Positions 1 to 42,030 of a stretch of DNA of 42,030 nucleotides are shown in pieces (position 1 is the stretch's first letter; each line of letters begins with the position of its first letter). The stretch covers positions 1-42,030 of the forward strand of contig PEVX01000025.1 in assembly GCA_002780285.1 (NCBI GenBank), in the 5' to 3' direction. The notes beneath the pieces are model-generated. The model was given only the letters and a program-made list of their open reading frames with translations, made no database searches and was not told the DNA's origin. Source of the stretch: Candidatus Pacearchaeota archaeon CG06_land_8_20_14_3_00_35_12. Lineage in GTDB: Archaea; Nanobdellota; Nanobdellia; Pacearchaeales; PEVX01. The translations under genes were made by a program, and so were the position numbers.

Positions 1-11
1 GGGTTGCCGCC
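1..11. repeat. Left arm of 11-bp inverted repeat flanking the glycosyltransferase gene (gggttgccgcc)
   Basis: Exact reverse complement of 1211-1221; may extend beyond the window edge. Confidence 0.6.
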
Positions 12-56
12 TAAACTTATCGAAAATAATATAAAAGAAGACATTTTCTAATTATT

Positions 57-1238
57 ATGAAAAAAAAAGTATTATTTATACATTCTGAAAAGAAGTTTAA
101 AACAGGCGCACATTATATTAATGACATTATAATCGAAAAATTAAAAAAACAAAAATATAGGGTGGATAATTTATATCCTACTAACGGTGTTGATTTATTA
201 TCTCCAGATATGTTTGGCATTTCAAACATATTATTATTTTATTCTCTGATTAAAAAACATGAGGACGCTAAAAAATACAATATCATACAGGGGACAACAT
301 ATACTACTTTAGCTTTCATTGGAAATGGCACGCCCGTGATTTCGCATTTTGGATCTACAACATATGGTTTTTTAAGAGCCGTTCCTTCTATGAAAAACTT
401 GGAAAAAGAGAAAAAAGAACTTTATTCAATCCTTAGAAACTTGTACGAAAATAACGCTATTCCGACCCTGAAATCTAATCTCAAACCTTTAAAGGACATC
501 TCTAAAATAGAGATTTATGTTGCAAAGAAAAGTGATGCAGTAATTGTTACATCAAAAAAAGTTCAAACTGAGTTAATCAAAAATAAAGTTCCAAAGAATA
601 AAATCATATTAATTCATAATTCTATCGAAGATTATTGGTTTGATTCAAAGATTATAAAAAAGGTTAAGAAAGAAGCCAATTTAGTTTATTCTGGAAGGTT
701 AGGAAACGATCAATTCACTGTTAAATTAAAAGGAATACCTCGCTTAATATATGTCTTAAATAATTTTCCTTTACTCAATAAAGTAATAATTGGAATGTGC
801 TACAAAACTGACCAATACGAAAAAGTTTTTGATCAAATTTTGAAAACAAAATCGTATTTAAGTGTAGAAAAGAAAAAAATACCTTCTATTTTAAGAAAGC
901 ATTATGGAGATTTATATATCAACACTTCAAGATATGAGGGATTTTGTCTGAGTCTTGTTGAAGCCATGTCACAAGGTTTAGTTCCGATAGTTTTTCCTTT
1001 TGGCGTAGCTCCAGAAATAATTGAAAATGGTAAAAATGGGTATATTGTAAATAGTATTGATGAAATGATATCAAAAATTAATAAAATTAAATCTGATATT
1101 TCTAAGAGAAAGGAAATTGCAGAAAATGCCATGCAAACAGCTAAAAAATTCAATTCAGATAGGATGATTAAACAATATGACAAACTTTATGAATCTCTGA
1201 CTAAAAGAACGGCGGCAACCCCCAACACTAAACTATAG
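57..1238 (+). CDS. Glycosyltransferase, GT4/GT-B family
   Basis: ORF; C-terminal motif 'YINTSRYEGFCLSLVEAMSQGLVPIVFPFGVAPEIIENGKNGYIV' typical of GT4 donor-binding domains; TATA-like sequence ~20-30 nt upstream. Confidence 0.85.
   Translation: MKKKVLFIHSEKKFKTGAHYINDIIIEKLKKQKYRVDNLYPTNGVDLLSPDMFGISNILLFYSLIKKHEDAKKYNIIQGTTYTTLAFIGNGTPVISHFGSTTYGFLRAVPSMKNLEKEKKELYSILRNLYENNAIPTLKSNLKPLKDISKIEIYVAKKSDAVIVTSKKVQTELIKNKVPKNKIILIHNSIEDYWFDSKIIKKVKKEANLVYSGRLGNDQFTVKLKGIPRLIYVLNNFPLLNKVIIGMCYKTDQYEKVFDQILKTKSYLSVEKKKIPSILRKHYGDLYINTSRYEGFCLSLVEAMSQGLVPIVFPFGVAPEIIENGKNGYIVNSIDEMISKINKIKSDISKRKEIAENAMQTAKKFNSDRMIKQYDKLYESLTKRTAATPNTKL
1211..1221. repeat. Right arm of 11-bp inverted repeat (ggcggcaaccc)
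   Basis: Exact reverse complement of 1-11. Confidence 0.6.
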
Positions 1239-1246
1239 ACCCGACG

Positions 1247-1292
1247 ACTTTGATTTTTTGCTCTTCGAGCATCGTTGCACTAAAAATCAAGT
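1247..1292. other. Stem-loop: ACTT(T)GATTTTT ... AAAAATCAAGT enclosing TGCTC-TTC-GAGCA
   Basis: Direct base complementarity in sequence. Confidence 0.6.
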
Positions 1293-1519
1293 CCTCCAAG
1301 TATTCGGACGAATAGAACAGGAATTATTAGAAATTATTACTCACTCGCTAACGCTCGCTCCGTCATAACTCGCAGGAGGAAAATTATATTCCATTTTATT
1401 ACATCTAATTTTCACTCGTGCCTTCCATTCTGAAATCTCCACTCTCAAATTATTTTCATAATTTGGATGGTTATTTCGAAGTCAGGTCATATAACACTGT
1501 TAGTTTCAATTTTTGAATT

Positions 1520-1834
1520 TTATAGAAACTTCTCAAGCCGTTTTTTTAAAGCTTCTTTTGGCAGGAAGCCTGTGATTTGGTCAATCATTCTGCCGTCTTT
1601 GAAGATTAACAATGTGGGGATTGCCATTATGCTGAATTTTGAAGCAACTTCATGATTTTCATCAACATCAAGTTTTGCAAATACAACTGACTTGAATTCC
1701 TTGTCTTTTGCGAGCTGTTCTAAAACAGGCGAGAGCATCAGGCATGCAGGGCATCTTTCTGCCCAGAAATCTATGATTGCGAGCTTGTTCTTTTTTATAA
1801 AAGGATAAAATTCTTTGTCTGAGATTTGTTGCAT
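1520..1834 (-). CDS. Thioredoxin-like protein
   Basis: 'IIDFWAERCPACLMLSPVLEQLAK' WxxxCPAC active site and cis-Pro 'MAIPTLLIFKDG'. Confidence 0.93.
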   Translation of the reverse strand: MQQISDKEFYPFIKKNKLAIIDFWAERCPACLMLSPVLEQLAKDKEFKSVVFAKLDVDENHEVASKFSIMAIPTLLIFKDGRMIDQITGFLPKEALKKRLEKFL

Positions 1835-1935
1835 TTTAATCTAATGTATGATGAAAATAATGCTTAAAAAGTTTGGGTAGGTAAATTTAAATATATTATT
1901 AAAATTATATCTTAAAATAGAAGGTAAAATTTATA

Positions 1936-2187
1936 ATGAAATCTGAAGTAATTGATAAAATGACTGCATTGATAACAGCCGCTTTTGGTCTGGTTGCAGC
2001 TTTGGCATGGAATGATGCTATTAAAGCATTATTTGTAGGGCCATGCGGAAGCGAAAGTGCAGGAGCATTATGCGCCCTTTCAGCTGGAGGACCATGGGTT
2101 TATGCAATAATTATTACAGTAATAGCTGTAGTTATTACAATTTGGATTGCCAGGCTTGCTGAGAAAGTTAAACCAAAAGCTAAATAA
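1936..2187 (+). CDS. Small two-TM protein, DUF5654-like
   Basis: 'ALITAAFGLVAALAWNDAIKALF' and C-terminal TM; family name from recall. Confidence 0.6.
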   Translation: MKSEVIDKMTALITAAFGLVAALAWNDAIKALFVGPCGSESAGALCALSAGGPWVYAIIITVIAVVITIWIARLAEKVKPKAK

Positions 2188-2297
2188 TATCTTGCATTCT
2201 CAAAAGTCATTAGAAAAAGAGCATAATAGTGATTAGTTTCAATTGAGCTCTTGCTGCATTAAATTGATGATAGAAATCTTTTGATTTTTAAAAAATT

Positions 2298-2489
2298 TTA
2301 TGCTTTTTTCACATTGACTGCTTTTGGGCCCTTGTCTCCTTGTTCAATATCGAACGTAACTGCATCCTTTTCGGTTAAAGACGTGCCTGCTGTCAGGCTT
2401 GTTTTATGCATGAAATAATCTTTTCCATCTTCTCCGGTTATAAACCCAAATCCTTTCATTTCATTGAAAAATTTTACTGTTCCTTTCAT
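2298..2489 (-). CDS. Cold shock protein (CspA-type)
   Basis: 'MKGTVKFFNEMKGFGFITGEDGKDYFMH' RNP motifs. Confidence 0.95.
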   Translation of the reverse strand: MKGTVKFFNEMKGFGFITGEDGKDYFMHKTSLTAGTSLTEKDAVTFDIEQGDKGPKAVNVKKA

Positions 2490-2535
2490 TTTTTGCTTGT
2501 TGTTTAATGATATAAAAATAAGATAATGACAGTAT

Positions 2536-2955
2536 TTAAGCGCTGGTTATTACTTGAGAGCTATTGTTCAGCATTTGCGAGATATTATTACCTATCTGAA
2601 TCGTGCAATTGCCCCCGCCATCGCATGGCGAATTAATGAGAAATTTGATTAATAAAAAGAAAAGCCATGTTGACACAATTGTGAAAATGATTATTGCAAT
2701 GATGAGAGCCATGTCAAAATTCCTTTTTTTGTAAAAGAATCTGGCTGTTTTGTTCATATTCCGCTTTGCAAACCAGTTTGATACGGCTAAACGGGCTTTA
2801 TTGTCAAAGCTTATAGAACATTTCTTTCCTTTAAGCTTGTCAATGAAGCATTTCCAAGCTTCTTTAATATAAAGCCTGTAACGGGGAATGAAAATTCCAA
2901 CTATTGCAAAATACAGAAACAATGCGAAACATGGAATACACAGGAAAAATACCAT
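2536..2955 (-). CDS. Hypothetical membrane protein
   Basis: ORF with two hydrophobic segments. Confidence 0.6.
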   Translation of the reverse strand: MVFFLCIPCFALFLYFAIVGIFIPRYRLYIKEAWKCFIDKLKGKKCSISFDNKARLAVSNWFAKRNMNKTARFFYKKRNFDMALIIAIIIFTIVSTWLFFLLIKFLINSPCDGGGNCTIQIGNNISQMLNNSSQVITSA

Positions 2956-3006
2956 TTTAAATTTTCAATATAATTTCTTTTATTCTGTCCTTTAAAAATC
3001 TTTTAC

Positions 3007-3921
3007 TTAATTATGAGTAGAATCATATTCGGGCCAGTATCCCTTGCATCCTTTCAGATATTTTATCAATTTGAAAACATCGCATGCAAGCCTTCTTGCT
3101 GTTTTTGCGTGCTCTTCTGCACGCATTGATTTTTTGTCTGCGTATGTTCCTTTTGTGACATCTCCTGTCGCCCACATTGTCGCCTCTTTTGGAAAAATCA
3201 TTCCAAACTGGTTTAATGTAAGAAATAAGGATGATACGGCCATGCTTAATCCTACTTCATGTCCTGTCACAATTATTCCTGCAACCTTGTTTGTGAGTCT
3301 TGGCAAATATCCAGAGCCCCAGATTTTATCATCTCCTGTGAGCTCTATGAATTTTGAATGCTTTTTGTTAAGCCCTTTGTCTTTTGGATATTTTAGATTT
3401 GCAGGCTCTAAACTGCCATCCATTGAAATTGCGCGGTCAATAAATAATGACGAAGGCGAGGAAATCTTGAAATTATGAACAGGTGTTGAAAAAATAATGC
3501 CATCTGCCCAGGAAATTTTATCATAAAGAATGCTTGTCATATCATCTGCATCCTTTGTTCCTTCTGGATAGCAAGAACATTTGTAATGACATTGGGTGTT
3601 TGTTGTGCTGTAGCAGCCCTTGCAAGGCTGTATATTATAATCCCAAAGCTTGATTAATTCAACTTTTGCTCCAAGTTTCTTTGCTTCATCCATTGCCTGT
3701 TCCAGAAGCCATTCGCTGTTGCTGTCTTCCTGAGGACAGTCTTTTTTGTGCCTGACAGCTCCTGAGACAAATAAGATTCTGATCTCTTTTTCAAAGAAAT
3801 GTTTCTTTATTTTTTCTGCTTCTTTTATAGTCTCTCTTCTTATCTGCCAGAATCTTCCCAATGTTTTCTTGTCTATATTAAATATTTTCATCAGCTGCTT
3901 GTCTGTATATTTTTTCACCAT
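3007..3921 (-). CDS. NADPH-dependent FMN reductase / iron-sulfur flavoprotein-like
   Basis: Flavodoxin-like fold 'IRILFVSGAVR...', Cys-rich 'CKGCYSTTNTQCHYKCSC' and 'ADGIIFSTPVHNFKISSP'. Confidence 0.75.
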   Translation of the reverse strand: MVKKYTDKQLMKIFNIDKKTLGRFWQIRRETIKEAEKIKKHFFEKEIRILFVSGAVRHKKDCPQEDSNSEWLLEQAMDEAKKLGAKVELIKLWDYNIQPCKGCYSTTNTQCHYKCSCYPEGTKDADDMTSILYDKISWADGIIFSTPVHNFKISSPSSLFIDRAISMDGSLEPANLKYPKDKGLNKKHSKFIELTGDDKIWGSGYLPRLTNKVAGIIVTGHEVGLSMAVSSLFLTLNQFGMIFPKEATMWATGDVTKGTYADKKSMRAEEHAKTARRLACDVFKLIKYLKGCKGYWPEYDSTHN

Positions 3922-3952
3922 CTTTTATTTATATAATATTATTTTTAGGTAT

Positions 3953-6166
3953 TTAAATTTTAATTTTTGGCTTATAATTTTTCATTAACAGAGCATTGCT
4001 GACAACAGAAACGCTCGAGAAAGCCATTGCCATGCCCGCAATTATCGGATTAAGCAAAAAGCCAAAAGGATATAAAATTCCTGCTGCAATTGGAATTCCT
4101 GCACTGTTGTAGAAAAAAGCCCAGAACAGATTCTGCTTAATCTTATTTAAGGTGTAAATGCTTAAGTCAATTGCGGTTACAACATCCCTCAAATCATTCT
4201 TGACAAGAATAATATCGCCTGTTTCTATTGCAACATCTGTTCCTGCGCCTATTGCAATTCCAACATCTGCTTGCGCAAGAGCAGGAGCGTCATTTATTCC
4301 GTCACCAACCATTGCCACAACCTTTTTTTGTTTTTGCAGTTTCTTTATTTCTTTTTCCTTGTCTTCAGGCAGAACTTCTGCAAGAATATCATCAATACCT
4401 AACTGTTTTGCTATAGCATTTGCAGTTCTTTTGTTATCTCCTGTAATCATTATAATTTTTTTATTCATCTCTTTAAGTTTTTGAATTGCTTCTATGCTGT
4501 TCTCTTTTAATTTGTCTGCAATTGCAATCAATCCAATGATTTTTCCATTCACTGAAATAATAACAGTTGTTTTTCCCTGATTTTCGAGTTCTTGAATCTG
4601 CTTTTCATATTTTTTTGCATTAATGAGTTTTCTGTTGCCCAGCAGAATATTTTTTCCTTTGTAACTTGCTTTTATTCCTTTTCCTGGAACGGCTTTAAAA
4701 TGTTTGGCCTCTGGAATCTTCATTTTTATTTTTCTTGCTTTGCTGAGAATCGCCTCTGCCAATGAATGTTCTGATCTTTTTTCAGCAATTGAAGCATAAA
4801 ATAAAACTTCTTTTTCTTTTGAATTGTTTAGTGCAATAATGTCAGTGACTTCTGGCTTTCCTTTAGTTAAAGTTCCTGTTTTGTCAAAGACAATAATATC
4901 AAGTTTCCTTGCTTTTTCAAGCGTCTCTGCTTTTTTTATGATTATCCCATACTTTGCCGCAAGCCCTGTCCCCATCATTACTGCTGTCGGTGTTGCAAGC
5001 CCTAATGCGCAAGGGCATGCAATTATAATTACTGTAATAAAAATTTTAAGAGCAAAACTGAACGGCATTCCTAAAGCGAGCCAGATAAAAAAAGCAATTA
5101 TTCCTATGATAACAACAGTCGGAACAAAAATTGAAGAGATTTTATCTGCCAATCTTTGTATCGGGGCCTTGCTTGACTGCGCTTCTTGAACTAACTTGAC
5201 TATTTGTGCAAGCGCTGTCTCCCTTCCTACTTTAGTTGCCTTGAACTTGAAGCTTCCTGTCTTGTTTATAGTCGCACCTATAACAATATCCCCAACTTTT
5301 TTTTCAACAGGCATGCTTTCTCCTGTTACCATCGATTCATCAACTGATGAATATCCCTCTATTATTTTTCCATCAACAGGAATTTTTCCCCCTGGCTTGA
5401 CTATTATTATATCACCAACTTTAACTTCTTCTATAGGAATTTTAATTTCTTTTTTGTTTCTGAGAACAGTTGCAGTCTTTGCCTGCAAGCCCAGCAGCTT
5501 CTTGATTGCTTCCCCTGCTTTACCTTTTGTCCTCTCTTCAAAATAATTCCCCAGAAGGATAAATGTGATAAGCAAAGCAGTAACTTCAAAATATAGCTGT
5601 TCCATAGTTGCTTTTTCTAAAAAAATCAGAATCATTATCGCAATAGAATAAATATAAGCCGCGCCTGTTCCTAATGCTACTAGAGTATCCATATTTGCAG
5701 TTTTTGTTTTTATCACTGTATTAAAACCATGGTAATAGAAATTGCTTCCAGCTATTACAACACCTGTTGCAAGAATAAACTGAATTGATGCAATTGTTTT
5801 ATCATTAAAAAATAAAGGCAGATTGAAAATAAATGCAAACATTGTGTAAAGCAAAGGCAAACTTAGGATAAATGCAATTTTAAACTTCTTCAGCAATTTT
5901 TCCTGCTCTAAATGATGTTCGTGCTCTAAAGTGTGATCAATTTTAAGAATCTCTGACTCTAAAGTCCTGTAACCCAATTTTCCTATTTCTTCTTTTATTT
6001 TTTCTTTAGAAACTTCATGAGAATGCTCTATACTGGCTGTTTCTGTCCCAAAATTGACGCTTGCAGACTTTACTCCTTTTAGCTTTTTCAGTGCGTTTTC
6101 TATTGTTGCAGCACAGCTTGCGCAATGCATGCCTGCAATCTTAAGTTTTGTTGATATTTGCATCAT
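3953..6166 (-). CDS. copA: Copper-translocating P1B-1 type ATPase
   Basis: HMA domain GMHCASC, CPC motif '[17 protein letters not shown]', [11 protein letters not shown]7 'FFYNSAGIP', TM8 '[15 protein letters not shown]'; start trimmed to the Met before '[11 protein letters not shown]'. Confidence 0.93.
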
Positions 6167-6324
6167 TATATCAATCCCTTTTTGATTTTTATATATTCTG
6201 TCCTGCATGTCCTGGAACAAAACTCCTTGCTTTCGTCTTCTAAAGGCATGCCACACATCTTGCAGCCCTTTCCTAACTCGCTGTAAATCTCCTTATGGCA
6301 TAATGAGCAATTCATAGGTTTCAT
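6166..6324 (-). CDS. Small TRASH/YHS-like metal-binding zinc finger protein
   Basis: '[10 protein letters not shown]...[24 protein letters not shown]'; start trimmed to MKPMNC. Confidence 0.65.
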
Positions 6325-7217
6325 CCTCTCCCCCCGCAGCAAGCGCCTCCTCCTGATCCGCAACTTCCGCTTCCACCACAGCATCCACCACTTCCTGAGG
6401 CGGGGGCAGTTGCAGTTTCTGCCCCTGTGATGCTTGCTCCTGCATTTATGTTAGATTTGGATTCACTGACTACAGTTGCGGGATATTCTTTGAATATTTT
6501 TAAGGCAAGAATTTCTTCTTTTGTTGTTTTAGACGGATCATAAATTACATTAAATTTTCCTGAAACATATTTTACATCAAAAACTCCTTGTATGGTTTTT
6601 AATTCCCCGATAATTAAAGGAGCATGGCCTGAACATGGGATATCAACATCTAAAATCAAGGTATTTAGATTTTGATTGTCTATTGCCTTTGCAGTTATTG
6701 TCGCAGCTGAAACTGTTGAGATATTTGCAACAGCAGGAAAAACTACAAAGAAAAATAATAAATTAATAAGTACTGTTGTTGAATAGAGCACTGAAAGGAA
6801 TTTCCATCTCTTTCTTGCTCCGCTCCAACATAAACAATTATTTCTTTTTAGATAAAATAAAGCTGAAATAGTGGCAAATGCAAACGAAAGCATTATCAAA
6901 ATATAAAAGAAGTTTCTATTCATTAAGAAAGGCTTGAAGGCAGATGTCATAAAAGTCGCTCCTAAAATAGATCCTACAATAAACAAAATGCAGAAAGTAT
7001 GCGGAATCAGGCCGTAATACAATCCCGACCAAAATCCTTTTTTCTTTTCTTTCTTAGATGCACAGCAGTCATGCGTGCCTTCGCATTTGTCTTTTTCTTC
7101 TGAGCTGCTGTACTTTCTTCCGCATCCACTACATTCATGCGACCTGACTTCTTTTCCTTTATTTTCAGGAACTTCTTCTGTGAAAAGGTCAGCTATTTTA
7201 TTAAATATTTTAACCAT
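6321..7217 (-). CDS. Membrane protein with N-terminal Cys motif, MerT-like TM helices, HMA-like domain and Gly/Cys-rich tail
   Basis: Four hydrophobic segments; 'LDVDIPCSGHAPLIIGELKTIQGVFDVKYVSGKFNVIYDPSKTTKEEIL' resembles an HMA fold; tail '[22 protein letters not shown]'. Confidence 0.65.
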   Translation of the reverse strand: MVKIFNKIADLFTEEVPENKGKEVRSHECSGCGRKYSSSEEKDKCEGTHDCCASKKEKKKGFWSGLYYGLIPHTFCILFIVGSILGATFMTSAFKPFLMNRNFFYILIMLSFAFATISALFYLKRNNCLCWSGARKRWKFLSVLYSTTVLINLLFFFVVFPAVANISTVSAATITAKAIDNQNLNTLILDVDIPCSGHAPLIIGELKTIQGVFDVKYVSGKFNVIYDPSKTTKEEILALKIFKEYPATVVSESKSNINAGASITGAETATAPASGSGGCCGGSGSCGSGGGACCGGRG

Positions 7218-7282
7218 AAAAATTCTAGAAAAAAACAGCTTTTAAGCGCTTGTATGAAACTAGTTTCAAGGAGTCAAGAAAA

Positions 7283-7777
7283 CTATTTCAGGATAACTAT
7301 GTTTGTCATGCCTCTTCTTTTTCTCTCAATAATCTGCTGTCCTTCTAATCTGTCAAGCAATCTTGAAACTTTGACTTTGTCAAAGCCGGATTTTTCAACA
7401 AGCTCGCTTTGGAACATTGCTCCTTTAGATTCTAGAATGAGATTAACCAATTTTTTCTCTTCAGATGCCAGCTTTGGCAAAATCTTGCTGTAATCTTTCT
7501 TTTTTTCAGAAATTTTTACTTTTTCTCTTATCTTCTTTATGATTTCGACTTTTTCTTGGCCGAAGAAGATTAAATAAACACTTAGAGCCAAAAGAATTGT
7601 AATAAAAATCCAACTAATATTTGTTTGATATTTGATTGCACTATACATAGGGCATGTTTCGCCCATCGTGCAAGATGCTATTGATATTTCTTTTATAGCA
7701 TTGTTGAATGAATATATTATCAATATAAATATAAAAGTGATTATTGCTAAAATTATTCCAACTATTTTGTTTTTCAT
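7283..7777 (-). CDS. Membrane-anchored winged-helix regulator (MarR/DUF7343-like)
   Basis: Two TM segments followed by 'EEKKLVNLILESKGAMFQSELVEKSGFDKVKVSRLLDRLEGQQIIERKRRGMTNIVIL'. Confidence 0.75.
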   Translation of the reverse strand: MKNKIVGIILAIITFIFILIIYSFNNAIKEISIASCTMGETCPMYSAIKYQTNISWIFITILLALSVYLIFFGQEKVEIIKKIREKVKISEKKKDYSKILPKLASEEKKLVNLILESKGAMFQSELVEKSGFDKVKVSRLLDRLEGQQIIERKRRGMTNIVILK

Positions 7778-9309
7778 TTTCTTTTTTTCTTTAAATAGTC
7801 TTTTATTGCTGCCCGCAGGGCATCCTGCGCAAGATGACTGCAGTGCTCTTTTATTGGAGGAAGCTTTCCAAGGGCTTTTGAAACATCTTTGCTCTGGACT
7901 TTCATGGCTTCCTGCAAAGTTTTTCCTTTTGCGAGGTCTGTTATCATGCTTGAGGTTGCAACCGCCGCTACACAGCCAAATGTCTTGAACTTGATGTCTT
8001 TGATAATTTCATGGCCTTTTTTGTTCTTTGCGACTTTGATATAAACCCACATCACATCTCCGCAATTATGAAGGCAAAATGCCTCTGAAACAAAAGAATG
8101 TGAGCTGTTCACTTCAAGATTGTTTACTTTTCCCTGATAAGCAATAATTTCTTTATTTGTAATTGGAGTATAAAGATAATTTTCATCAAACCATGATTTA
8201 ATAGCTTCATGGGATTTTGGAGAATATATTGTTCCTAATATATCGCATAGTCTTGTTAGCGAATCTCTTTGTCCAATATATATTCTATGGGCTTTTTTAT
8301 GCTTAACCCCCCTAATTTTTCTTGCTTTATCTTCATAAATTGAAGGAACAATTTTCTGTCTTAACAGAAGAATTTTAATTTGCTGAGCTAGTTGATAAGA
8401 AATAGTGGCATAGCCCGCTCTTGGACTGTTCCTTTTTAAATTAATGTATCCATCTCCTTTCCATAAGCCAAAAATCAATGATTTTTGTTTTTCTTTTGGG
8501 AGACTCATAATAAAATCTGGAATTTTTTTATATTCTGCGCCATTCCCAAATAACTTCTTAAACCATCTTGCTATTTTGGTACTATATAAAAAAACTTGCG
8601 CTGTTTTCACTTTTGAATTTTCTTTAAGCTTAACATCTATGCCAAATAAATTTTTACATATTTGTTTAATATCTTCAATAATATCTTTTTCTTCAATATT
8701 TAATGTAAATGAAATATAGGTTTTGCATGGTTTATCTTGAATATTCCCTTCTGAGAGGAAGTACCCAAATAGTTTCAACAAATCAGAATTAAGAGAAACT
8801 TTATTTGGAATTTCATTGCTTTTAAAATCATATTTTGGCTTTGGAATATTGATATTTAAAAATTCAATGTCTTTTTCTTTTTTTAAAATTGGATACAAAA
8901 TTATATCCCCTTTCTTTAAGTCTTCTGCATGATACCAAGAAGGAATAACCTTTCTTTTCCCATAATTTCTTAGATACTTATCTCCTTTTGGCATGTGCAT
9001 AGCATAAATTAGATGTTCTGGAGTCAAATTTATTTTTCCGAGATTATTTTTCAGCATTAGAATATCTCCCTTATATCCTCTAGATGAAATCTTTATGATC
9101 TCTTCATAATTTCCAGTATGGGTTAGAACTCTTTCTTTTTCTTTTATTTTAGATATCTCTACATTATCAGAATTCTTATGGATTTTTTCTTGTGGTAACA
9201 GACAGATAGGATTTCCGACTTTCCCTACTCCATCAGCATTTTTTATTTCGCCGATATTGTGGGGATGCAGAAAAGTTTTCATGACTTTTTTGCTGTATTC
9301 AAATGCCAT
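7774..9309 (-). CDS. iscU: IscU/NifU-type Fe-S scaffold containing an in-frame intein
   Basis: N-extein 'FLHPHNIGEIKNADGVGKVGNPI', C-extein 'CGDVMWVYIKV...FKTFGCVAAVATSSMITDLAKGKTLQEA...IKEHCSHLAQDALRAAIKDY'; removal of codons 36-415 restores a 131-aa IscU with three conserved Cys. Confidence 0.93.
   Translation of the reverse strand: MAFEYSKKVMKTFLHPHNIGEIKNADGVGKVGNPICLLPQEKIHKNSDNVEISKIKEKERVLTHTGNYEEIIKISSRGYKGDILMLKNNLGKINLTPEHLIYAMHMPKGDKYLRNYGKRKVIPSWYHAEDLKKGDIILYPILKKEKDIEFLNINIPKPKYDFKSNEIPNKVSLNSDLLKLFGYFLSEGNIQDKPCKTYISFTLNIEEKDIIEDIKQICKNLFGIDVKLKENSKVKTAQVFLYSTKIARWFKKLFGNGAEYKKIPDFIMSLPKEKQKSLIFGLWKGDGYINLKRNSPRAGYATISYQLAQQIKILLLRQKIVPSIYEDKARKIRGVKHKKAHRIYIGQRDSLTRLCDILGTIYSPKSHEAIKSWFDENYLYTPITNKEIIAYQGKVNNLEVNSSHSFVSEAFCLHNCGDVMWVYIKVAKNKKGHEIIKDIKFKTFGCVAAVATSSMITDLAKGKTLQEAMKVQSKDVSKALGKLPPIKEHCSHLAQDALRAAIKDYLKKKRK
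8065..9204 (-). other. Intein (380 aa) with LAGLIDADG-type homing endonuclease domain, inserted before the Cys of GNPxCGD in IscU
   Basis: Cys1 start 'CLLPQEKI', block B-like 'LTPEHLIYA', dodecapeptide-like 'LFGYFLSEGNI' and 'IFGLWKGDGYI', C-terminal 'VNNLEVNSSHSFVSEAFCLHN' followed by Cys+1. Confidence 0.93.
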
Positions 9310-9312
9310 TTT

Positions 9313-9561
9313 TTATTTCGCCGCCCTGTTTAATTCTTCAAGCATTTTTTTGAGATTAATTCCATGCGCTTGCGCGCCTTGGCTGATTGTTTCATTTATT
9401 GCCATCGGGCATCCGATGCAGGACATGCCGTGATTCATGAAAACCTTAATTGTCTTTGGCCATCTGCTGATGACTTCTGCGATTGCCATTGACGGCTTGA
9501 TTTTTACTTTTATGACTTGTTTCTTTGCCGCTTTTTTTGCTCTTTTCATTTTCTTTACCAT
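9313..9561 (-). CDS. DUF1858 domain protein
   Basis: 'IAEVISRWPKTIKVFMNHGMSCIGCPMAINETISQGAQAHGINLKKMLEELN'. Confidence 0.85.
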   Translation of the reverse strand: MVKKMKRAKKAAKKQVIKVKIKPSMAIAEVISRWPKTIKVFMNHGMSCIGCPMAINETISQGAQAHGINLKKMLEELNRAAK

Positions 9562-9565
9562 TTCA

Positions 9566-11764
9566 TTAAATTTTTAATTCTTTTCTTTTATTTTCAATAT
9601 GTTCTATAATGGCTTTGGCTGCTTCTTTCGGACTTTCTCCATTAAGCACCTTGCCGCCAGTGATTTTTTCAAGATCTTTTGTGAGGACTTTTGTAACCCA
9701 AGGTGCGCCTGCAATCCATAATGGTGGATTTATGTGGACAGCAATGCCATGCGCTAATGCATTAGTGCCTATAGAAACTGCTTTTTCTGTCACAAGTTCA
9801 GGAGCACTTGCCGCTATTGGAAGTTTGCTTATTGGAATTTTTGTATAATTTGAAATTTCACTAACAAGGTTGATTATTCTGCTGTTGTCTACGCAAGAAC
9901 CCATATGCAGTACTGGAGGTAATGAAGGCAAATCATTTGCTTTGCCTATTGCTTCAAGAACTGCTTTCAATTTGTTTCCGCAATATTTTACTGCTTCTGG
10001 TTTCATAAGCCCTTCTTGAGCAGATGCATGCGCTATGCAGCCAGTTGTTACAACGAGAATATTTTCTTTCAAAAGTTCCTTGATTAAAGTTTCCGCAAAT
10101 TTTTTTCCTCTTAATTTTGGATTTCTGCAGCCAATTATTGCAACTATGCCCTTTATATTTCCTGATTTAATATTATCAACAAGAGGATTTAGGGGCTCTT
10201 TTTTATTTAACTTGCCTAATGCTTCTATTATTTGTTCAACGCTAAAACCGCTATAAAGCTCTGTTTTCTCCTTTGGAATCAGTACTTTTGCTTTGTTTCT
10301 GTTTTTGAAATTATCTATGGCAATTTTAACAATTTTTTCCGCGATTTTGTCTGCATCTTCAATCTTGAAAGGAATATGCAATGCTCCTGGCATTTTCGCA
10401 ATCATCGTTGTGATAAGTTTTGTATGATAGCAGCTTGCAACTGCTGCAAGAGAAGGATAAATGCATTGAGCATCAACAATCATTGCTTCGACAGCTCCTG
10501 TGACAAGAACAAGCTCTGACTGGACTGTATGAGCAGTTAGCGCAATTCCATGCCGCTCAGTTAATTCATTTCCTGTACAGCAAACTCCCACTATATTAAT
10601 TCCCTTTGCGCCCTGTTTCAAAGCTTCTTTTTCAAGCTTCTTGCTCCATTCTAGAATTTTTTCGCTGAGCAAAGGAATATGGCCGTGCATAGCAATATTA
10701 ACAAAATCAGTTTTAAGCGTGCCGAGATTGGCTTCTGCTTTAATCAAATGAGGAGTACCAAATAAAATATCCTGCATGTCTGTTGCCATTCTTAATCCTG
10801 CATAGCCATCGACAAGGCCTAGCTTAAGGCATTGTAATAGCAAGGACCTAGGATCAGTGTCATTGCCCATTGTTGTTGCATGCATACTTCTAGTAGTTTC
10901 AATGTCTGCATTTTCAGGTAAAATGTCAATTTTTTTCCATAATTCTTGCAGATAATTTGGAGCATTTATTTTCAGCCAGTTTAGGTAGCTTCCTTCACTC
11001 CTGTGAAAAACTCCGTGCTGTCGTCTAAAATCTTCAAATGCTTCAAGAGCAACATTAACTGCTGTTTCATTCAAGTTTTTTGATTTCTTACCAAGCTTTT
11101 TTTCAATTTGGTTTAATTTTTCTTTGTCTTTAACAGAATAGGCTTTTGTTTTTCCTTCTCCTACTTTTAAAAGGGTAAGTGCATTTTCTCTTGCATGCTC
11201 AACATGGCAGCAAGCTCCTGCGCTTATCGTTCTTAGTAAATTGCGCGCTGCAATAACATCAGCTGTTGCGCCGCAAACTCCTGTCGCTGCTCTGGGAGTT
11301 ATTCTACAAGGACCCATATTGCAGTTTTTGCAGCAAATTCCGCTATATCCAAAAAAGCATTGCGGACGTTGCGCTTCAAAACGATCAAGAACAAAACTTG
11401 CATTATCTTTTTTTGCTTTAGCAGCAAGTGATTTATTGACCCAGCTTTCAAGCTCTTTGGTTTTCACAGCTCCGAATTTTTTTTCGTAATCTTTATCAAA
11501 GAAAAGGTTGCATAAACAATGACCCTGGTCTTTAATCTCTTGCTTATGATAGATGCAAGGGCATACTATGATTCTGTCTTCTTCAAAATTGCCTGTCACA
11601 ATACGGCAAGGGCAGAAACGGAAGCCATATTTATCCTCGTTCTTTTTCAGACCTTTGATAACATAACTCAGCTGCTTTTTATTTTTATTAAGTGCAAAAC
11701 CAGCTTTTTTTGCATATTCTTTTGAAAATTTATAAATTTCTTGCTCTTTCATTTTCTTTTTCAT
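9566..11764 (-). CDS. cooS: Anaerobic Ni-Fe-S carbon monoxide dehydrogenase catalytic subunit with N-terminal FTR catalytic-type domain
   Basis: N-term CPC-x14-CPC-x12-CLC; CODH 'CFFGYSGICCKNCNMGPCRITP...GVCGA' D/B clusters; C-cluster motifs 'AMHGHIP', 'GVCCTGNELTERHG', 'VDAQCIYPSL', 'IIGCRNPKL', 'TTGCIAHASAQEG', 'HMGSCVDNSRI'. Confidence 0.95.
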   Translation of the reverse strand: MKKKMKEQEIYKFSKEYAKKAGFALNKNKKQLSYVIKGLKKNEDKYGFRFCPCRIVTGNFEEDRIIVCPCIYHKQEIKDQGHCLCNLFFDKDYEKKFGAVKTKELESWVNKSLAAKAKKDNASFVLDRFEAQRPQCFFGYSGICCKNCNMGPCRITPRAATGVCGATADVIAARNLLRTISAGACCHVEHARENALTLLKVGEGKTKAYSVKDKEKLNQIEKKLGKKSKNLNETAVNVALEAFEDFRRQHGVFHRSEGSYLNWLKINAPNYLQELWKKIDILPENADIETTRSMHATTMGNDTDPRSLLLQCLKLGLVDGYAGLRMATDMQDILFGTPHLIKAEANLGTLKTDFVNIAMHGHIPLLSEKILEWSKKLEKEALKQGAKGINIVGVCCTGNELTERHGIALTAHTVQSELVLVTGAVEAMIVDAQCIYPSLAAVASCYHTKLITTMIAKMPGALHIPFKIEDADKIAEKIVKIAIDNFKNRNKAKVLIPKEKTELYSGFSVEQIIEALGKLNKKEPLNPLVDNIKSGNIKGIVAIIGCRNPKLRGKKFAETLIKELLKENILVVTTGCIAHASAQEGLMKPEAVKYCGNKLKAVLEAIGKANDLPSLPPVLHMGSCVDNSRIINLVSEISNYTKIPISKLPIAASAPELVTEKAVSIGTNALAHGIAVHINPPLWIAGAPWVTKVLTKDLEKITGGKVLNGESPKEAAKAIIEHIENKRKELKI

Positions 11765-12909
11765 TTTAATGGGCTGATTTTTCTTAGATTTGCGACTACT
11801 TCAGGAATTTTTTTCAGAACATAATTGATTTGTTCAGGAGTATTTTCCCTGCCTAATGTGAGTCGGAGCGAACTGTGAGCGATTTCTGCTGAAAGCCCGC
11901 AGGCTGTGAGAACATGAGAAGGTTTCAGCGATTTTGTTGTGCAGGCGCTTCCTGTTGATGCGCCGATTCCTGCCATGTCCAAAAGAACGACCAAGGACTC
12001 CCCTTCAATTCCTGAAAAAGAAAAATGAACATTATTTGCAAGCCTCTGAGTTGGATGGCCGTTTAATTTTGCATTTTCAATCTTTGAAATTCCTTCAATG
12101 AGCTTTTTTTGGAGTTTTTTTAAATGCAGATTGTCAAACAGCATGCGCTTTTTTGCAAGCTCGACTGCTTTTGCAAATCCGACGATGCCTGCAACATTTT
12201 CAGTTCCGCTTCTTATTCCTTGTTCATGGCCTCCACCATGCGCTACCGGAGTTAACTTGATTCCTTTTCTTATATATAGGAAACCAACTCCTTTTGGTCC
12301 GTAAATTTTATGGGCAGATGTTGACAAGAGGTCAATATTCATCTTCTTGACATTGATTGGAACTTTCCCGAAGGACTGGACAGCATCTGTGTGGAATAAG
12401 ATATTGTGTTTCTTGCATATTTTTCCAATTTCTGCAATTGGCTCTATTGTTCCAATCTCATTGTTTGCATGCATTATTGAAACAAGAATTGTTTTTTCTG
12501 TGATTGCTTTTTCAACATCTTTTGGATTTACCATTCCGTACTGGTCAACATCCAGATATGTTACTTTATAGCCTTGTTTTTCAAGCCATTCGCACGGCTC
12601 TGTGATTGCATGATGCTCAATCTTGCTTGTGATAATATGAGAGCCACGAGGACTGGAAAAGGCTAAGCCTTTTATTGTAAGATTGTTTGATTCTGTTCCG
12701 CCAGATGTGAAAATAATTTCTTCTTCCTTTGCTCCGATAAATTTTGCAATCTTTGCTCTGGCGATGTCTAAAGCCATTTTTGCTTCTCTGCCCCAAAGAT
12801 GCAATGAAGATGCATTTCCAAATTTTTCGCTGAAATATGGCTGCATTGCCTTTGCGACTTCCTTGTCTACAGGTGTTGTTGCAGCATTGTCCATATAAAT
12901 TTTTTCCAT
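11761..12909 (-). CDS. iscS: Cysteine desulfurase
   Basis: 'YMDNAATTPVDKEV', 'FTSGGTESNNLTIKG', PLP-Lys 'STSAHKIYGPKGVGFLYI', 'STGSACTTKSLKPSHVL'; start trimmed to MEKIYMDNAATT. Confidence 0.95.
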   Translation of the reverse strand: MEKIYMDNAATTPVDKEVAKAMQPYFSEKFGNASSLHLWGREAKMALDIARAKIAKFIGAKEEEIIFTSGGTESNNLTIKGLAFSSPRGSHIITSKIEHHAITEPCEWLEKQGYKVTYLDVDQYGMVNPKDVEKAITEKTILVSIMHANNEIGTIEPIAEIGKICKKHNILFHTDAVQSFGKVPINVKKMNIDLLSTSAHKIYGPKGVGFLYIRKGIKLTPVAHGGGHEQGIRSGTENVAGIVGFAKAVELAKKRMLFDNLHLKKLQKKLIEGISKIENAKLNGHPTQRLANNVHFSFSGIEGESLVVLLDMAGIGASTGSACTTKSLKPSHVLTACGLSAEIAHSSLRLTLGRENTPEQINYVLKKIPEVVANLRKISPLK

Positions 12910-12916
12910 TTTTGTT

Positions 12917-13213
12917 TTATTTGCAATATGCACAGCATTTGCAGCATTGCTTGCTGTGCTTTTCTATAAGTTTTAAAATTGGCAGTATGGTTGGATTTAA
13001 GCTGTATATTCTGTTCTTGCCTTTTTTCTTAACATTGACAATAAAACATCCAGCGAGTTCTTTAAGTGAATGAGAAACTTTGCTTTGCTCTGTTTTAAGC
13101 TCTTTGCATAATGCATTAACAGTTTTTTCCTTTTTGTTTAATGAAGAGATAATAGCAATTCTTAACGGGTTTGCCAATTTTCTGAAAAACGGATAATATG
13201 TAGAATATTTCAT
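12917..13213 (-). CDS. ArsR-family winged-helix transcriptional regulator with Cys-rich C-terminus (CCKCCAYCK)
   Basis: 'KLANPLRIAIISSLNKKEKTVNALCKELKTEQSKVSHSLKELAGCFIVNVKKKGKNRIYSLNP' followed by 'KHSKQCCKCCAYCK'. Confidence 0.85.
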   Translation of the reverse strand: MKYSTYYPFFRKLANPLRIAIISSLNKKEKTVNALCKELKTEQSKVSHSLKELAGCFIVNVKKKGKNRIYSLNPTILPILKLIEKHSKQCCKCCAYCK

Positions 13214-13232
13214 ATGAAAATTTATTCATATG
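13211..13232. promoter_or_regulatory. Candidate ArsR-type operator, perfect inverted repeat CATATGAA-N6-TTCATATG over the start codon
   Basis: Direct sequence symmetry; TATA-like TATTTATAAAT at ~13233-13243 on the minus-strand upstream side. Confidence 0.65.
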
Positions 13233-13284
13233 TATTTATAAATCTTTTCTATACTTTCAATTCTTTTTCTTTCTCTTTGAAATT

Positions 13285-13488
13285 TTACTTGGCTTTTTTG
13301 ATTGCAATTGCGCAGACAGGGCAGATTTTTACCGCTTCCTGAACGCATTTCAGGTCCTTCTCGTCAATTTCAGCTTTTATTGGATGGGATTTTCCGTCCT
13401 TCAGCTTGAAATTCTTCGGGCATGCTGAAACGCATGCTCCGCAGCCAATGCATTTTTTTGCATCAACAGAAACTTTGTATTTTGCCAT
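13285..13488 (-). CDS. Ferredoxin, single [4Fe-4S] type
   Basis: 'VDAKKCIGCGACVSACPKNFKL...CVQEAVKICPVCAIAI'. Confidence 0.92.
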   Translation of the reverse strand: MAKYKVSVDAKKCIGCGACVSACPKNFKLKDGKSHPIKAEIDEKDLKCVQEAVKICPVCAIAIKKAK

Positions 13489-13490
13489 GT

Positions 13491-13748
13491 TTATTTCTCT
13501 TTAAATTTTTCTTGAACTCTTTTGTAAATCTCTCTGCCTTCTTTTGTTATTAAATAGAAATGATCTTCTGTTTTTTTCAGCAATCCTACATTTGTCAATA
13601 AATCTGCAAGAACAATATTTGTTTTATTGCAGTATCCTGCTCCCCCTTTGCGGGAAAGTTCAGAAGCAGATTTTAAGATGTCTGCGCAATTTTTGCCTAT
13701 TTCATTAAGTTTTTCATAACCAAAAATTACTTCTAATATTGTTTCCAT
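13491..13748 (-). CDS. Small winged-helix-like hypothetical protein
   Basis: 85-aa ORF; 'LLTNVGLLKKTEDHFYLITKEGREIYKRV' resembles a wHTH C-terminal half. Confidence 0.55.
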   Translation of the reverse strand: METILEVIFGYEKLNEIGKNCADILKSASELSRKGGAGYCNKTNIVLADLLTNVGLLKKTEDHFYLITKEGREIYKRVQEKFKEK

Positions 13749-13851
13749 TTTATTAATTTTAATATTTTATTATATCTTTAGGATTTTTAAAGTTTTTGAA
13801 TATATATCTGAGCAGAGAAAATTATTTAAATTGCCTTTGCATTAAAAAACT

Positions 13852-13989
13852 ATGCAAACAGATGCGTTACTAAAGAGAGGAATGGAAAAAAGAGCTAGAT
13901 TCTTGTATGCTCTTTATAGCCATGCTTCTATGCCCGTTATTGGTTGCGGCATCTGTGGCACTAAAAAAACTACATGGCTTACTGCTTAA
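13852..13989 (+). CDS. 45-aa small protein with GCGICGTKK Cys motif
   Basis: MQTDALLKRGMEKRARFLYALYSHASMPVIGCGICGTKKTTWLTA*; A/T-rich TATA-like 'attatttaaa' ~22-31 nt upstream; below the ORF-track cutoff. Confidence 0.4.
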   Translation: MQTDALLKRGMEKRARFLYALYSHASMPVIGCGICGTKKTTWLTA

Positions 13990-14017
13990 GATTTTGATTT
14001 TAATTTAATCTTAGGTT

Positions 14018-14428
14018 GTGGGTATGTTTTTCTTCAAAATGTTATCAAATTACTACCAAAGATATGCGATATGCATCGAATGTAGCGAGAGCATTTTCAA
14101 TCCTATCTGTCCTATATGCCTTGCTAATGAGATTGAAGCATGGCTGAAAGCCGGGAATTTGGCTGAAAAAGAGAAGAGAGTTTTGAGAAATGCCTTGAAG
14201 AAAGTACTAAATGCAAATCACGAGCTTGAAGGGGTGAGCAGCCGATGTATTATTTGTGGTGAACGTGATGATTACATGTGCCCATATTGCTTTACAGAGA
14301 AGATTCTTGATCTGCTGAAAGAGAAAGGAATTTCTAAAAAAAGCATAACCAAATTCTTTGAAATTTTCAACTTTGATTTTGAGAGAACAGGCTATGCCAG
14401 GGAGTTTGAAAATGAGCCTGAACAATAA
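14018..14428 (+). CDS. Double zinc-ribbon-like hypothetical protein
   Basis: Two CxxC...CxxC pairs: 'CIECSESIFNPICPIC' and 'CIICGERDDYMCPYC'. Confidence 0.65.
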   Translation: MGMFFFKMLSNYYQRYAICIECSESIFNPICPICLANEIEAWLKAGNLAEKEKRVLRNALKKVLNANHELEGVSSRCIICGERDDYMCPYCFTEKILDLLKEKGISKKSITKFFEIFNFDFERTGYAREFENEPEQ

Positions 14429-14597
14429 ACTAGATATTGATTATGAAAAGCTTAGAAAGGAGTATAATATACATGAAAAAATAATAGAAGCCAAGAAAGA
14501 AGACAGAAACCTTGTGTTAAAGCTTGAAGAAAATAGCAGAGGATTGTATGAAATACGAATTTATGAGTTTTTTGACTGGGAGGTGAGCAACGTTTAA
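14412..14597 (+). CDS. Small hypothetical protein, overlaps upstream stop
   Basis: 61-aa ORF 'MSLNNKLDIDYEKLRKEYNIHEK...' in a different frame from the previous CDS. Confidence 0.55.
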   Translation: MSLNNKLDIDYEKLRKEYNIHEKIIEAKKEDRNLVLKLEENSRGLYEIRIYEFFDWEVSNV

Positions 14598-14668
14598 AGG
14601 TAAAATCGAAAGGTTTTTAAATATGTCATCACTCCAAAATTAATAATTTTAATTTTGTAGAAATTCAA

Positions 14669-15691
14669 ATGGTTAAAACCGAAAAAGGCTTTGGGGATTA
14701 TTTAGCACAAGTTTTGAATTCTGTAAAGAAGCCTCTTTATGTAGCGGGTGTTGTTGGCGGAGTTGTAGCTGCATTGGCGTCATATGCTGGAGCTGCTAAT
14801 TTTGATTATAATTCAAAATCTTTTTCTCACAGCAACAAGAAAACAGCAACTAATAGTGTTCAAGTTCAAATTCAAGGAAAAAAATTCTGGATAAATCCAA
14901 AACAACTTGGTGCTGACCTTGACGGTGATTCTTCTACTAGAATTGTTTATGCAAATGGATTTTACGTTGTAATGGCAGATATTAATGGCGATGGATATGC
15001 CAGCGACTCAGAAGCAGTTGCCAAAGAATCAAGCTTAGACACAGGAGATGCAAGAAACATGAAAAAGTTTTTCAAAGAAAACCCCGACACTTTGAACAGG
15101 GTGTATCTTGAAGGAAAAATTTTGTCTTCTGAACCGATAGATGCTGCTGCTCTTTCAATCCCAACTAAAAAAGAAACAGAAACTCTTTTAGCTTTAGCTA
15201 AAGGAATTCCAGCAAGAGAAACAAAATCTCTCGAACAGATTGCTGAAAATAATACTAATGCCCTACAGGAGACACCAAATCTCAGAGTTTCCTATCGTGA
15301 TTTGATTGGCATATATGGAGATTCCATAGCTTATGGAGACACGCAAAACCTGGCGAATGCTTTGAAAGAAGCTGAAATAGATTCTCAGATTAACAAATTA
15401 AAGTCAAGAGAAATCACATGGCTTGATTATCTTTTTTGGGGCGCAAAGCCTAAGCTTGAATTGCAGCTGAACGAAGCCAAGACAGATGGTGAAACAGAAT
15501 TGGCAAAATACAGATTAAGCTCAGTTACTGTCGATTCAAATATGGTCCGTGGTGTTACTGCATTTTTTCTATGGGGCGCATATGAACTAATCAGGGGTTT
15601 GTCTACGCCTCAACCTTCTGGAAATGGAGGCCGCGGTGGAGGCCCAGGATTTGGCGGAGGAGATGGCGAAGGAGGCCCAGGAGGACAATAA
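14669..15691 (+). CDS. Secreted/membrane hypothetical protein with EF-hand/dockerin-like Ca-binding loop and Gly-rich C-terminus
   Basis: Hydrophobic N-term segment; 'ADINGDGYASDSEA'; tail 'SGNGGRGGGPGFGGGDGEGGPGG'. Confidence 0.6.
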   Translation: MVKTEKGFGDYLAQVLNSVKKPLYVAGVVGGVVAALASYAGAANFDYNSKSFSHSNKKTATNSVQVQIQGKKFWINPKQLGADLDGDSSTRIVYANGFYVVMADINGDGYASDSEAVAKESSLDTGDARNMKKFFKENPDTLNRVYLEGKILSSEPIDAAALSIPTKKETETLLALAKGIPARETKSLEQIAENNTNALQETPNLRVSYRDLIGIYGDSIAYGDTQNLANALKEAEIDSQINKLKSREITWLDYLFWGAKPKLELQLNEAKTDGETELAKYRLSSVTVDSNMVRGVTAFFLWGAYELIRGLSTPQPSGNGGRGGGPGFGGGDGEGGPGGQ

Positions 15692-15692
15692 A

Positions 15693-17357
15693 ATGGCAAT
15701 GAAAAATAAATTACTGTTTGGAATGCTTATGTTATTCGGAATTATGATTTTTGCATCAGGATTTGCAGCTGCAGAAAGATATGTCAATTATTCTTTTTAT
15801 GAAGGCACAATTCTTGCAAATGGAACAATTGTCAATTCAACAACACCAGTAACAGATGTTAATGCTGTGGGTTATGTCTGCGTTGATGAAAATTGCTCTC
15901 AATTAGGAACTCAAATAATCAATAATAATTCTGGAAGCAACTCATCAATGGTTTTGACATTTCCAACAGCTCAATCAACATACGGTTATGGTCTTTATTT
16001 TTACAAAGAAGGATATATTGTATGGGAGCAAAAGGCGAATTGGTGGGGAACAAATCCATCTGAGTCTGTTTCAAACCCTGCTCAAACATCACCTAAATAT
16101 TTGACACAAAAAGAAGCATGCTCTGCGCCTATCTTGACTATTTCAGATTTCAATGATGTGGCTATGAACACGCCTCTGATATTCAATGTATCTGCAGATG
16201 TTGATTCTTTTGTTCGCTCTGCAATTCAAAACGCAGGACCTCTTGAAGCAATTCCTTCAGGACTTGAAGAATATTATTCTGTTGAAACAGCAATAACCGC
16301 AACTATTTATGATTCTCAGAACAATTCTGTTTTTGAGGAAACTCAGACAATTTCAATTATGTTCGATGAATATGGTTGGGCTTTCTTTCAATGGACTCCT
16401 GACCGCGCGGGAAATTATCATCTTGTTGTCTCTTCAAATGTGACAGATGGAAAATGTTCAAGTTGCAATATCCAGCAAGCTGAAAAATTTATTGCAGTCC
16501 TTCCTGAAGAGCCTCACAATCAATGCTATACTCTTTTGAATTATCTATTATGGTATTCTGACAGCTATCCAATTGCCAATGCGAATGAAACAGTCTACAT
16601 TAATATAATGAAAATAAGCAATTCAGTTGATAATAATGGAAATTTTGCAGCTTTGCCTACAAATTTGACATTGACTGTTGCAAGAAACGGAACAAACAAT
16701 GTTGTCTGGACAGAATCAATTGTTGCAGATGCAAATTCAAACATTTATTATTTTGACAATTACGAATTTGAATGGATTCCTGAAGAAGAGGGATGGTATA
16801 CAATAACTGCAACAGGAAAGGCATTAAATTGCCTGTATAATCAGAACACAAATGAAACTGCCTCAATGCAGATTTATGTGAACGGAACTCATATCAATCA
16901 TGCGCCTGAAATAACATCTGATCCTGATGTAACTGCAATAGCCGGAGCAAAATATGAATATCAGGTTGAAGCAAACGATGTTGACAATGATGCTTTGACT
17001 TACTCTTTATCTGAAAAACCTTCTGGAATGACTATTGATTCAGCAACAGGATTGATTGAATGGCATCCTTCTGAAACAAAAGCAGGAGAAAGAGTTAAAG
17101 TGACTGTTGTTGTTTCTGACGGAAGCTTGACAGATTCCCAGTCTTTCAAGATAGATCTTGAGCACAAAGAACGAGCTCCTGTTGAAGAAGAAATTACAGA
17201 AGAGCCAACACCAAGTGTTGTGATAAGCCATGAAGCAGCTGCTGCAAAGGCTGAATTTATTAGCACGCCTTTATTCACATTGATTCTTTTGAATATTGCA
17301 GGAATTGCATTCATAATCTGGATTTTTAGATTGCTTTTCGCAGTTTTTAAATTCTGA
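15693..17357 (+). CDS. Secreted, C-terminally anchored protein with Ig/cadherin-like (He_PIG type) domain
   Basis: Signal peptide 'LLFGMLMLFGIMIFASGFAAA'; 'NHAPEITSDPDVTAIAGAKYEYQVEANDVDNDALTYSLSEKPSGMTIDSATGLIEWHPSETKAGERVKVTVVVSDG'; C-terminal TM. Confidence 0.8.
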   Translation: MAMKNKLLFGMLMLFGIMIFASGFAAAERYVNYSFYEGTILANGTIVNSTTPVTDVNAVGYVCVDENCSQLGTQIINNNSGSNSSMVLTFPTAQSTYGYGLYFYKEGYIVWEQKANWWGTNPSESVSNPAQTSPKYLTQKEACSAPILTISDFNDVAMNTPLIFNVSADVDSFVRSAIQNAGPLEAIPSGLEEYYSVETAITATIYDSQNNSVFEETQTISIMFDEYGWAFFQWTPDRAGNYHLVVSSNVTDGKCSSCNIQQAEKFIAVLPEEPHNQCYTLLNYLLWYSDSYPIANANETVYINIMKISNSVDNNGNFAALPTNLTLTVARNGTNNVVWTESIVADANSNIYYFDNYEFEWIPEEEGWYTITATGKALNCLYNQNTNETASMQIYVNGTHINHAPEITSDPDVTAIAGAKYEYQVEANDVDNDALTYSLSEKPSGMTIDSATGLIEWHPSETKAGERVKVTVVVSDGSLTDSQSFKIDLEHKERAPVEEEITEEPTPSVVISHEAAAAKAEFISTPLFTLILLNIAGIAFIIWIFRLLFAVFKF

Positions 17358-17377
17358 TTTAATCTTTCTTTTATAAA

Positions 17378-17689
17378 ATGGTTAGAATATATAACGGACT
17401 GAATGGCCCAATTCATCTTGGGAAGATGTATGCAAAAGTATGTATGCATAAAACATGTTTGAGAATGGATTTTACTTCTCTATCTGATTCAAAGAAAGAA
17501 GGAGAATTAAATGAAATGTTAAAGAAGGGGCTTCCAGACTACAAAAGAGAGTTTGATTTTAATGAAGGATTGTATGTTAATAATTTTAAGGCGGCTTTTT
17601 GGAAAAAAGTAGAGGAAGAACTGCATATCCATGTTCATCATACTGATATGATAGGGGGCAATCACGCACATAATTATCATCACAGTTAA
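17378..17689 (+). CDS. Hypothetical protein with His-rich C-terminus
   Basis: 'HIHVHHTDMIGGNHAHNYHHS' tail. Confidence 0.55.
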   Translation: MVRIYNGLNGPIHLGKMYAKVCMHKTCLRMDFTSLSDSKKEGELNEMLKKGLPDYKREFDFNEGLYVNNFKAAFWKKVEEELHIHVHHTDMIGGNHAHNYHHS

Positions 17690-17728
17690 ATCTTAATCTT
17701 TTTAATCTCTGTTTTCTTTTAATCTTTT

Positions 17729-18685
17729 ATGAAAACCAATGTTTCTTCAGAGCTTAAGAAAAAGCATTATGGCTTATTTGGAAATGCAGGAACAGAGGTA
17801 TGCTTGTGGACAAAAAAAGCCCTGAGGAACGAGGATGTTTGCTACAAGCAGAAATTTTATGGAATTCCATGCCATAGATGCATGCAGTTCTCTCCTTTGA
17901 TAGCATGCAATCAAAACTGCCTTTTCTGCTGGCGCCCAACAGAGATAATGCATTCTGGAAAAATTTCTGGAAAAATTGAAGAGCCCGAAAAAATAATTGA
18001 GAATTTAATTGAAGAAAGAAGGAAGCTGCTTACAGGATTTGGGGCAAACAAAAAAAACAGGAAAAAATGGCAGGAAGCTTTGAAACCCTGTCATTTTGCG
18101 ATAAGTCTTATTGGAGAGCCTACGCTTTATCCAAAACTGCCCGAACTTATGAGTTTGTTAAAACAAAGGCCTGAAACCAAAACAATTTTCATTGTTTCAA
18201 ATGGGCAGAATCCTGAAATGCTTTTGAAGTTGAAAAAAAAGAATGCTTTGCCGACTCAAATGTATTTATCAATGAATGCGCCGGGCGAGAAACTTTTCAG
18301 GGAAATCTGCAGGCCATGCTCTGACAGAGCATGGAAAATTTATTTGAAATCATTGAAAATATTGAAAAGTCTGCGATGCAGGAAAGTTATCCGAATGACA
18401 ATAATCAAAGGATTAAATGACAACTATGAATTTTTGCCAGAGTATGCTAGGCTGATTAGACTTGCAGAGCCTGATTTTGTTGAGGTAAAGGCGTACATGA
18501 GGCTTGGATACAACAGGCAGTCTTTTCTCTGGGAAAATATGCCTTCGCTTAAAGATATTGAAAAATTTTCTGAAAAGCTTTTGAAAGAACTGAAAAACTT
18601 CAAAAAAGCCGATAAAAACCGGCTTTCAAGAATAGTTCTTTTGAAAAATAAAAAAACCAAGTTTAGACAGAAAATTTTTGATTAG
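17729..18685 (+). CDS. taw1: 4-demethylwyosine synthase TYW1/Taw1-type radical SAM enzyme
   Basis: 'CHRCMQFSPLIACNQNCLFCWRP', 'FAISLIGEPTLYPKLPELM', 'MTIIKGLNDN'. Confidence 0.92.
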   Translation: MKTNVSSELKKKHYGLFGNAGTEVCLWTKKALRNEDVCYKQKFYGIPCHRCMQFSPLIACNQNCLFCWRPTEIMHSGKISGKIEEPEKIIENLIEERRKLLTGFGANKKNRKKWQEALKPCHFAISLIGEPTLYPKLPELMSLLKQRPETKTIFIVSNGQNPEMLLKLKKKNALPTQMYLSMNAPGEKLFREICRPCSDRAWKIYLKSLKILKSLRCRKVIRMTIIKGLNDNYEFLPEYARLIRLAEPDFVEVKAYMRLGYNRQSFLWENMPSLKDIEKFSEKLLKELKNFKKADKNRLSRIVLLKNKKTKFRQKIFD

Positions 18686-19632
18686 ATAAAGCTCTTTTTT
18701 TCCTGTTCTGTCTTTGCTAATTGCTCAAATGTTGAATTGACTGTTTTTTGCCATATTTTCTGTCTTTCTTTGTTGATATCTTCTTGTTTCCATCTTCTCA
18801 TCATAGAATCAACATAAGGCTTGAATTTTTCTCGCTTTGTGAAGCTTTTGACTATGTATAAAGGAAGTGTTTTTGTTCCGACTTCAATTGCTTTTGTTTT
18901 TTCAACCTGAATAACTCCAGAAACAGGATTATATGTGCTTTGGCTGATTAAAACCTCTCCTGCTGCAGCGCGCTCTGCAACTCTCGATGAAATCTGTGTT
19001 GTGCTTTGCAATGGAGTATATCTTAATTTTCTATCAAAATCCAGTCGCATTATTGCAGAGCCTGTATGAATTCCAAATCCCGTTTTGATTAGATTTCTTT
19101 TTGTTTCATCGCAGATTTCAAGTGCAGATCTAATTGCCGCAAGCTCATGCTCCTGAGTGCCTGTTTTTTCTCCGAACAGAACTAAAACATCTTTGTTCTG
19201 CTGCAGGCTTCTGATTCCTCTGTGCTTTTCAATAACAGTGTCTATTTTTTGCATCATAACCCTATGTGCCTCTTTTCTTCCAGCAGCTTCTGTTTCAATA
19301 TTTTTAAAGTCAATATACAAAGCAGTCAGACTTTCCTCGCTTCCCTGCATTATTACAGAAGGAATAGCTTCTCTTACTGTTGTGATTCCAACACGGGCTG
19401 CTGCAAGAGGTTTAAGTGATTCAGGCATTTTTACAATCTCAACCTCTGCTGGCTCTTCAACATGATATATTCTTGGCTGAATTGAAATATATCTTACTTC
19501 TTTTTTTCTTGTCAGATAATATATGATCAGAATTGCGATTATTGTCGCAATGATTATTGTGGCTATGATTGGGTCTCTAAGAAAATTTTCTTTTCCCATA
19601 TTAAAACCAGAAACTACATTGCTTGAAACCAT
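18682..19632 (-). CDS. Membrane-anchored class III adenylate/guanylate cyclase-like domain protein (probably degenerate)
   Basis: N-term TM; 'ALYIDFKNIE', 'NKDVLVLFGEK', 'GFGIHTGSAIMRLDFDRKLRYTPLQSTTQISSRVAERAAAGEVLISQSTY'. Confidence 0.7.
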   Translation of the reverse strand: MVSSNVVSGFNMGKENFLRDPIIATIIIATIIAILIIYYLTRKKEVRYISIQPRIYHVEEPAEVEIVKMPESLKPLAAARVGITTVREAIPSVIMQGSEESLTALYIDFKNIETEAAGRKEAHRVMMQKIDTVIEKHRGIRSLQQNKDVLVLFGEKTGTQEHELAAIRSALEICDETKRNLIKTGFGIHTGSAIMRLDFDRKLRYTPLQSTTQISSRVAERAAAGEVLISQSTYNPVSGVIQVEKTKAIEVGTKTLPLYIVKSFTKREKFKPYVDSMMRRWKQEDINKERQKIWQKTVNSTFEQLAKTEQEKKSFI

Positions 19633-19750
19633 TTTTTACTGCTCTTTTATTATTTTGTTTAAGAATATTTGGACTTATTTAAAGTTTATCTTTGAAAATC
19701 AAACGAAATTAAAACATTAGTTTTATAAATCTCTTGCCTCTTTTTTTGAT

Positions 19751-21472
19751 ATGAAAATACTTACATTGCATTGCGACTATATTAAGTTCAAGCCATTGAA
19801 AAAAGCGCTTAAATCGCCTGAAGAATTGAGCGATGATGCAAAAAAAGAGAAAAAAGTAGAGGAATGTCTTGTAGTGCTGACTGCTGTTGAAAAGCAGGAT
19901 TCTGTTTCAAGCGCCGCAGCGCTTGTGGAAAATGTCAAAGACATCGCTTCCCAAGTCAAGGCAAAGAATATTGTTCTTTACCCTTATGCTCATTTGTCTT
20001 CACAGCTCGCGCTTCCTGAAATTGCAGAGCGAATTCTCAAAGAAGCAGAAGCTCTTTTGAAAAAAGACAAGGAAAAATTTTCTGTCACAAGAGCGCCGTT
20101 TGGATATTACAAGGAATTTGAACTGAAATGTAAAGGCCATCCTTTGTCTGAATTAAGCAGGGAAATTGGCGCAACAAGCGAAGAATACAAGCCTAGAAAA
20201 AATTTGTTGAAAGAAGAAGTTTATGATTCTAAAATGCTTCTGAATGAAATCTCAAAGACAAAATTAGACAGGGAAAATCTGAAAGAGAATGACCACAGAA
20301 TTCTCGGCCAGAAGATGGACTTGTTTTCTTTCAGCGAAACAGCTCCAGGAATGATTTTCTTTCACAACAATGGCCTGATTATTTATAATGAGCTCGTTAA
20401 TTTCTGGCGCGAAGAGCACAGGAAAGCAGGTTATCAGGAAGTTTCAACTCCACTTATTTTAGATAAAAGACTCTGGCAGATTTCAGGACACTGGGAAAAA
20501 TACAGAGAGAATATTTTCTTGACAAAATATGAGGGCAGGGATTTTGCAGTCAAGCCCATGAACTGCCCCGGAGGAATGCTTATTTTCAAATCAAAGCCAA
20601 AGTCTTACAAAGAATTGCCTTTGAAAGTTGCAGAGCTTGGAGTTGTCCATAGGCAGGAATTGTCAGGAGTTTTGGCAGGGCTTTTCAGAGTTATAAAATT
20701 CACGCAGGATGATGCTCATCTTTACTGCATGGAAAATCAGCTTGAGGAAGAGATCATCAAAATTGTAAGATTTATTGAAAAATTCTACAATAAATTTGGA
20801 TTTACATATCACGTTGAACTTTCAACAAGGCCTGAAAAAAGAATCGGTGCAGATAGTTTGTGGGACAAAGCAGAAAAAACATTAGAAACTGTCTTGAAGA
20901 AATTAGACATGAATTTTAAATTGAATAAAGGTGAAGGCGCATTCTATGGCCCAAAAATTGATTTTCACATAAAAGATTCTTTAGGAAGAACATGGCAATG
21001 CGGAACAATTCAGCTTGATTTTGCAATGCCTGAGAGATTTGAACTCGAATATGTTGGAGAGGACAACAAAAAACACAGGCCTGTGATGGTTCATAGAACT
21101 GTTTATGGAAGCTTGGAGAGATTTATGGGTGTTTTGCTTGAGCATACAAATGGCAATCTGCCTGTATGGCTTTCTCCTGTTCAGGTTTCTGTTTTAAGTT
21201 TTACAGACAGAAATATTCCAGCAGCAAAAAAACTGCATAAAGAGCTTATTGACTTGGGGATAAGGGCTGAAGCTGACCTGGATTCAAGTACTGTCAATGA
21301 CAAAATAAGAAATGCTGAAATAAGAAGAATACCCTACATAATAGTTATCGGAGACAAAGAAGAGAAAGCAAAGACTCTTGCAGTGAGAAAAAGAGGGCAG
21401 AAACCAGAGTTTGGAATAAAATTTGAGGATTTTGTTTCTGAAATCAATGAATTAATTAGAGAGAGAAAATAA
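19751..21472 (+). CDS. thrS: Threonyl-tRNA synthetase, archaeal type with N-terminal editing domain
   Basis: 'VKPMNCPGGMLIF', 'RVIKFTQDDAHLYC', 'MVHRTVYGSLERFMGVLLEHTNGNLPVWLSPVQV'. Confidence 0.96.
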   Translation: MKILTLHCDYIKFKPLKKALKSPEELSDDAKKEKKVEECLVVLTAVEKQDSVSSAAALVENVKDIASQVKAKNIVLYPYAHLSSQLALPEIAERILKEAEALLKKDKEKFSVTRAPFGYYKEFELKCKGHPLSELSREIGATSEEYKPRKNLLKEEVYDSKMLLNEISKTKLDRENLKENDHRILGQKMDLFSFSETAPGMIFFHNNGLIIYNELVNFWREEHRKAGYQEVSTPLILDKRLWQISGHWEKYRENIFLTKYEGRDFAVKPMNCPGGMLIFKSKPKSYKELPLKVAELGVVHRQELSGVLAGLFRVIKFTQDDAHLYCMENQLEEEIIKIVRFIEKFYNKFGFTYHVELSTRPEKRIGADSLWDKAEKTLETVLKKLDMNFKLNKGEGAFYGPKIDFHIKDSLGRTWQCGTIQLDFAMPERFELEYVGEDNKKHRPVMVHRTVYGSLERFMGVLLEHTNGNLPVWLSPVQVSVLSFTDRNIPAAKKLHKELIDLGIRAEADLDSSTVNDKIRNAEIRRIPYIIVIGDKEEKAKTLAVRKRGQKPEFGIKFEDFVSEINELIRERK

Positions 21473-21474
21473 AA

Positions 21475-22002
21475 ATGAAAGTTTCTGCGCTTGTAAAGAA
21501 GCTTGAATCTGATTCTGAGTTTGAAAAATTCAAAAAAGAAAATCCCAAGGCATTTTTGTCAAGCATTTTTATTGTTTTTGATTTTGAGTCTGGCGGAAAC
21601 CAGCAGGACATGAATTATTTTATTCCTTCTGAAAAGAAAATAGCTGTTTTCGCGGTTTCTGATTCAGGAATAATGGAAAAGACAAGCAATTTATTTGATG
21701 AGGAAAAATCAGAGAAATTTCATGAGCTTAAATTTGATGGCTTGAAGCTTGATGCAGATGATATTGAAAAAAATGTTCAAAATCAGCTGAAAAAAGAGAA
21801 AATCACGAACAAACTTAATAAAATAATCGCTGTTTTGCAGCCATGTGATGAGGGAAAAGATGTTTTGTGGAACTTGACATGCATTCTTGACGGGCTTGTG
21901 ATTGTAAGAATAAACATAGATGCCTGCAACGGCAAGCTTTTGAAATTTGAAAAAGCAGGGCTTATGGATTTCATAAAATTTGAGAAAGGCAAAGAGAAAT
22001 AA
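21475..22002 (+). CDS. Hypothetical protein
   Basis: 175-aa ORF immediately downstream of thrS. Confidence 0.6.
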   Translation: MKVSALVKKLESDSEFEKFKKENPKAFLSSIFIVFDFESGGNQQDMNYFIPSEKKIAVFAVSDSGIMEKTSNLFDEEKSEKFHELKFDGLKLDADDIEKNVQNQLKKEKITNKLNKIIAVLQPCDEGKDVLWNLTCILDGLVIVRINIDACNGKLLKFEKAGLMDFIKFEKGKEK

Positions 22003-22019
22003 TTTGAAAAATGAAGAAA

Positions 22020-22134
22020 TTCTGCCCGCCCCACACTTTTCCCCACAGATTTCCATGGCAGAAAAAGATTTCAAACGAGAAGTGTCACAAGCATAAGAAT
22101 AAATTAAGGCAATTCTTGCATAATTTCCATTGCC
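22020..22134 (+). ncRNA. Candidate structured RNA region (low confidence)
   Basis: Locally GC-rich intergenic with interleaved complementary segments: TTCTGCC 22020-22026/GGCAGAA 22057-22063; ACACTTTTC 22033-22041/GAGAAGTGT 22077-22085 (one G.U); GGCAAT 22108-22113/ATTGCC 22129-22134. Confidence 0.25.
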
Positions 22135-22196
22135 GGCTTTTGGGCTGCCGTCTCAGAGAGAAAAAAATATAAATAGCTCTTTTGTTTTTGAGGGAT

Positions 22197-23030
22197 ATGG
22201 CAAGGTTCAAGGGAAGTCTAGCGATACTAATTTTAGCGGCATTTTTATTGATTTTGCCAAATTGTTTGGCTCAGAGTATTGATTCTTACTCTGCAAAGTT
22301 TATAATAGTAGATTCAAAAACCGTTGCAAGCTATGAGATTAATTTATCAGAAGCTGCTCAGGTTCAATTTAGATTGCCTTCAGATGCCAAAGCCCTAGAT
22401 GTTTATATCGACGGCAATAAGCAAGAAGTTGTTTTGTCAGAAGTTTTACAACTTTCAGCGGCTAAAAATATAAAAATCAGCTATGTGACTGAAAAATTTG
22501 TGGAAAAAAGCAAGAAATATTATTTTTTGACAGATATTCTTTTCCCCTTGGACATTGATAAATTCAATGTTGAATTAATTTTGCCTCAAGGAGCTGTTCT
22601 CGACACGCCAAATTCAGCATGGCCGGCTCCTTCAGAAATTACAAGCGACGGCCAGCATATAATCTTAAAGTGGGGAAGCGGGGATTTAGAGAGAGATGAT
22701 AGTTTTGCCATATTTGTAATATTCAACAAATCAAGCACTGCAAATTTGCTGTTTATTATTTCAATAATTGTAATTTTCATTGCAGCTGCTTTTATTTTCC
22801 TTGTTTTCAGAAAAAAAGCCAGGAAAGAAATAGACAAGCATCTTTTTGATTCAGAAAAATCAGTGATTTCTAGTCTTAGAAAAGCAAATGGAGAATTATG
22901 GCAGAAACAGCTTCAGATTAAAACAGGATTCAGCAAGGCCAAATTGAGCCGCATTGTCAGAAATCTTGAAACTCGCGGTTTGATTAAGAAGATTCCCTAT
23001 GGAAACACAAACAAGATAAGGCTTGCCTGA
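22197..23030 (+). CDS. Membrane-tethered winged-helix regulator
   Basis: Signal/TM, extracytoplasmic beta-rich region, TM, then 'ISSLRKANGELWQKQLQIKTGFSKAKLSRIVRNLETRGLIKKIPYGNTNKIRL'; TATA at ~22167-22175 suggests leaderless start at 22197. Confidence 0.75.
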   Translation: MARFKGSLAILILAAFLLILPNCLAQSIDSYSAKFIIVDSKTVASYEINLSEAAQVQFRLPSDAKALDVYIDGNKQEVVLSEVLQLSAAKNIKISYVTEKFVEKSKKYYFLTDILFPLDIDKFNVELILPQGAVLDTPNSAWPAPSEITSDGQHIILKWGSGDLERDDSFAIFVIFNKSSTANLLFIISIIVIFIAAAFIFLVFRKKARKEIDKHLFDSEKSVISSLRKANGELWQKQLQIKTGFSKAKLSRIVRNLETRGLIKKIPYGNTNKIRLA

Positions 23031-23157
23031 ATTTTTCCCTTTTTATCTTGTTCCATCTTGTTCCATTCTTGTTTCGAGGATATATTAAATATCTTTTTTT
23101 CTATACTATATTAACAAAAAATAGAAAAAAACACAAGGGAGGAAAAACAAACAAAAA

Positions 23158-24270
23158 ATGAAAACACTATTAATAGCCTTAATAGCAGTTTTGTTATTGA
23201 CAAGCACAGTGGCTTTGGCTGTAGCTCAAGATGAGGTTATAACGAGCGGGACAAATGGAAGCATAACAGTAACAGCAGAAGAGTCTGGAGTAACTGATGC
23301 GGAAGTTGCTGATGTGACGTTGCCCGAAAACGAAACCGGCGGAATAGGCCCTGAAAACCCTTTATGGGGTCTTGACAGAGCTCTGGAAAGAATTCAGCTT
23401 GCTTTGGCTTTGAACAAATCAGAAAAAGCAAGAATGGGGCTGGCTCATGCTCGCGAAAGACTTCTCGAAGTAAGAGCAAGAATTCAGGCAAAAAGACTTG
23501 ATCAGGCAGAAAAAGCGCTTCAAAACAGAGAAAGAATTCTTGAAGAAGCAAAAGCAAGAATAAATGAAATTGAGCTTGAAAATGCAACAGAAGAAGCAGA
23601 GACAGAAGCAGAGCTTGAAAAAGAACTTGAAGAGCAGGACAATGAAGCTGATGATGTTGAGACAGAAATAGAAATCGAAGATGCAAATCTTACTGAAACT
23701 CAGCGCACAGAATTGCTGCAAGTAAGAGACAGACTCAAAAATCAGACCCAGGACCTCAAACAGGCAATGGAGGCAAAAAGAGACAGAACCAAAATTAAGC
23801 TTAAAGCTTCTTTGAATAAGACAGATGCAGAAGTTGAGCAAATGCTTGAAAATATTGCGAATGAGACTGGATTGGAGAAGGCAAAAGAGACAAGAGCAAG
23901 AGCAATGGTAAAAAGAGCAGAGGTTTTTGCAAAAATTGCAGAAAAAAGAATTGAAAAAGCAGAAGCAATGGGTGCAGACATAACAGCTCTTAAAGAAGCT
24001 CTTGAAAATGCAAAAGCGATGATAAGCCAGGCAAATTCAAGCGCAGATCCTAAGGAAATAAGAGAGATTGCACAGGAAGCAAAAGAAGTTGCTCGAGCAA
24101 TCAAAAGAGAAAATGCTATTCAAGTTATTGCAAAGGTTATAGCAAAACTTGAAGAAAAGCAGGGAGAAGGATCGAATGTTAGCAATGCAATTTCAAAATT
24201 GACTGCTGTACAAACAAAGCTTGAAGCAAAACGCGGTGCTGAAGTAAATGCAACAAACAAAACAGCCTAA
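23158..24270 (+). CDS. Secreted coiled-coil protein with DUF5667-like domain
   Basis: Signal peptide; 'NPLWGLDRALERIQLALALNKSEKARMGLAHARERLLEVRA'; long charged helices. Confidence 0.75.
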   Translation: MKTLLIALIAVLLLTSTVALAVAQDEVITSGTNGSITVTAEESGVTDAEVADVTLPENETGGIGPENPLWGLDRALERIQLALALNKSEKARMGLAHARERLLEVRARIQAKRLDQAEKALQNRERILEEAKARINEIELENATEEAETEAELEKELEEQDNEADDVETEIEIEDANLTETQRTELLQVRDRLKNQTQDLKQAMEAKRDRTKIKLKASLNKTDAEVEQMLENIANETGLEKAKETRARAMVKRAEVFAKIAEKRIEKAEAMGADITALKEALENAKAMISQANSSADPKEIREIAQEAKEVARAIKRENAIQVIAKVIAKLEEKQGEGSNVSNAISKLTAVQTKLEAKRGAEVNATNKTA

Positions 24271-24378
24271 ATTTCTTTTTTATTTTATTTTTTTTCTTTT
24301 TTATTTTCTTGTTAGTGAATAGTTTTTTAAATAGGGTTTTTTCTATTTAATTCTGAAGTTTTATATTTAAGTTTTAAA

Positions 24379-25761
24379 ATGTCATATATAACAGACGCAA
24401 GCTTGGCAAAGTTCAGAAAGCCAACAAGAACAATATCGGGCGTAAGCCCGATAGCAGTGATGTGCGTTCCAAGAGCATGCAAGCATGGAGCCTGTACATA
24501 TTGCCCGAGCTTGAATGCCCCACAATCTTATACTCCTTTGTCTCCTGCTGTGCTGCGGGCTTCAATGATGAAATATGATTCTTTTGAGCAGGTGATTTGC
24601 AGGTTGAAAGCATATGAGATGATGAAGCATCCTTCTGATAAAGTTGAATTGATTATTATGGGTGGAACTTTTCTTTCATATCCTTTGGATTACCAGTATA
24701 ATTTTGTAAAAAGATGCTATGACGCATTGAACGGAAAAATTTCAGAAACACTTGAAGAGGCAAAGAAAATAAATGAAAATGCAAAGCACAGATGCGTTGC
24801 TCTTTGCATAGAAACAAGGCCCGATTATTGTTCTGATGATGAAATAAAAAGAATGCTTGACTTTGGCTGCACTCGGGTGGAAATTGGAGTTCAGGTTCTT
24901 GATGATGCTATTTACAAGAGAATTAATAGAGGGCATAAGGTAAAAGATGTTATTGAAGCGACAAAAAGACTGAAAGATGCAGGATTCAAAGTAGGATATC
25001 ATCTGATGCCTGGCTTGCCCGGCATGAATCCTGAAAAAGATTTGAAATTGTTTGAAAAGGTTTTTTCTGATGATAATTTCAAGCCCGACCAATTGAAGAT
25101 TTATCCAACACAAGTGATTGTTGGAAGCGAACTTGTTGGCGAATTTGAAAATAAAAAATACAAGCCATATTCTGAACAAGAACTTGTGGAATTGATTATA
25201 AAAATGAAACAGAAAGTTCCTGAATATTGCAGAATCATGAGAATTATGCGGGAAATTCCTCCGCAGTATCTTGTTGCCGGAACTACTCGAATTGATTTGA
25301 GAAAAGTCATCAATCAGGTAATGAAACAAAAAGATATGAGATGCAAATGCATAAGATGCCGCGAGATTGGCTTTGTCCAAAGAGATAATCCAAGGAAAAA
25401 CATTGATATGGATTTGAAAATGAAGATAATAAATTATGTGGCTTCTGGAGAAAGAGAGCTTTTCATTGAATTTGTGAACAATGAAAATGTTCTTTTTGGC
25501 TTGATAAGGCTGAGAATTGTTGGCAAGACTCTTTTTGTGCGAGAGCTTCATGTTCACGGCCCGCAGATTGAAATAGGAAAAAAAGACAAAGGAAAATTCC
25601 AGCACAAAGGATTAGGAGCTATGCTAATGGAACAAGCAGAGAAAATAGCTTCTGCTTTGAAATGCGATGAAATAAAAGTTATTTCAGGAGTAGGAGTTCG
25701 CGAGTATTATAAAAATTTAGGATATGAACTGAATGAAGAATATATGACAAAAAAGGTTTGA
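24379..25761 (+). CDS. elp3: Elp3-like tRNA U34 carboxymethyltransferase (radical SAM + GNAT)
   Basis: 'CPRACKHGACTYCPS', 'ALCIETRPDYC', 'GVQVLDDAIYKRINRGH', C-terminal GNAT 'HKGLGAMLMEQAE'. Confidence 0.95.
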   Translation: MSYITDASLAKFRKPTRTISGVSPIAVMCVPRACKHGACTYCPSLNAPQSYTPLSPAVLRASMMKYDSFEQVICRLKAYEMMKHPSDKVELIIMGGTFLSYPLDYQYNFVKRCYDALNGKISETLEEAKKINENAKHRCVALCIETRPDYCSDDEIKRMLDFGCTRVEIGVQVLDDAIYKRINRGHKVKDVIEATKRLKDAGFKVGYHLMPGLPGMNPEKDLKLFEKVFSDDNFKPDQLKIYPTQVIVGSELVGEFENKKYKPYSEQELVELIIKMKQKVPEYCRIMRIMREIPPQYLVAGTTRIDLRKVINQVMKQKDMRCKCIRCREIGFVQRDNPRKNIDMDLKMKIINYVASGERELFIEFVNNENVLFGLIRLRIVGKTLFVRELHVHGPQIEIGKKDKGKFQHKGLGAMLMEQAEKIASALKCDEIKVISGVGVREYYKNLGYELNEEYMTKKV

Positions 25762-27213
25762 TTATTTATGCCCAAACCAAAACTTGACTTTTTCTTTTGG
25801 ATTGAAGCAGCAATATCCAATACCTTTGAAGAAAACAATCTGCCCTTCTTTTAATTTTTTCATTTTTAAGTCTGTTTTTCCAAGAATAACACTCGCGTCT
25901 GGCATCAGTATTGAAACAGAATCTTTTGTCTTTATTCTCTGCCTCTCAAAAGATGCGCCTATTGACTTGTCTCTCAGGATTTCTCTGTTAAAATTACTTA
26001 AAACATCAAAATAATCTTCTTTTGAAATAACTTTGTCAACAGGGCTTATTCCTCTTTCTTCAGCCATATTTGCAAATGCCTGAGCTCGAAATCCTCTTTT
26101 TCTTAATGAGGCTATGAATGGAATGCGGATGTCATCCCATCCTGAAAATTTTCCCTGCTTGATTTTTTCTTTTGTTTTTGTGCATGAGATTTCCAAATCT
26201 GTGAATTTGTATCTGCCAAGGAAAAAACTTAATGGCGGAGTTAAATTGAAAACGCGCATCATCATTTCCTGCCTTTTTGCATTGTCCATATGCTCTTTTG
26301 CTCTGATTACATGAGTTGACTTGAACTCAATGTCATCAACAGTGACGCAGAGATTCATCAAAGGCCAGACTCTGTATTTGTTTTTTTGCCTTGGATGTTC
26401 TTTTGTGTTTATTCTTGCAAGAGGAAAATCTCTTAATGCTGGATTAGGGTCATTCAAATCAGACTTGAATCTCAGGACAGCTTGCCCTTCTTTATAGCCT
26501 TTGCCAGATTTATCCAACATTTTTTTCCATCTTTCCATGTTTTTTTCTTTTAGAAGATTTCTGCAAGGGCATGCTTTTTCTTTTTCAATTAATTCTTTAA
26601 ATTTCTCAGGATTGCAGTCGCAGACATAAGCTGCATTTTTTTCTATAAGCTTTTCAGCAAAGTCATAATATTTCTGCATCCTGTCTGACTGGCAGTATGA
26701 TTGAAAGACATTTCCAAAAAGCCAGTCAGATTCTTCTGGAATCATTTTATATGCATCAGGATCAATATTTTCAGGATTTGTGTCTTCAATCCTTATGTAG
26801 AACTTGCCCTTGTATTTTTTTGCATAAAGTGAATTCGGCATTCCTGTTGCAGCATGTCCTATATGCAAAGGCCCGCTCGGAGAAGGGGAAAATCTTGTGA
26901 TGAACTTGCCTTCAACAGCGTTCGGCAGGCTTGCAAGCCCCTCTCTGATTTCTCTGTGATGCACTAATTTCTCCAATTTATCCAGCTCTTGTTTTTGTTC
27001 ATCAGGAGATAAAGAATTGACTTTTTTGATAATCTGATTTATGAGAGGCATGACTTCCCTGACATTTTCTTTTTTCAAGCCCTCTACAAATAACGGTGAA
27101 AGAACCGAGCCAGCTTGGGCCTTGCCTTCGTGCTCGACCGCATTTTTCAGGGCATATGCATAGATTTTTTTCTCAAAATCCCTGCCCAACTCCTTGTTGA
27201 AATTCGTCGCCAT
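25762..27213 (-). CDS. gltX: Glutamyl-tRNA synthetase
   Basis: 'TRFSPSPSGPLHIGHAATG', 'YIRIEDTNPENID', 'KFSGWDDIRIPFIASLRKRGF'. Confidence 0.93.
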   Translation of the reverse strand: MATNFNKELGRDFEKKIYAYALKNAVEHEGKAQAGSVLSPLFVEGLKKENVREVMPLINQIIKKVNSLSPDEQKQELDKLEKLVHHREIREGLASLPNAVEGKFITRFSPSPSGPLHIGHAATGMPNSLYAKKYKGKFYIRIEDTNPENIDPDAYKMIPEESDWLFGNVFQSYCQSDRMQKYYDFAEKLIEKNAAYVCDCNPEKFKELIEKEKACPCRNLLKEKNMERWKKMLDKSGKGYKEGQAVLRFKSDLNDPNPALRDFPLARINTKEHPRQKNKYRVWPLMNLCVTVDDIEFKSTHVIRAKEHMDNAKRQEMMMRVFNLTPPLSFFLGRYKFTDLEISCTKTKEKIKQGKFSGWDDIRIPFIASLRKRGFRAQAFANMAEERGISPVDKVISKEDYFDVLSNFNREILRDKSIGASFERQRIKTKDSVSILMPDASVILGKTDLKMKKLKEGQIVFFKGIGYCCFNPKEKVKFWFGHK

Positions 27214-27253
27214 AATGTTTAAAACAGAGGAATATATTTAAAGTTTTGCGAAA

Positions 27254-28675
27254 ATGGCAAAGGGAAATATGGGCTTAGCTGGAAAACTTGCCGCGGGAAT
27301 TGCAGCAGGAGTAACTATTTTGTCACTTTATTCTGGAATTGCAAAAGCGCAGGAAACAGAGGCAAGCAATGCAGCCAGCGAAACAATTTCTTTCTCAATA
27401 ATGCCTTCTGATACATCTTCTCTTGATTCTTTTGTAAGTAATTTAAGCTTTGATACAGAAGTGACGCGAATATATGGCACCCTTGTTTCAAGTTATGTTA
27501 AATATTCACAAGCTGAAACAGAAACTGCACCTCAAATAGAAATAGAGACAGAAAAAGAAATTCCAGAAACTTCTCCAATTTCTGTGCCTTCTATGCCAAT
27601 TGTTCCTGAACCTGAATATATTCCTGAATTTAAAGAAAAAGAAATTTCTCCAGCGCCTGTTTCTATTTTTCCTGAGAAAAAAACCTTTGTTGATAAAACA
27701 CGCTTTTCATTGCCTTTGAAAATTCCGGGCTTAATGTTTCAATTGGAAACACGATCAATAAATCTTGAAAAATTGCTGAGGTCTAAACCTGTAGTTAAGA
27801 CAGCCAAGGAAACAAAAACAATTTATGTTCCAATTCAAAAGCCAGAATCAAATATTGAAAATTACGGAAAATTTGAGACGGGTGTTGCTGTTTTGAGCCC
27901 AGAAGATATTTTCAAAGCATTTAATTTTTCCTCAGATGAATCCCGAGTTCTTTTTTTGAAAAAAATGCCAAGGCATCCTCTTGCTCAGAAAGCTGCAAGC
28001 GAGCTGAAGGAAAGAGATATGGATTTCAGGAATAGGGAAATAAAAAATCTTTATTTTGATGATTCAGAAGGGTTTTGGATTGTTGAGGCAAGCCCTTGGT
28101 TTCAGTATAAATATGGCTTCAAAAAGCCCAAGCATTCAAAAGGCCCGACAGAAAGCGGTAAAAAAAGTGCGTATTACTGCGCAAGATTTGTTCAGCAGAC
28201 TTTTTACAGCAATTTTTCTGAAGAAGAATGCAGAAAACTTGGAATTGAAGGACATGTATGGATGATGATTGATTTTTTAAAAGAAAAAAAAGAGATAATT
28301 TATGAGAGAGAGGTAAAAAGCAGCGTTCTATGCAAAAATTTGAGAAAAGAATATCCAAACAAAGAATATTCTGAAATTTTGAAAATGATGGCAGAAGAAA
28401 GAAAGAAAACAGAGGATGAAGTTAGAGCCATGCTTAGGCCAGGAGATATAATTATTGCATGGAATCCTTATTCTCTTTACAAAAAGCACTTAGTCACACA
28501 TTCTGCAATCTATTTAGGAGATGGATATATTATGCAGGACTGGAAGAAAAAGCTAGAGATTATGACTCTTGATGAGCTTTATAGAAGAATTCCAGGAAGA
28601 ATTGATTTTATTGGAAGGCCTGATTTAGCAAAAACATACAAAAAGATAATATTGAGGGATTTTGAGAATAAATAA
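27254..28675 (+). CDS. Secreted NlpC/P60- or CHAP-like cysteine peptidase/amidase-fold protein
   Basis: N-term signal; 'SAYYCARFVQQTF' and 'LRPGDIIIAWNPYSLYKKHLVTHSAIYLGDGYIMQDW' (Cys/His pair). Confidence 0.6.
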   Translation: MAKGNMGLAGKLAAGIAAGVTILSLYSGIAKAQETEASNAASETISFSIMPSDTSSLDSFVSNLSFDTEVTRIYGTLVSSYVKYSQAETETAPQIEIETEKEIPETSPISVPSMPIVPEPEYIPEFKEKEISPAPVSIFPEKKTFVDKTRFSLPLKIPGLMFQLETRSINLEKLLRSKPVVKTAKETKTIYVPIQKPESNIENYGKFETGVAVLSPEDIFKAFNFSSDESRVLFLKKMPRHPLAQKAASELKERDMDFRNREIKNLYFDDSEGFWIVEASPWFQYKYGFKKPKHSKGPTESGKKSAYYCARFVQQTFYSNFSEEECRKLGIEGHVWMMIDFLKEKKEIIYEREVKSSVLCKNLRKEYPNKEYSEILKMMAEERKKTEDEVRAMLRPGDIIIAWNPYSLYKKHLVTHSAIYLGDGYIMQDWKKKLEIMTLDELYRRIPGRIDFIGRPDLAKTYKKIILRDFENK

Positions 28676-28721
28676 AAAGCTTTATAAACGATTTCGGATT
28701 CTGAAATTTTTAATTTCTACG

Positions 28722-29969
28722 ATGAAATTTAAGCTTGAAGAAATTTTGAAAGGTATTGGAACAACTATTTTAGCAGGAGCTTTGGCATTTGCAATCGCAG
28801 GCTCTGCTTATGCTTACAAGTCTGCAAGCAGCAAAGAAAAAACGAGAATAAAAAAAGAAGCACTGCTTCTTGCTGAAAAGCAGGAAAAAGAAAAGACTGA
28901 GAATTTTAATAAAGACTTGGACAATTTCAATAAGAGATTTTTTAGGATTGTTGAAAACGGCGAAATTGGAAATTCTTTGGAAAGATTTCAGAATATAAAG
29001 AAAGAGTATAATGCAGAAACAAATCCAGTAAATCCTCTTTATTTGAAAACAAAAGATGCTGTGATTGAATGCGCAAAAAAAGTAAATGAGCTCAGACAAC
29101 TTTATTTGAAGTCAAATGGTGAGATTGATTCTCCCAAGTTTTATTCAGAATGCAATCAGCTTGCTCAGAATTATGTAAAAATGGTTTCAGAGCCTGAAAC
29201 CCAAGTAGCAAAAACAGAGATAATTGTTGCAAAAGCCAATGTGGTTGAAAAAAAAGAAGCAAAAATCATTCAACCATCAAAGGAAATAAAATTGGCAAAG
29301 GCAGACGCGACTGTAATTGTTAAAAAAATAGTTCCTGCGCAGATAAAGAAAAAATCTGTTAAATTAATAGTGAGATTGCCTGAGAAAAAAGTAGAATCTT
29401 ATGATGCTGCGACATTGAAGAATCTTGAAAAAGCCTACCCATATTTCAAAACAGCATGCCAAAAAACAAAGCTTCCAGACCATTTATTTGATGAATATGT
29501 GGGCTTGGGCTGGACTGAAAGCTGGTTTGAGGTCGGAGCCAAGGGTTCTGCTGGAGAAAGAGGATATCATCAAGTTATGCCTAGCACATATGCACTTTAT
29601 TACAAAAATGAAAAGCTTAGGAACAAGTACGAACTTGTGCCATGGTATCATATTGAAAATTTTCCCAGAGATTCTGAATCTATGAAAAGCCTTGAAATTG
29701 TTGCTGCGCTTCATTTCAGCTCAAGAATTAAAAAAAATAAAAAGCATTCTGATGCAAGAGAAATAATCCTGAGATATAATTGGGGAAATGGTAGAGTTGA
29801 CAGGGCTGTTTCGCAATTTGGAAATTTTGAGAATTTATGGAGTCATTTAAAGAAAAAAGAGACAGACAAGGACAAGAAGGCGTATTATTATGTTATTTAC
29901 ACCTTGAGATACAAGGAGAAATGTGAAGATAAAATAAAAGAGCTTGAAAAAACTTCAATTGGATTGTAA
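28722..29969 (+). CDS. Secreted lysozyme-like/SLT lytic transglycosylase-domain protein
   Basis: Signal 'GTTILAGALAFAIAGSAYA'; 'DEYVGLGWTESWFEVGAKGSAGERGYHQVMPSTYALYY' resembles SLT ES/GxxGxxQxxPsT. Confidence 0.75.
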   Translation: MKFKLEEILKGIGTTILAGALAFAIAGSAYAYKSASSKEKTRIKKEALLLAEKQEKEKTENFNKDLDNFNKRFFRIVENGEIGNSLERFQNIKKEYNAETNPVNPLYLKTKDAVIECAKKVNELRQLYLKSNGEIDSPKFYSECNQLAQNYVKMVSEPETQVAKTEIIVAKANVVEKKEAKIIQPSKEIKLAKADATVIVKKIVPAQIKKKSVKLIVRLPEKKVESYDAATLKNLEKAYPYFKTACQKTKLPDHLFDEYVGLGWTESWFEVGAKGSAGERGYHQVMPSTYALYYKNEKLRNKYELVPWYHIENFPRDSESMKSLEIVAALHFSSRIKKNKKHSDAREIILRYNWGNGRVDRAVSQFGNFENLWSHLKKKETDKDKKAYYYVIYTLRYKEKCEDKIKELEKTSIGL

Positions 29970-29972
29970 TTG

Positions 29973-30410
29973 CTATCTCTTTTTCTTTTTGAATAAAGCA
30001 ATTAACAGGATTATCGCTCCAGCGATATTGCTGATGTCGGCGAGATTGAATGCAGCTGAGTTTTGAATGAATGAAAATTTGATGAAATCAATGACAAAGC
30101 CAAGGCAAACTCTGTTCATGGTGTTCGCAACTGTTCCTGCAAAAATCAATGCAAGCGCAATCTGCATTGGCCTGCTGACACTTCCGTAGAAATACAGGAT
30201 TAATACAATTACAATTAATGCAATTGCAATAAGAAGAAAGTCAAATCCCTGCAAAATCCCAAAAGCCGCGCCTTTGTTTAGTATCGGCTGCGAGCAGAGG
30301 AAAAGAAAACAGCCTCTGACATTTACAAAATAATTTTTCGTTATGAAATCCACGAGAAAAATAATCCCTGCAAGGATAAACATGAACAAATAGCCAAACC
30401 TCTTTTTCAT
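29973..30410 (-). CDS. lspA: Signal peptidase II (lipoprotein signal peptidase)
   Basis: 'DFITKNYF', 'LNKGAAFGI', 'AGTVANTMNRVCLGFVIDFIKF', 'AAFNLADISNIAG' with both catalytic Asp. Confidence 0.88.
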   Translation of the reverse strand: MKKRFGYLFMFILAGIIFLVDFITKNYFVNVRGCFLFLCSQPILNKGAAFGILQGFDFLLIAIALIVIVLILYFYGSVSRPMQIALALIFAGTVANTMNRVCLGFVIDFIKFSFIQNSAAFNLADISNIAGAIILLIALFKKKKR

Positions 30411-30431
30411 TTTTTCCCCTCTTTTTTAAAT

Positions 30432-30875
30432 TTAAATTAAATCTTCCCGAACTCCGGTTTTTCTTTCTAATCTTTCTATTCTTTTTTCCATCAAATCAAG
30501 CCTGTCTGAAATCCTGTAAAGCTTTTCAGCAAGCCTTCTCCTCCTTTCTTCAGAGTTTATTTCAGAACTTGATGTTGTATCTGAAGAAATTGATGAATTA
30601 TATGAATTTGAATCAGTAGATGTATTTGTCGAAGAAGTTTCAGATGTTGTGGATGTTGAAGCAGAAGGAGTTGAGCTCATTGCAAACATGTTTATAAATC
30701 CAGTATCAGAGCCTGTTGAACTTGCTGAGCTTGACGAACTTGATGCATCTGTGCTTGAAACAGGGCTTGCTGTTGAATTGACTGTGGACATTGCGCTTGA
30801 TTTTGCCAACGGCCTGAGGTCAATCATTCCACCGCTGCTCGAATAATCTTTTTTCTTTTTGAATGGATTCCACAT
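30432..30875 (-). CDS. Ser/Thr-rich low-complexity protein with C-terminal coiled coil
   Basis: ORF; Ser/Thr-rich middle and 'EKLYRISDRLDLMEKRIERLERKTG' C-terminus. Confidence 0.55.
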   Translation of the reverse strand: MWNPFKKKKDYSSSGGMIDLRPLAKSSAMSTVNSTASPVSSTDASSSSSSASSTGSDTGFINMFAMSSTPSASTSTTSETSSTNTSTDSNSYNSSISSDTTSSSEINSEERRRRLAEKLYRISDRLDLMEKRIERLERKTGVREDLI

Positions 30876-30941
30876 GGTTATACTGTGGTTGCGGAAGATT
30901 AAAAAGATTTCTTTTTACCACTCTTTCCTTAAAAATGCCCC

Positions 30942-30965
30942 AAATATTTTGCATGCAAAATATTT
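30942..30965. promoter_or_regulatory. 24-bp perfect palindrome AAATATTTTGCATGCAAAATATTT in divergent intergenic region
   Basis: Perfect dyad overlapping a TATA-like ATATTTAAAA. Confidence 0.55.
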
Positions 30966-30975
30966 AAAACTCAAT

Positions 30976-30997
30976 CTGCAATATATATTCTGTAATA
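30976..30997. repeat. 22-bp element CTGCAATATATATTCTGTAATA (copy 1)
   Basis: 21/22 identical to 39355-39376. Confidence 0.5.
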
Positions 30998-31030
30998 AAA
31001 GGGGCAGAATGAGGCAGACAAGGAATAAAA

Positions 31031-32545
31031 ATGGCAAGTGATGAGGTGAAAGATATTGGAAAGATACTAGTCAAGGTTTCTGGAAGATATAAAAATCCTG
31101 AAAAAAAAGAGGATATGGAGCCTTACTGGCAGAATGAATTGACTTATGACAGCTCTTCAGAAACATTAGAGCCCTTGTATTTCTGGATTTTGGATTTCAT
31201 GTCTGGATACAAGCCTGAAAAAATAGTTGATAATTTTGTGGCATCTCCTGGCTCAGGACATTTTGCAGAACTTGGAGCAAGAATGACGAGAATGCAGGAA
31301 GAGGGCATGAAAATTCTTGGATATGTTAACAATGTTTTGAAATCAGTAATCAATATAATTTATGATTTGAGGGAATTTGAAATAAGATTAAGCCATTACG
31401 ATGCTCTTCATTCAGAAAAACAAGTGGCAAAAGAGGCAGGAATGCTTGCATTGAAGCAAATATGGATGGATAATGTTGATATAAAAAGAGGCGTAGGAAG
31501 CATGAACCAACTGACATATCAGCTTGGATTTTCAACATTGAGAGACGCATTCATGGCTGCTAAAAATGTTGATTCAGTTGATCAAATGGATTTGAATGAT
31601 AGGGTTAAAAGACTTTTGAAGCCAAGGCTTGCAGAATTTTTCAAATGGCTTGAGATGTCAGAGATGGAATTAAGAAAAAGATATGCTCTTGAGATAAGCT
31701 ATCTGAAAGCGCAGAAAGGAACACTCGAGCTTTATACAAGATGGGCAAAGCCATATCTAAGAGCAGCAGAGCAATTGATGATGAAAGAAAGCAAATTAAC
31801 AACTCCTGCGTTAGTCACATCATTCAATACGACAATTCTTCAGCTCACTCTTTTTGGTTCAAGCGCAATTGATGTAAAAAATCTCGCAGACAACAAGAAA
31901 CTTCCTCCAGAATTTGCAAAAGAAAGTGTTTATAAAAAAATGAGGAAGATTTATTCCTGCGTGCTGATTGATTTTGCATTCAGAGGCATTCCAGAAAGAA
32001 TCTCGCAGCAGCCCCATTATGTTTTCGGAGGAAGGGCAGATGTTGCGTTCTGGGCATTTGCATTGAATGAGGATGAATTGTTCTGGTTCAAGAAAAGATT
32101 GGAAAAATCAGATTTAAACAAGGCATTAAACCTTGTGCAGGATATTACAGATGAAAGCCTGAAGCAGCTGAATAATGATATTGATTATTTCATTAACAAG
32201 GAAAAAGAGGCAAAGGAAAAAGCAGAAGAAGAGACAAAGCTCGCAGCCTCTGAAAATCCATTTACTGCTTTATTTGGATTCGGCCTGCCTAAAAAAGAGC
32301 CTTCTGAAGCAGAGAAAAAACAAAAAAAAGAAAAAGAAGAGGCTGAAAAATTAAAAGAATTCGAAACAGGAGGCTTGCCTGCAGAAACATATGAAGAAAA
32401 GCTCGTCAGGAAAGTTGCTGAAAAAAATGCCGCTGAATTCTGCTTCAAGATATATGATGTTTTCAAAAAATCTCACGACATGGCGTCGCATCCAGACCCT
32501 TTTGAAATGCTGCATTTTAGCCCTGAAGAGCTGAAGCCGGCCTAA
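31031..32545 (+). CDS. Conserved-looking hypothetical protein with helical content and charged C-terminal linker
   Basis: 504-aa ORF with upstream promoter-like sequence. Confidence 0.7.
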   Translation: MASDEVKDIGKILVKVSGRYKNPEKKEDMEPYWQNELTYDSSSETLEPLYFWILDFMSGYKPEKIVDNFVASPGSGHFAELGARMTRMQEEGMKILGYVNNVLKSVINIIYDLREFEIRLSHYDALHSEKQVAKEAGMLALKQIWMDNVDIKRGVGSMNQLTYQLGFSTLRDAFMAAKNVDSVDQMDLNDRVKRLLKPRLAEFFKWLEMSEMELRKRYALEISYLKAQKGTLELYTRWAKPYLRAAEQLMMKESKLTTPALVTSFNTTILQLTLFGSSAIDVKNLADNKKLPPEFAKESVYKKMRKIYSCVLIDFAFRGIPERISQQPHYVFGGRADVAFWAFALNEDELFWFKKRLEKSDLNKALNLVQDITDESLKQLNNDIDYFINKEKEAKEKAEEETKLAASENPFTALFGFGLPKKEPSEAEKKQKKEKEEAEKLKEFETGGLPAETYEEKLVRKVAEKNAAEFCFKIYDVFKKSHDMASHPDPFEMLHFSPEELKPA

Positions 32546-32623
32546 GCCAGCTAATTTAATTTATGTTTTGAGGAGTTGAATTTCTTTCTTAAACTATATA
32601 AATTACCTATTGCTTTGTTTTTT

Positions 32624-33181
32624 ATGGCAGAAGAAAGCGAAGAAGAAAAAAACAGAGAAGAAGAAAAAAAAGAAAAAGAAGAGGAAGAATCTGAAGAGAA
32701 AGAAGAACTGCAGATTTCAAGAAAAGGATTTGAAGTTTCAGAAGAGCCTGTTTCCAGAGGAGGAAGGGCGCCGATTCTCGAATCAGGAAAAAGAATCGAG
32801 GCAGAAGAGAACGAGAATCTCGAGCAAAAATTAAAAGAAGTTCCTTCACAGGCCAAAGAAACTGAAAAAGCAGAAAAGCCATATGTTTCAGATTATGAAG
32901 AGAAAAGAGTTTTCTATGAAAATCTCGAAGGCCAAGGGCTTGAAAGGCCAAGACATGTTGAATTCGCTCCTGAAAGGGTTTTTGAAAAACCCGCAAGGCA
33001 GGACCTTGAATTGCAGCAGAATATAGAAAGAAAATCAGAGCTCGAGAGGCATAATGTGAGCGATCTTTTGGCTCCTTCTCATGTTGAATACAAGTCAGAA
33101 AAAGGCTTTTTGGAATTTAATCCGCTGAAAGAATTGAAAGGCCACGGACGCGAGGAAATAAGAAAATATCGTCGGCATTAG
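32624..33181 (+). CDS. Highly charged Glu/Lys-rich hypothetical protein
   Basis: 'MAEESEEEKNREEEKKEKEEEESEEKEE...' ORF; start trimmed to first plausible Met. Confidence 0.55.
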   Translation: MAEESEEEKNREEEKKEKEEEESEEKEELQISRKGFEVSEEPVSRGGRAPILESGKRIEAEENENLEQKLKEVPSQAKETEKAEKPYVSDYEEKRVFYENLEGQGLERPRHVEFAPERVFEKPARQDLELQQNIERKSELERHNVSDLLAPSHVEYKSEKGFLEFNPLKELKGHGREEIRKYRRH

Positions 33182-33232
33182 ATTTAAATATCAGAAATTG
33201 CTATTAAAAACAGCGATAAAAAGTGGGTGAAA

Positions 33233-35065
33233 ATGGCTTATACCAATTATGAATTTTTTTACGAAGGAATTTACAAACCAGTAGAGCAGGATTATGGAGA
33301 CCTTTTTACTGGATACAGATTTCCAGGTTATTCTATCGGTGCTTCTACTTCCACGCAGACAGCAAATCAGGTTCAGGAAGTTTCTTCTCGGCTGAATGAA
33401 GGAATGAAAGTTGTTGAAATGAGTGTGCTAGACCCAAGAGTGATGGGCATGATTCCAAAACAGCATATGAAAGAGCTTAATCAATTGTCAAAATTAACAG
33501 GAAGCGAGACAACTTTACATGGTCCTTTGATAGACCCTGCTGGATTTTCAAGAGAAGGATGGAGCGAGTCTGCAAGGCATGAAGCAGAGCAGGAAATGCT
33601 TCAGATTGTTGAAAGAGCCCATGAATTAAATCCAAAAGGAAATGTTCCTGTTTCATTTCACTCGTCAAACTGGGGATTTCCAGGCGCAGAATATGAAAAA
33701 ACAAAAACAGGAGAAAAAGAAACAGTTATTGTCGCTGTAAATCCAGAGACAGGCCAGCCCTCTGCATTCAAGGAAGAAAAAGTCTATTATCCCGGCGAGG
33801 AAACGCCAAGAGAATACGGCCCAAGAAAAAGACTTGAAGTTTACAATGAAACAGCCTGGTCAAACCAGATAACAGGATTATTGCAGATGGCAAAGCATGG
33901 AGATGAAATTTTAAGATCTCCATATGTTGAGGATGCCTCGAAAGTTTATTTAGAAGCAGTAAAAGGCCATCCAGTCGCGCCAGAAGACAGGGACAAAATT
34001 GCAATCACAGAAGATGCTGCAAATAAAGCATTGATGTTTTTTCAGGATGTTGAGGCAGGAATCAGAAGCATGTATGACAATGCATATAAATATGGAATTA
34101 AAGATGCTCCTGAAGACGAGAAGCAGAGAGGAATTGCCGCTGAACGAGCAAAAATTTTGACAGCGCTTTCAAAACAATATACAGCAATGTACAAAGAGAT
34201 GGATGAAAGAAAAAGAAGAGGAGAGCACATTGATATTCTTGATTATGCGTTAAAATACAAAAGAAGATGTGATGAAGGAATTGCAGCCCTGAAACATATT
34301 ACTCCTGTCCAAATGATGCGGCCTGTAGAAGAATTTGCCCTTGACAAAAGCGCAAGGACAATTGCGAATGTTGCTTTTCAGTCATATAAAAAATTCGGTA
34401 CAAGTGCTCCGATTGTAAGCCTGGAAAATCCTCCTGGTGAAATTGGAGGTTTCTCAAGGGCAAAACAATTGAAGCAATTAATAAACGCCTCAAGAGAGCA
34501 ATTTGTTCAAAATGCAGTTAATTCAGGAATGTCAGAAACACGGGCAAGAGGTGCTGCTGAAAAATTAATCGGCGCAACCTGGGATGTAGGGCATATTAAT
34601 TTGATGCGCAAAGGAGGATTTACAGAAGAGGATATAATAAAAGAAACAAAGGCAATCGCGCCTTTTGTAAAACACGTTCATCTTGCTGATAATTTTGGAT
34701 TTCAGGAAGCCCATCTTCCTCCTGGAATGGGTGGAGTTCCAATAAAACCAATGCTTGAAGAATTGGAAAAAGCAGGTTTCAAGGGAAAAGCAATTGTTGA
34801 AGCAGGAGAGTTTGTCCAGCATTTCAAGGCATCTCCTCATCCTTACGCGCTTTCTGCATTAGGCAGTCCTTTGTATGATATTAAAATGGCGCCTTACTGG
34901 AACCAAATACAATCAAGCTATGGAAGTTATTTCGGAGGCTATGGAACAATGCTTCCTGAAGAGCATTTTTCAATGTACGGCGCTGGATTTTCAACATTGC
35001 CTACAGAGCTTGGAGGCAGGGTTCCTGGCAAGCAGTCAAGATTGACAGGAACACCAATGGAATAA
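33233..35065 (+). CDS. Xylose isomerase-like / AP endonuclease family 2 TIM barrel protein
   Basis: 'VSLENPPGEIGGFSRAKQLKQLI', 'GATWDVGHINLMRKG', 'APFVKHVHLADNFGFQEAHLPPGMGGVPIKPMLEELEKAGFKGKAIVEAG'. Confidence 0.78.
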   Translation: MAYTNYEFFYEGIYKPVEQDYGDLFTGYRFPGYSIGASTSTQTANQVQEVSSRLNEGMKVVEMSVLDPRVMGMIPKQHMKELNQLSKLTGSETTLHGPLIDPAGFSREGWSESARHEAEQEMLQIVERAHELNPKGNVPVSFHSSNWGFPGAEYEKTKTGEKETVIVAVNPETGQPSAFKEEKVYYPGEETPREYGPRKRLEVYNETAWSNQITGLLQMAKHGDEILRSPYVEDASKVYLEAVKGHPVAPEDRDKIAITEDAANKALMFFQDVEAGIRSMYDNAYKYGIKDAPEDEKQRGIAAERAKILTALSKQYTAMYKEMDERKRRGEHIDILDYALKYKRRCDEGIAALKHITPVQMMRPVEEFALDKSARTIANVAFQSYKKFGTSAPIVSLENPPGEIGGFSRAKQLKQLINASREQFVQNAVNSGMSETRARGAAEKLIGATWDVGHINLMRKGGFTEEDIIKETKAIAPFVKHVHLADNFGFQEAHLPPGMGGVPIKPMLEELEKAGFKGKAIVEAGEFVQHFKASPHPYALSALGSPLYDIKMAPYWNQIQSSYGSYFGGYGTMLPEEHFSMYGAGFSTLPTELGGRVPGKQSRLTGTPME

Positions 35066-35136
35066 GCAAAGAAAATAGAACTGAAAAGATTTAAAAAAGA
35101 AAATCATTACTAATTATCAATTAAAAAAGAGGATAG

Positions 35137-36036
35137 ATGGCAAAAGCAAAAGTTGTTTCTAAAGAGAAGCTCGAACAATCTGCTGAGAAAGCAGAATCAA
35201 AGGAAGGCATGAAAATTCCAAAGTCAAAAATGAAAAAGCTTTCAAAAGAGGTTCTGAAAACCCTGTCAATGATAAAAGAAAGAGACATTGCAATGGATTT
35301 TGCAACAAAGGTTTATGAAAAATTCGGAAAGATAATAAAATCAGTCATTCTTTTTGGAAGCACTGCAAAAGGCACTGCTGAAAAACATTCTGATATTGAT
35401 GTAATAATTATTGTTGATGACGCAACAGTCCAATGGGATACAGAGCTTATTGGATGGTATAGAGAAGAGCTTGGAAAATTAATTATGGCGAATCCTTACA
35501 CAAGAAGCCTTCATATAAATACAGTAAAATTGACTACATGGTGGCATGACATGATACGCGGAGACCCGGTTATAATGAATATCATAAGATGGGGCGAAGC
35601 ATTGATTGATTTTGCCGGATTTTTCAATCCATTAAAAGTATTACTAGTAAGAGGAAACATAAAATCAACTCCTGAATCTATTTACATGGCTTTGCAGAGA
35701 GCACCGATTCACATGGCAAGAAGCAAAGCTGCTTTGCTCGGAGCAATAGAGGGATTGTATTGGGCAATGGTTGATTCTTCCCACGCTGCTTTAATTGCAG
35801 CAAAAAAATCACCACCTTCACCAGAACATGTTCCAATTCTTTTAAGAGAGACTTTTGTTGACAAGGGATTGTTGGATATGAAATATGTCACATGGTACAG
35901 GGATTTGTATTTGATTGCCCACAGGATCCTGCATGGGGATATAACAGCGATTAAAGGCAATGAAATTGATTTGTGGATAAAAAGAACAGACGAATTTATT
36001 AAAGAAATGGCAATAATTGTGAATAGAATTGTGTGA
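35137..36036 (+). CDS. MNT-like nucleotidyltransferase fused to a HEPN-like C-terminal domain
   Basis: 'FGSTAKGTAEKHSDIDVII' = GSx10DxD; C-terminal helical region with 'RDLYLIAHRILHGD' (Rx6H). Confidence 0.75.
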   Translation: MAKAKVVSKEKLEQSAEKAESKEGMKIPKSKMKKLSKEVLKTLSMIKERDIAMDFATKVYEKFGKIIKSVILFGSTAKGTAEKHSDIDVIIIVDDATVQWDTELIGWYREELGKLIMANPYTRSLHINTVKLTTWWHDMIRGDPVIMNIIRWGEALIDFAGFFNPLKVLLVRGNIKSTPESIYMALQRAPIHMARSKAALLGAIEGLYWAMVDSSHAALIAAKKSPPSPEHVPILLRETFVDKGLLDMKYVTWYRDLYLIAHRILHGDITAIKGNEIDLWIKRTDEFIKEMAIIVNRIV

Positions 36037-36366
36037 TTAAATTTTTCCTGTTGAATCCTTGTATTTTGCAATCGCTCTTTCTGCAGCATTTCTAATATCT
36101 TCAACACTTTTTTCTGTGTTCAGCGCAGTATTGACATAATCTGTAATCATTTCATCAAAATCATTCACCGCGCTTTTGAATTCCTCAATGCTTGAAAAAG
36201 GAAATCCCAGCATTGCGCTGATTCCTGTTAAGTTATTGCAGTTTGGATATCCTTTGCAGTAAACATTACAGCCTTTTTCTTTTATGTACTCAAAACATTC
36301 TTCAGTGTCTTTGATTATGGGCTTTATTCCCAGTTCTTCTGCAAAAAGTTTTGTTATGTCTGGCAT
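36037..36366 (-). CDS. Small hypothetical protein with Cys cluster
   Basis: 109-aa ORF 'CFEYIKEKGCNVYCKGYPNCNN'. Confidence 0.6.
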   Translation of the reverse strand: MPDITKLFAEELGIKPIIKDTEECFEYIKEKGCNVYCKGYPNCNNLTGISAMLGFPFSSIEEFKSAVNDFDEMITDYVNTALNTEKSVEDIRNAAERAIAKYKDSTGKI

Positions 36367-36367
36367 T

Positions 36368-36736
36368 TTATTTTGTTGTATTTAAAATATTTTTAAGCAC
36401 CTTTTTAATCTTTTCTTCTTCCTCTTCTTCCTTTGGACTTAGGATGTTGTAGCACATCATTATGACATCCACGCCGGTAGTTGTTCTTCTTCCTGTTCTT
36501 AAATCAAAATCAAGCGTTTTTATGACAAGGTCGTAGCAATCAGCAACTTTTTTGCATCCGGGCTTGCTTATGCATTGAGAGCAATTTTCATGATTTTGAA
36601 GGTGTTGATTGCAATAAGTAGTCCCCATTTCAACCAAGTTATCAAGCACTTTAACTGCACCGATAAATTTTCTTATTTGCTCTTCCTCAGTATCAAGTTT
36701 GTAGTACTGGAATACTTTATTTTTTTCTTGTGCCAT
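36368..36736 (-). CDS. Small hypothetical protein with Cys cluster
   Basis: 122-aa ORF 'CNQHLQNHENCSQCISKPGCKKVADC'. Confidence 0.6.
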   Translation of the reverse strand: MAQEKNKVFQYYKLDTEEEQIRKFIGAVKVLDNLVEMGTTYCNQHLQNHENCSQCISKPGCKKVADCYDLVIKTLDFDLRTGRRTTTGVDVIMMCYNILSPKEEEEEEKIKKVLKNILNTTK

Positions 36737-36766
36737 TTTAATTTTGAATTGTATTTTTTTGAGTAT

Positions 36767-37390
36767 TTAAAGGTTTTTTCTTAAGATTAAGACAGAACCG
36801 CAGGGGTTTCTTTTTTCTTCGAAGAAATTTAAGACTTCAAAGCCCATGTTCTCCAGGTCTTTTTCTTCAAGGCTGAAATTTTCTTCATTAAATTTGTAAT
36901 GGATGTTGTATGAATTGTCTTTTGTTAATGAATAACAAGTTCTAAAAAAATCTTCTGTTGCAGCTCTGTTATTTTTTCCGAACCCGAATGAGCATTCGAA
37001 AGGAAATCCTAAGAATGCGCGGCTGATTATTCCGTCAAACCTCGCGTTCTTGAATATTTTTCCGATTTCTGTTGCATCTGCAGCAACAGGAATTATTTTG
37101 TGTTTTCTTAATTCTGATTTGTGCTCTCTGTATTTTAGAACCTTGTCTAATCCATAGACAATTGCTCCTTTAGAAGCAAGATGAATTGTTGCTGTCGCGG
37201 TTTGTGGAAAATAACCGCATCCAACATCAAGAATCTTTTTGCTTTGAACATTTCCATATAATTCTTCAACCATTTTGCCGAAATTTATAGGCATATCAAT
37301 ATAATTCATGATATAGCCCGGAAGTTCAAAAGGCAGAAATTTCATGCTGCCCCATTTCTTTACTTTTTCTTTGATTGTTTCTTGTTCCAT
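36767..37390 (-). CDS. Class I SAM-dependent methyltransferase-like protein
   Basis: 'KKILDVGCGYFPQ' motif I; 'FDGIISRAFLGFPFE'. Confidence 0.7.
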   Translation of the reverse strand: MEQETIKEKVKKWGSMKFLPFELPGYIMNYIDMPINFGKMVEELYGNVQSKKILDVGCGYFPQTATATIHLASKGAIVYGLDKVLKYREHKSELRKHKIIPVAADATEIGKIFKNARFDGIISRAFLGFPFECSFGFGKNNRAATEDFFRTCYSLTKDNSYNIHYKFNEENFSLEEKDLENMGFEVLNFFEEKRNPCGSVLILRKNL

Positions 37391-37396
37391 TTTTAT

Positions 37397-38050
37397 TTAA
37401 TTTTTATTTTGATTTTGGTTTGAATAGGGTTTTCTTAAAACGAGCAAAGTGCCTAAATTGCCCAAGTCGCGGGGGTCATCGAAGGAAGTAATGACTTCAA
37501 AGCCTATTTTTTCCAGGTCTTTTTTTCCGGACTCAATCCATTCCCCATAGTATTTGTAATGGACATTGTATCCCCCTTCTTTTGTTAGATTATAGCATGT
37601 CTTGAAAAAGCCATTTGGAGTGACAGGTTTTTCTTGCCTGTTTTCCTCGTTCATCCATAACTGAAATGGCAATCCGAGAAAAGCTTTGCTTATTATCCCG
37701 TCAAATTTTTCTCCCTTGAAAATTTCTTTGAGATATCTTGTATTATCGCAGATAAAATTTACATTATAGAAACTTTTAATCTGATTTTTTTTATCTTCTC
37801 CTTTCTTGTCAAGCGCATATGCATCAGCGCCTTTTGATGCAAGATAGATGCTGACTTTGGGAGGGACTCCGCAGCCTATATCAAGAAATCTTTTGCCCTG
37901 AATGTTATTTCCAAACATTTCTTCAATCATTCCGCCAAATTTTTCAGAGTGGCTCAATTCAGTTAAGCTGGTGTAGGGTATTGGATTGGACCATTTTGCA
38001 ATTATTTCTTTTTCCCTTGGGTGTTGAGGTTGTGTTTCTTGGTCTGTCAT
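37397..38050 (-). CDS. Class I SAM-dependent methyltransferase-like protein (paralog of neighbour)
   Basis: 'KRFLDIGCGVPPK' motif I; 'FDGIISKAFLGLPFQ'. Confidence 0.7.
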   Translation of the reverse strand: MTDQETQPQHPREKEIIAKWSNPIPYTSLTELSHSEKFGGMIEEMFGNNIQGKRFLDIGCGVPPKVSIYLASKGADAYALDKKGEDKKNQIKSFYNVNFICDNTRYLKEIFKGEKFDGIISKAFLGLPFQLWMNEENRQEKPVTPNGFFKTCYNLTKEGGYNVHYKYYGEWIESGKKDLEKIGFEVITSFDDPRDLGNLGTLLVLRKPYSNQNQNKN

Positions 38051-38139
38051 TTTTCTTTTGTTTTTTCTGCTTTTTTTCTTTGGCTTGTCATTTTTTTATA
38101 CTTGTCTTAGGATAAAAATTAAAAATTAAAAAAGAAATT

Positions 38140-38949
38140 TTATACAGCATAGCCTTTTTCAAGGTTTCTTAAAAGTTCTTTGATTTGGTCAATTCCTTTT
38201 AAGCCGCTTCCATCAAGGGCTGCATTGAAATAAAAGCCGTTTTTCTCATGTTCGTCTGCCTTTTCGACATTTTTCATCAGATATGAGGTTGCTTTTTCTT
38301 TGTCAGGCACTAATGAATCTCCTTCTTGCTTTGAAAGTTTTGCATACATAGCGTTTTCTCTTGCTCTTATTCCAATCTGATACCATGAGCTGAGCTTTGA
38401 ATGCTGAGCATCATCAGATGCTAGAATAAGTTTTGAGTAATATTCAAGATCCTTGCTTTTGTATCCTTTAGTGCAATAATCCATCATCTTTTTGACATTG
38501 CCCCCAGCAATATTTGAAATCATCTCGTTTCTTTCCTCGTGAATCTTGGCAACTGCATCATGCTCTTCATTGCCTATTTTTTGAGGGCTGATTCCATTGA
38601 TTGCATAATTCAAAACCTGTTCTGGTTTCAAATAGCTTACAATATCATTAATATTTTGAGCAGCATAATTGATTACATTTACCTGCTTTTCTCCTCTTGT
38701 TTCCCTGATCTTTTTGGTTACATCTGTTGCAGGTGCAGCCATGTTTAAATCATAAGTTTTTTTGTAATGCTCTTCTGCTTCTCCAGGATATTCAAATTCC
38801 TCAGGATGAAAAGTAGTGTCAGTGATGTATTTTCTTACATCGGGGTCTGTATCGCTTGCTTTATGCTTTCCTTCCATAATCACTGATTGAGAAAAGTCTT
38901 TAACAATATCTTCTAAAATTTTCTTTCTTTGTTCGTGTTCGTCTGTCAT
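38140..38949 (-). CDS. Hypothetical protein
   Basis: 269-aa ORF. Confidence 0.6.
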   Translation of the reverse strand: MTDEHEQRKKILEDIVKDFSQSVIMEGKHKASDTDPDVRKYITDTTFHPEEFEYPGEAEEHYKKTYDLNMAAPATDVTKKIRETRGEKQVNVINYAAQNINDIVSYLKPEQVLNYAINGISPQKIGNEEHDAVAKIHEERNEMISNIAGGNVKKMMDYCTKGYKSKDLEYYSKLILASDDAQHSKLSSWYQIGIRARENAMYAKLSKQEGDSLVPDKEKATSYLMKNVEKADEHEKNGFYFNAALDGSGLKGIDQIKELLRNLEKGYAV

Positions 38950-38950
38950 T

Positions 38951-39268
38951 TTAGTTTTGAGTTTTAGTGATGTTTTTATATTTTTCCTCAGCCTGTCTGT
39001 ATAATTCTGCTATTTTCTGGATTTTTGATTCTATCAGCTGGCTGTTGCCTTTGCAAAAATTTGAATTTTTTTGTGAATCTCCTTTGTAAAAAAAGTCAAT
39101 AGGCTTCAAATTGCTCTCATTATTAAGCACAATTACTCCTTCTCGTGAGACATATGATGTGTCAGAAACTCCAATTCTTGCCAGTATGTCTTCATGATTG
39201 TATGTGAATGGACCTCTGTTTGTCTTGATTGTTGTGCTCTTGTTAACTGAAATTAAATCGCTTTCCAT
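38951..39268 (-). CDS. Hypothetical protein
   Basis: 105-aa ORF with upstream TATA-like ATATTTAAAA region. Confidence 0.55.
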   Translation of the reverse strand: MESDLISVNKSTTIKTNRGPFTYNHEDILARIGVSDTSYVSREGVIVLNNESNLKPIDFFYKGDSQKNSNFCKGNSQLIESKIQKIAELYRQAEEKYKNITKTQN

Positions 39269-39290
39269 TTTAGTTTTGAGTTTTTTTATT

Positions 39291-39307
39291 AACCTCTTTT
39301 TGAGGTT
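39291..39307. other. Hairpin AACCTC-TTTTT-GAGGTT
   Basis: Perfect 6-bp stem, 5-nt loop. Confidence 0.5.
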
Positions 39308-39312
39308 ATTTG

Positions 39313-39329
39313 TTACTATTCCATAGTAA
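39313..39329. other. Inverted repeat TTACTAT-TCC-ATAGTAA
   Basis: Perfect 7-bp arms, 3-nt spacer. Confidence 0.5.
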
Positions 39330-39354
39330 ATACATATTTAAAAGGCTTTCTGAA

Positions 39355-39376
39355 CTGCAATATATATTTTGTAATA
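39355..39376. repeat. 22-bp element CTGCAATATATATTTTGTAATA (copy 2)
   Basis: 21/22 identical to 30976-30997. Confidence 0.5.
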
Positions 39377-39416
39377 TATGGCTTATAGTACTATTTTAAG
39401 AACTAAACTAAAATAA

Positions 39417-42008
39417 TTAAATTATTTTGACTTTTTTGTCGTCGAGAATTGGGGCTGCCTCAAGCTTTGCAAGGTCGCCGTCAGATATCTCTATGTCCTC
39501 TGGCTCTATGTTTCCAAGCTCGCCATCACTTATTTCATTGACTACAAGCTCGTCAATTGCATCCTCTGAAGGATCATTTTCCTCCTGCTCTTCTTTTTTC
39601 GCGAGCTCTGCCTCAATTTTTGCGACAATCTCAGAAATTTTCTTTGCAGCGTCGGCATTTGTTGAAATACTTTCAATGCCTTCTCTTACAAGGAATTCTG
39701 CCATTTCAGGCCTGCTGCCTGCCTGGCCGCAGATGCTTGATTCAACATTATATTTTTTGCATGCTCTTATTACCTGTGAAATTTCCCTTAGAACAGCAGG
39801 ATTCATCTCGTCATATAATGACTGAACCTGTTCATTTCCCCTGTCAATCGCCAGAGTATATTGAGTCAAATCATTAGAGCCTATGCTTATGAAATCAACA
39901 TGCCTGCAGATATCCTCTATAATTTCTGTCGCGGCAGGAGTTTCAATCATCACTCCGAATTGGAATTTTTCCCTTGGAAGTTCAAGCATTCCCATTTCAT
40001 CACAGATTTTTTTTGCTTTTTTGACCTCTTCAACACTGATAACCTGAGGAAGCATTATTCCAATTTTATAACCTTCCTCAACAGCCTGTTTTACTGCTTT
40101 TAATTCTGCCTTAAGAATATCTGGATATGTCAATGACATTCTTATTCCGTGCATGCCAAGCATTGGATTTGCCTCTTGTTTCTGAGGCGCTCCCTGCAAA
40201 TTCTTGTATTCATCGCTTCTGATGTCAGAAGTCCTGACCCATATGAATTTGTTTGGCCAGAATCTCGCGATTTTTGTTATTCCCTCATTCAAAATTGAAG
40301 TGTATTCCTGCAAATTGTTCTCTTGCATGAATTTGAATGGATGCTTTCCGCCTTCGGCGATTATTCCTTCAATGCGCACAAGCCCAACGCCATCTGCATT
40401 TGTTTTTGCTGCGCGCTCTGCAAAAGATGGAAGGTCTGTGATAACTTTTATTTTTGTTCTTGTTTTTATTGTGATTGGTTCGATTTCAAGGCTTCTTTTT
40501 ATTTCTGCTTTTGCTTCTGGAATTCCTTTTCCTTGACTTTCAGCCTTGATTATTCCCTCATAGACTTTTCCGTTTGTTCCGTCGACAGTGACTGACTGAT
40601 TTTCTTTTAAAATCTCAGTGGCATTTCTCGTTCCAACAACACAAGGAATCCCCATTTCTCTGGAAACTATGGCTGCATGGGCTGTCATTCCGCCTTCGTC
40701 TGTAACGATTCCATTGGCTTTTTGCATTGTGACAACCATGTCGGGATTTGTCATTACAGTCACAAGGATATCTCCTTGCTGAATTTTTGAAAGCTCTGAC
40801 ATATTTCTGATAAGCTTTACTTTTCCCTCGCTGATTCCGGGCGAAGCTGGAAATCCTTCAACAAGAATCTTTGCCTTGCTTACTTCAAGCTTTTCAATCT
40901 TTTTTTCACTTGTCGTGACCGGACGTGTTTGAACAATGTAAATCTGCCCTGCTTCAATTGCAAATTCAATATCCTGATGATTTTTGTAATGCTCCTCAAT
41001 TCTTGCGCCGTAATTTGCAAGATTTCTCACTTCCAAATCAGTCAATACTTGGCTTGTTACTTTGAAAGGCGGAAGCTGCAGTTTTACTGTCTGCCCGCTT
41101 GCCGATTTCATGAAAATAATTTTTTTATGCCCTATCTTTTTTTCTTTTATCATCCTTGTTGCCTTGTCAATAACATATGTGTCAGGTTCTATAGCGCCAG
41201 AAACAATTCCTTCTCCTAATCCAAAAACAGATTCTATGACTATCTCATTTGGATTGTTTGTGACAGGATTTATTGTGAACATAACCCCGCTTTTGTCAGA
41301 ATTAATCATCTTCTGGACAACTACTGCAATAAATGCTGTTTCATGCTTGAAACCGCGTTTTTCTCTGTAATAAATTGCCCTCGCTGTGAATAAAGAAGCC
41401 CAGCATTTTTTTACAGATTCAATTAAATTGCTGCTTCCTTTGATATTCAGAAAAGTTTCCTGCTGGCCTGCGAAACTTGCAGTCTTCAAATCCTCTGTTG
41501 TTGCTGAAGAACGCACTGCGACAAAAGGCGGCTCTGTCATTCTCAAAATTTTCATGACATCGCTTGATGCTTCTTCAAGAGCTGCCTTGTCTACTGTCAA
41601 ATTTTCATATGCCTCCATTATTTCCTGTTTCATGTCATCAGGCATCTCTGCTTTTTCAACAATGTATTGGATTTCTTTTGCTTTTGTTTCCAATTGCTGT
41701 GTATTTTCAATAGTGATTTCTTTAATCATAGAATCAATTTTTTGCGCAATTCCTGAAGTTTGAAGAAAATGAGAATAAGCCTGCGCTGTTATGACAAATG
41801 CCGGGGGAACAGGCAATTTAAAATTAAACATTTCTGCAAGATTTGCTCCTTTTCCTCCTGCGACAGGAATTGAATCTTTGCTTAATTCAGAAAGCCATTT
41901 GACATATTTTGTCTCAATAGGAGCAACTGGCTGAGGCTTCAGCCTTGGATCTCTTTCGTTTCTTCCTGGAAAATTTCTTTGAGGTGCTCTTTTAACCTCT
42001 TCAGTCAT
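39417..42008 (-). CDS. ppsA: Phosphoenolpyruvate synthase
   Basis: 'VAGGKGANLAEMFNFKLPVPPAFVIT', phospho-His 'GGMTAHAAIVSREMGIPCVVGT', C-terminal PEP-utilising TIM barrel 'FISIGSNDLTQYTLAIDRGN' and 'SICGQAGSRPEMAEFL'. Confidence 0.96.
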   Translation of the reverse strand: MTEEVKRAPQRNFPGRNERDPRLKPQPVAPIETKYVKWLSELSKDSIPVAGGKGANLAEMFNFKLPVPPAFVITAQAYSHFLQTSGIAQKIDSMIKEITIENTQQLETKAKEIQYIVEKAEMPDDMKQEIMEAYENLTVDKAALEEASSDVMKILRMTEPPFVAVRSSATTEDLKTASFAGQQETFLNIKGSSNLIESVKKCWASLFTARAIYYREKRGFKHETAFIAVVVQKMINSDKSGVMFTINPVTNNPNEIVIESVFGLGEGIVSGAIEPDTYVIDKATRMIKEKKIGHKKIIFMKSASGQTVKLQLPPFKVTSQVLTDLEVRNLANYGARIEEHYKNHQDIEFAIEAGQIYIVQTRPVTTSEKKIEKLEVSKAKILVEGFPASPGISEGKVKLIRNMSELSKIQQGDILVTVMTNPDMVVTMQKANGIVTDEGGMTAHAAIVSREMGIPCVVGTRNATEILKENQSVTVDGTNGKVYEGIIKAESQGKGIPEAKAEIKRSLEIEPITIKTRTKIKVITDLPSFAERAAKTNADGVGLVRIEGIIAEGGKHPFKFMQENNLQEYTSILNEGITKIARFWPNKFIWVRTSDIRSDEYKNLQGAPQKQEANPMLGMHGIRMSLTYPDILKAELKAVKQAVEEGYKIGIMLPQVISVEEVKKAKKICDEMGMLELPREKFQFGVMIETPAATEIIEDICRHVDFISIGSNDLTQYTLAIDRGNEQVQSLYDEMNPAVLREISQVIRACKKYNVESSICGQAGSRPEMAEFLVREGIESISTNADAAKKISEIVAKIEAELAKKEEQEENDPSEDAIDELVVNEISDGELGNIEPEDIEISDGDLAKLEAAPILDDKKVKII

Positions 42009-42030
42009 TTTTGCGACAAGATATTCTGCG

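Follow-up and report, generated by a model that had tools for sequence, protein, structure and literature searches.

Does a pair of adjacent genes for exported, peptidoglycan-hydrolase-like proteins in an archaeon serve to cut murein and, if so, whose murein? The pair is carried by contig PEVX01000025.1 (contig 25) of assembly GCA_002780285.1, from Candidatus Pacearchaeota archaeon CG06_land_8_20_14_3_00_35_12, a 566-kb draft genome of 37 contigs that is 87.6% complete; the window analysed here is this contig at its full length of 42,030 nucleotides. The first-pass annotation had taken the DNA to be probably archaeal. This is borne out by domain matches on the contig, among them the archaea-specific editing domain of a ThrRS and further housekeeping genes of archaeal type, and by a conserved Pacearchaeota gene block around the pair. 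Judged by its sequence, the DNA is that of a Pacearchaeota-type DPANN archaeon.

The two genes, gene A (P0001, 473 aa, 27254-28675) and gene B (P0002, 415 aa, 28722-29969), lie side by side on the forward strand with an intergenic gap of 46 bp. For gene B the ATG at 28722 was chosen as start over a TTG at 28662, which overlaps gene A, and the gap holds a TATA-box-like archaeal element read from the sequence, CTTTATAAA (28680-28688, +), a possible separate promoter for gene B. Both proteins had been described as secreted and, indeed, each starts with a hydrophobic stretch, behind which lies a signal-peptidase I site of the Ala-X-Ala type. On hydropathy, with the cleavage site read from the sequence, the predicted Sec signal peptides span residues 1-32 of gene A (27254-27349, +, cleaved between GIAKA and QE) and residues 1-31 of gene B (28722-28814, +, cleaved between GSAYA and YK). 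Hence, both products are probably exported via Sec, and both look soluble once the signal peptide is removed. No peptidoglycan-binding domain was recognised in either protein with Pfam and NCBIfam.

In gene A the signal peptide is followed by a Pro/Glu/Lys-rich linker region without Pfam or NCBIfam match (27350-28162, +) and by a predicted NlpC/P60-like catalytic domain at residues 304-455 (28163-28618, +), placed by profile alignment to MepS/Spr, conserved columns and a leave-one-out profile. Cys309, His416 and Gln428 are its probable catalytic triad. The order of Cys, His and a polar third residue is the non-permuted NlpC/P60 arrangement, the third position being Gln428 in gene A and Q, E or H among its relatives. 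Against Pfam NLPC_P60 the protein scores 14.7 bits (E = 0.03) and does not reach the curated cut-off of 23 bits, and for this reason it is labelled "NlpC/P60-like". Against a leave-one-out profile made from the other four relatives it scores E = 3.9e-18, while the best shuffled sequence gave 0.081. A single-sequence AlphaFold model (pLDDT 41) was uninformative.

The relatives of gene A were gathered by a phylum-wide search with a two-row alignment. This subfamily matched in 8 of 371 genomes, a count that includes chance or distant matches, and five rows are convincing, namely the host protein and those of genomes G014, G054, G440 and G467, with Cys, Trp, Asp, Ser, Thr-His and Gly as common columns. 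Compared with solved structures, the profile of these five rows had E. coli MepS/Spr at the top (E = 8e-4), with the Cys and His motifs in register; below it came further C40 enzymes as well as a type VI amidase effector. Furthermore, the C-terminal part of the G467 relative exceeds the NLPC_P60 cut-off on its own, at 23.6 bits. As read from the sequence (L072 / L034), this protein joins a glycosyltransferase-like part to the C-terminal NlpC/P60 domain, a fusion which means that murein is not necessarily the substrate of the subfamily. The earlier description of gene A as NlpC/P60- or CHAP-like is thus best kept in its first half: among solved structures its family profile matches MepS/Spr and further C40 enzymes best, and CHAP is the poorer label, being rejected for lack of a Pfam CHAP match. 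A YaeF-type permuted papain-like fold was rejected as well since Cys309 stands ahead of His416. Three candidate relatives were discarded: L036 and L037, weak profile matches in which His seems to come before Cys as in a permuted fold, and L035, which by eye is no relative. On this sequence comparison, the subfamily is a little-known, divergent archaeal NlpC/P60-like group, and a literature search for NlpC together with DPANN found no paper.

Gene B encodes an SLT (GH23 lytic transglycosylase-like) protein whose predicted SLT domain, at residues 236-394 (29427-29903, +), contains the catalytic-type Glu266, the GERGYHQVMPST motif and the YNWGNGRV motif. The Pfam SLT match (PF01464, residues 261-369) has E = 2.2e-4 and 21.2 bits, against a cut-off of 21.3, and in the genome search with neighbouring in-frame segments it rises to 24.8 bits, above the cut-off. 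The leave-one-out SLT profile of the other archaea in the phylum finds gene B at E = 1.9e-9, the best of 2000 shuffles reaching 0.042. With profiles made from other archaeal proteins only, both proteins thus score far better than their shuffled controls, and the similarity of both is well above chance.

A lysozyme-like/SLT motif with a catalytic-type Glu had been noticed in gene B, and the alignments uphold this. The protein contains the motif GWTESWF...GERGYHQVMPSTYALYY, in which Glu266 corresponds to the SLT catalytic Glu. In alignments with SLT domains, 31 of them viral and 9 archaeal, Glu266 and Ser267 match the catalytic Glu-Ser (ES), and gene B retains all 13 columns invariant among the 31 viral-contig domains, among them Glu266-Ser267, the frame Gly-x-x-Gly-x-x-Gln-x-Met-Pro-x-Thr and Tyr-Asn-x-Gly. 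In the comparison of GERGYHQVMPST with G-x-x-G-L-M-Q-x-M-P-x-T, the G, G, Q, M, P and T are retained and L-M is replaced by Y-H, giving GYHQ where SLT has GLMQ, while in the A-Y-N-x-G motif (YNWGNGRV) the preceding Ala is Arg. An AlphaFold model built from the viral SLT alignment reached a moderate pLDDT of 66, and its best Foldseek matches were MltF, a T7 ejectosome protein, Slt and MltE, the top match to MltF being weak (E about 7e-3, TM about 0.37). A lysozyme-like helical fold is therefore supported by the model but not settled. Structure prediction, which had been proposed as a check on the folds, was accordingly in favour for gene B in part and silent for gene A.

Does the host have murein of its own? 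The Mur ligase middle domain and the penicillin-binding transpeptidase domain were searched for, both searches being positive in bacterial controls, and neither domain was found in the 87.6%-complete genome. This is the outcome of a check for murein synthesis genes that had been suggested earlier; these two markers are missing from the genome as searched, with some doubt left by its incompleteness. As no Mur ligase or transpeptidase was found, a foreign substrate is favoured over an own wall. The first-pass annotation had named bacterial partners or competitors, pseudomurein-like material and surface remodelling as possible targets or uses, all of which stay candidates at sequence level.

The first-pass annotation had also treated murein hydrolases in such an archaeon as a surprise, and this premise does not hold. 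An SLT domain was detected in 168 of the 371 genomes sampled across the phylum, and such proteins have been published (PMC8204110, PMC9723730, PMC12352652). NlpC/P60 at E 1e-3 or better occurs in 29 of 336 genomes of the phylum. As read from the lists, 15 of these 29 also have SLT, against 168 of 371 overall, and this co-occurrence near the background rate means that the two domain types are not generally tied. In another genome of the class, G423, a single 1450-aa frame (L253:4095-8444) holds both NlpC/P60 (E = 1.5e-12, C26:27299-27748) and SLT (E = 1.0e-23, C26:27875-28291) behind an N-terminal membrane segment, which shows at sequence level that the combination exists in the group. Moreover, in two families of the order, membrane-anchored SLT proteins (L067:5001-6095 and L068:4228-5271) each stand beside another membrane-anchored protein that is similar in both, and these may be parts of a surface or secretion apparatus that is conserved. 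Ortholog distribution, also named as a check, hence gives a widespread SLT domain, a rare gene A subfamily and a pair seen between gltX and lspA only here.

The pair is flanked upstream by gltX, glutamyl-tRNA synthetase (25762-27213, -; Pfam tRNA-synt_1c and synteny), and downstream by an lspA-like signal peptidase II gene (29973-30410, -; Pfam Peptidase_A8, E = 1.1e-20, and synteny). The order gltX, lspA, a 504-aa gene, TIM barrel and nucleotidyltransferase is common to relatives, and most of it is also found in many named Pacearchaeota contigs, including one complete chromosome. The stretch between gltX and lspA measures 34 to about 1700 bp in these relatives and is either empty or occupied by other genes. 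Neither gene A nor gene B was found in any of the 80 named loci of relatives examined, and among the loci compared only this one has the pair between gltX and lspA, the host genome being the only one sampled from its own family. Since the pair is seen only here in a block common to relatives, it is either a gain or a survival specific to this lineage, at a site that is conserved. Its codon usage agrees with that of core genes and, as neither codon usage nor GC shows a sign of recent import, the pair does not look newly acquired; a search for mobile-element flanking repeats around the pair gave short, low-quality matches only.

Some other genes of the window may be recorded here. Signal peptidase II is a lipoprotein-processing enzyme that is typically bacterial, and lspA turned up in 16 of the 161 genomes searched in the order. 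On the reverse strand, a NifU/IscU-type iron-sulfur scaffold gene (7774-9309) is apparently split by an intein that carries a LAGLIDADG homing endonuclease. On this strand, too, one protein (9566-11764) combines a prismane/CO dehydrogenase domain with the beta-chain domain of a ferredoxin-thioredoxin reductase, and a membrane-anchored protein has a weak match to an adenylate/guanylate cyclase catalytic domain (18682-19632, E = 1e-5).

The pair was compared with known systems. Murein-like lytic transglycosylase proteins of Pacearchaeota and Woesearchaeota, the largest reaching 3,000 aa, were described by Castelle 2021, where bacterial hosts were proposed (PMC8204110). Gene B shares with them the SLT-type domain, export, the archaeal group and the proposed action on bacterial walls but, unlike these fam00969-type giants, it is a stand-alone, very divergent protein with an NlpC/P60-like neighbour and, at 415 aa, falls outside their size class. 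Predatory Woesearchaeota with GH23 enzymes were proposed by Vigneron 2022 (PMC9723730). Modular hydrolases such as Woldo and Danwoldo, reported in PLoS Biol 2025 from nearly 5% of archaeal genomes and prominent in Nanoarchaeota, are likewise archaeal, secreted and patchily distributed, and the haloarchaeal ones kill bacteria; that survey demanded a wall-binding domain, whereas genes A and B have no recognised one and lie outside its definition (PMC12352652). The bacterial CwlT also pairs a glycan-cutting activity with NlpC/P60, but it does so in a single protein with a PF13702 lysozyme-like domain next to the endopeptidase domain (PMC12542765 and its ref. 23), while here two archaeal proteins and an SLT-type domain are involved. 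Finally, the E. coli murein endopeptidase MepS/Spr (PDB 2k1g), the best solved match of the gene A family profile with aligned Cys and His motifs, is bacterial and has His as third catalytic-type residue where gene A has Gln; gene A further differs by the long stretch inserted between its Cys and its His, and by its 270-residue N-terminal linker region.

Taken together, the reading we favour, and hold to be moderately probable, is that the pair encodes exported peptidoglycan hydrolases with which a seemingly murein-less Pacearchaeota-type archaeon would jointly digest bacterial walls. Gene B, as an SLT/GH23-type lytic transglycosylase, would cut MurNAc-GlcNAc glycan strands using Glu266, and gene A, as an NlpC/P60-type cysteine peptidase, would cut stem peptides using Cys309-His416-Gln428. 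Both enzymes would leave the cell through Sec and together open or digest the walls of contacted bacteria, be these host, prey, competitor or dead biomass. We infer catalysis and cooperation, with bacterial murein as the most likely substrate, from the SLT and NlpC/P60 homology, the export signals, the G423 fusion and the lack of own murein genes among those searched, and killing of bacteria by secreted hydrolases of archaea has been demonstrated in experiments (PMC12352652). Counting against joint murein cutting are the missing binding domain, GYHQ, the score of gene A below the Pfam cut-off and its pLDDT of 41, and also the glycosyltransferase-like fusion, the 87.6% genome completeness and the chance-level overlap of SLT and NlpC/P60.

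The enzymes could instead be directed at the cell itself, trimming its own surface glycans or glycoproteins or opening a passage for a pilus or secretion machine, a task that falls to specialised lytic transglycosylases in bacterial secretion systems. The anchored SLT proteins of related archaea with their similar neighbours, and the membrane segment of the G423 protein, are consistent with such a role. We nevertheless consider it unlikely, given that no recognisable secretion or pilus gene lies beside the pair, that the mature proteins both appear soluble, and that SLT chemistry requires a MurNAc-type substrate, whose synthesis genes were not found in the genome. It also seems rather improbable that the folds are kept without the classical function, gene A being an NlpC/P60-like amidase or acyltransferase on a non-murein substrate and gene B catalytically weak or carbohydrate-binding. 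The weak Pfam scores of both proteins, the replacement of GLMQ by GYHQ and the glycosyltransferase-like fusion would fit this explanation; however, the Cys, His and polar third residue are kept across five divergent gene A relatives and gene B retains every column invariant among the 31 viral-contig SLT domains, which suggests selection on catalysis.

An origin as a virus or prophage lysis pair might be thought of, as phages often carry SLT and NlpC/P60 enzymes and viral SLT domains were easily found. However, no close relative of A or B was confirmed in viral contigs, phages, plasmids or genome contigs, no viral genes were recognised nearby, codon usage is that of core genes and the pair is located in a conserved chromosomal block, so that we regard this origin as highly improbable. 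A misbinned bacterial contig, conceivable in a 37-contig draft assembly, is hardly credible in view of the archaea-specific ThrRS editing domain; moreover, contamination was rejected by synteny, the block on both sides of the pair being common to named Pacearchaeota contigs, including a complete chromosome.

Joint digestion of bacterial walls thus remains the preferred reading, and the pair belongs to a phenomenon that is already known and published, that of murein-hydrolase-like proteins in these archaea. New here are two things: that short stand-alone enzymes of both kinds occur as a pair, and the divergent subfamily to which gene A belongs. Surveys that require a wall-binding domain or Pfam cut-offs would overlook both proteins. 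As short, stand-alone exported enzymes without a recognised binding domain, they lend themselves far better to expression and assay than do the giants known so far, and the bacterial-wall hypothesis therefore becomes directly testable. More tentatively, the pair may be the dedicated two-enzyme kit of an ultra-small archaeon, including an uncharacterised archaeal NlpC/P60-like subfamily, for opening bacterial walls in order to feed on or attach to bacterial hosts, and it bears on whether DPANN archaea live on bacteria.
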